Assembly: GCA_003945285.1 (NCBI GenBank)
Contig: AP019005.1
Coordinates: 2,059,747-2,123,746 of the forward strand
DNA: 64,000 nt
Direction of reading: 5' to 3'
Source: Hydrogenimonas sp.
GTDB taxonomy: Bacteria > Campylobacterota > Campylobacteria > Campylobacterales > Hydrogenimonadaceae
The translations under genes were made by a program, and so were the position numbers. Positions 1-64,000 of the stretch are shown one piece after another. Numbering within the stretch: the first letter of the stretch is position 1; the number at the start of each line of letters is the position of its first letter. The notes below the pieces were generated by a model, which worked only from the letters and a program-made list of their open reading frames with translations, was not told the DNA's origin and did not search any database.

Positions 1-54
1 GCTAGGTACGCTGATTGTACGGCTCATGCCGATTTTCTCTACGATGAATTCCAT
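1..54 (-). CDS. rplC: 50S ribosomal protein L3, N-terminal fragment
   Basis: The reverse strand from position 54 reads MEFIVEKIGMSRTISVPS, the usual first residues of epsilonproteobacterial L3, a large-subunit protein that nucleates 23S rRNA folding. The gene runs off the left edge, so only 18 codons are seen. It starts 3 nt after the rpsJ stop, the standard rpsJ-rplC order of the S10 operon, which supports the call although the fragment is short. Confidence 0.8.
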   Translation of the reverse strand, partial: MEFIVEKIGMSRTISVPS

Positions 55-57
55 CCG

Positions 58-375
58 TTACCCCTTGTTGCCCATAGATCGTACTTCGACGTCTACTTCC
101 GGCGCAAGATCAAGCTTCATAAGCGAATCGATGGTATCAGGAGTGGCAGAGACGATGTCTATCATACGTCCGTGCATTCTGATTTCGAACTGTTCGCGAG
201 AGTCTTTGTTTATGTGAGGTGATCTAAGCACCGTGTAGCGCCTGATCTTTGTAGGCATTGGAATTGGGCCGCGTATCTCCGCACCCGTTCTTTTGACTGC
301 TTCAACTATTGCAGCAACTGACCGATCAAGCACACGATGATCGTACGCTTTGAGTTTTAGTCGAATTTTTTCCAT
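58..375 (-). CDS. rpsJ: 30S ribosomal protein S10
   Basis: S10 is a small-subunit head protein that also serves as NusE in transcription antitermination. The 105-residue product starts [14 protein letters not shown] and carries the family signature [20 protein letters not shown]. An in-frame ATG ten codons upstream is possible, but the start at 375 follows AAGGG at a suitable distance and gives the normal family length (E. coli 103 aa). It is the first gene of the S10 ribosomal operon, with rplC directly downstream; the 209 bp to its right before the divergent ATPase gene must hold the operon promoter. Confidence 0.97.
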
Positions 376-491
376 AGGTTTTCCCTTAAAAGAACTTGTT
401 GGCAATTGGATTCAGCTCCGCCAACGCTTTTTGGAGCCAAGATTATACTTAAAAGTTTTTGCAAATTCAAGAATTTACGGGGTTTTTGTGA

Positions 492-497
492 TATACT
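492..497 (+). promoter_or_regulatory. candidate -10 element for the ATPase gene
   Basis: TATACT preceded by TGTGA inside a T-rich stretch resembles the extended -10 of epsilonproteobacterial sigma70 promoters, which often lack a clear -35. It lies about 90 bp before the ATPase start at 585 in the gap between divergent genes. Assignment is by motif only. Confidence 0.3.
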
Positions 498-584
498 TTG
501 GATATTTTGTTTCCTTTTTAAAAGGAAATAGGAGGCCTCTTCACAGTAGTTCTGACTCCCTGATAAAAAGTAGGAGAGACAATA

Positions 585-1658
585 ATGCATCAATTGGAAT
601 CTTTTTACGAATCGACACCGAAAGCGGTCGGATTCATCGAGCGCAAGATCGAGATTCCTTCCCATACCGTAAACCTCTACGGCGCTCCGAGGACCGGAAA
701 AACCTGGTCGGTTCTGGACTATATGGCTAAAATCCCCAAAAGAAAACGGCTCTATATCGATCTTCGGGATCTCAGGATCGACAAGAGATCGATCGGCCGG
801 CAGATCGGGGAGTTTATCAGGGCCAACGGGATAGAGACGGTTGCAATAGACCACTTTGACGGCTCCTTCGCTCTCCCCGTATGCAGGCAGACAATAGTCG
901 TCACGGAGGCGCCCTACAGGGAAAACCCCATGATGCCCCTTCTTCAACTCCACTCGCTCGACTTCGAAGAGTACCTCGCGTTCGAGAAGCGACATCTGCA
1001 CCTCGAGCACTCCTTCTCTTCCTATCTCAGAACCGGATCTCTACCGGCGATGGCGACAACTGCGGACTCGATACTGACCATCAGGCTACACGAAAATATC
1101 CGCTCCATATTCGGAAACGAAAACGAGATTCATCTGTTTAAACAGATCTCACTTTTCCAGGGAAAACCTCTGACGATACATCAACTCTATACGGCACTCA
1201 AGAGGGAGCACAGGATATCCAAAGACTGGCTCTACAAAAAGGTGAAATCGTACGAAGAGCGGCGAATAGTCTCATGGCTGCCGAAATACGCTCAACCGAA
1301 AGCCGCCAAAAGAGTACTCTTTTACGACTTCGCAATGCCGGCATCCATGCATTTCGAAAAGTCCCTTATGGGCCAACTCTATACGATAGCGGCCGCAAAG
1401 CTGAAAAGGAGAGAAGATGAGATATTCTATACCGACAAAACGGATTTTTTCGATCCTGTTTCAAGAAGGGCCATATTGATATCACCCTTTGCGAACCAAC
1501 AGAGTGCCGCAGCCAGAATTTCACGCATAATAGACGAGATCGACAGACTCGAAATCCCTGAAATTACACTCCTCACCATAGCAAACTCGTTCGAATTTAC
1601 ATTTGAAAAGACGGAAATCAGAGCTCTCCCTTTTTATGAGTGGGTGCTGAGGGATTGA
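585..1658 (+). CDS. AAA-type P-loop ATPase of unknown role
   Basis: A 357-residue cytosolic protein with a clear Walker A (GAPRTGKT, about residues 33-40), followed by a short ATPase core and a C-terminal half with a winged-helix-like stretch (about 195-240) and a tail containing LISPFANQQSAAARISR. The layout resembles archaeal-type ATPases of the AAA_14/DUF4143 group, in which a C-terminal nuclease-like domain follows the ATPase, but no catalytic nuclease motif can be named here. Starts at ATG 585 after AGGAGA. It stands alone between rpsJ (divergent) and a histidine kinase gene 43 bp downstream. ATP binding is well supported; function is not. Confidence 0.7.
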   Translation: MHQLESFYESTPKAVGFIERKIEIPSHTVNLYGAPRTGKTWSVLDYMAKIPKRKRLYIDLRDLRIDKRSIGRQIGEFIRANGIETVAIDHFDGSFALPVCRQTIVVTEAPYRENPMMPLLQLHSLDFEEYLAFEKRHLHLEHSFSSYLRTGSLPAMATTADSILTIRLHENIRSIFGNENEIHLFKQISLFQGKPLTIHQLYTALKREHRISKDWLYKKVKSYEERRIVSWLPKYAQPKAAKRVLFYDFAMPASMHFEKSLMGQLYTIAAAKLKRREDEIFYTDKTDFFDPVSRRAILISPFANQQSAAARISRIIDEIDRLEIPEITLLTIANSFEFTFEKTEIRALPFYEWVLRD

Positions 1659-1701
1659 CGAAGGTCCGGTTCCAATATGCTTTTTTGGGTAAAATAACTC
1701 G

Positions 1702-3507
1702 ATGATAAGATTTTTTCTCATTTCTCTTTTTTTAAACCAATTTCTTTCCGGAGCTGTTACAATTGACCGGGATCGAATCGATCTTCTGCCATATTGCGAA
1801 TTTCTTACCCTAAAAGATAGTCACTACTCCTTTGAAGATGTTGCCAAAATTCCGAATTCGAGATGGAAAAAGAGTGACAAAAAGGCACTTTCCCTCGGCT
1901 TCAGCAACAATACAACACTCTGGGTCAAGTGCACTCTTGAAAACCCTTTCGACAAAAGTATCACCAGAATATTGGAAACAGATAACCCCAGAACCGAATT
2001 TGTTACACTGTATGCAGATCATAAAAAGATACTATCGGGCAGTACCTACAGAGGAGTAACCCTGGATGCAATCAATCCCTATTTCAAACTGCGCTGGAAA
2101 CCAAAAGAGGCTAAAACGATTTTTCTCTCGTTCAAATCCTATCTATTTCCGCTAAACGCAAGACCTGTTTTATGGAAACCGTCAAGTTATGCAAAACATG
2201 AAAAGTTGAGGCACCTTTTTCTCGGTATATTTTTCGGAGTTATGGGTGCTCTGCTGATCTATAACTTTTTCATCATGATTTTTACTAAAGATATAACCTA
2301 CTTTTGGTATTGCGGCTATCTTGCGGGAATGATACTCTATCAGCTCTACTATACCAGAGTCCTCGAGCTATATATACTCCATACCCCTATAAAGTCTGCT
2401 TTAATTTTAAATGTCTTGATAGCTGCGTCGTTGGTGTTTATACCCTACTTCACTCGCTACTTTCTAAATACGTCCAAAACTATGCCGCTTGTAGATAAAG
2501 TATTGAAATTTCTGCCTATATATGTTCTTTTCGTTACGTTTACCCAGCCGCCGAAAATCAGTCTAATGTTTCTGTTGGTGTATGCTCCCATTTTTATCTA
2601 TATATCAATAAAAGCACTGGCCATGAGACTACAGGGATCCAAATATTATGCTGCCGGCTGGCTTAGTGTAACTTCAGCAATGCTTATCATCACTCTTATA
2701 AACTTCGGCTACCTGCCTTCGATTGCCAACTCAGCTTTTATTCCACAAGCAGGTTTTGCTTTCGAAGCGTTGATATTTTCTATCGGTCTAGCCGATAGAA
2801 TAAATACACTCAAAGCCGAAAAAGAGGCCGCGGACCGGGAGTTGATCGATTACCACAAGGAGGAGCAGTACAGGCTGCAGAAGATGGTGGAGAGAAGAAC
2901 GAAAGCGCTTACAAAAGCTCTGGAGGAGAAAAACATACTCCTGAAAGAGATTCACCATCGTGTCAAAAACAATCTTCAGATGATCGTATCGCTGCTGCAG
3001 CTGCAGAGCTCCAGAATAGCCGACGAAAAGATACTGAACATCGTCTCTTCGGCTCAGAGCAGGATCGACTCCATAGGCAAACTGCATGAACTGCTCTACA
3101 GGAACAGCAAAACATTGCAGATCGAAACGGAGGTCTACTTTCGGCTGATCGTCGAGAAGCTGATATCCAACTTTCAGGCCGAAAATATAGAGAGCCGTTA
3201 CGATATCGAAGCGGAGCTGGATGCCGACAGGGCTATATACTGCGGGTTGATAATAAACGAGCTGGTAACCAACTCGCTGAAGTACGCATTCGACGCCAAA
3301 GAGGGGAAGATTTCCATATCTTTCAAAAGGGAAGGGGGAAGATATCTCCTGAGTGTAGCCGACAACGGGATCGGAATGGGCGAGTCTATAGACGGAGACT
3401 CGATAGGGCTGACCCTTGTAAAAGCGTTGGCGTCAAAGCAGCTTAAAGGTTCGTTCAAAGTATATTCCAACGGCGGCACCCGTGTCGAAATAAGATTTCC
3501 GGCCTGA
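1702..3507 (+). CDS. 7TMR-DISM sensor histidine kinase (HisKA_2 type)
   Basis: A 601-residue membrane kinase. An N-terminal signal sequence (MIRFFLISLFLNQFLSG) is followed by a 7TMR-DISM extracellular sensory region (about 25-160), seven transmembrane helices (about 170-365), a coiled coil, and a dimerisation/phosphoacceptor helix with LKEIHHRVKNNLQMIVSLLQ (HisKA_2; acceptor His near residue 417). The ATPase domain shows the N box NELVTNSLKYAF and G box DNGIGMG. HisKA_2 kinases usually phosphorylate a stand-alone receiver, often for stress or light responses. No response regulator is adjacent, so it is an orphan here. The ligand is unknown; DISM domains are thought to bind carbohydrates or other small molecules. 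Confidence 0.9.
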   Translation: MIRFFLISLFLNQFLSGAVTIDRDRIDLLPYCEFLTLKDSHYSFEDVAKIPNSRWKKSDKKALSLGFSNNTTLWVKCTLENPFDKSITRILETDNPRTEFVTLYADHKKILSGSTYRGVTLDAINPYFKLRWKPKEAKTIFLSFKSYLFPLNARPVLWKPSSYAKHEKLRHLFLGIFFGVMGALLIYNFFIMIFTKDITYFWYCGYLAGMILYQLYYTRVLELYILHTPIKSALILNVLIAASLVFIPYFTRYFLNTSKTMPLVDKVLKFLPIYVLFVTFTQPPKISLMFLLVYAPIFIYISIKALAMRLQGSKYYAAGWLSVTSAMLIITLINFGYLPSIANSAFIPQAGFAFEALIFSIGLADRINTLKAEKEAADRELIDYHKEEQYRLQKMVERRTKALTKALEEKNILLKEIHHRVKNNLQMIVSLLQLQSSRIADEKILNIVSSAQSRIDSIGKLHELLYRNSKTLQIETEVYFRLIVEKLISNFQAENIESRYDIEAELDADRAIYCGLIINELVTNSLKYAFDAKEGKISISFKREGGRYLLSVADNGIGMGESIDGDSIGLTLVKALASKQLKGSFKVYSNGGTRVEIRFPA

Positions 3508-3558
3508 TACCCCCACTTCAGCTTAATATCTGACATTCATTCCGCAAAAAACGTAACA

Positions 3559-3978
3559 TCAGTTAGATAAGTCAAGATCTCTTTTTATCCTTTCGAAGGC
3601 CCTCTTTGCATCTTCGGCACCGGCTTTACTATCCAGGTCGATATAGTAGCTGTACAGGAGTGTCAACCCCTTTCTCACCTCCATTCGGAGAAAATTTCCC
3701 GGAAAGCCGCCAACGGCCTTGTGAAAAGCGTTATGGTTGGCGTTGCAGGAGATATTCTCTTTGTGCCTCACCTCCAGTACCGTTTTGCATGAGGGATCGA
3801 AAGGGTATAGTTTTTCAAGACTCCGTCTGATATCATCGTTCATCGGGTAGATATCCAGGCTCAGGCACTCTATATGGGCATTTTCTCCTTTCGGGTAAAT
3901 TTTTACAACGGGGGTGTTGCCGCATCCGCCCGAAAAGAGTATCGAAAAAGAGAAAATAAGGATTTTGATACGCTCCAT
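3559..3978 (-). CDS. putative lipoprotein, unknown function
   Basis: 139 residues with a short hydrophobic signal ending in FSGGC, a usable lipobox with Cys19 as the lipidated residue. The mature part has three further cysteines in the middle (ECLS, SCKT, SCNA), which could form periplasmic disulfides, and a C-terminal charged helix. It is divergent from rnhB with about 31 bp between starts. No family was recognised. Lipidation is inferred from the motif. Confidence 0.65.
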   Translation of the reverse strand: MERIKILIFSFSILFSGGCGNTPVVKIYPKGENAHIECLSLDIYPMNDDIRRSLEKLYPFDPSCKTVLEVRHKENISCNANHNAFHKAVGGFPGNFLRMEVRKGLTLLYSYYIDLDSKAGAEDAKRAFERIKRDLDLSN

Positions 3979-4009
3979 TCTTTCAGCTCCAAAAGGTTAG
4001 AATCTCCGC

Positions 4010-4564
4010 ATGAAACAGTTATGCGGTATTGACGAAGCGGGAAGAGGACCGCTTGCCGGCCCCCTGGTGATGGCGGGGGTCGTTCTCTACGACCCGATCG
4101 AGGGGCTGACGGACTCCAAACAGCTTACAGAAAAAAAGAGGGAGAAGCTGTTTGAGATCATTACGAAAGATTGCGCCTACCGTATTGTCAGCTTCGATGC
4201 CGGAACTATCGACGAAATCGGCATAACCTCCTGCCTTGTAAGAGGCCTTAAAGAGATTATGCGGACACTTCGGGCCGAAAAGTACCTCTTCGACGGCAAT
4301 ACCGCTTTCGGAATCAAAGAGCTCGAGTGCAAAATCAGAGCGGATATCGCTATTCCGCAGGTGAGTGCCGCCAGCATTCTCGCCAAGGTAACCCGGGACC
4401 GGTTTATGGTAGAGATGGCGAAAGAGTATCCCCAATACAGCTTTGAAAAGCATAAAGGGTATGGAACCAGAGAACATCTGGAGGCGATAAAGAGGTACGG
4501 CTACTCACCGCTCCATAGAAAGAGTTTCAAAATAAGATCTCTTCAGCAGCCTTCACTCTTTTGA
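4010..4564 (+). CDS. rnhB: ribonuclease HII
   Basis: RNase HII removes ribonucleotides embedded in DNA and RNA primers. The 184-residue product begins MKQLCGIDEAGRGPLAGP, holding the catalytic Asp-Glu pair (D7, E8), with the other metal-binding acidic residues in FDGN (about residue 95) and TRDRFM (about 130), and the late YGT motif. Length is typical for the compact epsilonproteobacterial enzyme. It is convergent with the small exported-protein gene that follows. Confidence 0.96.
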   Translation: MKQLCGIDEAGRGPLAGPLVMAGVVLYDPIEGLTDSKQLTEKKREKLFEIITKDCAYRIVSFDAGTIDEIGITSCLVRGLKEIMRTLRAEKYLFDGNTAFGIKELECKIRADIAIPQVSAASILAKVTRDRFMVEMAKEYPQYSFEKHKGYGTREHLEAIKRYGYSPLHRKSFKIRSLQQPSLF

Positions 4565-4584
4565 GCCCCGCACCGCTACAGGGC

Positions 4585-4941
4585 TCAATCCTCTTCGAAC
4601 ATCGAGTCGTCGGTGGAGTTTATATCGAAAGTGGTCTCGATACTCTCGTTGGTATCCAGGTCTATCACTTTTACATGCCACACGCCCTTCGCTCTTCCCG
4701 GAAGAAAGCGGTAGTCATATACCGAACCGTGCTGCGGGGGGATACGAAAATGGCGTATCCGATCATCACCACTGTCGCCGGGAGAGATCCAGCGAAACTC
4801 AACCTCTTTTCCGTTCTGGTTGTCTGACCGGTCGAGAAAATATCTGCAGTAGATTCTCTCGTTCTCTATTTTGCACTGCAGATCGGCGGCTACGATCGGC
4901 AGTACCATAAAAAAAGAGAGTGCGGCGATTATCCGTTTCAT
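4585..4941 (-). CDS. small exported protein, unknown function
   Basis: About 118 residues from ATG 4941 (MKRIIAALSFFMVLPIVAAD), a typical signal peptide with an AxA-like cleavage site. The mature part is rich in aromatic and acidic residues and ends DDSMFEED. A start seven codons upstream would place residues before the signal peptide, so the internal ATG is preferred. It lies just downstream of yjbQ and may be its operon partner (8 bp gap to the yjbQ stop). No known domain was recognised. Confidence 0.65.
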   Translation of the reverse strand: MKRIIAALSFFMVLPIVAADLQCKIENERIYCRYFLDRSDNQNGKEVEFRWISPGDSGDDRIRHFRIPPQHGSVYDYRFLPGRAKGVWHVKVIDLDTNESIETTFDINSTDDSMFEED

Positions 4942-4948
4942 AGCCCCA

Positions 4949-5380
4949 TTATAACACATCACCGTAAACTGTGGCGACTATGCTCCTGCCTCCTCCATGC
5001 TCTCTGGCCTCGACGAGGTAGATGCCCTGCCATGTCCCGAGCATCGGCTTACCGCCTCTTACCGGAACGGTCAACTGGCAGCCAAAAAGCATCGACTTTA
5101 TATGCGCAGGCATATCTTCCGGGCCCTCGAGTGTGTGGCGAAACCCCGCATATCCGTCCGGTACGAGTCTGTCGATAAAATAGTCCGTATCAAGCCGTAC
5201 ATCCGGATCCGCATTCTCGTTTATCGTCAGTGCCGCGCTGGTATGGCGTAAAAAGAGGTGCAGAAGCCCCTTTTCGAACTTCGAAAGAGCCGGGATCTGC
5301 GAAAGTATCTCATCCGTCACGAGATGCACCCCCCGCCTTTTGGGAGAGAGGCGAATCTCGCTCTGCTCTATCTGCATCAT
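4949..5380 (-). CDS. yjbQ: YjbQ/UPF0047 family protein
   Basis: A 143-residue protein with both UPF0047 signatures, [19 protein letters not shown] in the middle and [18 protein letters not shown] near the end. Members form trimers, and some show thiamine-phosphate synthase activity in vitro; the physiological role is uncertain. The start codon overlaps the purT stop (ATGATG), so the two are probably translationally coupled. Confidence 0.92.
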
Positions 5381-6636
5381 TTTCCGAAGATGAACTTGAA
5401 TACCTTCTTTATGACGCAGCTCTCATCTTCGCTCTCTTCCCGTTCGCTCTCCACCACTCTTGTGACATTGGCGTAGTCGTCAAGATACCCTATGCGCTCT
5501 TTCGCCTTTTTCAGTGCCTCGCTCTCGCTTGCGGCCATCGTCAGCACAACCGCCATACGCCTCCCTTCATGGCTTTCGGGCTTTCCGAAAATCCGTATGT
5601 ATGAGTCTGCCGCGAACACCCCGTCTTCCGCGTGGATCACCGGGGTCACACTCTCGCGCTTCGCTTTGTATGCCGCACTGGCTCCCGGTGTGTAGAAGGA
5701 GAACTCCAAAGGGAGTCCCAGTACCGCCCGAAGATGGAGGGCAAATTCGCTCTGGCTCTGGGTAATGAGTGTAACCATGCCGGTATCGTGCGGCCTCGGA
5801 CTCACTTCGCTGAAATAGACCTCGTCTCCTCTTACAAAGAGCTCTACTCCGAATATCCCGCGGCCTCCGAGTCCGTCGGTTATCTTTTTCGCTATCTCTT
5901 CGGCCTTTTCACGCACACCAGGGGCCATGAACGCCGGCTGCCAGCTGAATACATAGTCGCCGTCCTTCTGCTCATGTCCGATAGGCTCGCAGAATATAGT
6001 CTCCTTTTCCGTTCTGGCCGTAAGGAGGGTGATCTCGTAGTCGAACTCTATGAACCCTTCGACAATCAGTTCGCTGGAGTCTCCTCTCGCCTCTTTCGCC
6101 GCCTCCCAGCACCCGGCAAGATCTTCCCTGCTGTAGGCGACGCTCTGACCGTGCCCGGAAGAGCTCATTACAGGTTTTATGACACAGGGATACCCTATGG
6201 CGTCGGCAGCCGCTTCAAGCGCATCGAAACTCGATACGAAGCGGTAGGCACTCGTCTTGAGCCCCAGCTCCTCCGCGGCGAACTTGCGGATATTTTTACG
6301 GTTCATCGTCTTGTTTACGGCCTCGGCGTTGGGGATGACGTGAAAACCCTCCTTTTCCGCCGCGAAGAGAGCCTCTATGCTTATGGCCTCTATCTCCGGC
6401 AGAATATAGTCCGGCCGCGTCCGGCGGATAAGGTCGAGCACCTCATCCTTGTTCTGCATATCAATCACGTGGGCTTCGTGAGCCACCTGATGCGCCGGAG
6501 CGTTGGGATATCTGTCGACCGCTATCACCTCTATTCCAAGCCTCTGGGCCTCTATCGCCACCTCTTTGCCGAGCTCTCCGCTTCCAAGCAGCATGATTTT
6601 TGTACTGTTCGATTTAAGGGGTGCCGTAAAATGCAT
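5377..6636 (-). CDS. purT: formate-dependent phosphoribosylglycinamide formyltransferase
   Basis: PurT is an ATP-grasp enzyme that makes formyl-GAR from GAR, formate and ATP in purine synthesis, an alternative to folate-dependent PurN, which is also in this window. The 419-residue protein has the N-terminal [17 protein letters not shown] motif, the ATP-grasp segment [11 protein letters not shown] and the metal-binding [16 protein letters not shown]. coli PurT is 392 residues; the extra length here is a C-terminal tail with an acidic patch ([11 protein letters not shown]) and a basic-hydrophobic end ([12 protein letters not shown]). Overlaps yjbQ by 4 nt. Confidence 0.96.
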
Positions 6637-6694
6637 GAACGATCCTTAATTGTTTTTTGGTAATATACCTAAAATCGATTTAAAGGATTCAAAC

Positions 6695-6892
6695 ATGGCA
6701 TGTCGAATGGGAAGCCAGGACAGGCTCAGCAGAGTAGTCGCCGGGATTATACTTATAGGTTTTGCGATGATTACGGGAAATGTCGTCGGGTGGTTCGGGA
6801 TAATACCGCTGGTTACCGGGATTATCGGATGGTGCCCAATCTACAAACCTCTTGGAATAGATACCTGCAAAACGGAACATTCGGAGCACTGA
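6695..6892 (+). CDS. DUF2892 small membrane protein
   Basis: A 65-residue protein (MACRMGSQDRLSRVVAG) of the DUF2892 / YgaP transmembrane-domain type: an N-terminal RxxR-like start, then two hydrophobic helices (IILIGFAMITG and GIIPLVTGIIG) and a C-terminal CPIYKPLGIDTCK motif. In relatives this membrane domain is sometimes fused to rhodanese and the paired cysteines may matter for sulfur chemistry. ATG 6695 is chosen over a start 15 codons upstream because it matches the family N-terminus. It shares a terminator with rpsU. Confidence 0.8.
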   Translation: MACRMGSQDRLSRVVAGIILIGFAMITGNVVGWFGIIPLVTGIIGWCPIYKPLGIDTCKTEHSEH

Positions 6893-6902
6893 AAAGAGTT
6901 GA

Positions 6903-6924
6903 GAAAGCCCCGGGAGGGGCTTTT
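6903..6924. terminator. bidirectional terminator hairpin
   Basis: AAAGCCCC-GGGA-GGGGCTTTT forms a strong stem flanked by A and T runs, so it can stop transcription of the DUF2892 gene on the plus strand and rpsU on the minus strand. Confidence 0.75.
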
Positions 6925-6929
6925 GCCGC

Positions 6930-7142
6930 TTAGAGACGGGATTCGTATCTGCGCAGCATAAAGAGACGCTTGAGCAACTTCTTGCGCGCAGCGATCTTCT
7001 GCTTTTTGCGCTTTTCGGTCATAGGCTCATAGAAGCGTCTTGCACGAGCTTCAGTGACGATCAGGTTGCGATCGACCTGCTTTTTGAATCTGCGGTAAGC
7101 TTCATCAAAAGACTCGTTTTCACGTACGACGATGCCAGGCAT
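6930..7142 (-). CDS. rpsU: 30S ribosomal protein S21
   Basis: 70 residues beginning [20 protein letters not shown] and ending in a very basic helix ([20 protein letters not shown]), the complete S21 family pattern. S21 assists initiation on the small subunit. Preceded by a GGGGG-type ribosome-binding site and its own promoter. Confidence 0.97.
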
Positions 7143-7180
7143 TCTGACATCACCCCCTTCCAGTTTGAATTTGGACGCAA

Positions 7181-7186
7181 ATTATA
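7181..7186 (-). promoter_or_regulatory. rpsU promoter, -10 element
   Basis: The minus strand reads TGCTATAAT, an extended -10, about 40 bp before the rpsU start and preceded by A/T-rich sequence. No good -35, as is usual in this phylum. Confidence 0.6.
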
Positions 7187-7222
7187 GCATAGTTTTGTTA
7201 TGATTTTACCGACCGATGTTAC

Positions 7223-7387
7223 ACCCTAATCTCGAAATAGAGATAGAGGAACTCGTTACGATCATTGCAGCCATGCACTTTGGGAAAAATCATCGACGCA
7301 CCTGACGGGTGCGCCTCAAATTTTTCCCAAACCGCCTGACCACAAGCATCACAACGATTTCAAACTATTCTATTTCGAGATTAGGGT
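7223..7387. repeat. 165-bp palindromic repeat, family 1 copy A
   Basis: The ends ACCCTAATCTCGAAATAGA and TCTATTTCGAGATTAGGGT are perfect 19-bp inverted repeats. The interior continues as an imperfect palindrome closing on CGCACC-TGAC-GGGTGCG, so the whole unit can fold as one long hairpin. No ORF. Other copies are at 34455, 42619 and 44905, with a decayed one near 11718. It fills the gap between the divergent rpsU and nnr genes. Confidence 0.9.
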
Positions 7388-7410
7388 TATAAATCCCGAC
7401 AAAAGGCGTA

Positions 7411-8823
7411 GTGATGCAAAAGATATTCGACGACTGCTATGCACTGGACAGACGCTGCTACGAAAAGTTCAACCTGACCGAAGATATATTGATGGAACAC
7501 GCGGCGATGGGGCTCAAGCGCGCCGTAGAGTCGTCAGCCGAAGCGAAATCGCATATACTCATAGTCGCCGGACCCGGAAACAACGGAGCCGACGGCATAA
7601 CCCTGGCACGACTGCTGCATGAAGATTACGAAGTATCTCTTTTTCTGCCCTACGACGCAAAATCGGAGATGGCGAAGATTCAGCTGAAGCGCGCCCGGCA
7701 GATCGGGCTAGATACGGTCAACTCTCTTCCGCTGCATGCGGACGTTGTCGTAGATGCGCTTTTCGGTGCCGGCTTCTCGAAACCTCTCGACATAAAGGGG
7801 ATAGACCTGATAGACACTCTCAACGCTATGGGCGGGTATAAGATAGCCTGCGATATCCCCAGCGGAATCGACCCGAAAGGAAACCCCAACCCTATTGCGT
7901 TCAGAGCCGATCTGACCGTTACAATGGGTGCTCTGAAAAAATCGCTCTTCAGCGACTTTGCGAAGCAGCACACGGGAGTCGTAGAGGTAACCGACCTGGG
8001 GATAAGCAGAAAGATCTACGAACACCACACCGATACTTTCCTGCTCGAAGCCGGAGACTTCAATCCGCCCTCAAGGGGCAACCCCGCTTCGCACAAAGGA
8101 GATTACGGACATCTGTGCGTCATAGCGGGGAAGAAAAAAGGAGCGGCTATTCTCTGCGGCTCCGCGGCGCTGCGTTCCGGCGCCGGCCTCGTCACCCTGG
8201 TTACAGACCACACGATAGAGAACATTCCCCACTCCCTGATGCAGGCCGGCGATCTGCCCGACAACACTACGGCGGTAGCAATGGGGATGGGGCTCGGCCT
8301 CGAGTATGATCCGATCATGATAAAATCCACGATACTGGATTACGATATTCCAGTTCTGCTGGATGCCGACGTATGCTACGTTCCGTGGGTCAAAACCCTG
8401 CTCCAGGAGTGCAGCAAAACGGTCGTCACACCCCATCCGAAAGAGTTTTCCGCACTGCTCAAAACACTCGATATCGACGATGTCGACGTCTCTACGATTC
8501 AGAGCGACCGTTTCGGATGGGCCCAAAAATTCAGCGAAGCCTACCCGAAAACGGCTCTTCTACTGAAAGGGGCAAACACCATAATCGCCCACGAAGGCTC
8601 TGTATATGTAAACCCCCTCGGCACTCCGGTGCTCTCCCAGGCCGGCAGCGGAGATGTCCTAAGCGGCATAATCTCCTCCCTGCTGGCACAGGGTTACACC
8701 CCCCTGAATGCCGCCATCAACGGTTCGCTGGCTCTCGCCCTCGCCGCTTCAAACTACAAAGGGGCCGACTACAGCGCTACCGCGGAAGATCTGATAGAGG
8801 AGATACGTTGGCTCGCATCCTGA
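7411..8823 (+). CDS. nnr: bifunctional NAD(P)H-hydrate epimerase / ADP-dependent dehydratase
   Basis: Repairs NAD(P)H damaged by hydration: the N-terminal half (about 1-205) epimerises NAD(P)HX, seen in VAGPGNNGADGITLARLL, and the C-terminal ribokinase-like half (about 215-470) dehydrates the S form with ADP, seen in TPHPKEFSALL and SQAGSGDVLSGIISSLLAQG. 470 residues is normal for the fused enzyme. The start is either GTG 7411 or the adjacent ATG 7414; the latter is more likely. The stop overlaps the purN start. Confidence 0.95.
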   Translation: MMQKIFDDCYALDRRCYEKFNLTEDILMEHAAMGLKRAVESSAEAKSHILIVAGPGNNGADGITLARLLHEDYEVSLFLPYDAKSEMAKIQLKRARQIGLDTVNSLPLHADVVVDALFGAGFSKPLDIKGIDLIDTLNAMGGYKIACDIPSGIDPKGNPNPIAFRADLTVTMGALKKSLFSDFAKQHTGVVEVTDLGISRKIYEHHTDTFLLEAGDFNPPSRGNPASHKGDYGHLCVIAGKKKGAAILCGSAALRSGAGLVTLVTDHTIENIPHSLMQAGDLPDNTTAVAMGMGLGLEYDPIMIKSTILDYDIPVLLDADVCYVPWVKTLLQECSKTVVTPHPKEFSALLKTLDIDDVDVSTIQSDRFGWAQKFSEAYPKTALLLKGANTIIAHEGSVYVNPLGTPVLSQAGSGDVLSGIISSLLAQGYTPLNAAINGSLALALAASNYKGADYSATAEDLIEEIRWLAS

Positions 8824-9419
8824 CCGTAGCCGTTCTCTTCAGCGGGAAGGGGACGAATCTGGAAAATCTCATACGCATCTTTCACGACAGAACCTTCGGC
8901 GAAAGAAGAGTGAAGATAGTGCCTGTTACCAACAGGCCCGATGCCGGGGGAGTAGCGGCCGCAAAAGAGTTGGGGCTCGATACGATCGTCATAGACCATA
9001 AAAAGTTCGACAGCAGGGAGAGTTTCGACAGCGCTCTTGTCGAGAGGCTGAAGGCGGTCTCTCCCGACCTGGTGGTGATGGCAGGCTTCATGCGGATCGT
9101 CACGGAAATATTCACTTCACAGATAGAGGCGATAAATCTTCACCCTTCGCTTCTGCCGCTATTCAAGGGGGCAAACGCCATAGAGGAGAGCTTCAGAAGC
9201 GGCATGAGAGTCGGCGGCGTAACGGTGCACCGGGTAGACTCCACCCTCGACGGAGGAGAGATTATCGAACAGGAGTGCGTCAAAATAGAAGAGGGGGATA
9301 CGCTGGAGAGTTTCAGGAAGAGAGTTCAAACGGCCGAGCATAAAATTTTGCCCATGGTTGTCGCAAAACTGCTTTCGCTGCCATACCCGAAACAGTCCGC
9401 AGGAGGGTCAATCCTGTGA
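8808..9419 (+). CDS. purN: phosphoribosylglycinamide formyltransferase
   Basis: PurN transfers a formyl group from 10-formyl-THF to GAR. The reading frame from TTG 8808 gives LARILTVAVLFSGKGTNLENL, matching the family start, with conserved MAGFMRIV and the catalytic INLHPSLLPLFKGANAIE block (Asn and His). 203 residues against 212 in E. coli. The open frame extends about 435 bp further upstream inside nnr, but that part is antisense-like shadow. The TTG start overlaps the nnr stop by 16 nt. With purT also present, the organism has both GAR formylation routes. Confidence 0.93.
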   Translation: MARILTVAVLFSGKGTNLENLIRIFHDRTFGERRVKIVPVTNRPDAGGVAAAKELGLDTIVIDHKKFDSRESFDSALVERLKAVSPDLVVMAGFMRIVTEIFTSQIEAINLHPSLLPLFKGANAIEESFRSGMRVGGVTVHRVDSTLDGGEIIEQECVKIEEGDTLESFRKRVQTAEHKILPMVVAKLLSLPYPKQSAGGSIL

Positions 9420-10889
9420 AGAGTCTCCGTTCCGTAAAAGCTTCTCCTCCGAAAGACCCGCATCGTCAGAGATCCTCTTCGGCATACTCTTGCTGCCTCT
9501 GGCGCCCAGTCTCTGCAGCTCCTCTACCCTTCTAACTATATTTCCCCTCCCTTCGGTCAACTTTTTCCAGGCGCCGTCGTAACTCTTCTGCAGGGTCTCT
9601 ATCTGCTTTCCGACCTTCTCCAGATCGTTCGCAAACCCAACGAACTTGTCATAAAGAGCCCCCGCTTTGTTGGCGATCTCCATGGCATTCCGGTTCTGGC
9701 GCTCATGCCGCCACGTATTCTCCACGGCCCTGAGCGCCACAAGCAGAGTGGTTGGACTCACCAGTACTATCTTTTTTGAAAAAGCCCTGTCGTAAAGTGT
9801 ACTGTCGCTCTGCAGAGCCAGCATCAAAGCTCCCTCTATGGGCATGAACATAAATATGAAGTCGAGTGAATTGACCCCCTCCAACGCACCGTAGCTCTTC
9901 TGCGCAAGCCTCTCTATATGGTTCCTGACCGCCTCGAGATGAAGCTTGGCGAACTCCTTTTTTCTCTCCTCGTCCTGCTCATTTACATATCGTTCGTATG
10001 CTGTGAGCGAAGTTTTGGCATCTACGATGATATCCCTCTTTCCCGGAAGATGGATAACTACATCCGGTCTGAATCTGCGACTCTCCGTATCCTGAAGGCT
10101 CACTTCACGCTCATACTCCTCCCCCTCCCTGAGGCCGGAGGCTTCAAGCACCCTCTCAAGCACCATCTCTCCCCAGATGCCCTGCTGCTTGCTGTCGCCT
10201 TTGAGAGCACGGGTGAGATTGACGGCATCCTCGCTGATTTTTCTGTTCAGATCCTTCAGTGTCTTTATCTCGTTCAGCAGTGCCGCCATCTCCCTGGTCT
10301 CTTCGATATGAACCTGTTCGATACGTTTTTTAAACTCGCTCACCTGCTGCTGCAGCGGCTTTAGAACCTGCTCCACACCCTCTTTGGAAACGATACCGAA
10401 ACGTCTGCTGTTCTCCTCCATAATCTGGGCCGCGAGCACTTTGAACTCTTTTTGCATCGACTCCCTCGACTCTTTCAGCTCCTCTATACTCTTCCGGGCA
10501 TGCCGCCTTTCGGCATCCAGGCGCGTATTGGTTTCGCTCAGCTCTTTCTCGAGCTCCAGATTGCGAGACCTGGCGATCTCCAGCATCTCTTCGAGATCCG
10601 CGTTTCTGGCTTCGAGATCCGCCAGCCGCTCCAGCCTCTCTTTGAGTGCCGCATTTTCGACCCTGCTCATATTCAGCTGCTCTTCGGTGCCCGAGAGATC
10701 GAGCTTCGATTCGGAGAGACTCTTTTCGAGCTCTTCTATCTTCTCCTGGGCAGCCTCCTGCAGCTTCCCGATTCGATCCATATATCGTTTTCCGGCGGAG
10801 CGGAAGATAAAAAAGGCGGTCAGAGCGGCAGCGGCAGCACCGACTGCCGCACCCGCCGAAAAATATAACCATATAAGCGGAATCTGCAT
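9408..10889 (-). CDS. rmuC: DNA recombination protein RmuC
   Basis: A 493-residue RmuC: one N-terminal transmembrane helix (about 5-28), a long coiled coil (about 35-190), then the PD-(D/E)XK nuclease-like domain with GDSKQQGIWGEMVLERVLEASG and RDIIVDAKTSLTAYERYV (Asp and Lys of the core). RmuC limits inversions at short inverted repeats, which is notable in a genome rich in palindromic repeats. Convergent with purN, the two overlapping by 12 nt. Confidence 0.94.
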   Translation of the reverse strand: MQIPLIWLYFSAGAAVGAAAAALTAFFIFRSAGKRYMDRIGKLQEAAQEKIEELEKSLSESKLDLSGTEEQLNMSRVENAALKERLERLADLEARNADLEEMLEIARSRNLELEKELSETNTRLDAERRHARKSIEELKESRESMQKEFKVLAAQIMEENSRRFGIVSKEGVEQVLKPLQQQVSEFKKRIEQVHIEETREMAALLNEIKTLKDLNRKISEDAVNLTRALKGDSKQQGIWGEMVLERVLEASGLREGEEYEREVSLQDTESRRFRPDVVIHLPGKRDIIVDAKTSLTAYERYVNEQDEERKKEFAKLHLEAVRNHIERLAQKSYGALEGVNSLDFIFMFMPIEGALMLALQSDSTLYDRAFSKKIVLVSPTTLLVALRAVENTWRHERQNRNAMEIANKAGALYDKFVGFANDLEKVGKQIETLQKSYDGAWKKLTEGRGNIVRRVEELQRLGARGSKSMPKRISDDAGLSEEKLLRNGDSSQD

Positions 10890-11032
10890 GGTGTGGGGGT
10901 TCCTTTGAATCTAATGATACCACTCTAAAAGTGCAACGAACCGCTCACTATCGTGAGAGTATCGTATTCTGTTTCGAAACAGTAGTCGGCTTTAGATGCC
11001 CTTGGGTAAAATAGCAGAGCGTGTTGTGAAGG

Positions 11033-11512
11033 TCAGTCCCTGTTTTGCATACTCTGTTTTGTCAATGCCCGAACCTCTTTCATAATCTCCCTCTTCGTCT
11101 CCATAATGAGTTCCAGCTGTTTTTCGACACTCTCGGCTTCTACGGCCATCTGCGCTTCGAGCTTGGCAATGAGAGCCTCAAGTTCGGCGATACGCTCATT
11201 CAGTTGCCTGTTGAGGCTCTTTTCGTGCTCAAGCTCGCGCCTTACGTCACCTACATGCTTGATGCGTTCGAGGAGAGCGGCCTTCTCTATATTTTCCCGG
11301 TTCAGGGTCGCTTCCAGCTCTTTGAACTTCTTCTTGAGCGGACGAAGCTCCTGTTCCATCTCTTCATTTGCCTGCAACAGTTCATCCACCTCGACCTGGT
11401 ACATCGCCTCTTTCCTCTCGGCTTTGCCGCGTGCGAGCACATATCCGCCGACAAAAGCTATAACCGCACCTGCCCCCATACCCAAAAGTAGAAATATCAT
11501 CTCTTTGTTCAT
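11033..11512 (-). CDS. membrane-anchored coiled-coil protein
   Basis: 159 residues: an N-terminal transmembrane helix (IFLLLGMGAGAVIAFVGGYV) with the rest an almost continuous heptad-rich coiled coil ending in a basic tail. It looks like a short relative of the RmuC N-terminus next door but lacks any nuclease domain. Likely a structural or scaffold protein at the inner membrane; no family was recognised. Confidence 0.65.
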   Translation of the reverse strand: MNKEMIFLLLGMGAGAVIAFVGGYVLARGKAERKEAMYQVEVDELLQANEEMEQELRPLKKKFKELEATLNRENIEKAALLERIKHVGDVRRELEHEKSLNRQLNERIAELEALIAKLEAQMAVEAESVEKQLELIMETKREIMKEVRALTKQSMQNRD

Positions 11513-11717
11513 TTGACTCTTTTCCTGAAATAGACTCTAAGGTTGTATAATCGGCTTCTATGACCTAATATTGCGAACCTGTTTTACAAAAAAGCGTAGC
11601 TCTCTTTCCACTCTCGCGCAACATTATGTTATATCGGTCGCGTAATATTTTATCATAACTAGACTCCCGAAATGCTGTATCTGTAAAACCCGAATCAGAA
11701 AACAGAAACAGAAGTAT
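11513..11717. other. AT-rich non-coding stretch before the WYL gene
   Basis: No convincing gene. It contains scattered AT-rich segments and a poor 79-codon minus-strand ORF over 11565-11804 that has no ribosome-binding site and overlaps the decayed repeat. Presumably holds the promoter of the minus-strand coiled-coil gene and old repeat debris. Confidence 0.5.
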
Positions 11718-11836
11718 TTGATGCATACAGTCAGGCGGTTTAGGAAAATTTAAGGCACACCAGCACGGTATCTCAACGGTTTTTTCCAAAGTAGATGGCG
11801 GCAATGATCGCGACCGTTCCCCAATCTATGTTTCGG
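11718..11836. repeat. decayed copy of the 165-bp palindromic repeat
   Basis: Shares TCAGGCGGTTT, GGAAAATTT, the central GGC-CAC region, CGGTTTT and GGCAATGA-CGCGACCG with the copy at 42619 in the same order and orientation, but with many substitutions and without a recognisable left terminal repeat. An older, degraded member of family 1. Confidence 0.65.
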
Positions 11837-11880
11837 TGCCAGGGAAAGTCCGGATGGAACGGAAGATGCTTCATTCGGGC

Positions 11881-12804
11881 ATGAACAGATCACACGATTA
11901 CGATAAAATCCTTACACGGCTCACACTCATTCTCCACCGCCTCTACAGCGGCGAATCTCTGAGCGTAAAAGAGCTTGCCGAAGAGTTCAACGTCTCCGCA
12001 AAAACCATCCAGAGGGATTTCAACGAGCGACTCATCCGGTTTCCGCTGGAAAAGAGCGGGCGCCGGTGGCGGATGCGGGAGGGGTTCCGTATCGAAAAGG
12101 TGCAGGAGAGCGACAACATTCTTGCACTCGAGATTCTGGAAACCATCGCTTCGGGAATAGGAAGCGAGTTCGCCCAGCGCTCCAATATGCTTCTTTCAAA
12201 ACTGAAAAACCGCACTGCAGCCCCAATCAGTTCATATGTGAACTTCGAAGATATCTCCGGGTTCAAGGAGCTCTTCAGGGAGATTGAAGAGGCTATTCTC
12301 TCCGGCAGGGAGCTGCTCTTTGTCTACCACGAAAAGCCCCGCACCGTACACCCCTACAGGATAGTCAACTTCGACGGCTACTGGTACCTTCTGGCAAAAG
12401 AGGGGGAGATAGTGAAAAAATTCTATATTCCCGAGATAAAAAACCTGTCACTCTCGGGTGAAACGTTCACCCCGGAGATCGAACTGAAAGAGCGGCTGGA
12501 GTGGGCGCTCAACGCCTGGTTCGACCCGAATGCCGAACCCTTTACGCTCCATCTTCTGGCCAGGGGAGCCATAGTGAAGTACCTAAAGCGAAGGGCGTTG
12601 AGTCCTACACAGCTCTTCGTGGCCCATCACGAAAACTCCGATGCCGAGATAACGCTGAAGGTCTCCTGCACTGCCGAGGCGCTGATGCTTCTGAAACCGT
12701 GGATACCCGACCTGGCGGTAATATCGCCGGCCGATGTGAAAGAGGCTTTTGAAAAAATGCTGAAAAAGGGGCTCGATTTTCAAACCGGACACGACGCCTT
12801 CTAA
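11881..12804 (+). CDS. WYL-domain transcriptional regulator
   Basis: About 307 residues from ATG 11881 (MNRSHDYDKILTRL). An N-terminal winged HTH contains LSVKELAEEFNVSAKTIQRDF, followed by a WYL domain (about 135-215) with VHPYRIVNFDGYWYLLAKE, and a C-terminal WCX-like region. WYL proteins sense nucleic acids or nucleotides and often regulate defence or DNA-damage genes. It stands apart from the CRISPR locus; its targets are unknown. An upstream ATG at 11836 lies against the decayed repeat and is less likely. Confidence 0.88.
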   Translation: MNRSHDYDKILTRLTLILHRLYSGESLSVKELAEEFNVSAKTIQRDFNERLIRFPLEKSGRRWRMREGFRIEKVQESDNILALEILETIASGIGSEFAQRSNMLLSKLKNRTAAPISSYVNFEDISGFKELFREIEEAILSGRELLFVYHEKPRTVHPYRIVNFDGYWYLLAKEGEIVKKFYIPEIKNLSLSGETFTPEIELKERLEWALNAWFDPNAEPFTLHLLARGAIVKYLKRRALSPTQLFVAHHENSDAEITLKVSCTAEALMLLKPWIPDLAVISPADVKEAFEKMLKKGLDFQTGHDAF

Positions 12805-12847
12805 ACGATAGGCGATCATTACACCATCTTGATATGAGGAGATGGTA

Positions 12848-13096
12848 ATGAAACCGGGATTCTACAGACCCATACTGCCCTGGCTCATCTTTGCGGCCGG
12901 CTTTCTGGCCCCCCAGCTGTTTCTGCTCTACATCCCTTTTGCCGCAGCGCTCTTCGGCAAAACGGTCATCGACGAGTACGGCGAAGTGTACCTCTACTGG
13001 AAAGAGAGGTTTCAAAGAGCGGTATCTACACCGGGTAGATGTGGAAGCGGCGAAAGAGAGCGTACCGTACTGAAAACCGCAGTCGAAATGGTATAA
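12848..13096 (+). CDS. small membrane protein
   Basis: 82 residues with two closely spaced hydrophobic segments (ILPWLIFAAGFLAPQLFLLY and IPFAAALFG) and a basic C-terminus. ATG 12848 is preferred over ATG 12842 because the GAGGAG site at about 12835 is too close to the latter. No known family. It lies between the WYL gene and the DegS-like protease on the same strand. Confidence 0.5.
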   Translation: MKPGFYRPILPWLIFAAGFLAPQLFLLYIPFAAALFGKTVIDEYGEVYLYWKERFQRAVSTPGRCGSGERERTVLKTAVEMV

Positions 13097-13228
13097 TGAA
13101 AAAAGTTCGAAAAGATGGGTTTCCGGATATAGTCACACCGCTTGGACGATACCGGTTCCCGGGGAAGAGGGCCTTTCCGCCGGAGCGGTCGGCCTGCAGA
13201 TTTTCCGAAGAGAGAGGCGGACACCGCG

Positions 13229-14365
13229 ATGGAAGAGAGATTTTTCAGACGACTATTTGCGATTACATTTGTCCTGATGACGCTGATGCTCTTTTGGCAG
13301 TCGCTGCCCTGGATAGGAGAGTATATCCTCGCACAGCAGGCCGAGCCGCGCCCTGTCACTCCCAGAGGAGATCTGGCCGAAGATGAGAAGGCGACAATCG
13401 AGCTTTTCGAAAGAACGAAAGATTCGGTCGTATACATCGCTACGACACAGGCGGTGATCGATCCATGGTCCAGAAACATCTACAACATTCCGCGCGGGAC
13501 AGGCTCCGGCTTCGTCTGGGACGAAGCGGGCCATATAGTGACGAACTACCACGTCATAGCGGGTGCAAGCGAAGCTAGAGTGAGACTAAGTGACGGGCGG
13601 GACTATCATGCGGTTCTGATAGGCGCCTCACCGAAGCACGACCTTGCGGTTCTTCGCATAAATGTCCCCATAAAAAGGCCCCAGCCGGTGATGGTAGGCA
13701 CAAGCCACGACCTGAAGGTCGGGCAGAAGACTTTCGCCATCGGAAACCCTTTTGGCCTCGACTGGACACTGACCACCGGCATCGTTTCGGCCCTTGAGCG
13801 CTCCATGAAGGAGTCGAGCGGAGCGGTAATACGCAATCTCATACAGACGGATGCGGCGATCAACCCGGGCAATTCGGGAGGGCCGCTGCTCGACAGCGCC
13901 GGCAGACTCATAGGTGTAAACACGGCCATATTCAGCCCCTCCGGGGCCTATGCCGGTATCGGCTTCGCGATTCCGGTAGACACGGTAAACAGAATCGTCC
14001 CGAAACTCATAGCCTACGGCAGATACCTCGAACCCTCCCTTGGCATCGAAACCGACGACCGCATCAACCGTCTGGCAAAGGCAAGGCTCGGCTTCAGCGG
14101 AGTTATGATTTTGCGGACACTGCCCGGCACTTCTGCGGAGAAAGCGGGGCTGAGAGGTATCACCCTCTACCCGGACGGATCGTTCGACCCAGGCGATATA
14201 ATACTCACCATAGAGGGCAAACCCGTAGAGTCGACAAAAGATATAGAAGACCTGCTAGAAAACTACGGGGTGGGCGACACCGTGACCGTAGAGATCTCTA
14301 GAAACGGGAAAGTTTTGAAAAAGAAGCTGATACTAGAGCCTGCATACAAAGGAGATAGGAGATGA
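13229..14365 (+). CDS. membrane-anchored HtrA/DegS-like serine protease
   Basis: 378 residues from ATG 13229 (MEERFFRRLFAITFVLMTLM), a single N-terminal transmembrane anchor and periplasmic trypsin-like domain with the full triad: H108 (TNYHVIAG), D138 (KHDLAVLRI) and S216 (NPGNSGGPLL). One PDZ domain follows (about 285-375). The single PDZ and membrane anchor fit DegS better than DegP. The AGAGAGGCGG site supports this start over a TTG 29 codons earlier. Overlaps the next gene by ATGA. Confidence 0.93.
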   Translation: MEERFFRRLFAITFVLMTLMLFWQSLPWIGEYILAQQAEPRPVTPRGDLAEDEKATIELFERTKDSVVYIATTQAVIDPWSRNIYNIPRGTGSGFVWDEAGHIVTNYHVIAGASEARVRLSDGRDYHAVLIGASPKHDLAVLRINVPIKRPQPVMVGTSHDLKVGQKTFAIGNPFGLDWTLTTGIVSALERSMKESSGAVIRNLIQTDAAINPGNSGGPLLDSAGRLIGVNTAIFSPSGAYAGIGFAIPVDTVNRIVPKLIAYGRYLEPSLGIETDDRINRLAKARLGFSGVMILRTLPGTSAEKAGLRGITLYPDGSFDPGDIILTIEGKPVESTKDIEDLLENYGVGDTVTVEISRNGKVLKKKLILEPAYKGDRR

Positions 14366-14949
14366 TAATATATATACACGGATTCGCAAGCAGCGGAAGG
14401 GGAGATAAAGCGCTGACAATCCGCAGATATTTCAAAAAAGAAGCCGTAGCCCCTTCTATCTCATATATTCCAGACCTGGCGATGGATACCCTCAAACAGC
14501 TTGTTGAGAGTTTTTCGCAAAGAGAGCAGGTATCGCTAATCGGATCGTCGCTGGGCGGGTTCTATGCGGCCTGCCTCTCCGAGATGTACGATCTGCCCGC
14601 CGTTTTGATAAACCCCTCCACCGAACCGCACATAACACTCGCTTCCCATACCGGGCCGGTTACGAACTTTTACGACCTCTCTTCGTTCGAGTGGAGCGAA
14701 CGGCATGTAAAAGAGCTCGAAAGGTTGCGGCCGGAGTCGATTTCAAAACCGGAAAATTTCATGCTGTTGCTTCAAAAAGGGGACGAGACGCTGGACTACA
14801 GGGTAGCACGTGAGAGATTTCAGGGGGCTAAGATAGTCATCGAAGAGGGCGGATCGCACTCGTTCGAGGGGTTCGAAAGATATCTTGGAGAGATAGAGAG
14901 TTTTTTGAAAAGGAGAGATGTTGCAAAACAGCCTGATAGAGCAGATTAA
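14362..14949 (+). CDS. YqiA-like alpha/beta-fold hydrolase
   Basis: 195 residues starting MIIYIHGFASSGRGDKA, with the nucleophile elbow GSSLGGFYAACL and C-terminal His in GGSHSFEGFERYL, the pattern of the UPF0227/YqiA esterase family. Substrate unknown. Starts within the protease stop codon, so probably co-translated with it. Confidence 0.85.
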   Translation: MIIYIHGFASSGRGDKALTIRRYFKKEAVAPSISYIPDLAMDTLKQLVESFSQREQVSLIGSSLGGFYAACLSEMYDLPAVLINPSTEPHITLASHTGPVTNFYDLSSFEWSERHVKELERLRPESISKPENFMLLLQKGDETLDYRVARERFQGAKIVIEEGGSHSFEGFERYLGEIESFLKRRDVAKQPDRAD

Positions 14950-15172
14950 AAATCTTCCGAACAAGTCTAAAGAGAGGTTTCGGCTCAAGTTGCGTGAAAA
15001 AGCGATAATGCGCACAAGAGCAAGACTCATAGAGACCCGGGTCGATATAGAAGAGTTGAGCGACGAAGATCTAGAAGTTATCATCAGGAATGAAGAGGAC
15101 AAGCTTCTCGACGAGTATAAAACCAAAGGTATCATAGCTCTGCTTGCGCTACTGGGCATATCCTGGATATAG
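14918..15172 (+). CDS. small protein with C-terminal hydrophobic helix
   Basis: 84 residues, very rich in Arg/Lys/Glu in the first 65 positions, ending in a hydrophobic helix (GIIALLALLGISWI) that could be a tail anchor. The gene overlaps the end of the hydrolase by 32 nt and is preceded by AAAGGAG. No family recognised; position in a tight operon supports it being real. Confidence 0.55.
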   Translation: MLQNSLIEQIKNLPNKSKERFRLKLREKAIMRTRARLIETRVDIEELSDEDLEVIIRNEEDKLLDEYKTKGIIALLALLGISWI

Positions 15173-15182
15173 GGGGTAGACG

Positions 15183-15584
15183 GTGTACCACTACCTGAAA
15201 TGGGCAGCCCTCTCACTCTTTTTCAAGCGAAATATGCGCTATCTTCTGCTCATACTCGTATCGATCGCCGGAATCTATATTTCAGATGCGCTCTATGAAG
15301 ATATGGTGCGCCTCAGTGTAATAAGCGGCGAAACCGGAAAGATCGGCGGCTATCTTCTGATGAAATGGGCCGCCGTTCTCTTTTTCGCCGCGCTCATAGT
15401 ATGGTCCATAATGCGTCTGGGCCTGGGCGCAAAGAGAAGCACTGACAAAAAAGAGAGCGAAAAAACTGTACAGGACGACCCCTACCTAAAGAGGCTGGAA
15501 AAATTCAAAACGAAAAAGAGGCTGAGGTCGGAGTCAGATATGGTGCTGGAGGCTTACAGGAAAGAGAAAAAGGGAGAGCAATAG
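15183..15584 (+). CDS. two-TM membrane protein, unknown function
   Basis: 133 residues from GTG 15183: two hydrophobic helices (MRYLLLILVSIAGIYISDAL and MKWAAVLFFAALIVWSIMRL) and a long charged cytosolic tail. It is the last gene of the operon starting with the DegS-like protease. No family recognised. Confidence 0.6.
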   Translation: MYHYLKWAALSLFFKRNMRYLLLILVSIAGIYISDALYEDMVRLSVISGETGKIGGYLLMKWAAVLFFAALIVWSIMRLGLGAKRSTDKKESEKTVQDDPYLKRLEKFKTKKRLRSESDMVLEAYRKEKKGEQ

Positions 15585-15585
15585 A

Positions 15586-15933
15586 CTACTCCCGTACCAT
15601 TTTCCACTCCCATAGCACACGGTTTCTGACTTTCCTGACCGGTTTGCCTACTGCATTGTCGCTGAAATCTATCTTTAGAATTTCACAATCTGATTCGACA
15701 TGAATGTCGCCGTCCGCTCTTTTGTTCCTGATAATGATAGCCATCTTCTGCACCCCGCCGGAGGTCGATTTCACAATACCCTCCGCTAAACGGTGCTTCC
15801 CCTGCCGTATCTTTACACTGCACTCTTTTCCTTTGAGGATAATGTCCGCCCATTTCGAGTGCGGAGGCGTCGCACTCTTCGTATAGGCAAACATCACCGC
15901 CGGCAGAAACAGCACTGCAACCAAACATTTCAT
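15586..15933 (-). CDS. small secreted protein, unknown function
   Basis: 115 residues with a signal peptide (MKCLVAVLFLPAVMFAYT). The mature part is basic, has two cysteines (KECSV, ESDCEI) that could pair, and ends WEWKMVRE. Convergent with the preceding operon (2 bp between stops). No known family. The 195 bp to its right before the CRISPR WYL gene shows no gene. Confidence 0.6.
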   Translation of the reverse strand: MKCLVAVLFLPAVMFAYTKSATPPHSKWADIILKGKECSVKIRQGKHRLAEGIVKSTSGGVQKMAIIIRNKRADGDIHVESDCEILKIDFSDNAVGKPVRKVRNRVLWEWKMVRE

Positions 15934-16128
15934 TTTCCACTCCTCATTAAAACGAGAATATAAGTTATTATAAACTATATAAGTGAAAAGTCAACTGCGT
16001 GGACATATGAAAAGATGAGAAAATATGCGAAGTAGAGTTTTCTAGACGGTGTAACGCTGTTTGCATAACACTGTTTAAGTTAAGCCATCTTTACAACTCC
16101 TATTTTCCGCAGGGATTAACAATAGATG

Positions 16129-17136
16129 TCACTTTTCCATTGTCTCGAGAGCTGAGCGAATATCCTTTTCCAACTCAATTTTAAGTTTTTCCGGGGATAT
16201 TATTGAAATGTGCGGAAGCCACTGCTTAACGAAAGGGAGGATCTCCATCGGCTGGGTGAACGAGACTGTAAACTCCACACTCCCGTCTTCGAGCTCTTTG
16301 AGAAACTTTTGGGTGGGGAAAAAGGGCTTCATCCCCTCTTTGAAGTAGTAGGCCACCTCGGCTGAAGCCACCATACGCGCCGTTTCAAAGGGACGGTCAA
16401 GCGTCATCGGGTTTTGCAGCGAAGCGAAAACATGGGCATATTTGTCGAGTATTTTGGGCTGGTAGCCGATCCTGTTTTTGCTGTAACCGACTCTCTCTAT
16501 GAAAGCGACACGAAAAAGCCGGAACCTTCCCTCTTCCGTTTCACCCGCAAGGTACCAGTTGTCAGCCATATGGATCAACTTCAGACATTTGACGCTCTTT
16601 TCGACCGCGCCGGTACATTTGAATATATCCCTGTACTCCCTGTTTTTGACAGCGGTTTTGAGCTGCCGGAATATCTCCTTGCTTCTACCCTCTTCGAAAG
16701 TCTCAAACGGCGACCCTATGAAAAGGAAGATATCCTCCTCCTCTTTTAGAAGACGCTCGAACCGCTTCCTCTCCCCGCTCAATAGCCTGGGGTTGTGCTC
16801 TCTAACCACCTGAAGAAGCCAACTCAGATCGTCGTGGTGCTCTATGAACCGTCTGAATACCTCCGCGACATCCCTTTCTCTGTCTACGACACGGTATACG
16901 GTCACCTTTCTGTCGCCAAACTCTTTCCGCCTCTTCTCGGTAACTACGATATGGCCGTACAGATCATGAATATCCTCCAGATAGCGCCGGATCTTCCTCT
17001 CTTTGGCTTCCCGCGTACCCTCAAGGCCCAGCTCATCGTGAAGCCTCTCGTTTTGCGCATACAGCTCTTCACCGGCAGCCATCTTTTCCATAAGAGTGAA
17101 GATATGGTCAGTTTTTCTCTTTATGGCGGTGCTCAT
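16129..17136 (-). CDS. CRISPR-linked WYL-domain regulator
   Basis: 335 residues. The N-terminal third contains a winged-HTH-like region with EAKERKIRRYLEDIHDLYGH, followed by a WYL domain (about 130-230) with KLIHMADNWYLAGETEEGRF and a C-terminal WCX-type domain (FPTQKFLKELEDG, PFVKQWLPHISIISPEKL). It is the last gene of the ancillary CRISPR operon, 2 bp after the CARF-HEPN gene. WYL proteins at CRISPR loci act as ligand-responsive repressors or activators. The paired palindromes at 19162 and 23207 are candidate binding sites (inference). Confidence 0.85.
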   Translation of the reverse strand: MSTAIKRKTDHIFTLMEKMAAGEELYAQNERLHDELGLEGTREAKERKIRRYLEDIHDLYGHIVVTEKRRKEFGDRKVTVYRVVDRERDVAEVFRRFIEHHDDLSWLLQVVREHNPRLLSGERKRFERLLKEEEDIFLFIGSPFETFEEGRSKEIFRQLKTAVKNREYRDIFKCTGAVEKSVKCLKLIHMADNWYLAGETEEGRFRLFRVAFIERVGYSKNRIGYQPKILDKYAHVFASLQNPMTLDRPFETARMVASAEVAYYFKEGMKPFFPTQKFLKELEDGSVEFTVSFTQPMEILPFVKQWLPHISIISPEKLKIELEKDIRSALETMEK

Positions 17137-17138
17137 GC

Positions 17139-18341
17139 TTACCTCTCTATGAAAATCCGAAACTCATCCAGGAATTTTTTCAATCTTTTGATATCCTGTT
17201 CCACCATATCTCTCCTCTCCTCGCACTGATGGACGATACAGTTTCTTATGACCGATATGCTGTCGGGGAATTTGGTGTTGAAAAACCTGTTGAACGGAGC
17301 ATCGACATGCTTTTTCGCCTCCTCCCTCTCTTCGTGATTATGCAGGTCGTACCCCATCTGTTCGCACACTTTTGTGATGATCGCTTCGTACAAAACGATA
17401 TAGGAGAGCGCATAGTTTTTGCTTTCATAGAGCCAGACGGCAAGTTCGTACTGGAATGCGGACTGCGTCTCTTTGTCCAGTCTCTTTGCGATATCGGAGA
17501 AATCTTCCGAAAGGAGTTTTAAAACCTTGTTGTCGCTCCGTTCGATAGCGGCGATCTTTTTGGAGATCCCTTTTGCGAACCGCCAAAGGGCGTGGATATT
17601 CGCCATTTGAAGATTTTTGCTGAACTGGGAAAAGACTCTATGCGCATCTTTTGCGGAGCTCTCCTTTTCCAGAAGGAGCGAGAGCTGGTCGGCATTCGAA
17701 TACTCTTTGAACGCATTCAGCGCCTTTATCCAGTCGAGAAGATCGAAAAATATCTTGAAGTCGATGATATCCGACCTGTTATCGCCGAACATACCGTACA
17801 AAATCGCCTCTATCTCAAATTTTTCCTTATCCATCGACCTTAAAACCTCGAGAAGGAAAATATTCAGTATGGGTATATAGCGGAATCCGTGTGTTATATC
17901 CAGGATCACCCTGTCGCCCCCATCGAGCCGTGAGCGGATCTCCAAAAGTTTTTCGAAATTCTCCCACATCTCTTCAGAGTCGTTTCGAGTGTAATCTATC
18001 AATATACACCTCGAACCTTCCGAACCGAGATAGGAGTTCAGCAGCTCCTGCAGCTTTTCTAGATCTTCCTCGCGCAAAGAGCCATCCTCTTTTCTACGCT
18101 CCAGCAGGCTCAGATATTCGTCATCCTCGCCGCCGTACTCTACATAGAAGCTGTCCCACATAGATTTTACCGTTCCAATAAGAATCATCCTCTCTATATG
18201 ATAATGGGATATTATCACTTTGGATGTAAGGCTCTCTCTATACTCTTTGCCGTCCAAGACATAGAGGGTCTCTTCATAGCTGCCTCTGCTATCTTTCTTG
18301 ATGTCGCCGGTTCCTACAGAACTGATCAATACTCTATCCAT
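17139..18341 (-). CDS. csx1: CARF-HEPN type III CRISPR effector (Csx1/Csx2, DxTHG family)
   Basis: 400 residues. The N-terminal CARF-type domain starts MDRVLISSVGTGD and carries the family motif DITHGFRYIPI (about 148-158). The C-terminal helical HEPN domain ends with RNCIVHQ, an R-x4-H site (R366, H371). Proteins of this TIGR02221/DxTHG family are cyclic-oligoadenylate-activated RNases fuelled by Cas10. It overlaps csx20 by 8 nt and precedes the WYL gene. The activator ring size cannot be told from sequence. Confidence 0.88.
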   Translation of the reverse strand: MDRVLISSVGTGDIKKDSRGSYEETLYVLDGKEYRESLTSKVIISHYHIERMILIGTVKSMWDSFYVEYGGEDDEYLSLLERRKEDGSLREEDLEKLQELLNSYLGSEGSRCILIDYTRNDSEEMWENFEKLLEIRSRLDGGDRVILDITHGFRYIPILNIFLLEVLRSMDKEKFEIEAILYGMFGDNRSDIIDFKIFFDLLDWIKALNAFKEYSNADQLSLLLEKESSAKDAHRVFSQFSKNLQMANIHALWRFAKGISKKIAAIERSDNKVLKLLSEDFSDIAKRLDKETQSAFQYELAVWLYESKNYALSYIVLYEAIITKVCEQMGYDLHNHEEREEAKKHVDAPFNRFFNTKFPDSISVIRNCIVHQCEERRDMVEQDIKRLKKFLDEFRIFIER

Positions 18342-18750
18342 TACCGCTCCTTTGATTTTTAGAGGTGCTTAGGTATTCCCTGAAACGCACATGCCTGAAG
18401 GTGCGCACCGTAACGACCGAGCCTCCCTTTTCATACTCCTCTACCTCTCGCCAGGCAGCGGCATACACAGGTATCATATCCAAATTATACGCCACCTCGA
18501 CCATGTAGCATGTAGCGCCGAAGTCGCCCTGCACCAGAAGATAGTCGCCCCTCCTGCCATGATGCGTCACAAACCCGACGATCCCGTCAAGCAGAGGACG
18601 CACGTCATCGGCAAGGGGAGAGATGGAAGACCAAACCGCCCTGAGCCCTTCGGTTAAAAAAATGAAATTCTCTACACCCAGAGAGCGGCGCGCATCCTCT
18701 TTCTGCTCTTCGCTCAAAGTGTGCGAAAAAACCACAATCATCTTTCTCAT
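18334..18750 (-). CDS. csx20: Csx20-like CARF protein, probable ring nuclease
   Basis: 138 residues, with the Csx20 pattern: KMIVVFSHTLSEEQKEDARR at the start, LGVENFIFLTEGLRAVWSSI, then GDYLLVQGDFGATCYMV in the second half. Csx20 is a stand-alone CARF protein of type III loci, predicted to bind and degrade cyclic oligoadenylate and so switch off effectors such as its CARF-HEPN neighbour. Overlaps the gene before it by ATGA and the gene after it by 8 nt. Confidence 0.8.
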   Translation of the reverse strand: MRKMIVVFSHTLSEEQKEDARRSLGVENFIFLTEGLRAVWSSISPLADDVRPLLDGIVGFVTHHGRRGDYLLVQGDFGATCYMVEVAYNLDMIPVYAAAWREVEEYEKGGSVVTVRTFRHVRFREYLSTSKNQRSGNG

Positions 18751-19139
18751 AACTCTGCAACTCCTTCTATGCGCTCTCTGTTTTCGAAAAAATAGCGGTA
18801 AACTTCAAACGCCAGCTCCCTCGGAAGATACCTGCCCGTAACTTTTTCATACAAAAGCCCGTTCTTGGCACACCCTATACGGAGCCCTTTGTAGCTCAAC
18901 TCCGGATAGACACCTTTATCGGTATCGGCCTGAAGATAGACCCTTAGAGCGGCCACGAAACGGTAATAGTCATCCGGAAGCTCTTTTGAACGCCCGTTCC
19001 GGGCCTGTTGCGCTTCCAACGCTCCACGCAACCGGCGAATCTCTTCGACAATATATTTCAGCACCGAAGCCAAACTCTCTCCCTGCGGCAACCGGTATCG
19101 CAAATCGTACTCTCTGTTGAGTGTCGGGTCAATTTTCAT
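18747..19139 (-). CDS. unknown protein, first gene of ancillary CRISPR operon
   Basis: 130 residues if started at ATG 19139 (MKIDPTLNREYDLRYRLPQ); an ATG at 19178 would lie inside the palindromic operator, so the shorter form is preferred. The sequence has a helical, Arg-rich middle (VLKYIVEEIRRLRGALEAQQ) and a C-terminal half with aromatic residues (KGLRIGCAKNGLLYEKV, ELAFEVYRYFF). No CARF, HEPN or nuclease motif was found. Its stop overlaps csx20 by 4 nt, so it belongs to the CARF-effector operon. It is not a Cas protein known to me. Confidence 0.7.
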   Translation of the reverse strand: MKIDPTLNREYDLRYRLPQGESLASVLKYIVEEIRRLRGALEAQQARNGRSKELPDDYYRFVAALRVYLQADTDKGVYPELSYKGLRIGCAKNGLLYEKVTGRYLPRELAFEVYRYFFENRERIEGVAEL

Positions 19140-19161
19140 GGGACTATTATCCGGAAACATT

Positions 19162-19178
19162 TTGACAAAACATGTCAA
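19162..19178. promoter_or_regulatory. palindromic operator of the ancillary CRISPR operon
   Basis: TTGACAAAACATGTCAA: 6-bp arms TTGACA/TGTCAA around a 5-bp spacer, 22 bp before ATG 19139. A 14 of 15 match with the same spacing lies at 23207 before the adaptation operon. On the minus strand it also contains a TTGACA that could serve as a -35 element. Confidence 0.6.
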
Positions 19179-19307
19179 TTTGTTCGGTCTTCCGACTGAA
19201 CTTGCCCAATATTAATCCCGCCGGGGGAGTTGGACGGAAAAATAGGCTCAAAAACCTCGCTGCAGATGGTTGCTGCGGCTATCAAAGACAAATAGCATCT
19301 GGGGAAG

Positions 19308-21369
19308 GCCCCAATCCCCTAAATATCGGGTCTGGTTGTAATGCATTAAAATACATTTAGACCTGCGTTAATTTGTCTCAATCCCCTCAAAATCGGGTCT
19401 GATTGTAATTATCGGTTATTGACTCCTGCTCAAATTGAGCAAGTCTCAATCCCCTCAAAATCGGGTCTGATTGTAATAGGTGAGATCAAGAGAAATGTTG
19501 AAGTTGGAAGCGTCTCAATCCCCTCAAAATCGGGTCTGATTGTAATCTAAGGAGGGTGTAAAATGAAACTGGTTTACGTTGAGTCTCAATCCCCTCAAAA
19601 TCGGGTCTGATTGTAATAGTAAGACTCTTTGTAGTCACACAAAGCGAGCGATAGTCTCAATCCCCTCAAAATCGGGTCTGATTGTAATCGCTCTGAAGAG
19701 ACCGGTAGATTCGAACTCCACCAGGAGGTCTCAATCCCCTCAAAATCGGGTCTGATTGTAATTCCACCAGGAGTTCGAATCAAAAGAAGAATTTTACGCC
19801 GTCTCAATCCCCTCAAAATCGGGTCTGATTGTAATGCAGATGGGAAAGCAAAACACGTGACGGAACACCAGTGTCTCAATCCCCTCAAAATCGGGTCTGA
19901 TTGTAATCCCAATGACTGTTAGGAAAGACTAGCCGCCGAAAGGTCTCAATCCCCTCAAAATCGGGTCTGATTGTAATCCGTTCTTTTAGAACTACAAAGA
20001 GATAGTAAGGTCTCAATCCCCTCAAAATCGGGTCTGATTGTAATAGATTCCAGATTATCTTGAAATCGGGAGAAGGGCGTCTCAATCCCCTCAAAATCGG
20101 GTCTGATTGTAATTCAAATAAGAGGAGAAAAAAATGAAACTAGAGTTTACGTCTCAATCCCCTCAAAATCGGGTCTGATTGTAATTCAAATATCGCCTAC
20201 TGACGCCGAGTCAGATAGAGGTCTCAATCCCCTCAAAATCGGGTCTGATTGTAATATTAGACCGAAATTAACTTAAGAAGTGTTGCAGTCTCAATCCCCT
20301 CAAAATCGGGTCTGATTGTAATCTTGCGTTTCTTTGACTTGATCGCTTACTTGCTGTCTCAATCCCCTCAAAATCGGGTCTGATTGTAATAACACTTGAA
20401 ACAGAAAACACAAAAATGCTTGATGGAAGTCTCAATCCCCTCAAAATCGGGTCTGATTGTAATTAATGTACTCGTATTGCTAAACAGCGCCATATCTAAC
20501 GTCTCAATCCCCTCAAAATCGGGTCTGATTGTAATATGAAACTGAAAGAATTAAATAGCAAGATTGAGAGTCTCAATCCCCTCAAAATCGGGTCTGATTG
20601 TAATTAGCCGCTTCCATTTTTATAGGTGTAAAAACCATATATGTCTCAATCCCCTCAAAATCGGGTCTGATTGTAATGAGTATCGAGTATATCGAAGAGA
20701 CATACGGGGTGCGTCTCAATCCCCTCAAAATCGGGTCTGATTGTAATAAAAGAAGAAAAAAAAATCAAATAAGGAGATTGAGTCTCAATCCCCTCAAAAT
20801 CGGGTCTGATTGTAATCCATAATAGTTTAATCTATATTCCCTAACTTGGGAAGTCTCAATCCCCTCAAAATCGGGTCTGATTGTAATATTAACGCCGAGT
20901 CAAATCGAACAATTGCTTAGTCTCAATCCCCTCAAAATCGGGTCTGATTGTAATTTTTAAATCCATCACGTTGATGGTTGAAACAATAAGGCGTCTCAAT
21001 CCCCTCAAAATCGGGTCTGATTGTAATTTAGTGGTAACAAGATGGTGCTTACACCCAAGAAGTCTCAATCCCCTCAAAATCGGGTCTGATTGTAATTGTT
21101 TACACAAAGCTTACCAAGGCGGATAAAAGTCTCAATCCCCTCAAAATCGGGTCTGATTGTAATGTGATAGCCGCTTAAGCAACGGCTACGGAAAACGGTC
21201 TCAATCCCCTCAAAATCGGGTCTGATTGTAATGATATAATCGAAATAGAAGCTACAAACAACCCCGTCTCAATCCCCTCAAAATCGGGTCTGATTGTAAT
21301 CAAAGAGGAGATTGAAATGAAAACAGAACTAAAAGTCTCAATCCCCTCAAAATCGGGTCTGATTGTAAT
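19308..21369 (-). CRISPR. type III-A CRISPR array, 30 repeats, 29 spacers
   Basis: 35-nt repeats, on the plus strand GTCTCAATCC...CTGATTGTAAT, start at 19308, 19375, 19443, 19512, 19583, 19654, 19728, 19801, 19873, 19943, 20010, 20079, 20151, 20221, 20288, 20356, 20429, 20501, 20570, 20643, 20713, 20782, 20853, 20920, 20993, 21062, 21129, 21198, 21266 and 21335. All appear identical except the leftmost, which differs at five positions and marks the trailer end. Spacers are 32-39 nt. The leader side is the right end, next to cas2b, and the minus-strand repeat ends ATTGAGAC, the 8-nt crRNA handle of type III systems, so the array is transcribed leftward. Confidence 0.98.
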
Positions 21370-21514
21370 AGCGACATAGGCAAGTGAAATAACGTATTTC
21401 AGGGAGTTGCAGAAAACTGGGTTTTCTTAAAAAACTCTTTGATGTCAAAAAGAGCCATTCCGACACCCGTTGACCCCCCCAAACTTCCGTAAAATCTGAC
21501 CTTAAGCGAAGCTT
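21370..21514 (-). promoter_or_regulatory. CRISPR leader
   Basis: 145 bp between cas2b and the first repeat. It contains a perfect small palindrome GAAATAACGTATTTC (21386-21400) only 16 bp from the array and, reading leftward, TTTTTGACATCAAAGAG, which offers a TTGACA -35. These would drive pre-crRNA synthesis and guide integration at the first repeat. The exact promoter is not certain. Confidence 0.6.
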
Positions 21515-21793
21515 TCATGTTAAAACGACCGGTTCTCGCAAATCTATCGCGTCTCCCAGCTTCATCCCGGGGTCGATAACCGTATAGATCCTGACATCAT
21601 CCTCTTTGCAGTCGATAATGCCGTCGATCATCTCCATTATATCAAAAAGTTCCTCCTGTTTGACAGATTGGGCGAAAAAAACGGAATACTGTATGCGAAT
21701 CGCAATCTTTTCCAGCTCCCTCGCAAGCTTCCGCAGCCTCTTGCCGTCGGATATGTCGTAGCATATGATGTAGTCGGCGGTATAGCGGCTCAT
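21515..21793 (-). CDS. cas2: Cas2 (second copy, array-proximal)
   Basis: 92 residues, MSRYTADYIICYDISDGKRL at the start with the conserved Asp after the first strand (YDISD), IQYSVFFAQ in the middle and EDDVRIYTVID near the end: a complete ferredoxin-fold Cas2. Cas2 dimers bridge two Cas1 dimers in the spacer integrase. It is last in the adaptation operon, overlapping the Cas1 N-domain gene by ATGA. Only about 30 percent alike by eye to the other Cas2 (22889-23161). Confidence 0.93.
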   Translation of the reverse strand: MSRYTADYIICYDISDGKRLRKLARELEKIAIRIQYSVFFAQSVKQEELFDIMEMIDGIIDCKEDDVRIYTVIDPGMKLGDAIDLREPVVLT

Positions 21794-22029
21794 ACTTTTC
21801 TACTCATTTTTGCCAGAAGTCTACCGTGCTTGTCTATGAAATAGACTGGTACGCGCCTGAATATCTCCATGAGACTCTTCACGGAAAGATCGACCGACCT
21901 GTTGAGATAGACCGCTTTGATGCGCTCAAAACCTATATATTGCATATCATAAAGCGTACTTATCTCCAGGTGGGTCTCGTTGACGACGATTTTAGCCCTG
22001 GGGTCTTTGACTATAAGCGCTCTTCTCAT
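21790..22029 (-). CDS. stand-alone Cas1 N-terminal-domain-like protein
   Basis: 79 residues, MRRALIVKDPRAKIVVNETH at the start, lining up over its length with residues 1-70 of the adjacent Cas1: the segment ERIKAVYLNRSVDLSVKSLM matches RLIDLLVLCGEMEIGTKTLL, and VPVYFIDKHGRLLAKM matches VSLLTVSKNNRTFSL. That is the beta-rich N-terminal domain used for Cas1 dimerisation. There is no helical catalytic domain, hence no nuclease site. It is joined to cas1 and cas2b by 4-nt ATGA overlaps. Not a broken cas1, because the full cas1 is intact beside it. No described family with this architecture is known to me. Confidence 0.8.
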   Translation of the reverse strand: MRRALIVKDPRAKIVVNETHLEISTLYDMQYIGFERIKAVYLNRSVDLSVKSLMEIFRRVPVYFIDKHGRLLAKMSRKV

Positions 22030-22892
22030 GTTATGGCCGACCTAAGAAGTGCAATCTCGTCATTTATGGAGGGCAGCAGATCCTCCCCGAACGTCTTGAT
22101 CTCTCTCCAGAGCCTCTTTCGCGACTCAAACCTCAGGTAGACGCCGTCTCTCTTACTGAAATCCTCCGCCTTCAGATACTTTTCCAAAAACCACTCCGCC
22201 GTTTTTTCGTTGATTTTTGCGCGGAACACTTCGAGAATATCGGAACTCAGCCCGTTGTGCGATCGAAACGGCTCATGAAGATAGCTGATGGCCGGGTCGA
22301 AACCGTTCATATGTAGGCGGACTGTAATTAGATGGTAGAAATAGGTATAGAGGTAGGACAAGATCGCATTTACAGGGTCGAGCGGCGGACGCTTGGAGCG
22401 TCTGCTTTTATGAAGAGCCTTTGGCAAAACGGAGAAGTAGCGGGAGAAGTAGATGTTTGAAAAGCTCCCTTCAATGCCCAGCATCTGCGAAACAGTCTCG
22501 GCCTCCCTGATTTTTTGCATCCAGTCTCGCAGATCGATTTCAAAACCGAGCTTTTCCAGATGCTTCGCATGGGTTTTGATCTTCTCTTCGAGAAAGTATT
22601 TTGCGAAATTGAGACGGTTTTTCGTAACGGAACGGTACTGCAGCATCTTAAGCTCACCGTTTTTCGGCGCAAGCGGAAGTGTGAGGGAGAAGGTCCTGTT
22701 ATTTTTGGAGACGGTAAGCAGCGATACCCCCTCCTTTGCCAGCGCAAGAAGTGTTTTCGTACCTATCTCCATCTCTCCGCAGAGAACCAGAAGATCTATA
22801 AGGCGGTATGGTATCTGCTGCGTCTCCACTACGATTCCACTCTTTTTTGCTGTTATGACAATATCGCTTCTGTCGACTATGACCGTTTTCAT
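22026..22892 (-). CDS. cas1: CRISPR integrase Cas1
   Basis: 288 residues: an N-terminal beta domain (1-75) and helical catalytic domain with the metal ligands E141 (GIEGSFSNIYF), H206 (SYLHEPF) and D218/E221 (LSSDILEVFRAKI). These match the conserved acidic and His residues of active Cas1. It is the integrase subunit inserting new spacers at the leader end. Sits between cas2a and the free N-domain gene with 4-nt overlaps on both sides. Confidence 0.96.
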   Translation of the reverse strand: MKTVIVDRSDIVITAKKSGIVVETQQIPYRLIDLLVLCGEMEIGTKTLLALAKEGVSLLTVSKNNRTFSLTLPLAPKNGELKMLQYRSVTKNRLNFAKYFLEEKIKTHAKHLEKLGFEIDLRDWMQKIREAETVSQMLGIEGSFSNIYFSRYFSVLPKALHKSRRSKRPPLDPVNAILSYLYTYFYHLITVRLHMNGFDPAISYLHEPFRSHNGLSSDILEVFRAKINEKTAEWFLEKYLKAEDFSKRDGVYLRFESRKRLWREIKTFGEDLLPSINDEIALLRSAIT

Positions 22893-23161
22893 ATGAGAAT
22901 CGCTCCATTCTCGTAATTGATCTGCTTCGCCCTTCCCAGAAGGATCGCCTTCGGCATCACATGCACCAGGTGCACCCTGTCCTCTTCTGGGTCGATGGAG
23001 TCCAGCAGCTCATCGAGCACGACGGGAAGCTCTTTCGGCTCCAGCAGACTCTCCAGCGCGCTCTTTTGTCCTCCCAGCGCATAGGAGTAGGCCACCTTCG
23101 CGCACCTTCTGCGCCGCTTGCTGCTTCTGACGTCGTAGGCTATGAGATAGTGACCGCTCAT
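22889..23161 (-). CDS. cas2: Cas2-like protein (first copy, operon-leading)
   Basis: 90 residues with the Cas2 outline: HYLIAYDVRSSKRRRRCAKV (Asp after strand 1), GGQKSALESLLEPKEL, DPEEDRVHLVHV. The loop after the Asp is unusually basic (KRRRR) and the sequence is clearly different from the second Cas2 at 21515. It opens the adaptation operon, 45 bp after the palindromic operator, and overlaps cas1 by ATGA. Whether it forms homodimers or pairs with the other Cas2 is unknown. Confidence 0.9.
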   Translation of the reverse strand: MSGHYLIAYDVRSSKRRRRCAKVAYSYALGGQKSALESLLEPKELPVVLDELLDSIDPEEDRVHLVHVMPKAILLGRAKQINYENGAILI

Positions 23162-23206
23162 TGGCTCTCCTTTCTGTAGTAACAGTCAAATTATAGAGGA
23201 GATTAA

Positions 23207-23221
23207 TGACAAAACGTGTCA
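23207..23221. promoter_or_regulatory. palindromic operator of the adaptation operon
   Basis: TGACAAAACGTGTCA: 5-bp arms TGACA/TGTCA around AAACG, differing at one base from the core at 19163-19177. It lies 46 bp upstream of cas2a. Confidence 0.6.
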
Positions 23222-23312
23222 CTTTACCCTGCAACACTGCAGAGAGGCGGACCGTACGGCCTCTACAGAAGGACTCCCCGGCTGAACCGATGCCCGGACT
23301 CTATTCGCCCGC

Positions 23313-24608
23313 CTACTCTCCCAGTATCGACTCGATAAACACCCTCCTCTTCAACGCCTTCTGCTTGGCCTTCTCCCAGGTTTTCGGATTTTCCAACAGC
23401 TTCGCTTTTATCTTCTGCGCCAGCTCCACTTTGATCGATTCGTAATTTTCTATCTCACCGTTTTGCATTTTCCGGATAAGCTCCGGGATTTCGACGGTTT
23501 CGATCAGCCTCTCTACGGGAGAGAGGGAGGCAAGCCGCTGCGCTTCGGCTCTCTTCCGCTCGGCCTTTTCTTCCTCTTCGCGCCTCATCTTCAACTCTTT
23601 CTCGTTGCGCTCTTTCTCTTTCTGTATGCGGCTCTCTCTCCACTCTTTCGCGTATGCCGTTCTCTTTTTTATGAGTTCGCGCAAAACTCTCTCATACTCC
23701 GCCGAAGCCTCCCGGTAGCCCTCTTCATCCAAAATTTTCGCCGCGACCCATCCGAAAGGGGTGTAGCCTCCCTCTTTCGACGCTATCACCGTATGGGTAA
23801 CCGGTATTTTGTCGGGATTTACCGAAGTGAAGTTTTTTCCGGCAAAGCGCCCCACCCTGAATAGAAAGTCGGCGCCGAGCGCATCGGCCCTCCTCTTGTA
23901 TTTTGCGAACATCTTTTCGTCCGCCTGCATATCGAACCGTTCAAGGGAGCGGGCTATATCCTCTATCGAAAAGAGTTGCTTTGACTCCCCTCTCCTTTCC
24001 GAAAGGATCGATCCGAAAAAGCTGACCCCCTCTTTGATGATTTCTATCTTAATAGGTATGCCTCTTCCCGGGGCATCTTTGAATTTGTGCCTTCTTTCCG
24101 CCACATCGCAAAATGTCACATCGGCTTGTGTCGGGAAAAAGTCCTCCACGAGCAGGTTCTGTCTCACATCATTTCCGACTCGGCCGGGATATATGCCGAG
24201 CGCTGTCCCAAAGACCCCCTTTATCGAGCTTCCCGGTATATAGGAGAGGAATGAGCCCGGCATAGTCATCGTTTTGGATATTTCGAGCAGGTTTTTGTTC
24301 AGAGTGCCGTCTTTGTTGAACTGCCTTGTGTAGATTTTTGAAATCTCGCGCGATACAGGCAGTTTGCGGTAGGCTATAGATTTGGCAAGATCCTTCTCTA
24401 TATCGTAAAAACGCTTCAGGGCGTACAACCCCTGACCCGCCATATTTTCGAAAGCCCGCTTCTGTGCGGCAGAGAGGGCGTGAAAAAAGTCGGTTTCATC
24501 AAATTCGTAAAGAGTGTCGCCGTCGATTATGTAAGCCGTAGGCACGAAATCCTCCCCCGATCCGATATGAAGCGGCGAGAGTGTCGTCAACTGCAGATAG
24601 TGTCTCAC
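23313..24608 (-). CDS. csm5: Csm5, type III-A RAMP subunit
   Basis: 431 residues. The N-terminus LTTLSPLHIGSGEDFVPTAY is the first Csm5/RAMP signature and YIPGSSIKGVFGTAL is the glycine-rich loop. A long Glu/Lys/Arg coiled-coil-like insertion (about 330-365) precedes the C-terminal helix. Csm5 caps the crRNA 3' end of the complex and recruits trimming nucleases. Overlaps csm4 by 4 nt and ends the interference operon. Confidence 0.94.
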   Translation of the reverse strand: MRHYLQLTTLSPLHIGSGEDFVPTAYIIDGDTLYEFDETDFFHALSAAQKRAFENMAGQGLYALKRFYDIEKDLAKSIAYRKLPVSREISKIYTRQFNKDGTLNKNLLEISKTMTMPGSFLSYIPGSSIKGVFGTALGIYPGRVGNDVRQNLLVEDFFPTQADVTFCDVAERRHKFKDAPGRGIPIKIEIIKEGVSFFGSILSERRGESKQLFSIEDIARSLERFDMQADEKMFAKYKRRADALGADFLFRVGRFAGKNFTSVNPDKIPVTHTVIASKEGGYTPFGWVAAKILDEEGYREASAEYERVLRELIKKRTAYAKEWRESRIQKEKERNEKELKMRREEEEKAERKRAEAQRLASLSPVERLIETVEIPELIRKMQNGEIENYESIKVELAQKIKAKLLENPKTWEKAKQKALKRRVFIESILGE

Positions 24609-25495
24609 GATGCGTCTCCTTTTCCTATGGCAACCGTCACCGCATACCCCTGGTGCACCGTATCCGGATGGGCCGACGAGTGGCCCCGGATCGCCTTTCC
24701 GGCATAGGGTAGAGTTCGGGGCGAATCAAAATCTAAAACAGCTCCCGTATCGGCCAACAGAAGAGGTTTTTTGAACACCTTGCCTCTTGCACGTTTTCCA
24801 CCATGCTTCCCGAAACGTGTCATCGGCCGGTACCGGACATTTACCGCTTCAACCCCCTCCAGTGATGCCGGCGAAAGAGTCATAAAGCGCTCACCCTCCA
24901 TGGGCAGCTCTACAGTTTCGGTTTCGACGAGACTATACCTGCCTTTGCCGATAGAGGCATCCTTTCCGTAGCCGTACAGACCCACCGCCTCGAGCCACCT
25001 ATGAACATCTTCCGATGCGGCTTTGGACCTGTCGAACATGAGGTAAATCTCTTTTTTGCCTAAAAGATAGCGCTTCTCTCCGAAAGGGGCAAACTGAGCT
25101 CCGCCGGTTTTGAAACTCCTGTAATCGAGGGAGTTGTGCAGTGTCACCGTCGAAACATCCCCTAATCCCGCCTCATGATTGCTCAATGCTTCGTTGAATC
25201 TTCCGGCTTTGAGATCCGACATGGAAATCCACCGCTTGTCACGGTTGATCTTTCTCTCTTCAGGATCCTCTCCCAGTTGAAAATATGGCATTGCCGGCTT
25301 GGGAAGCAGCCCCGGAGGAAACGGATCGCTAACGATCAGAAAAGGGTTCCTGTCGTAATCATCGAGAAGAGATTTGAGCCTCTCTTCCCCATCCAAAAGC
25401 GCGATGGTCCAGCATATCTGACCGAAAAGAGTATCCCCGCGCAGTGGAGTACCGAACTCTGAAAGAGGCTCTATCTGAGCGCGTACCGTTTCCAT
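24605..25495 (-). CDS. csm4: Csm4, type III-A RAMP subunit
   Basis: 296 residues beginning METVRAQIEPLSEFGTPLRG with DTLFGQICWTIALLDGEERL, the usual Csm4 N-terminal pattern, and GYGKDASIGKGRYSL as the glycine-rich loop. Csm4 holds the 5' crRNA handle next to Cas10. Three bp after csm3 and overlapping csm5 by ATGA. Confidence 0.93.
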   Translation of the reverse strand: METVRAQIEPLSEFGTPLRGDTLFGQICWTIALLDGEERLKSLLDDYDRNPFLIVSDPFPPGLLPKPAMPYFQLGEDPEERKINRDKRWISMSDLKAGRFNEALSNHEAGLGDVSTVTLHNSLDYRSFKTGGAQFAPFGEKRYLLGKKEIYLMFDRSKAASEDVHRWLEAVGLYGYGKDASIGKGRYSLVETETVELPMEGERFMTLSPASLEGVEAVNVRYRPMTRFGKHGGKRARGKVFKKPLLLADTGAVLDFDSPRTLPYAGKAIRGHSSAHPDTVHQGYAVTVAIGKGDAS

Positions 25496-25498
25496 AGC

Positions 25499-26131
25499 CT
25501 ACTCGCTTTGCGGTATGAATCGGACACGGCCGTAACCGCGGGAGCCGTTGCCGCCGAGATAATCTTTTTCCACGAGGGAGATGGCCGTTTCTACCATCTT
25601 CTCCAGCGCCTCTCTGTCATCGCCGTCGAAAACTTTTATCCGGATATCGTAGTTGAACTTTACGCCCGCCGGCACCCGCTCGGTCTGGCGGGGGTTTAGC
25701 GCCGTCCCTCCCTTCCTGTTGATACTGTTTTCGAATTTCGCTTCGCTCAACTCCATCTCTTTCGACTCTTCGCAAAGATGGCAGTCGCCAACGCTGATTC
25801 GCGTTATCCCGTACGGGCTTTCCGGGTTCGGGTCGCCGAAAAGCTCTAGCAGCGTACGGGCATCGCGTTTTACCCCTTCGGGAACTTCGTCCATCAGCCT
25901 GGAGCCAAAAGGGGATCCATCCGCACTGGGTAGGTAGACCAGCCGCAGGTGATGCTCCAGCAAAGAGCGCATCTTTCCCTTCAGAGAGCTTCCCGGAATA
26001 TAGGGATGGCCGCTGTTGGCATCCTTGATGACGCTGTTGTCGATACCGCCGATCTTCATGGTGTCGTCACCCCCGCCGATGTGCAGCCCGCTAAGTAGTT
26101 CTATTTGACCTTTAAGTTGTATGATTTCCAT
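25499..26131 (-). CDS. csm3: Csm3, backbone and target-RNA nuclease subunit
   Basis: 210 residues: GQIELLSGLHIGGGDDTMK, then GGIDNSVIKD with the catalytic Asp (D31) that cuts target RNA at 6-nt intervals, YIPGSSLKGKMRSLLE, and GGNGSRGYGRVRF at the end. Forms the helical backbone around the crRNA. Length and motifs are typical. A cysteine-containing loop (DCHLCEESK) suggests a small metal site. Confidence 0.96.
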   Translation of the reverse strand: MEIIQLKGQIELLSGLHIGGGDDTMKIGGIDNSVIKDANSGHPYIPGSSLKGKMRSLLEHHLRLVYLPSADGSPFGSRLMDEVPEGVKRDARTLLELFGDPNPESPYGITRISVGDCHLCEESKEMELSEAKFENSINRKGGTALNPRQTERVPAGVKFNYDIRIKVFDGDDREALEKMVETAISLVEKDYLGGNGSRGYGRVRFIPQSE

Positions 26132-26141
26132 TTTTCGCTCC

Positions 26142-26537
26142 TTATTTTCCTTTGTAAAATCCGAGAACCGCTTCGAAAAAGAGTTTGAAGTTTCTCAACT
26201 TTTCGGGTGAGTCGACCTGCGATATACACCTTTTCATCATATCCGCAAAGCTCTTGTTGACCAGAGTGCCTCCATCACCTTTTCTGTGCAGGGCATACTC
26301 CACTTTTGAGTTGAGCATCTTGACAAAAGGAAGAATGTCTTCAAAATCTTTCTCCCTGTTTTCAACCTTCCGGTTCAACTCCAGCACCTTTTCGTAAAAG
26401 TTGCGAATCTGGGTCGATTTGACTCCGCAATCTCCATTTTTTTTCTGATTGTCCTGACAGATGGCATCTGCCCACGACTTCGCGGTTTCATTGAACAACT
26501 CCGGATCTTTCCTGTAATCGAGCTCAATCGGTTTCAT
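26142..26537 (-). CDS. csm2: Csm2, small subunit
   Basis: 131 residues, all-helical, with the conserved STQIRNFYEKVLEL segment and the C-terminal NFKLFFEAVLGFYKG of Csm2. Small subunits line the target RNA channel. Start ATG overlaps the csm1 stop by 4 nt. Confidence 0.93.
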   Translation of the reverse strand: MKPIELDYRKDPELFNETAKSWADAICQDNQKKNGDCGVKSTQIRNFYEKVLELNRKVENREKDFEDILPFVKMLNSKVEYALHRKGDGGTLVNKSFADMMKRCISQVDSPEKLRNFKLFFEAVLGFYKGK

Positions 26538-28870
26538 ACTCTCCTCCTTTTGTAGATATATTCACTCAGCACCATTTTGGTCTCCATGGGGTAGTTTTCG
26601 ATCATATTGGCCACCAGCTTCATAAGGCTTTCTGCTTCTCGCGTTTTTTCGGCATCTTTTGCATACTTTTCGAAAAGATTGCGCCTAAAGGTGTAGCTGA
26701 GCCTTGAGCGCCACATGCTGTTTTCTATATTCTCGTCCATCTCGAGGCGCATCTGGTTCAGCTGCAGCAGTCGGTAGAGCATCGACGTGTTGCGTTCGCC
26801 CAGCATCTCTTCGAGCCTGGGCAACTCTTCGAGCAGATAGAGGGCGTTGTCCTCGTCTGCATAGTGCTTCCAGCCTGCTGTTTCACCGAAGAGGGTCAAC
26901 GCATCTTTGCTAGGCAAGAGCATCTCTTTTTTCTCTTTATACTCTTTGGAAGCTTCCAGCGCCGATTCGGCTGCTTCTGCTATGAAGTTGACCGGCTTGT
27001 TGGGTTTTGTTACGACAATACCCGCGGAAAACGTCAAACCGCTCTTTGCTGCAAAGCGTGTGAAATCTTCATGAAGCTCTCTTGAAAACTCTACGACTTC
27101 ATCCCACGCCCCGAGAATAAAAATATCGTCCCCGCCTGAAAAAACCGTATACATCGGCCTGCCCTCCATCAGCCGTGCCGACTCCACGCTGAAAAAGTAG
27201 TCGATCATTCTCGAAAAGAAGTTGTACCTCGCAAACGAAGCGGTGACATCGCTGTTTCTGATGTAGCACCCCATATTGTCCACATCGCCCTTGAGAGCGG
27301 CCAGGGCCTTCAATCCGTAATCCGGATCGCCATTGCAACTCTTTTGGGCAAGCTCCTCGAATGTCGACACATACCCATCCTCTATCGCCACGTAGCTTGC
27401 AAGCTCCCACTTGGCGTACCCCGCAAACTCGGGATCTTTGGAAATATCGTAAATTTCGACGGCATTGTCGAATCTCTCGGGTTTTTCGGAAAAATTGAGA
27501 TGCCACTCTCCGAAGATCGGAATCTTACCGCTGCCTTTCGAGATCGTGAGAAATTTTTTGGTCGCCAGCTCCCTGCCGATCCTGACAAATTTTTCGCAAC
27601 TCCCGCAGGCGATGTATGTTTTGTCACTGCTCTCTCTTTCGATACCTTTACGCAGATGACATAACTGACAGAGATTCCGGTTGTCTATCCCGTCGTCCAG
27701 CTCCAGCACCGGATGGCGGGAGGCAAGATCGAATCTCCTGTACTTCGCCTCTTCGACGGACTCGGCGACTCTTGGTCGGAGCGACTCCCTGTAGCGCCCC
27801 TTTACGATGAAGTCGGCCAGAGCGCACGGCGTACAGCTCAAACCGACTCCCGTCTCTCCAAAATACTCTTTTATGAAGAAGTCGTCGATCTCACTCTGCA
27901 GTTTTTGCACCTTTTCCAATGTTTCGGGGGTGTTGATAGCCAGAATTTCAAATTTTCCGGCGGCGGTGGTCACGATGCTTTGGTGGCTCATACCGATCTC
28001 TTCGGCCACATGGAGGGCGAGTATTCGTGTAAGCACCTGCACATAGGCCGATTTGGAGCGCAGAATCTTGCTCGCTTTGGCCGCTGGCACATCGTTGAAT
28101 ATAAACTGCTGGATACCGAAGAAATCACCGGTCACCATCAAAAGGTTTCTACGCTCGATATCACCCCTTCCATGGCGATAGTAATCGAGAATATCGGTGT
28201 CCCCTTTTTCATACAGCGCATAGATCGCGGTGGCGAATATCGCGGTCGCCCTGCTGTGATCGTAGAGCGGAACGTTGGCCTTCACCGGCGTGTAATCTCC
28301 CTTTTTGAATGTGGTTGAAGATGGAATGAAGGAGGTGTGCTTTTTCATCAGATAGTCGATAGTTCTATAGTCGTTTGCTCCGCTTCCAGCCTTCTCTATC
28401 TTTTCCATGTCTTCCACGAAAGCTTTCCAGAGCGCATCATATTCGTTTCCGTCAGCACCTTTCTCCACCGGATAGATGGTATCCGGCGCAAGCGGGGCGA
28501 TCGGAAAGCGCCTCTTTTCATCGAAGAGGTGCCAGAGTCGCTGCTTTCTGAAATCTTCCCGGTCGCTCATCTCGTTGTATTTTTCGAAAGCCTCCCTCTC
28601 GAAACCGCTCGCCATCCTGTCTGCAGCCGCGATGATCCACGCATCGTCTCCATCGGGCGCATGGTGCATAGCCGCCATATCTATCACCTCCTCCGGCAGC
28701 TTGAACGCCAATCCGCCGTCTTGAAGAATCTGCGCCGTGTATGCCGCATGAGTGTAGCGGTATCTTTGCACCGGAAATATATCTTTCAGTCGATATATAT
28801 CCGTTCGCTGCCCGAATTTGCCTATGTCGTGCAGCAACCCGGCCAAAGCTATCTCGTCAATCTTTTCCAA
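26534..28870 (-). CDS. csm1: Cas10/Csm1, signalling and DNase subunit
   Basis: About 778 residues from TTG 28870, chosen because AAAGGAG lies 6 nt upstream and the product then starts LEKIDEIALAGLLHDIGKFG, as in other Csm1; an ATG at 28930 would overlap cas6 by 74 nt. The HD nuclease motif (H14, D15), a zinc-ribbon-like CQLC/CGSC pair (about 401-425) and the cyclase motif FSGGDDIFI (GGDD about 579-582) are all intact, so both ssDNA cleavage and cyclic-oligoadenylate synthesis are expected. Overlaps cas6 by 14 nt. Confidence 0.96.
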   Translation of the reverse strand: MEKIDEIALAGLLHDIGKFGQRTDIYRLKDIFPVQRYRYTHAAYTAQILQDGGLAFKLPEEVIDMAAMHHAPDGDDAWIIAAADRMASGFEREAFEKYNEMSDREDFRKQRLWHLFDEKRRFPIAPLAPDTIYPVEKGADGNEYDALWKAFVEDMEKIEKAGSGANDYRTIDYLMKKHTSFIPSSTTFKKGDYTPVKANVPLYDHSRATAIFATAIYALYEKGDTDILDYYRHGRGDIERRNLLMVTGDFFGIQQFIFNDVPAAKASKILRSKSAYVQVLTRILALHVAEEIGMSHQSIVTTAAGKFEILAINTPETLEKVQKLQSEIDDFFIKEYFGETGVGLSCTPCALADFIVKGRYRESLRPRVAESVEEAKYRRFDLASRHPVLELDDGIDNRNLCQLCHLRKGIERESSDKTYIACGSCEKFVRIGRELATKKFLTISKGSGKIPIFGEWHLNFSEKPERFDNAVEIYDISKDPEFAGYAKWELASYVAIEDGYVSTFEELAQKSCNGDPDYGLKALAALKGDVDNMGCYIRNSDVTASFARYNFFSRMIDYFFSVESARLMEGRPMYTVFSGGDDIFILGAWDEVVEFSRELHEDFTRFAAKSGLTFSAGIVVTKPNKPVNFIAEAAESALEASKEYKEKKEMLLPSKDALTLFGETAGWKHYADEDNALYLLEELPRLEEMLGERNTSMLYRLLQLNQMRLEMDENIENSMWRSRLSYTFRRNLFEKYAKDAEKTREAESLMKLVANMIENYPMETKMVLSEYIYKRRRV

Positions 28871-29699
28871 TCTCACTCCTTTCGATAAAGTAGTCGCCCA
28901 GTCCGAACACCGTCTGTTTGCCGACTCCAAGCACTTCGCCCAGTTTCAGATAGGCATAGCTCTGCTTGTCCAACCCTTGAAAACCGATGCTTCCTATTAG
29001 GCCGCCCAACTTCATTCTGCTCTTTTGCCTGTTGGAATAGCGGTAGAGATCTAGATGCTTCAGCCGGCTCGACGAAATCTCACCCCGAATATCGTAGCCG
29101 GGACGTGAAGGCTCCATTCTCTTCATCTGCCTGTATCGGCCGTGGATACTCGAAACCAGCATGGGCAGATCGAGCTCTCGAGAAAGACGGTTCTCCTTTT
29201 TGATTCTAAGAGGTGTCCTCATCTTCAAAACGGCACCGCTATGAAGCTCATTGAGCATAAAATGCTCCGGAACTATTTCCGAAAGCGAAGAGAACTTATC
29301 TCCGTCATAGACTCTCCGCCCCCCTGTCTCTATGGAGCATACCTTCACCTTCTCTTTCTTCCTCCCAAGCCCGTTCACCTCCAGTGCATATTTGACTGCG
29401 GAGAGCATATACGGCAGCTGTGAAGTGGCATCCTCATATATCCACACCGAAAATTTGAGACGGTTCATACCTAGTGCCGATGTGATGCGATATGGATGAA
29501 AGGTATTCTTTTTTTCGTAAAAATCGTAATAGAGGCAACTATCCGCCGCAAAACATTGATCGCAGCAAAAAGATGGGTTGATACATACGACACGTTTCAA
29601 AGCTACCCCCAGCGCTCCCCTCAACATAGAGCCCGCAAAAAAAGGCGGTTTATACCCCTCTTCAGCCGTTACATCGATTTTGAACCATTTCAAATCCAT
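28857..29699 (-). CDS. cas6: pre-crRNA endoribonuclease Cas6
   Basis: 280 residues. The N-terminal half has a four-cysteine stretch (NPSFCCDQCFAADSCLYYD), unusual for Cas6 and possibly metal-binding; the C-terminal half has HGRYRQMKRMEP and the glycine-rich GEVLGVGKQTVFGLGDYF loop that defines Cas6. It should process the array to crRNAs with an AUUGAGAC handle. First gene of the interference operon; the catalytic residue is not obvious. Confidence 0.9.
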   Translation of the reverse strand: MDLKWFKIDVTAEEGYKPPFFAGSMLRGALGVALKRVVCINPSFCCDQCFAADSCLYYDFYEKKNTFHPYRITSALGMNRLKFSVWIYEDATSQLPYMLSAVKYALEVNGLGRKKEKVKVCSIETGGRRVYDGDKFSSLSEIVPEHFMLNELHSGAVLKMRTPLRIKKENRLSRELDLPMLVSSIHGRYRQMKRMEPSRPGYDIRGEISSSRLKHLDLYRYSNRQKSRMKLGGLIGSIGFQGLDKQSYAYLKLGEVLGVGKQTVFGLGDYFIERSEIGKD

Positions 29700-29924
29700 T
29701 TGAAACCTTTTAAAAATAATACTATTTTATTTTCATTCTTTTATTCACAGTGTACATTTTAATAACGCTTTCCTTAATTTTTTCATCTGATCTGAAGCCA
29801 TCAAGAGGCTACAGGTGAAAATTGTAGAAAATGGAGATGACAGACGATGTCATTTTTGTGCCGGTTTTATAGCGATAGTATTTAGATGGAACAGGGTAAG
29901 TATCAAAGTAAAGTAGATTCAGAA
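29700..29924. other. upstream region of the cas6-csm operon
   Basis: AT-rich non-coding DNA to the right of cas6. It must hold the promoter of the interference operon, but neither a clean -10 nor the palindrome found before the other two CRISPR operons was seen here. Confidence 0.5.
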
Positions 29925-30089
29925 CTGACCTTACGCAAAATCTGCACGCCGAGCGGGATTTGCCCTGCGGGACGCCGCAAAATATCTAAAAACCGCTGAC
30001 GCCTTCAGCACCCTTACGGGCAAGCACGGTTTTTTGAACAATATTTTTCAGCTCAAATTCCGGGGCTGACAAATTTTTCGTAAGATCAG
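29925..30089. repeat. 165-bp palindromic repeat, family 3
   Basis: Ends CTGACCTTACGCAAAA and TTTTTCGTAAGATCAG pair at 14 of 16 positions. The interior is GC-richer than its flanks (ACGCCGAGCGGGATTTGCCC) and has no ORF. It sits between the Cas operon and the left att site. Confidence 0.6.
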
Positions 30090-30107
30090 CTATTTAAAGA
30101 TTTGAAG

Positions 30108-30131
30108 TGGTGCGGACGAGAGGACTTGAAC
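30108..30131. repeat. left att repeat (24 nt)
   Basis: TGGTGCGGACGAG...CTTGAAC, identical for 24 nt to the 3' end of the tRNA-Leu gene at 33874-33897. No tRNA body follows it, so it is the duplicated end created by integration. Confidence 0.88.
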
Positions 30132-30234
30132 GCAAAACCATTAGCCCCTGAAAACCCCTTTCAACTACCTTCAATAGGTGCTTTACGGCACTTCTGGCAA
30201 ATATAAATACCGTCAAAATGTCAATGTTTTTCGC

Positions 30235-30259
30235 TAAAAAAGTGCACACTTTCTGCACA
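30235..30259. repeat. inner 25-nt direct repeat, left copy
   Basis: Contains GTGCACACTTTCTGCACA and is identical over 25 nt to 33801-33825. Lies 104 nt inside the left att repeat. Candidate integrase or excisionase arm-binding site. Confidence 0.75.
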
Positions 30260-30282
30260 ATTTATATGTGAATAGCATATAT

Positions 30283-30311
30283 TTGACATATATTTGATTA
30301 AGGTATATAAT
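30283..30311 (+). promoter_or_regulatory. consensus sigma70 promoter of the integrated element
   Basis: TTGACA (30283-30288) and TATAAT (30306-30311) with exactly 17 bp between. Two direct copies of ATATTTGA (30279 and 30289) overlap it and could be an operator for the RHH-like product that follows. Confidence 0.8.
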
Positions 30312-30338
30312 TATCATATATTAATAAAAGGAGCATGT

Positions 30339-30812
30339 ATGATTTTGGACAAAGCTGTACAACTGGCCAAGAAGGGACCAGAGCAAAAGGTAGGATTTAG
30401 TATGCAAATACCTGTAAGCCTAAAAGAGCAATTTGAAGAGGTTTGTAGAAATCGAGGTGTAACAATGACATCATTGTTATTATCTTTTATGCAAATAGCC
30501 ATAGAAGAAAATCGAAGAAAATTTTCTCATCTTGATCTTGATGAATTGGATAAAAGGATAAAGAATTTAAAAAAATACATCAAAGATCTTCGCACAAAGC
30601 GTGATAAAGGTGAAACGATGGTTGAAGTAGCCATTGATATAGATGAAGTTGGTAATCCTTTGATGAATTATGAGCTTATAGAAGAAGCAATTGCTGATGC
30701 CGAATACAGCTTGCATTTGTTGATGGATGAGAAGAAAAGGAGGAGAAACAATGACGGTGATCATCGAAGGCCAACTTGCGTCCATGTACCAGAAACCGGA
30801 GTTCAAGGATAA
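30339..30812 (+). CDS. RHH-like DNA-binding protein of the integrated element
   Basis: 157 residues from ATG 30339 (after AAAAGGAG). The N-terminal part, GFSMQIPVSLKEQFEEVCRN then GVTMTSLLLSFMQIAIEE, fits a ribbon-helix-helix fold (one strand, two helices). The rest is a charged helical region (KRIKNLKKYIKDLRTKRDKG). Likely a copy-number or promoter repressor of the element. It overlaps the next gene by about 60 nt. Confidence 0.6.
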   Translation: MILDKAVQLAKKGPEQKVGFSMQIPVSLKEQFEEVCRNRGVTMTSLLLSFMQIAIEENRRKFSHLDLDELDKRIKNLKKYIKDLRTKRDKGETMVEVAIDIDEVGNPLMNYELIEEAIADAEYSLHLLMDEKKRRRNNDGDHRRPTCVHVPETGVQG

Positions 30813-31023
30813 AGATACCGGAGAAGTCAGACCGGGGAAACATATACTCCAGCTTCAATCCCTCAATGAGTTGAAAAACGGGGAAAAGAGGCTTGAACTC
30901 TACAACGTCAGCATTCCCGATAGTCTGGTCTCTACCTATAAAGAAAAGATCGGTGAAACCGTTCAAGTTCGTTGCAAGTTCTTTACCGAAAACAATACGC
31001 CGGTCAAGTTCTATGGTGTATGA
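30751..31023 (+). CDS. putative ssDNA-binding protein
   Basis: 90 residues from ATG 30751, preceded by AAAAGGAGGAG. The product MTVIIEGQLASMYQKPEFKD is rich in beta strands with scattered aromatics and ends PVKFYGV, resembling small OB-fold ssDNA-binding proteins of filamentous phages and rolling-circle elements. The role is inferred from size, position next to an HUH Rep and strand-rich sequence, not from a diagnostic motif. Confidence 0.5.
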   Translation: MTVIIEGQLASMYQKPEFKDKDTGEVRPGKHILQLQSLNELKNGEKRLELYNVSIPDSLVSTYKEKIGETVQVRCKFFTENNTPVKFYGV

Positions 31024-31201
31024 TCGCGCATCCCGTATGCCCGGCCGAGGGATCAACAGGGCCACAAAGGAAATTCGCGAAGCGAAGCACACTTTGGGGA
31101 AACAACCGAGCGCAGCGAGGGCGTTAGCGACCCGTTAACTGCGCACATCCAGGAAGTAGTTTGACCGCTTTTCCTGGACATATTACCTGGAGGGTAACGA
31201 A
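31024..31201. other. non-coding region, candidate replication origin
   Basis: 178 bp without a gene. It holds clustered GCGAAGCGAAG and GAGCGCAGCGAGGG repeats and a hairpin CCAGGAA...TTCCTGG (31149-31177, 7-bp stem, 15-nt loop). Such structures upstream of an HUH Rep gene are typical of double-strand origins; the nick site is not identified. Confidence 0.4.
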
Positions 31202-31420
31202 ATGGATTATATCGAAAACGATGCTCAAAAAGAATTAGAGCCGGTAGATCAGCTGCAAGACATCATTTACAAGCTTAACGCTTTGAGCATGCTTCAGCTT
31301 GATGGCGTATCGGAAGAAGTTTCTATCGGTCACTATCTGCTTATCCAATCAATCATTGCCGAAATTGAAAAGATTAAAGTCCAAATCGCTGTTACATTGG
31401 GGGAGGCAGGCAATGATTAA
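31202..31420 (+). CDS. small helical protein of the integrated element
   Basis: 72 residues, acidic and helical (VDQLQDIIYKLNALSMLQLD, IIAEIEKIKVQIAVTLGEAG). Well-placed ribosome-binding site (TGGAGGGTAACG). Overlaps the Rep start by 8 nt. No family recognised. Confidence 0.6.
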   Translation: MDYIENDAQKELEPVDQLQDIIYKLNALSMLQLDGVSEEVSIGHYLLIQSIIAEIEKIKVQIAVTLGEAGND

Positions 31421-32468
31421 ACAAGTAAAAAATGGCCAGCAACTGCAAATCGTGACGCCGCTTGCGGCGGAACGAATTGCAGGGGATGGCCTCTTGACTA
31501 CTTATAAAAAAGTTGTGGACATTTCACAACAAGGCAAACAGCAAATCATCCATTATGGCCTCAGTCAAAACGACTACAACGAGGTTCAACGGAAGCTAAA
31601 AACTCAGCGTGATTTCCTTCGATACAGCTATCTCTACGATACACTCCAGGAAAAGAAGCTTCCGTTGGAAAGTATCGTAATCTCGGCCTACCACAACCCG
31701 GACCGATATTACGCCGAAATTCAAAACCGTGTTAATACCTTGGTGGAAGAGGCGACGCGCCGGGGACTTGTCCCGATCTTCATGACGCTGACGCTTCCGG
31801 GCGAATATCACCGGATGAAGCAGACAAAATTCAGGAAGATGATTGCCAACCCCTGCTATAACGGCACATCTCCTGCCGAAGCGGTCAAAGTGCTTACGAA
31901 GCTATTTGCAAAACTTCGCCAAGATCGTTCGCTCAAAGAGCTTTCCAAAGAGGAACGCATCTATTACCGGGTGAATGAGCCTCATAAAGATGGCACGCCG
32001 CACACCCACATTCTGATGTATATTCCCGCCGATAGGGTTGATCGTGTCATCAGAGCTTTCAATCGGCTCTTCGACCCGTCGGCAAACGACATCCAAACCG
32101 ACATCAATGACGCTTCGGCTTACGTCATGAAGTACATCAACAAAACGCTCCCCCTCTCCAAAAAGGAGAAACTCAGCGAATCGGAACGTTATCTCAATGC
32201 CTGGTATAGCAAGCATCGGATTATCCGCTTCAACAGTAGCAGAACCCTAGCCCCGCTAAAAATCTATAGGCTTCTATATCGCCGCTTCTCGCTACGTGCA
32301 CTAACGAAACTGTGTCGAAACAAAGAACTGAGCATCTTTGTTCCTGTTGATGACGAAAACAAGATCATGGAGATATTCGATGGCGATGAGCTACTCTATA
32401 TGCGGAATGAAAACTTTAGAATCAATCGCATCGGCCGTGCTGAAAGAGAATATCTAAGGGCGGCATGA
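31413..32468 (+). CDS. HUH-endonuclease replication initiator
   Basis: 351 residues from ATG 31413 (GGGGGAGG upstream). Motif I FMTLTLP (123-129), motif II with the metal-binding histidines in PHTHILMY (H197, H199), and motif III YVMKYINK (Y237 and Y241, the YxxxYxxK two-tyrosine form of phage phiX174 gpA-type Reps). It should nick the origin and start rolling-circle replication of the excised element. Confidence 0.9.
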   Translation: MIKQVKNGQQLQIVTPLAAERIAGDGLLTTYKKVVDISQQGKQQIIHYGLSQNDYNEVQRKLKTQRDFLRYSYLYDTLQEKKLPLESIVISAYHNPDRYYAEIQNRVNTLVEEATRRGLVPIFMTLTLPGEYHRMKQTKFRKMIANPCYNGTSPAEAVKVLTKLFAKLRQDRSLKELSKEERIYYRVNEPHKDGTPHTHILMYIPADRVDRVIRAFNRLFDPSANDIQTDINDASAYVMKYINKTLPLSKKEKLSESERYLNAWYSKHRIIRFNSSRTLAPLKIYRLLYRRFSLRALTKLCRNKELSIFVPVDDENKIMEIFDGDELLYMRNENFRINRIGRAEREYLRAA

Positions 32469-32713
32469 TGGAAGACCGACAGCTACTCATTCAAATTCGC
32501 CAGGAGATCGAAGAGATCAAAAAGGCGGTCTTGTCGATACCTGAATGGATCAGCCTTGGTGACGTGGCCAGGGATCGGGGAATGAATCGTCAGGCATTAT
32601 GGGCACGAATTCAGCGCGGGGAGTTTGAACCGGAAGTAGATTTTAAGTACATCGGCAATAAAATCTATATTGCCAGAAGTGCCGTTTCAAGAATTCAAAG
32701 GAAACGGCCATGA
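32465..32713 (+). CDS. excisionase-like HTH protein
   Basis: 82 residues: an N-terminal helix, then WISLGDVARDRGMNRQALWA, a MerR/excisionase-like helix-turn-helix, and VDFKYIGNKIYIARSAVSRI, a wing. Overlaps the Rep gene (ATGA) and the integrase start. Likely controls excision or integrase expression. Confidence 0.75.
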   Translation: MMEDRQLLIQIRQEIEEIKKAVLSIPEWISLGDVARDRGMNRQALWARIQRGEFEPEVDFKYIGNKIYIARSAVSRIQRKRP

Positions 32714-33803
32714 AAAGAAGCAGTACAACAAAGCCGGCTATTTCGTACGCAATAACACTATTCATGTTCAAGGTAGCATAAATGGAAGGTTTTACCGAAT
32801 TAGTACGAAAAAACCGGCCACACGGGCAAATATTGCCTGGGTTAAACGAAATGCCCAGGATGTTCTTTCAAAACTTGTCGGCATGCCTTCTGAACCCAAC
32901 GAGGAAATTCTCTTCGAGGACTTCGCCCTTTTATCGTTGGAATCTAGTGCAATGGACCGAAAGGAGAGTACCAACCGAAAATATTTCGGTGACTTCCAAA
33001 GGCATATATTACCACATTTTCAGGGATGGAAACTTTACGAGATCCGGCCAATGGATCTTAAAATGTGGCAAGTAAAACTTCTAAAGTCCGGTCTCAGCGG
33101 CAAATATGTCATGAATATTCGTCATGTATTCCGTGGCATATTGCAGGATGCTTTCGTCAATGAAATTATCGACAAGAATCCCTTCGATCGGGTCAAAGCT
33201 CCCAGGATTGTCAAACCTGAAATCAATTCTTTCAGCTTGGAAGAGGTGCAAATTCTTATCAATCGGGCCCAGGGATGGTTTAAGCACTATCTTACGACAG
33301 CGTTTTTTACCGGAATGCGTATCGGGGAATTGTTGGCTCTGAAATGGGAAGATGTTAACTGGGAAAAAGAATATATCTCCATCTCCAGAGCGGTTAGTCG
33401 CGGAACGATCAGCACGCCCAAAACCGAAAACAGTGTGCGTATAGTGGATATGCTCCCCATTGTTTCCAAAGCAATGAAAGCGCAATATCTACTTACAGGA
33501 CTGGAAAACAGTTACATTTTTCTCAATCAATACGGGAAAAATTTTACCCAATACGAAAAGATCGTACGGTATCACTGGAAGCCATTGCTTCGATCATGCG
33601 GTTTGAATTACAGGGTTCTGTATCAAACACGCCACACTTTCGCTTCTATTATGCTTCAGCAGGGCGAAGAAATTCCCTGGGTTTCTGCCATGATGGGCCA
33701 CAAAGATATTCATACAACATTGACCCGTTATTCGAGGTATATACCAAGAGAAAGGAGGAAACGCGCCGGATTTATAGAAAATCTTGACTTGAAAGTCGGG
33801 TAA
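32670..33803 (+). CDS. int: tyrosine-family site-specific integrase
   Basis: 377 residues from TTG 32670 (GTG 32679 is also possible). N-terminal SAM-like DNA-binding domain (about 70-160), catalytic domain with Arg in FFTGMRIGELLALKWEDV, RHTFASIMLQQG, the GHKDIHTTLTRYSRYIP block with the nucleophilic Tyr. It lies beside the tRNA-Leu attachment site and points into it, the usual arrangement of tRNA-targeting integrases. Overlaps the excisionase-like gene by 44 nt. Confidence 0.93.
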   Translation: MPEVPFQEFKGNGHEKKQYNKAGYFVRNNTIHVQGSINGRFYRISTKKPATRANIAWVKRNAQDVLSKLVGMPSEPNEEILFEDFALLSLESSAMDRKESTNRKYFGDFQRHILPHFQGWKLYEIRPMDLKMWQVKLLKSGLSGKYVMNIRHVFRGILQDAFVNEIIDKNPFDRVKAPRIVKPEINSFSLEEVQILINRAQGWFKHYLTTAFFTGMRIGELLALKWEDVNWEKEYISISRAVSRGTISTPKTENSVRIVDMLPIVSKAMKAQYLLTGLENSYIFLNQYGKNFTQYEKIVRYHWKPLLRSCGLNYRVLYQTRHTFASIMLQQGEEIPWVSAMMGHKDIHTTLTRYSRYIPRERRKRAGFIENLDLKVG

Positions 33804-33825
33804 AAAAGTGCACACTTTCTGCACA
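33801..33825. repeat. inner 25-nt direct repeat, right copy
   Basis: Identical to 30235-30259; its first 3 nt are the integrase stop codon. It lies 48 nt from the right att repeat. Confidence 0.75.
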
Positions 33826-33873
33826 CATTGAGAGGTGAGGTGCTTGGAAGGCCGATTTTTAGGGGATTGTCGA

Positions 33874-33897
33874 TGGTGCGGACGAGAGGACTTGAAC
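33874..33897. repeat. right att repeat within tRNA-Leu
   Basis: The 24-nt match to 30108-30131, running from the encoded CCA through the acceptor stem into the T arm of tRNA-Leu(TAG). Confidence 0.88.
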
Positions 33898-33958
33898 CTC
33901 CACACCTTGCGGCACCAGATCCTAAGTCTGGCGTGTCTACCAATTCCACCACGTCCGC
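33874..33958 (-). tRNA. tRNA-Leu (anticodon TAG)
   Basis: Reverse strand starts GCGGACGTGGTGGAATTGG, has anticodon stem-loop CCAGACTTAGGATCTGG, a long variable arm and an encoded CCA. Its 3' end is rebuilt by the integrated element, so the tRNA stays functional. Confidence 0.97.
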
Positions 33959-33977
33959 GTAGTCGCCTGTTTGAAGA

Positions 33978-34054
33978 TGGTACGCCCATCAGGATTCGAA
34001 CCTGAGACCTACGGCTTAGAAGGCCGTTGCTCTATCCAGCTGAGCTATGGGCGC
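33978..34054 (-). tRNA. tRNA-Arg (anticodon TCT)
   Basis: Reverse strand starts GCGCCCATAGCTCAGCTGG; anticodon loop CCTTCTAAG; T arm GGTTCGAATCC; encoded CCA. Confidence 0.97.
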
Positions 34055-34072
34055 ATCGAGGAGATGCCGGGG

Positions 34073-34149
34073 TGGCGCGCCCGGGAGGAGTCGAACCCCC
34101 AGCCTACGGATCCGAAGTCCGTCGCTCTATCCAATTGAGCTACGGGCGC
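34073..34149 (-). tRNA. tRNA-Arg (anticodon TCG)
   Basis: Reverse strand starts GCGCCCGTAGCTCAATTGG; anticodon stem-loop GGACTTCGGATCC; T arm GGTTCGACTCC; encoded CCA. Confidence 0.95.
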
Positions 34150-34212
34150 AAAAAGTCTTCTCTCTCATCTCATTATCAATATCTATACATTTTTACGGGA
34201 TGATTATGCGTA

Positions 34213-34290
34213 TGGGGTGGGTGATGGGAATCGAACCCACGACCCCCAGTGCCACAAACTGGTGCTCTAACCAACTGAGCTACACCCACC
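34213..34290 (-). tRNA. tRNA-His (anticodon GTG)
   Basis: Reverse strand starts GGTGGGTGTAGCTCAGTTGG; anticodon stem-loop CAGTTTGTGGCACTG; T arm GGTTCGATTCC; encoded CCA. The 5' end includes the extra G expected of tRNA-His. Confidence 0.96.
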
Positions 34291-34318
34291 ATCCGCGTTG
34301 CCTGAGAAGCGTCCCACA

Positions 34319-34396
34319 TGGTCGGGGTGAGAGGATTTGAACCTCCGACCCCCTGGTCCCAAACCAGGTACGCTAACCAGGCTGCGCTACACCCCG
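34319..34396 (-). tRNA. tRNA-Pro (anticodon TGG)
   Basis: Reverse strand starts CGGGGTGTAGCGCAGCCTGG; anticodon stem-loop CCTGGTTTGGGACCAGG; T arm GGTTCAAATCC; encoded CCA. Confidence 0.96.
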
Positions 34397-34454
34397 ACAA
34401 AAAGTGGACTGCAATTATAGTAAAAATGGCTTACCATGTCAACAAAATGTAAAA

Positions 34455-34615
34455 CCAAATCTCGAAATAGAGATAGAAGAACTCGTCACGATCATTGCAG
34501 CCATCCATTTCCGGGAAAATCATCGACGCACCTGACGGGTGCGCCTCAAATTTTCCCGAAACCGCCTGACTACAAGCATCGTAACGATTTCAAACTATTC
34601 TATTTCGAGATTTGG
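34455..34615. repeat. palindromic repeat family 1, copy B
   Basis: Terminal inverted repeats CCAAATCTCGAAATAGA and TCTATTTCGAGATTTGG are perfect over 17 bp; central hairpin CGCACC-TGAC-GGGTGCG as in copy A. It lies between tRNA-Pro and the NSS transporter start, about 40 bp upstream of the latter. Confidence 0.9.
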
Positions 34616-34656
34616 GTATAATCCATCAAGATTTTTCAAAAATCCGGGGTTCAATA

Positions 34657-36003
34657 ATGAAAATTGCTCAGTTCAGTCGGATCGGTTTTATTATGGCGGC
34701 GGCAGGCTCTGCCGTAGGGCTTGGAAACATATGGAAGTTCCCCTATATGACCGGCGAGTACGGCGGCGGAGCTTTCGTGCTGGTCTATCTCGTCACCATC
34801 GCCTTTGTAGGCTTTTCGGTAATGGTGGCGGAGATGCTCATAGGGGCCCTTGGACGACGCGACACGGTAGGAAGTTTCGAGCGGCTTGCTCCGCCGGATA
34901 AAAAGGGGTGGAAGTATGCCGGATTCATGGGCTTCAACGGCCTTATAATCATGACCTTCTACTCGGTTGTCATAGGCTGGATTTTCTACTACCTCTTCAA
35001 ACTCATGAGCGGCCTCCCCGACTCTACCGATGCGGCGAAAGCCACATTCGACAACCTGATCGCCAACGAAGCCGGCATCCAGATCTTCTGGCACACGGTC
35101 GCCGCTCTTATAGTGACCTATGTCGTATACCGGGGTATCAAGGGAGGTATAGAGAAGATAAACCTCATCCTTATGCCTGCTCTTATGGCGATACTCTTTG
35201 GGATGCTCTTTTACTCCTTCAGCCTCGACGGTTTCTCAAAAGCCTTCTCGTTCATGTTCGAGCCGGACTGGAGCAAACTCAACTCCGAGGCAATAGTCCG
35301 AGCCGTAGGCCACTCATTCTTTACCCTCTCCCTCGGAATGGGAGCCATTATGACATACGCGGCCTCACTCCCCAAAAATGCCAGTATAACCCAAACCGCT
35401 TTCATCGTCACCTTCATGGATACACTGATAGCCCTGGTTGCCGGGCTTGTGATATACACCTTCCTCTTTCAGGAGGGGGCACCGGCGGCACAGGGCCCCG
35501 GGTTGGTCTTCATATCTCTTCCTGTGGTCCTCTCAAACTTCGGGTATATTGGAACGTTTCTGGCACTTCTTTTTTTTCTGGCACTCTCGTTCGCCGGACT
35601 CACTTCCGCCGTCTCGCTGGTGGAGCCGGTAGTCCAGTACCTGATCGACCGTTTCGATACCACGCGTTTCAAGGCGGTACTGATCGCCGGTTCCGCCTAC
35701 TATCTTGTCGGCATAGGAGCCCTCTTGAGCTATACGAAAGCGTGGGGTGATATTTTCTCTATCGGTGGGAAGCCGCTATTCGATATTCTGGAGTACACTA
35801 CCGACTCCATTCTTCTGCCGCTGGGCGGACTTTTGATTGCCGTTTTTGCGGGGTATGTTCTGCAGAAAGAGAGGGTGCGCTCGGCCCTGGAGCATGAGAT
35901 GGGCGAAAGATTCTATGCCGTTTGGCGCTTCAGCATACGCTATGTGGCACCTGTCGCCCTGATCTTCATGATGCTCAACCTGATGGGAATATTGAAAATC
36001 TGA
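34657..36003 (+). CDS. sodium-dependent NSS-family transporter
   Basis: 448 residues from ATG 34657. The N-terminus FIMAAAGSAVGLGNIWKFPY is the NSS/SLC6 first-helix signature (sodium and substrate site), followed by 11 to 12 transmembrane helices. Bacterial members import amino acids such as tryptophan, leucine or tyrosine with Na+. Substrate cannot be read from sequence. The start 15 codons downstream of the ORF limit is chosen because it matches the family N-terminus. Confidence 0.93.
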   Translation: MKIAQFSRIGFIMAAAGSAVGLGNIWKFPYMTGEYGGGAFVLVYLVTIAFVGFSVMVAEMLIGALGRRDTVGSFERLAPPDKKGWKYAGFMGFNGLIIMTFYSVVIGWIFYYLFKLMSGLPDSTDAAKATFDNLIANEAGIQIFWHTVAALIVTYVVYRGIKGGIEKINLILMPALMAILFGMLFYSFSLDGFSKAFSFMFEPDWSKLNSEAIVRAVGHSFFTLSLGMGAIMTYAASLPKNASITQTAFIVTFMDTLIALVAGLVIYTFLFQEGAPAAQGPGLVFISLPVVLSNFGYIGTFLALLFFLALSFAGLTSAVSLVEPVVQYLIDRFDTTRFKAVLIAGSAYYLVGIGALLSYTKAWGDIFSIGGKPLFDILEYTTDSILLPLGGLLIAVFAGYVLQKERVRSALEHEMGERFYAVWRFSIRYVAPVALIFMMLNLMGILKI

Positions 36004-36017
36004 TGTTACGCCCAATT

Positions 36018-36455
36018 CTACCGCTCGAGGTATGAATCCTCCACAATTACATCCTTGCTCCGGGCGGCTATGGAGAAGAGTGTCAAAAGCCTCTTTATGG
36101 CCCCCTCAAGATCATCCTCCTCTTTCAACTGGGTCAGGGCTACCCGCTCTTTGTCCGTTGAAGAGTCTATATGAATGAGGAGATTTTCCACCGCTTTTAC
36201 AGCTCCTGAAATCTCCGTATGATCCAAAAGAAAGAGGTAGTGCCGCTCCGCCAACGGTACGAGATGATCCGTCATGCGGCTGTAGGAACTGAACTTTTCC
36301 GCAAAGTTCGGATCGGCGCTGCGAAAGAGCCCTATGGTTACCGGGCTTCCGTAACGCTTCAGGCGGTAGAGTTCGCGATCCACGTACCCTTTTGCCCGGC
36401 TTTTGTCGATCCATCCCTGAAACTTGTGCTGCTCTCCCAATCCGTTGAAGTGCAT
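36018..36455 (-). CDS. unknown protein, degenerate GGDEF-like
   Basis: 145 residues. The middle, ELYRLKRYGSPVTIGLFRSA then LAERHYLFLLDHTEISGAVK, follows the strand-helix pattern of a GGDEF domain core (the ELxRxxRYGxP opening is typical) but has no GGDEF active site, so it would be a non-catalytic or divergent version. Convergent with the NSS gene, upstream of thiG in the direction of its strand. Assignment is weak. Confidence 0.5.
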   Translation of the reverse strand: MHFNGLGEQHKFQGWIDKSRAKGYVDRELYRLKRYGSPVTIGLFRSADPNFAEKFSSYSRMTDHLVPLAERHYLFLLDHTEISGAVKAVENLLIHIDSSTDKERVALTQLKEEDDLEGAIKRLLTLFSIAARSKDVIVEDSYLER

Positions 36456-36483
36456 AGCCGATCCTTTCCGCTTTTGCAGAGGT

Positions 36484-37263
36484 TTAAAACTGAATCATGC
36501 CGTCTACGGGGCTGGAGGCCGTCGCATACGGCCGCTTCGGAATCCTTCCGGCAAGATAGCTCATACGTCCGGCGATAACGGCATGCTTCATAGCCTCCGC
36601 CATGACGATAGGCTCCTTCGCCTGCGCTATGGCCGTATTTGTCAAAACTGCGTCCGCCCCAAGTTCCATGGCTGCTGCGGCATCGCTCGCCTGACCTATT
36701 CCGGCATCCACAATTACCGGTACACTGACCGCCTCGCGTACGAATACGACATTATACCTGTTTTGGACACCAAGTCCGCTTCCTATGGGTGCGGCAAGCG
36801 GCATTACGGCCGCCGCGCCGGCATCTTCAAGCCTCTTTGCGATTATCGGGTCGTCGTTCGTATATGCCATAACCGTGAACCCCTCCCTGGAGAGGACTTC
36901 GCACGCCTTTATGGTCTCTATGACATCCGGGTAGAGTGTCTTTTGCGTGTCCCCTATAACCTCCAGCTTGATAAGGTCTATGCCTGTAGCCTCTCTTGTC
37001 AGGCGGAAGAGGGTGATCGCATCGTCCGCCGTGGTGCACCCGGCACTGTTTGGGAGAAATTTGACATTCGTCTCCCTGAAGTAGTCCATCAGGTTCTCTT
37101 CGTCGGGGTTGGTTATGTTGACTCGTCTTACGGCGACGGTAATCATCTCGGCACCGCTCGCGAGTGTCGCATCTTTCGTTGTCTGAAAATCGGGATACTT
37201 TCCGCTTCCTACAATCAGACGGCTTGCAAATTCATAATTTCCTATTTTGAGTATATCGCTCAT
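36484..37263 (-). CDS. thiG: thiazole synthase ThiG
   Basis: 259 residues: [36 protein letters not shown] with the Schiff-base Lys, and [20 protein letters not shown]. ThiG condenses deoxyxylulose phosphate, dehydroglycine and ThiS thiocarboxylate into the thiazole of thiamine. No other thi gene is in the window. Confidence 0.97.
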
Positions 37264-37330
37264 ACAGAGTCTCCTGGTTGCTGTTTGGAACCCGTCTCTT
37301 TCACTAAATATAGGGTTTTGAGATTGGTTC

Positions 37331-37549
37331 TTTAGGGCACCTCTAAAAACCCATGTCCGGCCATAGAAAGCAAGGAGAACTTCTACGAAATGGCGCTCTA
37401 TCTGCCTTCCCTGCGGGCTTTACAAGCTTTCCCACAGTCGGCGTTGCCGCTCCTTGAATCGGCTTTGGACGGTCCCGCGGCGCGGCGCCTTGTCTGCGTA
37501 AAAGCTTGCAAAGCTATGGCGGACATTGGTTTTTAGAGGTGCCCTAAAG
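37331..37549. repeat. 219-bp palindromic repeat, family 2
   Basis: The first 21 bp (TTTAGGGCACCTCTAAAAAC...) and last 21 bp are perfect inverted repeats, and pairing continues to about 35 of 37 positions (CATGTCCGGCCATAG / CTATGGCGGACATTG). The interior is GC-rich and also self-complementary (AAGCTTTCCC, AAAAGCTT). No ORF. MITE-like. A 14-nt fragment of its end recurs at 39847. Confidence 0.85.
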
Positions 37550-37608
37550 ATTTATAACATAGGGGGACTTGAAGAAAATTGAAAAGCGGCGTTAGAGAGA
37601 AGGGACAA

Positions 37609-37626
37609 GGTGCCCGAAAGGGCACC
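37609..37626 (-). terminator. terminator hairpin of hsp20
   Basis: GGTGCCC-GAAA-GGGCACC directly after the hsp20 stop on the minus strand; only a weak T run follows. Confidence 0.55.
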
Positions 37627-37629
37627 CGC

Positions 37630-38070
37630 TTATTTTACAGGAATCTCTTTGACCTCTTTCTCCTCTTTTTTCACCTTCGGCAGTGTTATGACAAGAACAC
37701 CGTCTTCGGTTTTGGCATCGATATTCTCGGCATCGACGTTTTCAGGTAGAGAGAAGGTTCTCATAAACTTGCCGTAGCTGGACTCGATTTTGTAGTAGTC
37801 CTCTTTTTTGACTTCATCTTTGAACTTTCTCTCTCCGGAGATGGTCAGTGTACGTTTCTCCTGGTCGATGTTTACCTTGATATCCTCTTTCTTGACACCT
37901 GGAAGGTCAACTTCGACAACATACGCATTCTCATCCTCCCTTGTATTTACAGTGGGGAGAAATGCGTTTACCACCTCTTTCTCTCCTTTTGCAGGAAGCT
38001 CTGTGGCTCCGAGAAGTCGTTTCTCGAGTTCCCTGATTTCTGCGAACGGATCGAATCTGGTCATCAGCAT
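37630..38070 (-). CDS. small heat-shock protein Hsp20
   Basis: 146 residues with an alpha-crystallin domain (about 40-135): VNTREDENAYVVEVDLPGVK, GERKFKDEVKKEDYY and the C-terminal GVLVITLPK. The tail ends KEIPVK with an IxV-like motif used for oligomerisation. AGGAGG 5 nt before ATG 38070 fixes the start. ATP-independent holdase. Confidence 0.95.
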   Translation of the reverse strand: MLMTRFDPFAEIRELEKRLLGATELPAKGEKEVVNAFLPTVNTREDENAYVVEVDLPGVKKEDIKVNIDQEKRTLTISGERKFKDEVKKEDYYKIESSYGKFMRTFSLPENVDAENIDAKTEDGVLVITLPKVKKEEKEVKEIPVK

Positions 38071-38227
38071 GATATCCTCCTTTTTAATTGTTTACGTTAT
38101 TATAACAACTTGATACTGTTGATGTCAAGTTTATTTAACCATTTTTCTAAGTTTTTTTATATAGAGCATATAAAATCCCCCTTTCACGGCACTTTTGATA
38201 CAATCAGGATTAAAAAAGAGGGGGAAT

Positions 38228-38932
38228 ATGGTGAAAAAGATCTTCATAACCGGTACCAACTCCGGAATAGGCAGGGCGCTCGCCGAGTACTATCTTGAAA
38301 ACGGCGCTACGGTATTCGGCATAGGCAGAAAGAGTCGCTCCGCAATCGAACATCGCCGCTTCAGATATCTAAGCCTCGACCTGCTGATGCTAGAGAAGAT
38401 CGCTCCTGCACTGAGAGAACTGCTGGAAGGTGTCTCCGCTATAGATATCGCCGTGCTGAACGCGGGGGTGCTTGGAGAGATAAAAGATATGTCTAAGAGC
38501 GGTCTCTACGAGATAGAGGAGGTTATGCGAATCAACGTCTGGGCCAACAAAGTTATCATCGATACCGTTGCCGCCATGGGTTTGCATACGAAGCAGATAG
38601 TGGGAATCTCCTCCGGAGCGGCAGTTAACGCCTCCAGGGGATGGGGCGGCTACTCACTCTCCAAGTCGACGCTCAACACGCTTTTGAAACTCTACAGCAA
38701 GGAGATGCCGGAGACGCACTTCACGGCACTCGCACCGGGAGTTGTAGACACGCCGATGGTCAGGTATATTACGGAAGAGGTGGACGAAGAGAGATTTCCA
38801 TCGGCCGGAAGGCTCAAAAACGGACCTATTCAAAAGCCTGAAGTCGCGGCTGAAAGGGTAGCCAAAGCGTTTGAAAAAGCGAAAGAGTTTGAGAGCGGGT
38901 CGTTTCTGGATGTAAGAGATATGAAGCTTTGA
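38228..38932 (+). CDS. short-chain dehydrogenase/reductase
   Basis: 234 residues from ATG 38228 (GAGGGGG upstream). Rossmann motif FITGTNSGIGRALAEYY, NAG motif in AVLNAGVLGE, catalytic Ser (GISSGA) and YSLSKSTLNTLLK with Tyr and Lys. Substrate unknown. The stop lies just before the SRP RNA 3' end. Confidence 0.92.
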   Translation: MVKKIFITGTNSGIGRALAEYYLENGATVFGIGRKSRSAIEHRRFRYLSLDLLMLEKIAPALRELLEGVSAIDIAVLNAGVLGEIKDMSKSGLYEIEEVMRINVWANKVIIDTVAAMGLHTKQIVGISSGAAVNASRGWGGYSLSKSTLNTLLKLYSKEMPETHFTALAPGVVDTPMVRYITEEVDEERFPSAGRLKNGPIQKPEVAAERVAKAFEKAKEFESGSFLDVRDMKL

Positions 38933-38934
38933 GA

Positions 38935-39037
38935 CTCCCCTCCAGATTACTGCGGCACACAGCAAGACAGGGTGGGCTGCTACGTTCCCGTCCTGACCCG
39001 GTGTCCTGCCAAGCCGTTGCACAGGTCTGAAGAGGAG
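38935..39037 (-). ncRNA. ffs: signal recognition particle RNA, small bacterial form
   Basis: The reverse strand contains GGTCAGGACGGGAACGTAGC followed by AGCCC, the conserved SRP Ffh-binding domain with its asymmetric loop and GGAA-like tetraloop region. The ends CTCCTCTTCAGA and TCTGGAGGGGAG close a 12-bp stem, which sets the limits. A separate 9-bp inverted repeat (GAGCGTTCA/TGAACGCTC, 39035-39068) touches its 5' end. Confidence 0.9.
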
Positions 39038-39078
39038 CGTTCAACCCGCCTTGACGGACTGAACGCTCGCGTCTGAAA

Positions 39079-39166
39079 TGGCAGAGAGGAAGGGATTCGA
39101 ACCCTCGGTGGCTTGCGCCACACACGCGTTCCAGGCGTGCGCCTTCGACCACTCGGCCACCTCTCT
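39079..39166 (-). tRNA. tRNA-Ser (anticodon GGA)
   Basis: Reverse strand starts AGAGAGGTGGCCGAGTGG; anticodon stem-loop CACGCCTGGAACGCGTG; long variable arm; encoded CCA. Confidence 0.96.
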
Positions 39167-39272
39167 ATAACTGAAACCGGTATTCACCGAAAAGCTGCGA
39201 AACCGTAGGTTTCGATATGCTTTGAACAATACACTCGCAAAAATAAAATGTATGATTCAAAACATCGGCTTG

Positions 39273-39360
39273 TGGCCGGGGGACAGGGATTCGAACCCTG
39301 GGAGGTGTTACCCTCAACGGTTTTCAAGACCGCCGCTTTCGACCACTCAGCCATCCCCCG
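39273..39360 (-). tRNA. tRNA-Ser (anticodon TGA)
   Basis: Reverse strand starts CGGGGGATGGCTGAGTGG; anticodon stem-loop GCGGTCTTGAAAACCG; long variable arm; encoded CCA. Confidence 0.96.
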
Positions 39361-39372
39361 AAAATGTAGATC

Positions 39373-39448
39373 TGGAGGCGGTATCCGGAATTGAACACGG
39401 AGATCGCAGCCTTGCGGGGCCGCTGCCTTGACACTTGGCTATACCGCC
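39373..39448 (-). tRNA. non-canonical tRNA-Cys-like gene (GCA)
   Basis: 76 nt, in tandem 10 bp from a normal tRNA-Cys. The acceptor stem is perfect (GGCGGTA/TACCGCC), differs from the normal Cys stem (GGCGACA/TGTCGCC) by two compensated pairs, and keeps U73 and CCA. The anticodon loop holds GCA but has no U33 and either a 6- or 8-nt loop between GCGGC(C) and (G)GCTGC. The T arm is abnormal (TCCG-TGTTCAATTC-CGGA). Either a specialised isoacceptor or a decaying duplicate. Confidence 0.6.
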
Positions 39449-39458
39449 GGACAATTTC

Positions 39459-39532
39459 TGGAGGCGACACCCGGATTCGAACCGGGGATCAGGGCTTTGC
39501 AGGCCCGTGCCTTACCACTTGGCTATGTCGCC
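39459..39532 (-). tRNA. tRNA-Cys (anticodon GCA)
   Basis: Reverse strand starts GGCGACATAGCCAAGTGG; anticodon stem-loop GGGCCTGCAAAGCCC; T arm CCCGGTTCGAATCCGGG; U73 and encoded CCA. 74 nt, fully canonical. Confidence 0.97.
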
Positions 39533-39540
39533 GTCAAAAA

Positions 39541-39627
39541 TGGTGCCCGGAGCCGGACTTGAACCGGCACGAACAAACGTTCGAGGGATTTTAAGTCCCT
39601 TGCGTCTACCGATTCCGCCATCCGGGC
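39541..39627 (-). tRNA. tRNA-Leu (anticodon TAA)
   Basis: Reverse strand starts GCCCGGATGGCGGAATCGG; anticodon stem-loop AGGGACTTAAAATCCCT; long variable arm; encoded CCA. Confidence 0.96.
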
Positions 39628-39677
39628 GATAAATTTGTTCGGTTCTCAAACTATCACAAATTCCAGATACAAAAACA

Positions 39678-39752
<75 letters not shown>

Positions 39753-39846
39753 ATATTTTGGGATCGGTATTATATCCCAAATTTTCATCTGTGTAAAGAG
39801 TGGAGAGACGGAAGTTGCTGCTTTATGAAAAAGCGGGGCGAACATA

Positions 39847-39860
39847 AGGGCACCTCTAAA
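39847..39860. repeat. solo end of the 219-bp repeat family 2
   Basis: AGGGCACCTCTAAA matches the terminal sequence of the element at 37331, about 50 bp upstream of ilvD. No matching partner end is nearby; a fragment or chance match. Confidence 0.4.
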
Positions 39861-39908
39861 GCACTTTTCGATACAATTTAGGCAAATTTTTACCCATGGA
39901 GCACCACT

Positions 39909-41588
39909 ATGCGCAGCGATATAATAAAAAAGGGGTTCGAACGTGCACCCCACCGCAGTCTCCTGCGGGCGACAGGTCTTAAAGACGAGGATTTCGACAA
40001 GCCGTTTATCGGGGTGGCCAACAGCTATATAGATATAATCCCCGGACACTTCTTTCTGCAGGAGTACGGACGTATAGTCAAAGAGGCGATAAGAGAGGCG
40101 GGCGGAGTACCTTTTGAATTCAACACTATCGGGGTCGACGACGGTATAGCGATGGGGCATGACGGTATGCTCTACAGCCTGCCGAGCCGTGAAATCATTG
40201 CAGACAGCATCGAGACGGTCATGAACGCCCACAAGCTCGACGCACTTATCTGCATCCCAAACTGTGACAAGATTGTACCGGGAATGGTTATGGGGGCTCT
40301 GCGCGTCAACGTACCGACCATATTCGTATCGGGAGGCCCGATGAAGGCCGGACGCCTCAAGGACGGCACACCTATAGATCTCGCCACTGCTTTCGAAGCC
40401 GTGGGAGAACATGCTAAAGGCAAGATAAGCGACGAACAGCTCTACGAGATAGAGTGTGAAGCGTGCCCCAGCGGCGGCTCATGCTCCGGAATGTTTACGG
40501 CCAACTCCATGAATACCCTCTGCGAAGCGATGGGGATAGCTCTGCCCGGCAACGGAACCGTCCTGGCCATGACGGAAGAGCGACTCGAGATGGTGCGCAC
40601 GGCCGCGAAGCGTGTAGTGGAGCTGGCCAAAGCGGAGGGGCCGAACATCCGCGAAGTTTTGAACGAGAAGGCCGTCAACAACGCATTCGTTGTCGATATG
40701 GCGATGGGAGGAAGTACAAATACGGTACTCCATATGATGGCGATAGCCAAAGAGGCGGAGGTGGATTTCGACCTGAAGAAGATCAACGAACTTAGCGACA
40801 AAGTGGCCAATATAGCGAAAATTTCACCCTCATTAACGACTGTTCATATGGAAGATATAAACCGTGCCGGTGGCGTCAACGCTGTTATGAAAGAGATAAG
40901 CAAGCGGGGGGACGTGCTGAAGCTCGACGCTATTACGGTAACCGGTGAAACCATCGGGGAGCGGATAAAAGATGCCGAGATAAAGGATACATCGATCATA
41001 CACACCATCGACAACCCTTACAGCGAGGTGGGCGGGCTCTCCATACTCTACGGAAACCTGGCCGAGGAGGGAGCCGTGGTCAAGAGTGCCGGGATCGATC
41101 CGCATATGCGTAGATTCAGGGGGCCTGCGGTATGTTTCGACAGCCAGCCCGAAGCTATCGCCGGAATCATGGGAGGGAAGGTGAAAGAGGGTGATGTCGT
41201 GGTCATTCGCTACGAAGGACCCAAAGGGGGGCCGGGAATGCAGGAGATGCTCGCACCGACCAGCCTCATAATGGGGATGGGTCTCGGCGACAAAGTGGCC
41301 CTCATAACCGACGGGCGCTTCAGCGGTGCTACGCGCGGTGCCTCCATAGGCCATGTAAGCCCCGAAGCCGCGGAAGGGGGCGTCATAGGGCTGCTCAAAG
41401 ACGGTGACATGATAGAGCTCGATGTGGATGCCCATATTCTGCGGGTGGACCTGAGCGACGAAGAGCTCGAGCGGCGCAAAAAGGAGTGGAGCCCGAAAAA
41501 GAAAGAGATACCGAGCAAGTGGCTCAAGCGCTACAGTCTGCTCGTCTCGAACGCCGCCAACGGAGCGGTGCTGAAAACGGAGTGTTAA
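39909..41588 (+). CDS. ilvD: dihydroxy-acid dehydratase
   Basis: 559 residues, full length. Catalyses the dehydration step of valine, leucine and isoleucine synthesis with an Fe-S cluster: [12 protein letters not shown] and [20 protein letters not shown] carry the cluster cysteines, and [20 protein letters not shown] is the C-terminal signature. Single gene, no other ilv genes in the window. Confidence 0.98.
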
Positions 41589-41597
41589 GGTTTTCGG

Positions 41598-42641
41598 TTG
41601 GAGTTCCTGCAGTTTTCGAACTTTATAGAGCTTGCGTGGTGGGCATTTCTTCTGTCGCTCACCACCAATCTTCTTGTCATACGACTCTCCCACCGCTACT
41701 CTCTCTTTATAGACTCACACACAGAGGCAAAACCGCAGCGCTTCCATGAGCTTCCTACCCCCAGAGCGGGAGGTATCGGTATAGTCACGGGGCTGATCTT
41801 TCTGATCTTCAACCCCCTTGGATGGAATCTCGTCATTTCCGTAGTGCTCGCATTTTTGAGCGGTATATTCGAAGATTTCCACAAAACACTTTCGCCCAAA
41901 ACCAGGCTGCTGCTTCAGCTTACGGCAGCATTCAGCGCAATCTTACTGACTGATGCGGTAGTCACCTACATCGGTCTAGGTATAGAACTCCCCTACTATA
42001 TCGCCCTGCCCTTCAGCGCTTTCGCGATCGTAGGTGTCATGAACGCTGTAAACATAATAGACGGTTTCAACGGCCTTGCCGGGGGGGTAGTGCTGCTTAT
42101 TCTGCTCTCGTTCGGCATAACCGCCTACAGCGTGGGAGAAGTGGAGGTACTGCAGCTCAACACCCTGATTATCGCATCGCTGATGGGTTTTTTGGTGCTG
42201 AATTTTCCGAAAGGGCTCATCTTTCTGGGTGACGGAGGGGCGTATCTGCTGGGATTTCTCATAGCCCTTTCCGGAATATTCCTCGCCAGCAACTACGAGA
42301 GCGTAAGCCCCTGGTATATACTCTGCACCCTCATCTACCCGGTATGGGAGGTGATATTTTCCATCATAAGAAAAAATAGGGAAGGAAAGTCACCGATGGA
42401 GCCTGATGCCTACCATCTGCATATGCTGATCAACCGCCATATAACACGCAACAATCCTCTTACGGCGCTTTTCATCGTATCGATGTGTGCACCTTTCACT
42501 CTTCTACCGATCCTCTACCACAACAACTCCTGGGCGAATCTGACGACAGCCCTCCTCTTCATAGCGCTCTACACTCTTCTCTACAGAAAACTGATAGCTA
42601 TGGAGAGAGGCTCATCTAACCCAAATCTCGAAATAGAATAG
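41598..42641 (+). CDS. WecA/MraY-type polyprenyl-phosphate sugar-1-phosphate transferase
   Basis: 347 residues from TTG 41598 (AAGG 10 nt upstream). About ten transmembrane helices with family motifs: PTPRAGGIGIVTG, NAVNIIDGFNGLAGG (catalytic Asp-rich loop), LGDGGAYLLGF, and PDAYHLHMLINRHI. Loads the first sugar phosphate on undecaprenyl phosphate. As first gene of the glycan cluster it probably starts the lipid-linked glycan. The last codons and TAG stop are provided by repeat copy C. Confidence 0.92.
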   Translation: MEFLQFSNFIELAWWAFLLSLTTNLLVIRLSHRYSLFIDSHTEAKPQRFHELPTPRAGGIGIVTGLIFLIFNPLGWNLVISVVLAFLSGIFEDFHKTLSPKTRLLLQLTAAFSAILLTDAVVTYIGLGIELPYYIALPFSAFAIVGVMNAVNIIDGFNGLAGGVVLLILLSFGITAYSVGEVEVLQLNTLIIASLMGFLVLNFPKGLIFLGDGGAYLLGFLIALSGIFLASNYESVSPWYILCTLIYPVWEVIFSIIRKNREGKSPMEPDAYHLHMLINRHITRNNPLTALFIVSMCAPFTLLPILYHNNSWANLTTALLFIALYTLLYRKLIAMERGSSNPNLEIE

Positions 42642-42783
42642 TTTGAAATCGTTGCGATGCTTGTAGTCAGGCGGTTTCGGGAAAATTTGAGGCGCACCCG
42701 TCAGGTGCGTCGACGGTTTTCCCGGAATTGCATGGCTGCAATGACCGTGACGAGTTCTTCTATCTCTGTTTCGAGATTTGGGT
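42619..42783. repeat. palindromic repeat family 1, copy C
   Basis: Ends ACCCAAATCTCGAAA and TTTCGAGATTTGGGT; inverted relative to copies A, B and D. Its left end encodes the final residues (PNLEIE) and stop of the WecA-like gene; its right end abuts the pglB stop. Confidence 0.9.
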
Positions 42784-44895
42784 CTAAAGCCTGACCCTGT
42801 AGACTTTGGCCCAGGGGCTCATCACGACCGGCTCGAAAAGCTCGGGATCGTATCGGTCGAAAAAGAACATCTGTATATAGTTCGATCTGAGCGTCTTCTC
42901 ATCCAGCAGTATAAAAGTGTTGTAGCTCTTCGCGAAGAGCAGAGATAGTCTGCTTTCGGGGTAGATCTCCTGGGCGGAAACCTTTGTCTTCCCGTTTTTC
43001 AGCATCTCGACTGTTATGAAACTCTTCATAGGTATCTTCTGCTTTCCGATAATAACGAGCCCCTTCTCCTTGTCGAGACGGATGTCATTGTCGAAAATGA
43101 TCATCTTTTTGCCGTTTTGCGCAACAACCATCGTAGTATATAGCGGGTTGTCCGTTCTCTTGCCGCTTACCAGATCCCTCGCACTGAAAGCCTTTACCGT
43201 CGAGAATATGCGGCTCATACGCCATGGAAGGTAGAGATATACCTCTCTGCTCTTTTTGGGCAGTTCGAACGTTTCCTCATATTTCAGCCTCTCTAGATAC
43301 TCACCGGGGTTGATCTGGTCCGGCTTACCGTTTCTAAAAAGTGTATCGGCGACGGTTTTGTAGTTCGATGAGACATATGTCTCAACCGCAACTCTAGAAA
43401 GCCTCGCAGCCTCCAGTTGTGAATCTGTAGTCAATATTTCGGAGACTATGAAGTTGTCGTGACTATGCTTGCCTCCGTCTATAAGGGTGTTCTTGTTTCC
43501 ATAATACCAGATGGGGTACCCGTAGTCCCACCACGCTATGACATAATCTTTGTCGCTGCCTCTCTTCTTCAGGGCGTCAAGGACTTTCACTTCATATTTG
43601 TTGAATACGGTGGGAACCTTGTATCCCATAACATGCTTTATGTTGGGATAGAGAAGCAGAGCGGTGCCCAGAGCCATAAAGAGGTACTGATACCTTCTCT
43701 CTTTCATATATGAGGCTATCACATAAAGAAGATAGAGGGCCCCTATAGCGGCTACAGGTACTGCATAGACCGTAAAGCGCAGACCTCCCCAGAGTGCGAA
43801 TATACCTATGCCCATCAGCGGGAGAGTTATGACGAAAGATCTGTTTCGCCAAAGAAGCAGCAGATATCCCGCAATAGCGATCAGAAAGCCCGGAACGGAG
43901 CCCGATATTCTCCATGCCAGCATCTCGAAAGGTATCTTTCCGGCCTCTCTTATCGTCTGTGAGACCTGCAAAAACTTCAGCCCCTCCTCCTCAACACCGC
44001 GGCTGAGGTAGCTCATGAACTGGTTGTAGGCGAAATCGAACATATTCCCGGTAAAAAGAAAGAGAGCTATGACCGCATATGCAAAGTACTCGACAAATCT
44101 GTCCGGAACGAGTCCCCTTTTGAAAAGGAGATAGAGCACCGCAAGCAGCAGGAGCTTCAGCGGCAGATAGATCGCGAGCGCTCCGGCTATAGCGAGCGCT
44201 ATAAGCCGGTAAACCCCCTCCTCTCTCCTATGGAAAACGATCATATAGAGAATGTACATGACCCCTATGGCCAGAATCATCGCCCGGCCGGAGTTGTAGA
44301 GGTACGGGTAGATGGCGAACATAAAGGCGGCCGCCAGAGCGAACTCCAGCTTTCTGGTCTTTACGGCGCCCAGCAGAAAATAGACGATAAACATCGGCGC
44401 CATCGCCGAGAACATATCGCTGTCGTAGTAGCCTATCATCGTCCTGTTGTAGTAGCTCCACCCGACAGCCGCCAGAAGAGCCGCGAAGAAGCCGAGAATC
44501 GTCATTCCGTAAAGACGCCCTATGAGAATGACGGGGATTACGACCAGACCGGATATGACCGCGGGCATATACAAAATAACCGTATCGAGAGAGAAAGGAA
44601 GAAACTTGGCCGCAAAATAGCTGAGCGTTACGGTTGCGGTCATCCATATATCGGGAACCCTGGGGTTGTGCTGAAGGGTTCCGAAAAGCTCTTTCTGTAC
44701 ACCGCTGGCGAAGTAGTAGCCGTCGTTGGTGTTTATCATTATCTGCCCGTTCCAGTAGAACTCGGGAATACCAGAGGCCCAGTGGACCCAGATCATCCTT
44801 ACGGCTATGCTGAAAATATATGCCAGCGCCATAAGAAGCAGAAGATACTTCAAATCGATCTTTTCGTCGACTGTTTTGTTGCTGTTCACTCTCAT
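42784..44895 (-). CDS. pglB: oligosaccharyltransferase PglB (STT3 family)
   Basis: About 703 residues: roughly 13 transmembrane helices, an N-terminal loop with NTNDGYYFASG (metal-binding Asp), and a periplasmic domain with the catalytic WWDYGYPIWYYGNKNTLIDG. PglB moves a lipid-linked glycan onto Asn of periplasmic proteins. The N-terminus resembles C. jejuni PglB. ATG 44895 is taken over TTG 44910, which lies inside repeat copy D. Neighbours supply the glycan. Confidence 0.95.
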   Translation of the reverse strand: MRVNSNKTVDEKIDLKYLLLLMALAYIFSIAVRMIWVHWASGIPEFYWNGQIMINTNDGYYFASGVQKELFGTLQHNPRVPDIWMTATVTLSYFAAKFLPFSLDTVILYMPAVISGLVVIPVILIGRLYGMTILGFFAALLAAVGWSYYNRTMIGYYDSDMFSAMAPMFIVYFLLGAVKTRKLEFALAAAFMFAIYPYLYNSGRAMILAIGVMYILYMIVFHRREEGVYRLIALAIAGALAIYLPLKLLLLAVLYLLFKRGLVPDRFVEYFAYAVIALFLFTGNMFDFAYNQFMSYLSRGVEEEGLKFLQVSQTIREAGKIPFEMLAWRISGSVPGFLIAIAGYLLLLWRNRSFVITLPLMGIGIFALWGGLRFTVYAVPVAAIGALYLLYVIASYMKERRYQYLFMALGTALLLYPNIKHVMGYKVPTVFNKYEVKVLDALKKRGSDKDYVIAWWDYGYPIWYYGNKNTLIDGGKHSHDNFIVSEILTTDSQLEAARLSRVAVETYVSSNYKTVADTLFRNGKPDQINPGEYLERLKYEETFELPKKSREVYLYLPWRMSRIFSTVKAFSARDLVSGKRTDNPLYTTMVVAQNGKKMIIFDNDIRLDKEKGLVIIGKQKIPMKSFITVEMLKNGKTKVSAQEIYPESRLSLLFAKSYNTFILLDEKTLRSNYIQMFFFDRYDPELFEPVVMSPWAKVYRVRL

Positions 44896-44904
44896 TCCTA
44901 TTCT

Positions 44905-45070
44905 ACCCAAATCTCGAAATATAGATAGAAGAACTCGTCACGATCATTGCGGCCATGCACTTTGGGGAAAACCGTCGACGCACCTGACGGGTGCGCCTCA
45001 AATTTCCCCCAAACCGCCTGACCACAATGATCGCAACGATTTCAAACTATTCTATTTCGAGATTTGGGGT
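44905..45070. repeat. palindromic repeat family 1, copy D
   Basis: Ends ACCCAAATCTCGAAATA and TATTTCGAGATTTGGGG with the central CGCACC-TGAC-GGGTGCG hairpin. It lies just upstream of pglB and its other end forms the last codons (PQISK) and TAG stop of the GT2 gene. Confidence 0.9.
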
Positions 45071-45816
45071 CTATATTTTTGAAAACTTCTGTAAGTATAC
45101 CATCCAAAGTAGTAAACCGCCTTGTACCACGGAAGCTTCTCCACCTCCCTGTAGAGTTTCCAGTTGTAGAGGCTGGAGGCTATTTTATTGCTCGATATGG
45201 AGGAGCTTCTTACCCTGTAGTATGCAAGCGGCTCGTTTAGGCCGTAAGCGAAGGGGACTTTTTTAAGTATATCCAGCCACAGAGCGAAATCCTGACGCTT
45301 CAGAATATCTGGCATATAGAGCTTTCCGACTTTTTTCGTATCGTACACGGCGGTAAGGCACCCTATGACATTCTGCTTCAGAAGCTCTCTGTAATCTACA
45401 CGCTCCGGCGCATGTATGAGATCTATCTTCCTGCCGCCAGACTCCTCTATCCTGTAGTAGTCCGTATAGCTCAAAGCGACATCGCGCTCCTTCATGAAAG
45501 CAATCTGCTTTTCAAGCTTACTCCCGGCCCAGATGTCGTCTCCGTCCAGAAACGCTATATAGCGCCCTTCTGCCTCTTCGATAGCCCTGTTTCTGGCTAC
45601 GGCCGGGCCGCTGTTTCTCTCGAGCCGTATAAATCTGATGCGAGACTCCTTTTTGGCATACATCTCTGCGATTTCAGCAGTCCGGTCACCGCTTGCATCG
45701 TCAACAATGATCATCTCCCAGTTCCCATAACTCTGCGCCATGACTGAAAGGATCGCCTCTTCTAGATACGCCTGCGCATTGTAAGTCGGGGTAATCACAG
45801 ATACAAGATCAGTCAT
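45052..45816 (-). CDS. family 2 glycosyltransferase
   Basis: 254 residues: SVITPTYNAQAYLEEAILSV, IIVDDASGDRTAEIAEMYAK, and FLDGDDIWAGSKLEKQI (the DxD motif) define a GT-A family 2 transferase. Cytosolic face, adds a sugar to the lipid-linked glycan. Overlaps asnB by 8 nt. Its C-terminal five residues come from repeat copy D. Confidence 0.93.
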   Translation of the reverse strand: MTDLVSVITPTYNAQAYLEEAILSVMAQSYGNWEMIIVDDASGDRTAEIAEMYAKKESRIRFIRLERNSGPAVARNRAIEEAEGRYIAFLDGDDIWAGSKLEKQIAFMKERDVALSYTDYYRIEESGGRKIDLIHAPERVDYRELLKQNVIGCLTAVYDTKKVGKLYMPDILKRQDFALWLDILKKVPFAYGLNEPLAYYRVRSSSISSNKIASSLYNWKLYREVEKLPWYKAVYYFGWYTYRSFQKYRPQISK

Positions 45817-47623
45817 CCAGATACTCCTTGTGAAGCCTGTACCAGAGCGAGAGCACTAAGTATGAGTATATCTGCAAAGCACGATCCTGCCCCAAAACAT
45901 AGAAACGGTACATATCGTCTCTGATGCATGCTTCAGGCAGAAACCGTGAAAGAAAAGAGATATCTGTCAGACTGCTGATGCGCTCCTGTCCTTCACGCCT
46001 GAGCCACTGCTCAATCGGTGCGGCAAATCCCTGTTTCCTGCGATAGATCATATCATGGTCCATATACTTTTCCGCCACCTTTTTCAAGACGATCTTGCTC
46101 TGCCAGAGAGATGTTTTGTACTTCGACGCCAACGCAAATGCGTGCGACACCATCCTGTAGTCAAGAAAAGGCACACGCATCTCAAGGGTGTGTGCCATGC
46201 TCATGCGGTCACTCAGTGCCAGTAAATTGTCGCTCATATAGTAAGTAAGGTCATATTTAAGTACCTCCTCTATCCGGTACCGTCGTACAGGTATTTCGGG
46301 GGTGATCAACTGCTGATAGGAGATCATCTTCAGATAGCTTGCCGCGGGATCACGGTCGAGGGAGTGAAGCAGCCGTCCAAGCTGCCGCATCCGATTGCCC
46401 CAGCGGCTGGTTCTGTCAGAACGCCCCCGCGATATGAGACTGCCTGCCAGCCCTTTAGGCAGATAGGAGAGATACTTCCCCCAGACAAATGCCCTGTGCC
46501 GGTTATATCCGCCAAAAAGCTCATCCCCTCCCAGCCCGCTGAGTGCCACGCTGACATGACGTTTCGTCTCTTCTGCGAGGAAGAAGTTCAAAAAGACAGA
46601 GGTATCCGCATTGGGTTCATCCATAGAGACGATGATCTCTTCAAGCCGGTCATATACGGCATCAAAATCGGCGACAAGCCGGTGATGCTTTGTACCGTAG
46701 CGGCGCGCTATCCTCATGGCAAACGCACTCTCATCGAACAAGTCGGCATCCCGATAGCCTACCGAAAAGGTTTGAAGCGGTTTTCCCGTATGGGCTGCTG
46801 CCATCGCGGTGATCACACCACTATCGACCCCGCCGCTAAGAAAGCTTCCCACCTCCACGTCCGCAATCATCCGAAGCGACACGGCATCTTGCAGCAGGGT
46901 TTCCGTGCGGTCAGCCGCTTCTTGTAAGGTGAGCCTATTCTCCACAGGCTCATATGAAGGTGTATCATACCGCACGACATCACAGACAAGGGTATCTGTA
47001 TCTATCTCGCAGTAACTTCCCGGCGTAAGCTTGACGATCTCCTCGTAAGGGGTCTGCGGATGCGGGATATAGTGAAACTGCAGATACGCCGTTATTGCCT
47101 CCTTGTTAAGGTGCACAGAGACCCCGTCAAGCCCAACGATCGCTTTGAGTTCCGAAGCGAAACAGAGTTGTGAGTGCGACCGGTATAGGTAGAGTGGCTT
47201 GATGCCGTAACGGTCACGCACAAGAAAGAGTTTCCGCGCCTGCTTGTCGTAGAGCGCAAATGCGAACATCCCGTTAAACATCTTCAAAGAGTCCATGCCG
47301 TACTGTTCATAGGCGCGTAGCACCACCTCTGTATCGGAATCCGAATGAAAATGCATGCCTTCCGAGACCAACCGTTCCCTGATCTGTCGAAAGTTGAACA
47401 CCTCTCCATTATAGACGATCACACATCGGTCACTCTCCATAGGCTGATGTCCCGCATCTGAGAGATCCATGATGCTTAGCCTTCGATGTCCCAGACCCAC
47501 ACGCCCTTCAATCCACATTCCCTCATCATCTCTGCCACGGTGGGCAAGACGACGGTTCATATGCGCAATGCTACGTCTTTGTACCGACCCCTCTCTTTGG
47601 ATGATGCCGCTTATTCCGCACAC
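45809..47623 (-). CDS. asnB: glutamine-hydrolysing asparagine synthetase
   Basis: 604 residues. GTG 47623 is the start: it follows AAAGGAGA and puts Cys at position 2 (CGISGI), which is required as the glutaminase nucleophile after Met removal; the ORF extends eight codons further, which would block this. The synthetase domain has SFLSGGVDSGVITAMAA. In glycan clusters AsnB-like enzymes often amidate sugars, for example uronic acids, which would fit the epimerase genes nearby. Arg codons lean to CGN, unlike flanking genes. Confidence 0.93.
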   Translation of the reverse strand: MCGISGIIQREGSVQRRSIAHMNRRLAHRGRDDEGMWIEGRVGLGHRRLSIMDLSDAGHQPMESDRCVIVYNGEVFNFRQIRERLVSEGMHFHSDSDTEVVLRAYEQYGMDSLKMFNGMFAFALYDKQARKLFLVRDRYGIKPLYLYRSHSQLCFASELKAIVGLDGVSVHLNKEAITAYLQFHYIPHPQTPYEEIVKLTPGSYCEIDTDTLVCDVVRYDTPSYEPVENRLTLQEAADRTETLLQDAVSLRMIADVEVGSFLSGGVDSGVITAMAAAHTGKPLQTFSVGYRDADLFDESAFAMRIARRYGTKHHRLVADFDAVYDRLEEIIVSMDEPNADTSVFLNFFLAEETKRHVSVALSGLGGDELFGGYNRHRAFVWGKYLSYLPKGLAGSLISRGRSDRTSRWGNRMRQLGRLLHSLDRDPAASYLKMISYQQLITPEIPVRRYRIEEVLKYDLTYYMSDNLLALSDRMSMAHTLEMRVPFLDYRMVSHAFALASKYKTSLWQSKIVLKKVAEKYMDHDMIYRRKQGFAAPIEQWLRREGQERISSLTDISFLSRFLPEACIRDDMYRFYVLGQDRALQIYSYLVLSLWYRLHKEYLDD

Positions 47624-48591
47624 AGGATCTCCTTTGTCCGGTGGCAAAAACGTGCCATCGTAAACTGTGAAGCAAAGGCGTATCCCGCTTCCGCATAATG
47701 CTCGCGGGATGCCATTACCGCATCCACGGTAGCACTCAGTGTTTCTATCTCAAGCGGCTTTTGCTTCGCCCCCTCAAGCAGCTCTTTCATGCCGCCGTTT
47801 CTGGTGCCGATGACCGGAGTGCGGCAAAGCAGCGCCTCATGCGCCACCCTGTTCCATCCTTCACAAAACAGCGAATTGAGAACCACCAGATCACTCGCAC
47901 ACAAAAGCGTGATATAGTCGTCATGAGAGAGCTCAAGATGCACGGTATCGATATCCAGAGATTTGACTCCTGATGTTACAAGGTGTACATCGCATGATAC
48001 AAGCTTCTCATACACCGCATCCGTCCCCTTCTTTTTCTGCGGGTTACCGATGTAAATCACGGGTTTTTTCTCCAACCCGTACCGGTGCCTGAAACGGGCC
48101 ACCTCTTCCGGTGTGCGCCGATACCGCTCTATATCAAACGCATTGTACACCACTTCAATACGCGTAAATCCAAACTGCTCAAAATACGCCTTCCAATATT
48201 CGCTGACGACAATCAGTATATCTACCCGTTCCTTCTGCCACACCAGGCTTTTGAACGCCAAAAACTGCATGATGCGGGAGAAGATATTGCTATAGGCAAG
48301 ATCGTAATGGTGCGCGACAACTACGTTACGCACATCTTTCGGCAAAAAGAAGGCGGTTTCCAGCGCGCGGAAGGTCATATCGTATCTTCTGGCTCTTGGT
48401 GCACGGTAGAGCTTCCAGAAAAAAGAGAATACTCCAAGATATTTCAGCCAGGAACGTATGTTTGGCACGGGGACGATCTCCTCAACCCTGCACGATACCC
48501 CCTCAAGGCATCGTATCATGGCATCCTCATAAGCGTTGCCGCCGTATGCATGGCGTGATGTACGTATACGCAAGATGTTCCGTGTCTTCAT
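47611..48591 (-). CDS. family 4 glycosyltransferase
   Basis: 326 residues, GT-B fold: the C-terminal half has KKPVIYIGNPQKKKGTDAVY and FCEGWNRVAHEALLCRTPVI followed by GTRNGGMKELL, the donor-binding region of GT4. Overlaps asnB by 13 nt and the epimerase-like gene by 4 nt. Confidence 0.88.
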   Translation of the reverse strand: MKTRNILRIRTSRHAYGGNAYEDAMIRCLEGVSCRVEEIVPVPNIRSWLKYLGVFSFFWKLYRAPRARRYDMTFRALETAFFLPKDVRNVVVAHHYDLAYSNIFSRIMQFLAFKSLVWQKERVDILIVVSEYWKAYFEQFGFTRIEVVYNAFDIERYRRTPEEVARFRHRYGLEKKPVIYIGNPQKKKGTDAVYEKLVSCDVHLVTSGVKSLDIDTVHLELSHDDYITLLCASDLVVLNSLFCEGWNRVAHEALLCRTPVIGTRNGGMKELLEGAKQKPLEIETLSATVDAVMASREHYAEAGYAFASQFTMARFCHRTKEILCAE

Positions 48592-49520
48592 CTCAGTACC
48601 TTTTTGCGCAATGCCCGCAATATATACCGAAGATTGTGCGTATATGCCTCGAACCGCTTCGCATACTGCAAGAAAGCGGGCTCAAACTCACCCAATGCCT
48701 CAAGCTGTGTCGTCACATAGCGATGATAAAATCCGCTGCTAAGCGTCCCGTCCAATGCATAGAGCGACCAGTATCCCGTATCGTATTGCGGCAGTATCCG
48801 CAGCAGATTGGCGATATTGCGTGTATAAGCAACCTCCCATCGTTCGGGCAGTGCTTCGGCAAGCTCCCGTAGTGCCAGTACCGCCGAGATGTAGCCGTTG
48901 AGTACGCCGCTTGTCTGTAGACGTGGATACTCTTCGTAGATAAAATTTCCATCTACCAACATGCGCTTGAGTCCTCCCCCTTCAACGGGATATTCCAAAA
49001 ACGCTGCCGCACGCTCCGCTGCTTGCAAATAGCGTACCTCATCACTGTATCGCCAAGCACGCAGCAATGCGGAGATAGCCAACGCCTGCGCCAGTGCCGA
49101 TGACCACCGATCTGGCAAGTCCGCATATCGCGGATTTTTGTGCCCAATACACCACTCGCCCCTCTCTTGTTGATGCTTTACCAGCCAGTCACAATGCACC
49201 AACGCCCGCTGCCGCCACGTCGCATCATCCGCTTTTCTCCATGCCAGCCAGCAGGCAAGCGCATACTGCGAAATTTCCAGAGCATGAATATGCCATTTTC
49301 CGTCGTAGCCTTTGAAAAGGTAGACTCCTTCGTCACTGAAAGGGCCTTTGAAATCTGTAGCCTTCCTCGATATGTCGTAAAAGTAGAGATAGGGATCGGC
49401 CTCCCGCTCCGCCGGGCCGGTAAGCGGATAGAGAATATGCCAGTAGTCGTCGATCCTGTCTGTAAAGTATTGTAAAACCGTAACAAGTTTTCCGTGGCCC
49501 AAAAGACTCATTTTCGACAA
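48588..49520 (-). CDS. uronyl C5-epimerase-like protein (Glce C-terminal domain)
   Basis: 310 residues forming an (alpha/alpha) barrel-like pattern: DPYLYFYDISRKATDFKG at the start, then paired helices, and LPQYDTGYWSLYALDGT with FYHRYVTTQLEAL at the end, which recalls the C-terminal domain of D-glucuronyl C5-epimerases. A role in changing GlcA to IdoA in the surface glycan would agree with the UDP-uronate epimerase at 55741. Resemblance is by motif only. Confidence 0.6.
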   Translation of the reverse strand: MSKMSLLGHGKLVTVLQYFTDRIDDYWHILYPLTGPAEREADPYLYFYDISRKATDFKGPFSDEGVYLFKGYDGKWHIHALEISQYALACWLAWRKADDATWRQRALVHCDWLVKHQQERGEWCIGHKNPRYADLPDRWSSALAQALAISALLRAWRYSDEVRYLQAAERAAAFLEYPVEGGGLKRMLVDGNFIYEEYPRLQTSGVLNGYISAVLALRELAEALPERWEVAYTRNIANLLRILPQYDTGYWSLYALDGTLSSGFYHRYVTTQLEALGEFEPAFLQYAKRFEAYTHNLRYILRALRKKVLR

Positions 49521-50657
49521 AGCTCCATGTAGAGTCTACCCATTTCATCTACCTGTTTTTTTAACGAAAACTTCGATTTCGCTATCTCTATATTTCTTTC
49601 TCCGATCTCTTCTCGTTTCTCTTTTGAATAGCCGGCTACCTTCTCTATCGCATCTTTGAGAGCCTCACACTCTGCCGGAGGGACGATGACGTTTCCATAG
49701 CTCTCATCTACAATCTCCCTGACGCCGCCAACATCTGTAGCTATAATGACTCTACCTCTCGCAAGTGCCTCTATGAGCACCGTAGGCAGAGCCTCCGGTG
49801 TGGATGATGAGAGAACAACGGCATCCACGCTGTCCAGATAGTCACCTATATTCTCTATGAACCCCTTCATAGCTATAGATGACTCCAAACCTTTCCTCCT
49901 GATGCTCTCTGCCACACTCTCCTCAAAAGGCCTGTTTACCTCGGAGGCTCGCCCTACGATCTCAAACACAAGATCATCTCTTGCCGAAAGCTTCTCGACG
50001 GCACATATGAACTCTACCAGCCCTTTGCCCGGATCTATGGAGCTAATGTTGGAAAAAATCATCCGGCAATCCGTTATATACGACTGTAAGCTTGTCTTCG
50101 GGCACACCGGCTTCCAGCCAGCATCTTTTGACCGCTTCGGAGACACAGACCACTCTGTCGGAGCACCATCCGATATACCTGTAGAGCACACTATATATTT
50201 TCCCTTCTCTTATCAGGTGGTTGTGGGCGACAAACCCTACTCCGAAAAGTTTCGCCCAAAACGCGAAATAGATACTTGAAGTGAGTGAATTGGAGTGGAT
50301 AATATCTACTCTGTAACGATACTTCATATCCCGGACATATTTCCCGCTTACCAGAAAGTTTCCAAGTATACTGAAGAGTGCACCCGGACCTCTTCTAAGC
50401 TTAAGCTGGTACTGCCGTGGAATAGTTACAACCCTGCACCCGTCACACTTGAGCATCTTTACAAACCTGCTCTCCCTGGTAAAGACAACAGGATCAAAAA
50501 CTCCCCTGTCAATGCCCTCTATCAACCTTTTCAGCACTATCTCCCCTCCGGAATATCCATCCATTACATTGAGAAACGCTATACGGCAAAGAGCGGCACC
50601 ATCCCCTTTGGCTTCAGCTCTGTGGACCATAGGTACAACTTTCATAGATTTTCGCAT
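49508..50657 (-). pseudogene. family 4 glycosyltransferase split by a frameshift
   Basis: The N-terminal frame (50657 to 50043) has DGYSGGEIVLKRLIEGIDRG and ends KLTVVYNGLPDDFFQH. The C-terminal frame (to 49508) continues with SNISSIDPGKGLVEFICAV and STPEALPTVLIEALARGRVI. Removing one base from the six-T run (plus-strand A6 at 50053-50058) joins them into one GT4 with NGLPDDFSNISSIDPGKG. So either a disabled gene, a homopolymer sequencing error or phase-variable slippage. All other GT4 motifs are intact. Confidence 0.8.
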
Positions 50658-51804
50658 ACCTCTTTGCTATACCTTCCCATGAATATCTCTCTTCCACCAG
50701 TTTTCTGGCATTTCGTTCCATATATTCATACCTCTTTATATCGGATATGACTTCAACTATCTTCTCGGCCATCTTCGAGGCATCTTGCGGCACAACGATG
50801 CAGCTCTTTCCGTCTTGCACATCAATCGCTTCGAAACTGATCTCGGTCCCGATGACAACTTTTGACATAGACATGGCTTCGAGGACCTTATTCTTTATTC
50901 CGCTTCCGAATCTAAGCGGGGATACATATGCTGCCGCTCTCTCCAGATAACCTCTGATATCATCCACGAATCCGGTCACGACTATATCGTCGGAGTCATA
51001 TCTTTGAAGCCACTCTTTGGGCCTCTTCCCGACCACATAGAATTTTACCTTCACCCTCTTTCTGATCAGCGGCAAGACCTCTTCTATAAAAAATCTGACG
51101 GCATCCTCATTCGGCTGATAGGACATATCTCCCGTAAAAACCAGCGAATACTCTTCCTTTGCCGAAGGGGTAACGCTCTTGAAGTATGCGGTGTCAACTC
51201 CGTTTGGTATCCACTCCGCCTCTATATCCGGGTTGAGTTTCTTTATGTACTTGGAATCAACATCGGATACGAATACCGTTTTCCGGTACTTCGCATAGTT
51301 TACGGCCTCGAACCTCCTGTATTTCATCATCTCGATATATGTCACAACCTTTTTTACAAGCGACCTCTCCCTCTCCAGCATCCTCTCTTTGTTCAAAGAA
51401 ATGGAGTCTATGGGGAACAGTATCAACTTTTTTTGAATATTCCCGGAGACCATGGAGTAGACAGAAGCGAAAAAGGGCGAACTTATATGTATAATATCGT
51501 ACGCTTCGTGCACCTTCTCCAGCTTTTTTGCCAGAGCGTCCATATATCTCTCATACTTTATTATATTTATTGGAAGCGGTGTTGTAATCCATTTTATCAG
51601 CAGTTCAAGCTTTTTCGGAGGCTCTACAAACGGAATCAATTTAACCTCAACCCCTTCCACCCTCTTACAATCACTGTCATCCACAGTAAGAAGATCGGCT
51701 CTGTATCCGCTGCAACGCGTCAATATATTATAGTTGATTTTTGCAATGCCGTCTCTATGTTCCGGAAACGGAAAGGAGGGAGATACCAGCAGAACATTAA
51801 CCAT
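50614..51804 (-). CDS. family 4 glycosyltransferase
   Basis: 396 residues. GT-B enzyme with LVFTGDMSYQPNEDAVRFF, the acceptor-side N-terminal half and SPLRFGSGIKNKVLEAMSMS followed by KVVIGTEISFEAI, a GT4 donor site of the RfaB/PimA kind. Overlaps both neighbours on the same strand. Confidence 0.9.
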   Translation of the reverse strand: MVNVLLVSPSFPFPEHRDGIAKINYNILTRCSGYRADLLTVDDSDCKRVEGVEVKLIPFVEPPKKLELLIKWITTPLPINIIKYERYMDALAKKLEKVHEAYDIIHISSPFFASVYSMVSGNIQKKLILFPIDSISLNKERMLERERSLVKKVVTYIEMMKYRRFEAVNYAKYRKTVFVSDVDSKYIKKLNPDIEAEWIPNGVDTAYFKSVTPSAKEEYSLVFTGDMSYQPNEDAVRFFIEEVLPLIRKRVKVKFYVVGKRPKEWLQRYDSDDIVVTGFVDDIRGYLERAAAYVSPLRFGSGIKNKVLEAMSMSKVVIGTEISFEAIDVQDGKSCIVVPQDASKMAEKIVEVISDIKRYEYMERNARKLVEERYSWEGIAKRYAKIYESCTYGPQS

Positions 51805-52858
51805 TCAAAAGCTCCCTATAGAGCCGAATATGCTTTTCGGCCTGCTCTCCTATCGTAAACTTCCCGGCTCTCTTCAGTGAAGCTGCCCGGCTGAAAGAGT
51901 CGTAATTGCAGATCGCATACTCTATCTTTTTTTTTAGATCCGCAACATTGCCCGCTTCGAAGAGAAGTCCAACCTTTTCAGAGTCTACAATATCTCTAAT
52001 GCCACCGATATCCGGTGCCACAATCGGCTTTCCGCATGCAAGAGCCTCAATGGCCACCATGCCGAAAGACTCATATCTGGAAGGAATGACAACCAGGTCG
52101 GCCGCGCCCATATATTTTTCGACATCCGACCTGAAACCCTCGAACAGAATGGAGAGATTTTCGGAGCCGGCCCTTTGCGCTTTTTCGAGAAGTTCATTTT
52201 TGAACTCCAGATCTTCAGGGGTGTTTGCATTGACATCCCCCACAAAACGTACTGTTATCCTGCCGCTTACTGTTTTTGAAAGCTCTTTGAGCGCATCTAT
52301 CAGCAGATCCTGCCCTTTTATACGCTGAAATCTGCCTACGCAGACAATCTCTACAGACTCCTTGTTGAAGCCGCCTCCCCTCCCCTTGTCTATCTTGAAA
52401 TCGGTCCCTAGAAATATCACTCTTTTTTTGGACTCTTCAAACTCGGCACTATTGTTGACATCCGTTGAAACGCATATCACCCTGTCAACTATTTTGTCAA
52501 TCATGAAAGCCCTAAGCCCGAACGGCCTCTCCCAATACCCGTGGTTTGTCCACACCTTTTTGCTTTTGACAAAAAAGAGCAGCGGAAGTATATTGACGGA
52601 GTATGCATGAACGATATCAAAGCTGTTCAGCTTCCCGACAAGCTCTCTGTCGAAAACCGGAAGAGGTATCGATCTGTACCATCTCTTTTCTGTCTTGAAC
52701 TCCACAACGTCCAGACCTCTCTCCTCGGCTCTATCCTTTACAATACCGTGACAAAAGAGCGTCACCTTCACACTTTTGTCAAGCTCACCGGCCAGGCTGA
52801 GCAGATTGGACTCTCCTCCTCCGACCATGCTGTATTCTGTCATAAGCGCAACTCTCAT
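51797..52858 (-). CDS. family 4 glycosyltransferase
   Basis: 353 residues from ATG 52858 (MRVALMTEYSMVGGGESNLL), the family-like start; the ORF extends 13 codons further. C-terminal half has VCVGRFQRIKGQDLLIDAL and PSRYESFGMVAIEALACGKP with the E-x7-E region. Overlaps the pyruvyltransferase gene by ATGA. Confidence 0.92.
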   Translation of the reverse strand: MRVALMTEYSMVGGGESNLLSLAGELDKSVKVTLFCHGIVKDRAEERGLDVVEFKTEKRWYRSIPLPVFDRELVGKLNSFDIVHAYSVNILPLLFFVKSKKVWTNHGYWERPFGLRAFMIDKIVDRVICVSTDVNNSAEFEESKKRVIFLGTDFKIDKGRGGGFNKESVEIVCVGRFQRIKGQDLLIDALKELSKTVSGRITVRFVGDVNANTPEDLEFKNELLEKAQRAGSENLSILFEGFRSDVEKYMGAADLVVIPSRYESFGMVAIEALACGKPIVAPDIGGIRDIVDSEKVGLLFEAGNVADLKKKIEYAICNYDSFSRAASLKRAGKFTIGEQAEKHIRLYRELLNG

Positions 52859-53934
52859 TTTATTTTCTCTATAAACTTTACCGTTTTCGCTCTCCACTCT
52901 TCGATATCTATCTCGCTCTCCCTCCAGTTTTCGCCGTCACCGACCTCCAACCGAAGAGAGTCGTTACCGTATCCGATCTGCTCCAGAAAGCCGGCTGTTT
53001 TATGGTGGTAGATTATCGGTAGAAACGGCTTTTTCATGGCATATGCCAAAATGTTGCCGTGAAGCCTGAAGCTTATGATCCCTCTTGAGCTCTCCATCAT
53101 GGAGATAGCCTCTTTGTAATCACCGGGAAACTCCACCGTTACCGAGTCACCGAAAATATCAAGAAATTTCTTCGCCAGCTCTTCTTCTATACTCTTTTGA
53201 AAAAAGATAAGCCTAGGAGTGAAACCCTGCTCGATAACAGCCTGTATCTGTGCGCAGTAGGCGTTGAAAAGAGACTCCCACCTATCTCTCACTTCCGGTC
53301 TGAAAAATCTGTTTTTAAAATACTCCGTATATATTATGCCGATGCTCTTTGTACTCTTTTTCCCGCTCATATATCTCTCTACACAGATATTTGCAACGGG
53401 ATCTATCTCAATCTCTACACTCTTTTTAACTCCGGCACTCTTCACCAGCTCATCATGCGACGCCCTGTCTCTGACGCTAACCCTGTCAACATAATTGTCA
53501 ATATAATACCTGGTCGTCTCCCTGCCGGCATCGGTAAGAAACGGGCCTGCTCCGATTCTATAAAGCCAGGTCTCTTTTCCGAAATATTTCGCCACTTTGA
53601 ACTGCTTGAGCCAATCTTTCGGGACATTCGGCTGCCAGTCGGAAAGAAACCCACCGCCGCCCATAACGAACAGATCGCACTCTCTTATAGCCTTCAATGT
53701 TGCGAAAATATCCAGGCTCAATATAGATTTCAGCCATCTCCTCTTTCCCGATGGATACTGCATAACAGCGTCGACACCCTGCGTCTTTTTCGTATACCCG
53801 GGGTCGAACGAGAGTACGGTGATTTCACACTCTTTGAACTCCTTTTCAAAAATATCGATCATAGCCTGAAGTATCGCTTCATCTCCTATGTTTCCGGGAC
53901 CGTACCAGCCGGATATGACTATCTTTCTACCCAT
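52855..53934 (-). CDS. polysaccharide pyruvyl transferase family protein
   Basis: 359 residues: GWYGPGNIGDEAILQAMIDI at the N-terminus and ISFRLHGNILAYAMKKPFLP near the end, as in CsaB/WcaK-type enzymes that put ketal pyruvate on sugars from phosphoenolpyruvate. It would add a negative charge to the glycan. Confidence 0.9.
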   Translation of the reverse strand: MGRKIVISGWYGPGNIGDEAILQAMIDIFEKEFKECEITVLSFDPGYTKKTQGVDAVMQYPSGKRRWLKSILSLDIFATLKAIRECDLFVMGGGGFLSDWQPNVPKDWLKQFKVAKYFGKETWLYRIGAGPFLTDAGRETTRYYIDNYVDRVSVRDRASHDELVKSAGVKKSVEIEIDPVANICVERYMSGKKSTKSIGIIYTEYFKNRFFRPEVRDRWESLFNAYCAQIQAVIEQGFTPRLIFFQKSIEEELAKKFLDIFGDSVTVEFPGDYKEAISMMESSRGIISFRLHGNILAYAMKKPFLPIIYHHKTAGFLEQIGYGNDSLRLEVGDGENWRESEIDIEEWRAKTVKFIEKIK

Positions 53935-54460
53935 TTATATATGTCCATTTCACTTTTCCAAGCTTTTTCATCTTCATATAGTGCATTCCATTCTGATCCA
54001 GTTTTTTGTAGCACTCTATATCTCTATGCCTGATCACCGTGGCCGGATTACCTCCGACAATGGAGTATTTCGGAATATCTTTGGTCACTACACTTCCCAT
54101 AGCCACAATGCTACCCTCTCCTATCGTAACGCCCGGTACTATCATTACAGAATCTCCGATCCATACGTTCTTCTCAATTGTCACCTTTTTGAGATAGCTG
54201 TATCCATCGTATGGAAGCATCGTAGCGTTTTCGAATCTATGATTTGAGGTATGTATAGTTACTCGTGGTCCTATTATGACATTATCATGTATTTCAAGTC
54301 CACCAATTGCCCATATGTAGGCATGAGGCCCGATGTAGATATTGTCATGCCAAATAATATTTTCCCAATCCCCGAATGTAGAGTTTTCGGTGATATCGAT
54401 ATTTCTGTGCAGAATTCCAAGTTTTCTTTTTAAAAGATACCTTTTAAGTCTCCCTATCAT
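53927..54460 (-). CDS. hexapeptide-repeat acyltransferase
   Basis: 177 residues with a left-handed beta-helix: NVWIGDSVMIVPGVTIGEGS and IVAMGSVVTKDIPKYSIVGG are the typical hexapeptide repeats with the active-site region. Probably O- or N-acetylates a sugar. Overlaps neighbours by 8 and 17 nt. Confidence 0.92.
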   Translation of the reverse strand: MIGRLKRYLLKRKLGILHRNIDITENSTFGDWENIIWHDNIYIGPHAYIWAIGGLEIHDNVIIGPRVTIHTSNHRFENATMLPYDGYSYLKKVTIEKNVWIGDSVMIVPGVTIGEGSIVAMGSVVTKDIPKYSIVGGNPATVIRHRDIECYKKLDQNGMHYMKMKKLGKVKWTYING

Positions 54461-55697
54461 AATCTCTTGCCTTTAAAAGATAGATAATTATATACGCTCC
54501 CCCGACAATTCTCAAAATCACAGTACTTATTGCCGCCCCTTCAGCCTGCAACAGCGGTATAAAAACGAGATTTCCCGCATAATTCAAAGGGAGCTGAATC
54601 CAGTTGAGAAGAGTAAGAAGATGGGCTCTGTTTATAGAGAGCATCACCAGTGAAACAGGGTTCACTATCACGCCGAAAATAAATGCAAAAAGGAGTATGC
54701 GAAAAACCGTGACACTCCCCTCATAGCCGCTTCCGTATACAGCCTCTACAAGATAGCCGGAGATCAGTTCCAGCATAATCAGCACGATCACTACATATTT
54801 TGTCTTCGACAGAACTTTGAATATATACGCTTTGATGGTGTGCTGCTTCAAAAAACTCTCCATTTTAGGAAGCAGTGTAGTTACCAATGATGCCGTAATC
54901 AGCGGAAATATCATGGCAAGATTCAGCGCCGCGCTATAGTAGCCGACCTCAACGGACGTACTCATCTTCTGAAGCATCATAATATCCAGACGCATTATGA
55001 TCATAGTTGCAATAGATGAGAGAAATATCCAGAAACCCAGCCTATATATCTCTATGAGATACCTCTTGTTGAAACCGCCCAGATAACGGAAGTTTTTATA
55101 CAAAAGTGCAAAAAGAAGCAGTACGACCGTATAGGCGTAGGTAAGAATAAAGTATTCAATATGCTGCTCTTTTGAAAATAAGAACGATACCACGACTACG
55201 GTTAGCAGCTTCATTGCCGAGTGAAATATCTTCAGCATCGAGTATGCCCTGAAGTTCTGAAGAGCCTGATAGTGGGCTACCACAGTAGAGAATATGGAGT
55301 GAAAGAGAACCGCCGCAGATATCAAAGAGATAAGAGCTCCATACTTATCGCTGTCGAAAAAGAAACGGGATATATGGTCGGCACCGAAAACGGCTACCAA
55401 AGCCACGATCAATGAGAGCAGTGTCTTGCCTGCAAGTACCGTGGTAAATATCTCTCTTCGTTCAGAAAGATGTTCACTCGTGAACTTCACATACGAGGTC
55501 GATATACCAAAGTCCGATATCTGTACCAAGATTGTAAATATCGCCAGAATAAGGGAGAATATGCCATACTCGGAGGGTCCCAGATCCCTCGAGACCAGAA
55601 CTGTCGTTGCAAAACCAAGCCCTTGCGCTACGATGTTTCCCGAGAGAACCTTCAGAAGGTCTTTGAGAGTTCTGGATTTTATGCGAAAACCGATCAA
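54444..55697 (-). CDS. Wzx-type polysaccharide flippase
   Basis: 417 residues, about 12 transmembrane helices, MATE/MOP superfamily: LSGNIVAQGLGFATTVLVSR then DLGPSEYGIFSLILA is the family start. Flips the lipid-linked glycan to the periplasm, where PglB or a ligase uses it. No ABC flippase PglK is seen. Confidence 0.92.
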   Translation of the reverse strand: MIGFRIKSRTLKDLLKVLSGNIVAQGLGFATTVLVSRDLGPSEYGIFSLILAIFTILVQISDFGISTSYVKFTSEHLSERREIFTTVLAGKTLLSLIVALVAVFGADHISRFFFDSDKYGALISLISAAVLFHSIFSTVVAHYQALQNFRAYSMLKIFHSAMKLLTVVVVSFLFSKEQHIEYFILTYAYTVVLLLFALLYKNFRYLGGFNKRYLIEIYRLGFWIFLSSIATMIIMRLDIMMLQKMSTSVEVGYYSAALNLAMIFPLITASLVTTLLPKMESFLKQHTIKAYIFKVLSKTKYVVIVLIMLELISGYLVEAVYGSGYEGSVTVFRILLFAFIFGVIVNPVSLVMLSINRAHLLTLLNWIQLPLNYAGNLVFIPLLQAEGAAISTVILRIVGGAYIIIYLLKARDYDRET

Positions 55698-55740
55698 CTT
55701 CTTCTCACACTCTTTTTCGGCTCTTCATTCAGACAAACTG

Positions 55741-56793
55741 CTACACTGCATAGAACTTCCTATACCACTCCACAAACTCCCCTATACCTTTGTCGAGATC
55801 GGTAGAGGGCCTATACCCGACATCCCTCTCCAGCGCACTCGTATCGGCCCATGTCGCCTCGACATCACCGGGCTGCATCGGCATCATATTCATCTCTGCT
55901 TTTTTGCCGAGATGTTTTTCGAGTGTCTGGATGAAATCCATCAGTTTGACGGGCTTGCCGTTTCCTATGTTATAGACCCTGTAGGGTGCCGGCGATGTAG
56001 CCGGGTCGGGGTGGTGGAAGTCGAAGCTGCTGTTCGGTTCGGCGGGCTTTTCTATCACACGTGCGACGCCTTCGACTATATCGTCGATATAGGTGAAGTC
56101 TCTCTCCATTTTACCATAGTTGAATACGTTTATCGGCCTCTCATGCAAGATGGCGTCTGCGAAGAGCATCGGTGCCATGTCGGGACGGCCCCACGGTCCG
56201 TAAACGGTAAAGAACCGCAGACCTGTCGTCTTTATTCCGTAGAGATGGCTGTAGGTGTGTGCCATAAGTTCGTTGCTCTTTTTCGTGGCGGCGTAGAGGC
56301 TTACGGGGTGGTCTACACTGTCACTCACCCTGAAAGGCATAGACTTGTTCAGGCCGTAAACGCTCGAACTGCTGGCGTAACAGAGGTTCTCTACCTCATG
56401 ATTGCGGCATCCCTCCAGGATGTTGGCAAATCCTGTCAGGTTGCTCTGCACGTAAGCCATCGGATTTTCGAGAGAGTAGCGTACCCCGGCCTGTGCCGCG
56501 AGGTTGCATACCGCATCGAACTTCTCTCTTTCAAAGAGTTCATCCATTGCATCGCTGTCGGAGAGATCCATCCTGCAAAAAGAGTGCCCGGGCCAAAGAG
56601 AGCTTAGTACCGTTTCACCATATCCGCAGTTTCGGGCCTCTATCCCAAGCTCCCTGAGCCGCCCATATTTCAGGTTCACATCGTAGTAGTCGTTTATGTT
56701 GTCTATGCCTACAACTTCATAGCCTTTTTCGAGCAGTCTCTTAGCAAGAAAAAAACCTATAAATCCCGCTGTTCCGGTAACAAGTATCTTCAT
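55741..56793 (-). CDS. NAD-dependent UDP-glucuronate 4-epimerase-like protein
   Basis: 350 residues. NAD motif TGTAGFIGFFLAKRLLEKG, catalytic SSSSVYG and YAATKKSNE (Tyr, Lys), and RFFTVYGPWGRPDMAPMLF, closest in pattern to UDP-GlcA 4-epimerases that make UDP-galacturonate. First gene of the minus-strand glycan operon, directly beside repeat family 5. Confidence 0.9.
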   Translation of the reverse strand: MKILVTGTAGFIGFFLAKRLLEKGYEVVGIDNINDYYDVNLKYGRLRELGIEARNCGYGETVLSSLWPGHSFCRMDLSDSDAMDELFEREKFDAVCNLAAQAGVRYSLENPMAYVQSNLTGFANILEGCRNHEVENLCYASSSSVYGLNKSMPFRVSDSVDHPVSLYAATKKSNELMAHTYSHLYGIKTTGLRFFTVYGPWGRPDMAPMLFADAILHERPINVFNYGKMERDFTYIDDIVEGVARVIEKPAEPNSSFDFHHPDPATSPAPYRVYNIGNGKPVKLMDFIQTLEKHLGKKAEMNMMPMQPGDVEATWADTSALERDVGYRPSTDLDKGIGEFVEWYRKFYAV

Positions 56794-56843
56794 TATGCTG
56801 CTTTGTCACGATATTTCCCGGCAGATTCGCCGAAACTCTGTTG

Positions 56844-56939
56844 AACCAGGATTTTGCAATAGCGATCGGCAAATCTAATAAAACCCTCCGCTAGAGAGTC
56901 GGCACAACTTTTTCCGAATTCTATTGCAAAATCGGGGTT
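56844..56939. repeat. 96-bp inverted-repeat element, family 5
   Basis: AACCAGGATTTTGCAATAG and CTATTGCAAAATCGGGGTT pair at 17 of 19 positions around a 58-nt interior. Lies in the upstream region of the epimerase gene. No ORF. Confidence 0.65.
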
Positions 56940-56989
56940 AAAACATTAGATTATATCAAAATATTTGGATTGAGAGTTCGTGAAGAGAG

Positions 56990-57009
56990 CGCCCGGGTTT
57001 TCGGGCGCA
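56990..57009 (-). terminator. terminator of the infC-rpmI-rplT operon
   Basis: GCGCCCG-GGTTTT-CGGGCGC hairpin 13 bp past the rplT stop, followed by a pyrimidine-rich tract on the minus strand. Confidence 0.7.
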
Positions 57010-57021
57010 TATAAAATAAAT

Positions 57022-57378
57022 TTACGCCAGAGCGGCTTTTGACTGCTCGACGATCTTTTCAAACGCTGCAGGATTGTTCATGGCCATATCGGCAAGGATC
57101 TTGCGATCTAGCTCGATACCGGCTTTTTTCAACCCGTGCATAAATGTGGAGTAGTTCATATCATTCAGACGGCACGCTGCATTGATACGGATAATCCAGA
57201 GTTTTCTGAATTCTCGTTTTTTCTGTTTCCTGTCGCGGTAGGCGTAAACCAGGCTTCTTTCGACCTGCTCTTTCGCTTTTCTGAAGTGTTTTCTTCTTCC
57301 GCTGTAGAAGCCTTTGGCAAGCTTCAGAATCTTTTTGTGTCGGCGTCTTCTTACAACCCCTGTCTTTACTCTTGGCAT
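57022..57378 (-). CDS. rplT: 50S ribosomal protein L20
   Basis: 118 residues, [20 protein letters not shown] at the start and [20 protein letters not shown] in the globular part. L20 assembles 23S rRNA and in many bacteria represses its own operon. Confidence 0.98.
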
Positions 57379-57488
57379 TTTTTTCCTTTCTTTACCTGTA
57401 ATCTCTTAAGATTTGAGGTGCCGGCACTGCCGGACTTGCCCTTTCGCTTTCGCAAAGGGGAACACTGTTTTTCTCCGATTTTCAGGGA
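57379..57488 (-). promoter_or_regulatory. rpmI-rplT intercistronic hairpins
   Basis: Two stems lie between the genes: CCGGC-ACT-GCCGG (57421-57433) and CCCTTT...AAAGGG (57439-57459). They could be an L20-binding regulatory site, since L20 autoregulation acts on this region in other bacteria, or an attenuator. Inferred from position. Confidence 0.35.
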
Positions 57489-57686
57489 CTACTTCATTCC
57501 CAGCATTGTTTTTACACGTGCAGAATCAACATCCGCAACATACTGCGCACTGCGAAGTCTGCGTTTGCGCTTCTGGCTCATTTTGGTCAGGATGTGGCTT
57601 CTAAACGCCGAACCGCGCTTGATTTTGCCGCTCTTTTTGACCTTGAAACGCTTGGCAGCGCCGCGTACCGTCTTCATTTTAGGCAT
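57489..57686 (-). CDS. rpmI: 50S ribosomal protein L35
   Basis: 65 residues starting [20 protein letters not shown] and ending VKTMLGMK, complete L35. GGAGG ribosome-binding site. Has its own promoter besides read-through from infC. Confidence 0.98.
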
Positions 57687-57738
57687 GAATTTCCTCCTTT
57701 ATAAGATAGCACAAAACCAATGTGCAAAACGGGGCGTA

Positions 57739-57744
57739 ATTATA
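57739..57744 (-). promoter_or_regulatory. rpmI-rplT promoter, -10 element
   Basis: Minus strand reads CGCTATAATTACG after alternating T-rich stretches (TTTATTTTTTG, CTTTTT), the typical sigma70 promoter of this phylum. About 50 bp before the rpmI start. Confidence 0.65.
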
Positions 57745-57839
57745 GCGAAAAAGCTACAAAAAATAAACACTCCCAAATTCAACCACAGGTTTTAAATACT
57801 CACAGCGTAACGGCCCGCCATCGACTATCGACCAAAAAA

Positions 57840-58373
57840 TCACTTCTTGCTCTGGCTATCTTTCTTGGGTACGACATACATATTTATGTAGCGCCCTTCA
57901 TGGAACGGCCCCTTTTCAAGCTCTGCGATATCTTCGACCATCGGCCAGACAGATTTGAGAACCTCTACCCCGGCCTCCGGGTTCGCCATTTCCCGGCCGC
58001 GCAGGAATACTCTGAACTTCACATGCTTGCCCTGCTCCAGGAACTCCCTGGCGTGCTTCACTTTGTAGTTGATGTCGTTTTGGGCGATCTTTACAGAGAG
58101 CTTGATCTCTTTCACTTCGATCTGCTTCTGCTTCTTCTTCGCCTCTTTCTTCTTCTTCTCCTGCTGATACTTGAACTTTCCGTAGTCCATTATCTTGGCG
58201 ACCGGAGGATTCGCCTGCGGTGCAATCAAAACGAGATCCAGCCCCTCTTCCGCCGCCTTATCCAGCGCCTCGTCGCGGCTGACTATACCGTACTGCGTAC
58301 CGTCATCGCCTACCAGGCGAACCTCACGGGCCCTGATATCATCGTTCATGATTACATCTTGCTTCTTACTCAA
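57840..58373 (-). CDS. infC: translation initiation factor IF-3
   Basis: 177 residues. N-domain ([20 protein letters not shown]), Lys-rich linker ([12 protein letters not shown]), C-domain [22 protein letters not shown]-3 genes usually start with a rare AUU/AUC codon; here the first plausible start is TTG 58373 (overlapping the thrS stop as TTGA), with ATG 58349 as an alternative. The poor start codon would allow the same autoregulation. Confidence 0.96.
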
Positions 58374-60193
58374 ATTCTGACCTCACTTGTCTGCTCCTTT
58401 ATGAGATTGATAAACTCCGCCGCATCCAGAGTATACTGTCTGCGCTCTCTTCTGTCTCTCACCGCAACTTTACGGTTAGAAACCTCCTCATCGCCGATGA
58501 TGGCGATCATCGGCACCTTCTGCTTCTCCGCCGTCCGCACACGCTTTGCCAGAGATTCGTTCCTGTCGTAGATTTCACAATCGACATCGAACTCCGCAAG
58601 TTCGCCCGCAAGCTCCTTCGCGTAGGCTACGTGATCTTCGGCAATCGGCACGAAGATCACCTGCGTAGGCGCGATGAAGATCGGGAACTCGCCGGCAAAG
58701 TGCTCTGTCAGGATGGCTATGAAGCGCTCGAAACTGCCCAGGATGGCCCTATGGATCATGACGGGGCGTTTTCGCCCGTTATCTTCATCCACATACTCCA
58801 TCTCGAAGCGCTCGGGCAGGTTGAAGTCCACCTGTATCGTTCCGCACTGCCATTTTCTCTTCAGCGCATCGGTTATCTTTATGTCGATCTTCGGTCCGTA
58901 AAAGGCTCCGCCACCTTCGTCTATGCCGTACTCGAAGCCGTTCTCATCCAAAGCCTCTTTGAGTGCCTTTGTCGCCGTATCCCAGATTGCGTCGTCACCT
59001 ATCGCCTTCTCCGGCTTGGTCGAGATCTCCATCTCGTAGTCGAAGCCGAATATCTTCATTACACTGTCGACAAACTCCAGGACATCTATCACTACCGGTT
59101 TTATCTGTTCGGGGGTACAGAAGATATGCGCATCGTCCTGCGTGAACTCCCTGACCCTCAGAAGGCCGTGCAGCACACCGCTCTGCTCATGCCTGTGGAC
59201 AACTCCGTATTCGAAGTACTTCAGGGGAAGCTCTCTGTAGCTGTGGATATCCTTCTTGTAGATGAGTATGTGGCCTATACAGTTCATAGGCTTGAGGCCA
59301 TACTCCTGCCCGTCGATCTCGGTTAGGTACATATTTTCGCCGTAACATGCGTAGTGGCCGCTTATGCGCCACATATCGGCCTTAAGTATCTCCGGGCCCC
59401 TTACCGGTTCATATCCTCGGCGCCTGTGGGCTCTCCAGAGAATCTGCTCTATCTTGCTTCTGAGCCTCGCACCCTTCGGCATCCAGAACGGAAGCCCCGC
59501 TCCGGCCTCCTCGTCGAACATGAAAAGCCCCAAGTCGGCTCCGATCTTGCGGTGGTCTCGCTTTTTGGCCTCCTCTATCATGCGAAGATACTCTTTGAGG
59601 CTCTCTTTATCGGCGAAAGCTATACCGTATATACGGGTGAGCATCTCCCTGCTCTCATCTCCGCCCAGATAGGCTCCGGCTACACGGGTCAGTTTGAAGT
59701 TGCGTAGAAACTTCGTATTGGGTACATGCGGCCCCCGGCAGAGGTCTTCGAAGTCTCCCTGACGGTAGATGCAGAGTTTCTCATCCTCTATCCGCTTCAT
59801 AACCTCCTGCTTCAGGTCGTCGCCGGCGAACTTCTCTACGGCTTCGCTTTTTGGAATACAGTAGCGCTCTATGTCGATCTTCTTCCCGGCGAGCTTCTGC
59901 ATCCTCTTTTCGATCTTTTTCAGATCGCCGTCACCGATCTTTTCACCAACCCTGAAATCGTAGTAGAAACCTTCGTCCACAACGGGGCCGACGAAAAACT
60001 GTGCATCGGGGTATAGCTGTTTGATGGCCTGTGCCATCAGGTGGGCCGTGGAGTGGCGTATCACTTCGAGTGCATCGGGGGAGTTGTCGTAGTAGATGGG
60101 TTCGCAGTTGTCACAACCGCTTTCGGCGGCAGTCTGAGTGTCTATGATATGCCCGTCTTCGGTTCTGTAGGCAATGATCTCTTTTTCTTCCAA
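58370..60193 (-). CDS. thrS: threonyl-tRNA synthetase
   Basis: 607 residues from TTG 60193, which has GAAGGA at the right distance; the frame runs 27 codons further into the inverted repeat. The TGS domain is reduced to about 40 residues, as in Campylobacter ThrS. The editing domain has [16 protein letters not shown] and C...H residues, class II motifs 1-3 follow ([45 protein letters not shown]). Operon thrS-infC-(rpmI-rplT). Confidence 0.97.
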
Positions 60194-60213
60194 GCAATTC
60201 CTTCGTCGTTTTG

Positions 60214-60416
60214 AAAATCGAAAACCGAAAAGCAGTTTTTCTCCGATATTGCGCAAAGCCGGAGCAAATCCCAAGATTTGGCGGGGACTTGCACCCCTAA
60301 AGCTACGAAATCATGGATTTCGGGATGACGTTACACTTTTTGCGTAACGCCGGTTTTTCAAACAAAAAAGTCCCGCATCTGGCGGAAACCATGTTTGCTT
60401 TTCGGTTTTCGATTTT
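60214..60416. repeat. 203-bp inverted-repeat element in the thrS leader, family 4
   Basis: AAAATCGAAAACCGAAAAGC(A) at 60214-60234 and its exact reverse complement at 60396-60416: a perfect 21-bp inverted repeat. The 161-nt interior has further hairpins (CAAATCTTGGGATTTG, GAAATCCATGATTTC). It lies between tRNA-Val and the thrS start, so it should be part of the thrS mRNA leader if the promoter is upstream. Confidence 0.8.
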
Positions 60417-60437
60417 TCGTTTCGGGAAATAAAGTTA

Positions 60438-60513
60438 TGGTGGCCACGACAGGACTTGAACCTGTGACCACTACCATGTCAAGGTAGTGCTCTACCAACT
60501 GAGCTACGCGACC
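60438..60513 (-). tRNA. tRNA-Val (anticodon GAC)
   Basis: Reverse strand starts GGTCGCGTAGCTCAGTTGG; anticodon stem-loop CTACCTTGACATGGTAG; T arm CAGGTTCAAGTCCTG; encoded CCA. Confidence 0.97.
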
Positions 60514-60605
60514 GTTCCATTGCGGTTATATTAGCAGAAAAAATGCTCATTTTCCATAAAACGGAGTTTAGAGCGGAGATTTTGTGCCGGAATTATACAA
60601 AATCT

Positions 60606-61082
60606 TCATTGATTTTTTCTTAAACCTGTCTCATCTTTATTAAGGGCGCCTTTAAAGAAAAAGTGCTCGATCAGAAGCCACGCTACGGCAAAATCGATCA
60701 TCACATCGGCAAAATTGAATACCGCGAAGTCGAAGCCGCAGTGCCAGTGCACATAGTCGACAACTCCTCCGTGCATAAAACGGTCAGCTATATTGCCTAT
60801 GGCGGCGCCGAACAGGATACCCAGGGGAAGAGAGTGCCTGTTCAGGTATCCCCCGTGTATGATATAACCCATGACCGAAGCCAGCAGGGCTATCTGTATC
60901 CATTTGAGGTAGGGCCCCAGGAACGATAACATGGAAAATGCTACGCCCTTGTTGAAGACGAGGCTGAGCGAAATGCAGTCGCTCTCCCACCGCCACCCGG
61001 CAAGAAATATCTGCTTTATGTTCTGATCGACAATGTATACGCCGGCTGCGGCCAGCAGAAAAACGGTCCAGGCTTTAAGCAT
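60606..61082 (-). CDS. lspA: lipoprotein signal peptidase
   Basis: 158 residues, four transmembrane helices, with the two catalytic aspartates in [18 protein letters not shown] and [12 protein letters not shown]. It cleaves prolipoproteins at the lipobox Cys. Overlaps the glmM stop region by 8 nt, so it is coupled to glmM. Confidence 0.96.
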
Positions 61083-62415
61083 TCAACGCTTTTTTGAAGA
61101 AGTTCTCCAGCTCCGCCATCCACTTCTCTATCTTCTTTGCGTTTTTCCCCTCCAGAAGGATACGAAGCTTGTTTTCGGTACCGCTGTAGCGTATAAGAGA
61201 GCGGAGTCCGTCGGCCCTGATCCGCTCCTCCTTCTCCTTCAGCCCCTCGATGGTATCGAGCGGCCTCTTCTCGGCCACATGGATATTGTGCAGTCTCTGG
61301 GGATAGAGCTCGAACGGATTCAGAACTTCACTCGCCCTCTTACCGCTTCGAAGTACCAGGGCTATCGTCTGCAGAGCGGTAACCAGGCCGTCACCCGTTT
61401 TGGCGTATTCGCTGAAGATCACGTGGCCGCTCTGTTCGCCGCCCAGCACGCACCCGTTTTTCCGCATCTCCTCCAGGACATATTTGTCACCCACATTCGC
61501 CCGTATGAGCTTTATGCCCTGTTCCGAGAGGAAATCTTCTAACCCCTGATTGCTCATTACCGTCGCTACGACGCAGTCATTCGCCAGCTTTCCTTCACTT
61601 TTGAGGTGCATTGCCAAAGCCCCTATCAGCTTGTCACCGTCTACCTGCTCTCCCTTTTCGTCTATAACTACGAGCCTGTCGGCATCGCCGTCGAACGCAA
61701 AACCTATGTCGGCACGGTACTCTCTCACTTTTTCGCTAAGGGCCTCCGGATATATCGCTCCGCAATTGTCGTTTATATTGTAGCCGTTGGGGCGGTTGTT
61801 TATGACTATGACGTCGGCACCGAGCTCTTCGAATACGGTTGGTGCCACCTTGTACGCTGCTCCGTTGGCGGTATCCAGCACCACCCGGATATCGTTGAGT
61901 GTCAAGTCCGTCGGGAAGGAGTTTTTAAGCTGTACAATATAGCGTCCTATCACATCGTCGATACGCTTCGAAGAGCCGATCTCCCTGCCTCTTTTCTGCT
62001 CGGATATCAGCAGCTCCGTATTGAAGTATATCTTCTCTATCGCGGCCTCATCCTTCTCGCCCAGTTTGTTTCCGCGGGCATCAAAAAACTTTACTCCGTT
62101 ATCTTCATACGGATTGTGGCTCGCACTTATCATGATTCCCGCGTCACACCGCATGTTTTCGGTCAGAAAAGCGATTGCCGGTGTCGGCATGGGGCCTATC
62201 TGTATAACATTGTACCCGACGGCCGTCAAACCGCTTACCAGGGCATTCTCTATCATATAGCCGCTTCTGCGCGTATCTTTGCCTACCAGTATCTTGTTTG
62301 TCTTTGCATGTTTTCTGAAGTAGACGCCTGCAGCCATAGCCAGCTTCATGGCGACAAAAGCGTCGAGATCCTTGCCGGCGAGTCCCCTTACGCCGTCGGT
62401 ACCGAAAAGTTTCAT
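61075..62415 (-). CDS. glmM: phosphoglucosamine mutase
   Basis: 446 residues: [20 protein letters not shown] at the start, the phosphoserine loop [15 protein letters not shown], metal loop [13 protein letters not shown], and [10 protein letters not shown]. Converts glucosamine-6-P to glucosamine-1-P for UDP-GlcNAc, feeding peptidoglycan and glycans. Divergent from rpsT. Confidence 0.98.
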
Positions 62416-62468
62416 TTTTCCCCTTTGCGGAATCCTTACATTTAATTTAAATTTAATAAATTTTAAGC

Positions 62469-62474
62469 TATGAT
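62469..62474 (+). promoter_or_regulatory. rpsT promoter, -10 element
   Basis: TATGAT after AATAAATTTTAAGC in a strongly AT-rich gap between divergent glmM and rpsT, 36 bp before the rpsT start. Confidence 0.5.
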
Positions 62475-62509
62475 TCCCCAGAATTTTCTAATGACAAGGA
62501 TTATACCAT

Positions 62510-62779
62510 ATGGCACACCATAAATCAGCGATAAAGCGCATCAGACAGACAGTCAAGCGTACGGCTCGCAACAGATACTACAAAACGCGTATAAAAAACA
62601 TCACCAAGGCGGTTCTGGCCGCGGTTGAGGCCGGCGACAAAGAGGCTGCCGACAATGCTATGAAAATAGCGAACAGAGAGCTTCACAAATATGTGAGCAA
62701 AGGTATCCTCAAGAAAAATACAGCTGCACGCAAAGTAAGCCGCCTGCAGACCAAAGTAAACGCACTCGGCGCCGCGTAA
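62510..62779 (+). CDS. rpsT: 30S ribosomal protein S20
   Basis: 89 residues, [20 protein letters not shown] and [20 protein letters not shown]: all-helical basic S20. AAGGA ribosome-binding site. prfA follows 37 bp later on the same strand. Confidence 0.98.
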
Positions 62780-62816
62780 GCGCGCCTGTGCCGAATCGAA
62801 CGGCAACTCCTCCTCT

Positions 62817-63887
62817 ATGCTGAAAGAGAAACTCCAACCCTTCATCGACAGATACAACGAAATAAACACCCTTCTAAGCTCTCCGGAGATAACCGGTGAC
62901 ATCAAGAAGATGACCGCTCTCTCGAAAGAGCAGTCAGACCTCGAACCGCTTGTGGAGAAAGCGAAAGAGTACATAGAGACGGTAGATGCCATAGAGGAGA
63001 ATCGCTCTCTGCTCGCCGATCCGGAGCTTGGGGAGCTGGCTGCCGAAGAGCTCAAGGAGCTCGAACCGAAGCTTGAACAGATGAACGAAGAGATCAAGCT
63101 CCTGCTTCTGCCCAAAGACCCCAATGATGACAAAAATATCTATCTCGAGATCCGCGCCGGAACCGGCGGCGACGAAGCGGCCCTTTTTGTGGGCGACCTC
63201 TTCAAAGCCTATGTCAGATACGCGGAGAACAAGGGGTGGAAGATCGTCATAGAGAGCTCGAACGAGAGCGAAGCGGGAGGCTACAAGGAGATCGTGGCCC
63301 TGATAAAAGGGGACCGCGTATACAGCCGCCTCAAATATGAGGCGGGAACCCACCGCGTACAGAGAGTTCCGGCAACCGAATCGCAGGGGCGTATACACAC
63401 CTCCGCGGTAACGGTGGCGGTACTACCGGAGGTAGAGGATGTAGATGTGCAGATCAACCCGAACGATCTTAAAATCGATGTCTACAGATCGAGCGGATGC
63501 GGAGGACAGTCCGTAAACACGACAGACTCGGCAGTGCGCATCACCCACATCCCTACAGGCATAGTCGTGGCGATGCAGGATGAGAAGTCGCAGCACAAGA
63601 ACAAGGAGAAGGCTCTCAAGATTCTGAAGGCCCGGGTATACGAAAAGCGTATGCAGGAGCAGCTGGCCGCATCCAGCGCCGACAGGAAGGCGCAGGTGGG
63701 CTCAGGTGACAGAAGCGAACGAATACGAACCTACAACTACCCGCAAAACCGCATAACCGACCACAGAATAGGCCTGACACTCTACAGGTTGAACGAAATT
63801 ATGGAAGGCGGCCTTCTGGATGAGATCATCGAGCCGCTGATAGCCCACTTCCAGGCCGAGGCGATCAAAGAGGCGGGGCTGCAGTAG
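62817..63887 (+). CDS. prfA: peptide chain release factor 1
   Basis: 356 residues. Codon-recognition loop with PATESQGR-type region, catalytic GGQ in [17 protein letters not shown] and the PxT-like anticodon motif ahead of it. RF1 ends translation at UAA and UAG. Length is normal. Confidence 0.98.
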
Positions 63888-63901
63888 CAGCCGTATGGGC
63901 C

Positions 63902-63921
63902 GGAACCGGTGTTACGGTTCC
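63902..63921. terminator. terminator hairpin between convergent genes
   Basis: GGAACCG-GTGTTA-CGGTTCC, a perfect 7-bp stem placed between the prfA stop and the stop of the minus-strand gene at the right edge. Confidence 0.6.
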
Positions 63922-63931
63922 CCGGCATTCG

Positions 63932-64000
63932 CTAAAAGTTCGCGGCTCTTTTCAAGTCCGTACCGAGAAGCATAGCCAGCTCCCTGCCGCTCTCCGGAGT
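63932..64000 (-). CDS. C-terminal fragment of an unidentified gene
   Basis: The minus strand reads an open frame into the window edge ending RELAMLLGTDLKRAANF and TAG. The position after a terminator hairpin suggests a real 3' end. Too short to identify. Confidence 0.4.
   Translation of the reverse strand, partial: TPESGRELAMLLGTDLKRAANF

Follow-up and report, generated by a model that had tools for sequence, protein, structure and literature searches.

CRISPR memory is defined by the Cas1-Cas2 machine, and how this integrase distinguishes its two ends is a central question. In the solved examples the complex derives from one cas1 and one cas2 gene, and identical Cas1 subunits take both the catalytic and the non-catalytic roles, half of them acting only as non-catalytic partners. 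A locus of Hydrogenimonas sp. raises the question of what an adaptation cassette would do with an additional, 79-residue Cas1-type protein and with two different Cas2 proteins. In the window, that is, the whole stretch of 64,000 nucleotides that was analyzed, the following features surround and make up this cassette.

type III-A effector operon, 23313..29699, minus strand: cas6, cas10/csm1, csm2, csm3, csm4 and csm5
cas6, 28857-29699, minus strand: PADLOC Cas6, E 1.7e-51
cas10/csm1, 26534-28930, minus strand: TIGR02578, E 5.8e-172
csm2 and csm3, within the type III-A operon, minus strand: identified from their position and from homologues in related loci
csm4, within the type III-A operon, minus strand: PADLOC Csm4, E 2.2e-81
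csm5, 23313-24608, minus strand: TIGR01899, E 2.7e-11
cas2a, 22889..23161, minus strand: 90 aa, divergent Cas2 lineage with an ALGGQKSALE signature; PF09827, E 6.7e-9
cas1, 22026..22892, minus strand: 288 aa, complete catalytic Cas1; PF01867, E 9.8e-49
cas1N, 21790..22029, minus strand: 79 aa, predicted free Cas1 N-terminal beta-domain without catalytic domain, based on 23 homologous loci and the predicted fold
cas2b, 21515..21793, minus strand: 92 aa, canonical-looking Cas2 with a RIQYSVF signature; PF09827, E 5.6e-16
putative leader, 21370..21514, minus strand: from the cas2b stop to the first repeat, assigned by position
CRISPR array, 19309..21369, minus strand: 29 perfect 35-bp repeats (19375-21369) and a degenerate terminal repeat near 19309
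p143, 18747..19178, minus strand: uncharacterized gene beyond the array

A four-gene adaptation cassette and its 79-residue protein

Along the minus strand, the type III-A operon is followed by cas2a-cas1-cas1N-cas2b (23161-21515) and then by the array, past which lie genes for Csx20, a CARF-HEPN Csx1 and a WYL regulator (Pfam, NCBIfam and PADLOC). The four open reading frames and the three 4-nt ATGA junctions joining them (TCAT on the plus strand, at 22889-22892, 22026-22029 and 21790-21793) were found just as the initial annotation had described them. The array holds 28 spacers, all unique and 32-39 nt long, and its direction of transcription was deduced from the degenerate repeat at its far end. 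The same genome contains further Cas1 matches outside the cassette, at C1:1604101-1604778 and C1:1935060-1935683.

The small protein had been said to align with residues 1-70 of the neighboring Cas1. This did not hold at the level of single sequences, since BLASTP gave no useful alignment between the two; likewise, phmmer with the single Cas1N sequence gave no match in the PDB, where a Cas1N profile found marginal Cas1 matches only. Searches against Cas1 families returned weak N-domain matches, below the cut-off in Pfam (PF01867, E 0.046, 13.3 bits against a cut-off of 22.3 bits) and as the best hit in PADLOC (E 0.002). The relationship was supported, however, by profile-profile comparison with the neighboring Cas1 (E 3.2e-4, columns 7-75 against 3-68) and decisively by the predicted fold. 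The AlphaFold2 model, computed from a 23-sequence alignment (A1), is a beta-sheet domain with one helix (pLDDT 96.2, pTM 0.83), and all its Foldseek matches in the PDB at E<=1e-3 are Cas1, the best one being 7kft_D, the Cas1 of a Cas6-RT-Cas1 protein (probability 1.00, TM 0.78 by query). The C-terminal alpha-helical catalytic domain of Cas1, with its Glu, His and Asp, is absent. Judging from this model, Cas1N is a real Cas1 N-domain, as had been proposed, and is a Cas1-domain protein but no Cas1 enzyme. The intact Cas1 beside it retains E141, H206, D218 and E221, the four residues pointed out initially, all of which are invariant across an alignment of 18 homologues (A2).

Distribution and conservation of cas1N in Campylobacterota

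A single-sequence search found relatives of Cas1N in 26 of 399 genomes of the order. Of these, 23 are short free homologues from many genera, while the remaining matches lie inside longer frames and were not recognized as Cas1N. All 23 short-homologue loci share the order cas2a-cas1-cas1N-cas2b, with cas2a unrecognized in one (L017). Because the Cas1N alignment contains no stretch conserved enough to scan with, we used the Cas2a signature instead, and obtained 37 loci from 84,980 species genomes, among them 33 Campylobacterota cassettes, 30 of which carry cas1N. The 33 include two metagenome-assembled contigs binned as Candidatus Gracilibacteria (L046 and L051), which carry Campylobacterota cassettes and are probably misbinned; L051 is nearly identical to L050. 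No relatives were found in viral contigs or in plasmids.

The gene order seen in the window proved to be conserved among these vent and sulfur bacteria: of the 42 distinct cassettes from Campylobacterota, 39 contain cas1N, and in each of them it lies between cas1 and cas2b. Thirty-seven of the 42 have all four genes, one lacks a recognized cas2a, one meets a contig edge before cas2b, and three are without cas1N. The 4-nt overlap between cas2a and cas1 recurs in 34 of 37 distinct loci, and cas1 with cas1N as well as cas1N with cas2b overlap in most. For the one informative pair, L040 and L048 (other pairs being mostly saturated at synonymous sites), cas1N has a dN of 0.10 and a dS of 1.05, a ratio of about 0.1 that is similar to those of cas1 (0.08 and 1.07) and cas2b (0.10 and 1.60). 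As judged from these substitution rates, cas1N is under purifying selection. In view of the breadth of occurrence, the constant position and the dN/dS ratio, we rejected both a chance open reading frame and a pseudogene.

The three cassettes without cas1N (L053, L059 and L065) keep cas1 and both cas2 genes, and no Cas1N was found elsewhere in their genomes by a search that was positive in two control genomes. Since the three are scattered in the Cas1 tree, with L065 standing beside L021, which has cas1N, three independent losses are the likely history. These losses, together with the missing catalytic domain, might be read as signs that cas1N is a functionless, decaying remnant of a duplicated cas1. 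Yet the frame is intact in 38 distinct loci over many genera, the dN/dS ratio is about 0.1, the model is well folded and the position is constant, so that this explanation is nearly excluded.

Some loci depart from the common layout. In L016 and L061, cas1 is broken up into three reading frames, although cas1N, cas2a and cas2b remain open, reflecting either a decaying locus or assembly errors. In L019, L022 and L023, cas1N has no standard start codon closer than one situated 25 codons upstream, within cas1; starting there, the gene overlaps cas1 by 115 nt and its product gains a basic N-terminal extension.

Full-length counterparts in other phyla and the two Cas2 lineages

In two Gammaproteobacteria loci recovered by the Cas2a scan (L067 and L068), the cas1N slot is occupied by a protein of 267-279 aa, here called Cas1'. 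It matches PF01867 in the N-domain only (E 4.9e-11, positions 6-95), its profile aligns, over 257 columns, with that of the Cas1 encoded in these same loci (E 2e-12), and Cas1 structures match its model (pLDDT 84) along the whole length. In 14 of 15 inspected Cas1' proteins the region of the catalytic Glu (GxEG) is missing and the His is replaced; L093 Cas1' keeps the His and Asp, has a degenerate Glu region and looks transitional. The Cas1 partners of Cas1' keep all four catalytic residues, except for one Asp in place of Glu in L086. Thus, Cas1' has kept the fold and lost the chemistry, as expected of a structural partner.

Among 369 genomes of the class Gammaproteobacteria, 19 gave matches, comprising 14 Cas1' in the order cas2a-cas1-cas1'-cas2b (in L080 the contig stops before cas2b) and 5 ordinary Cas1. 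This protein has a counterpart in PADLOC, where profile PDLC01185 is labeled "Cas1, diverged variant, second in the loci": it resembles the Gammaproteobacteria Cas1' (E 3e-15 and 2e-13), covering positions 1-192 of 246 with the Cas1' of L068 and 1-118 with that of L071, and the slot after a normal cas1 is the same. A PDLC01185 search of 247 Acidobacteriota genomes gave 9 matches, 4 of them in Cas1' cassettes (L090-L093). A further Acidobacteriota cassette (L064:9989-12087) has cas2a, cas1 and cas2b without Cas1', and PDLC01185 has no match anywhere in that genome. Together with the three losses of cas1N, this locus indicates that a cassette does not strictly need this part. The 399 genomes of the order yielded no full-length Cas1'; the 17 matches checked there turned out to be Cas1 proteins, whether ordinary, long or belonging to the cassettes already described, one (L107) being without a recognizable open reading frame. 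Conversely, a search without positive control found no free Cas1N in the 369 Gammaproteobacteria genomes.

The repeated loss in three lineages would fit a non-essential modulator, and a free dimerization domain can compete for partners. Cas1N could accordingly be a regulator that occupies the N-domain dimer surface of Cas1, limits the assembly of active Cas1-Cas2 and thereby tunes acquisition. We regard this as quite unlikely, because in nearly every locus cas1N is tightly co-translated with its neighbors cas1 and cas2b, which argues for a stoichiometric subunit rather than an inhibitor, as does the full-length dead Cas1' that occupies this slot elsewhere.

The initial annotation knew of no described system with this set of genes. 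Indeed, we found no paper describing the set, and a search of mostly open-access literature turned up neither a free Cas1 N-domain nor two Cas2 lineages in one cassette nor a function for the second Cas1. The full-length counterpart, however, was already named as PDLC01185, a 246-position profile without any description of function. At E<=1, this profile has no match to the 79-aa Cas1N of the window, and two other Cas1N proteins had no match in PADLOC; by position, Cas1N is nevertheless what the label describes, a second cas1-type gene directly after cas1 and before cas2b. What is new is that 14 of the 369 Gammaproteobacteria genomes and 4 of the 247 from Acidobacteriota have a Cas1' in the cas1N slot, with the catalytic Glu and His missing from 14 of the 15 inspected; the profile itself was known. 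Two possible precedents were considered. Marme_0670 of Marinomonas has been described without a known function, and PMC12669027 was set aside as a source for a "diverged Cas1", the matching part of its text reading "diverged Cas10".

The profile of Cas1N matches Cas1' (E 1.9e-5) better than it does the neighboring Cas1 (3.2e-4) or the Gammaproteobacteria Cas1 (0.045). On the basis of slot position and profile similarity, Cas1N is likely a trimmed Cas1', although this grouping has a support of 27 in a tree of N-domains (85 columns). The alternative grouping of Cas1N with Campylobacterota Cas1 was not rejected (p-AU 0.71), and the N-domain tree is compatible with descent either from Cas1' or from a duplicated Campylobacterota Cas1.

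The two Cas2 sequences differ as strongly as had been noted (29% identity), and both score above the PF09827 cut-off of 23.8 bits, with 36.3 bits for Cas2a and 58.9 for Cas2b. A conserved Asp is found in the alignments of either protein (A3 for Cas2a and A4 for Cas2b, 22 sequences each), and Y9, D10, G30, G31, Q32 and S34 are invariant in A3. In the Cas2 tree, the Cas2a proteins from Campylobacterota, Gammaproteobacteria and Acidobacteriota cluster together (SH-aLRT 92), and all Cas2b fall outside this cluster. This single group over three phyla points to a common ancestral cassette, as far as the tree can tell, and the presence of two old Cas2 lineages suggests a Cas2a:Cas2b heterodimer. Alternatively, two separate lineages, each with its conserved Asp, could serve two separable integrases, Cas1-Cas2a and Cas1-Cas2b, that handle different prespacers or arrays, with Cas1N or Cas1' selecting between them. 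While the further Cas1 genes in the genome would suit such a division, there is a single array with one repeat beside the cassette, and the four genes have stayed together in each of the three phyla; we therefore hold this reading to be distinctly improbable.

A dedicated non-catalytic protomer as a possible role

How could a Cas1 N-domain contribute to integration? Cas1-type dimers form by juxtaposed N-domains, one monomer catalyzing and the other facing away from the DNA; in E. faecalis, the Cas1 N-domain contributes its strand beta-1 to a pairing with the C-terminal Cas2 strand, and the proposed bridge passes through the non-catalytic subunits (PMC6977970). Since the N-domain makes both contacts, a non-catalytic subunit needs an N-domain but no active site. 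This fits a Cas1' that has kept its fold and lost its chemistry, and Cas1N would be the same role reduced to the N-domain. The initial suggestion that the small protein caps or replaces one Cas1 protomer thus appears to be the best-supported of its readings, given that a full-length inactivated Cas1 fills the same slot in other phyla; its further suggestions, a bridge between the two Cas2 types or a regulator of the integrase, are conceivable.

The reading that we favor is that the cassette encodes a hetero-oligomeric spacer integrase, with Cas1N or Cas1' as a dedicated non-catalytic protomer that would link catalytic Cas1 to Cas2; we consider this model to have an even chance of being correct. 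Cas1 would be the catalytic protomer, and Cas1N in Campylobacterota, or the inactivated Cas1' in Gammaproteobacteria and Acidobacteriota, would pair with it through the beta-sheets of the N-domains. The resulting Cas1:Cas1N (or Cas1:Cas1') dimer would dock on a Cas2 core, maybe a Cas2a:Cas2b heterodimer. In Campylobacterota, the partner would have been cut down to the N-domain, the part that provides the contact between protomers and also, in E. faecalis at least, one with Cas2. The built-in difference between the two ends could then orient the spacer at integration. The sequences and models show the gene set, its conservation, the folds, the loss of catalytic residues and the purifying selection, while physical association, stoichiometry, the role in orientation and the origin of Cas1N from Cas1' are what we infer here. 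Several observations count against the partner model: in Cas1-2/3, the inactive Cas1 subunits also wall the repeat channel (PMC12259127), which a bare N-domain may be unable to do, and there are cassettes that do without cas1N or Cas1'. A stricter version, in which the partner is obligate, the core is the Cas2a:Cas2b heterodimer, the ends differ genetically and the identity of the subunits, not PAM processing, determines spacer orientation, is possible but unlikely.

Alternatively, Cas1 homodimers may be formed as usual, and Cas1N may be an adaptor or assembly factor whose Cas2-binding strand docks Cas2b or Cas2a onto them, or caps one face of Cas2, with no Cas1 protomer being replaced. The position of cas1N next to cas2b, usually overlapping it, the strand pairing known from E. 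faecalis and the complete Cas1 with its invariant active site all suit such a role. However, the Cas1' in the same slot keeps the whole fold of the Cas1 C-domain, which is more than an adaptor needs, and cas2b occurs without cas1N in L053, L059 and L065, so that we think this unlikely as well.

The dedicated-protomer model has both parallels and differences among known systems. With canonical Cas1-Cas2 (four Cas1 and two Cas2), the cassette shares a complete catalytic Cas1, Cas2 with a conserved Asp and an adjacent CRISPR array; it differs by its two Cas2 lineages and by a non-catalytic Cas1-type protein encoded separately, where the canonical system has a single cas1 and a single cas2. With the type III RT-Cas1 and Cas6-RT-Cas1 modules it shares the type III context, and its Cas1N is closest in fold to the Cas1 portion of 7kft, but it has no reverse transcriptase. 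Campylobacterota also carry long Cas1 proteins (730-750 aa) with a single Cas2, whose size suggests RT fusions. In the casposase of M. mazei, a Cas1-type dimer is likewise split into catalytic and non-catalytic monomers joined by their N-domains (PMC6977970), yet both monomers come from one gene, while in the present cassette a separate gene appears to serve the non-catalytic role. The Cas1N of Campylobacterota and the inactivated Cas1' in the same slot of other phyla suggest that a dedicated non-catalytic partner has arisen during the evolution of the integrase. A non-catalytic role carried by a gene of its own, of only 79 residues in one phylum, would allow a direct test of asymmetry by omitting or swapping the small subunits, and could yield a compact, orientation-controlled integrase for molecular recording.

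Two minor observations concern the array and its surroundings. Three of the 28 spacers (19375-21369) contain a Shine-Dalgarno and ATG pattern in the orientation that makes the deduced crRNA antisense to mRNA, and none does so in the opposite orientation (shuffled mean 0.6, maximum 5 in 2000 shuffles). This is suggestive only, and selection for antisense crRNAs in type III systems would give the same pattern. The p143 protein has no match in Pfam, NCBIfam or PADLOC, and its homologues lie within 200 nt 3' of cas2b in 17 of the 34 distinct Campylobacterota cassettes with room for them, which makes p143 a candidate fifth adaptation gene.
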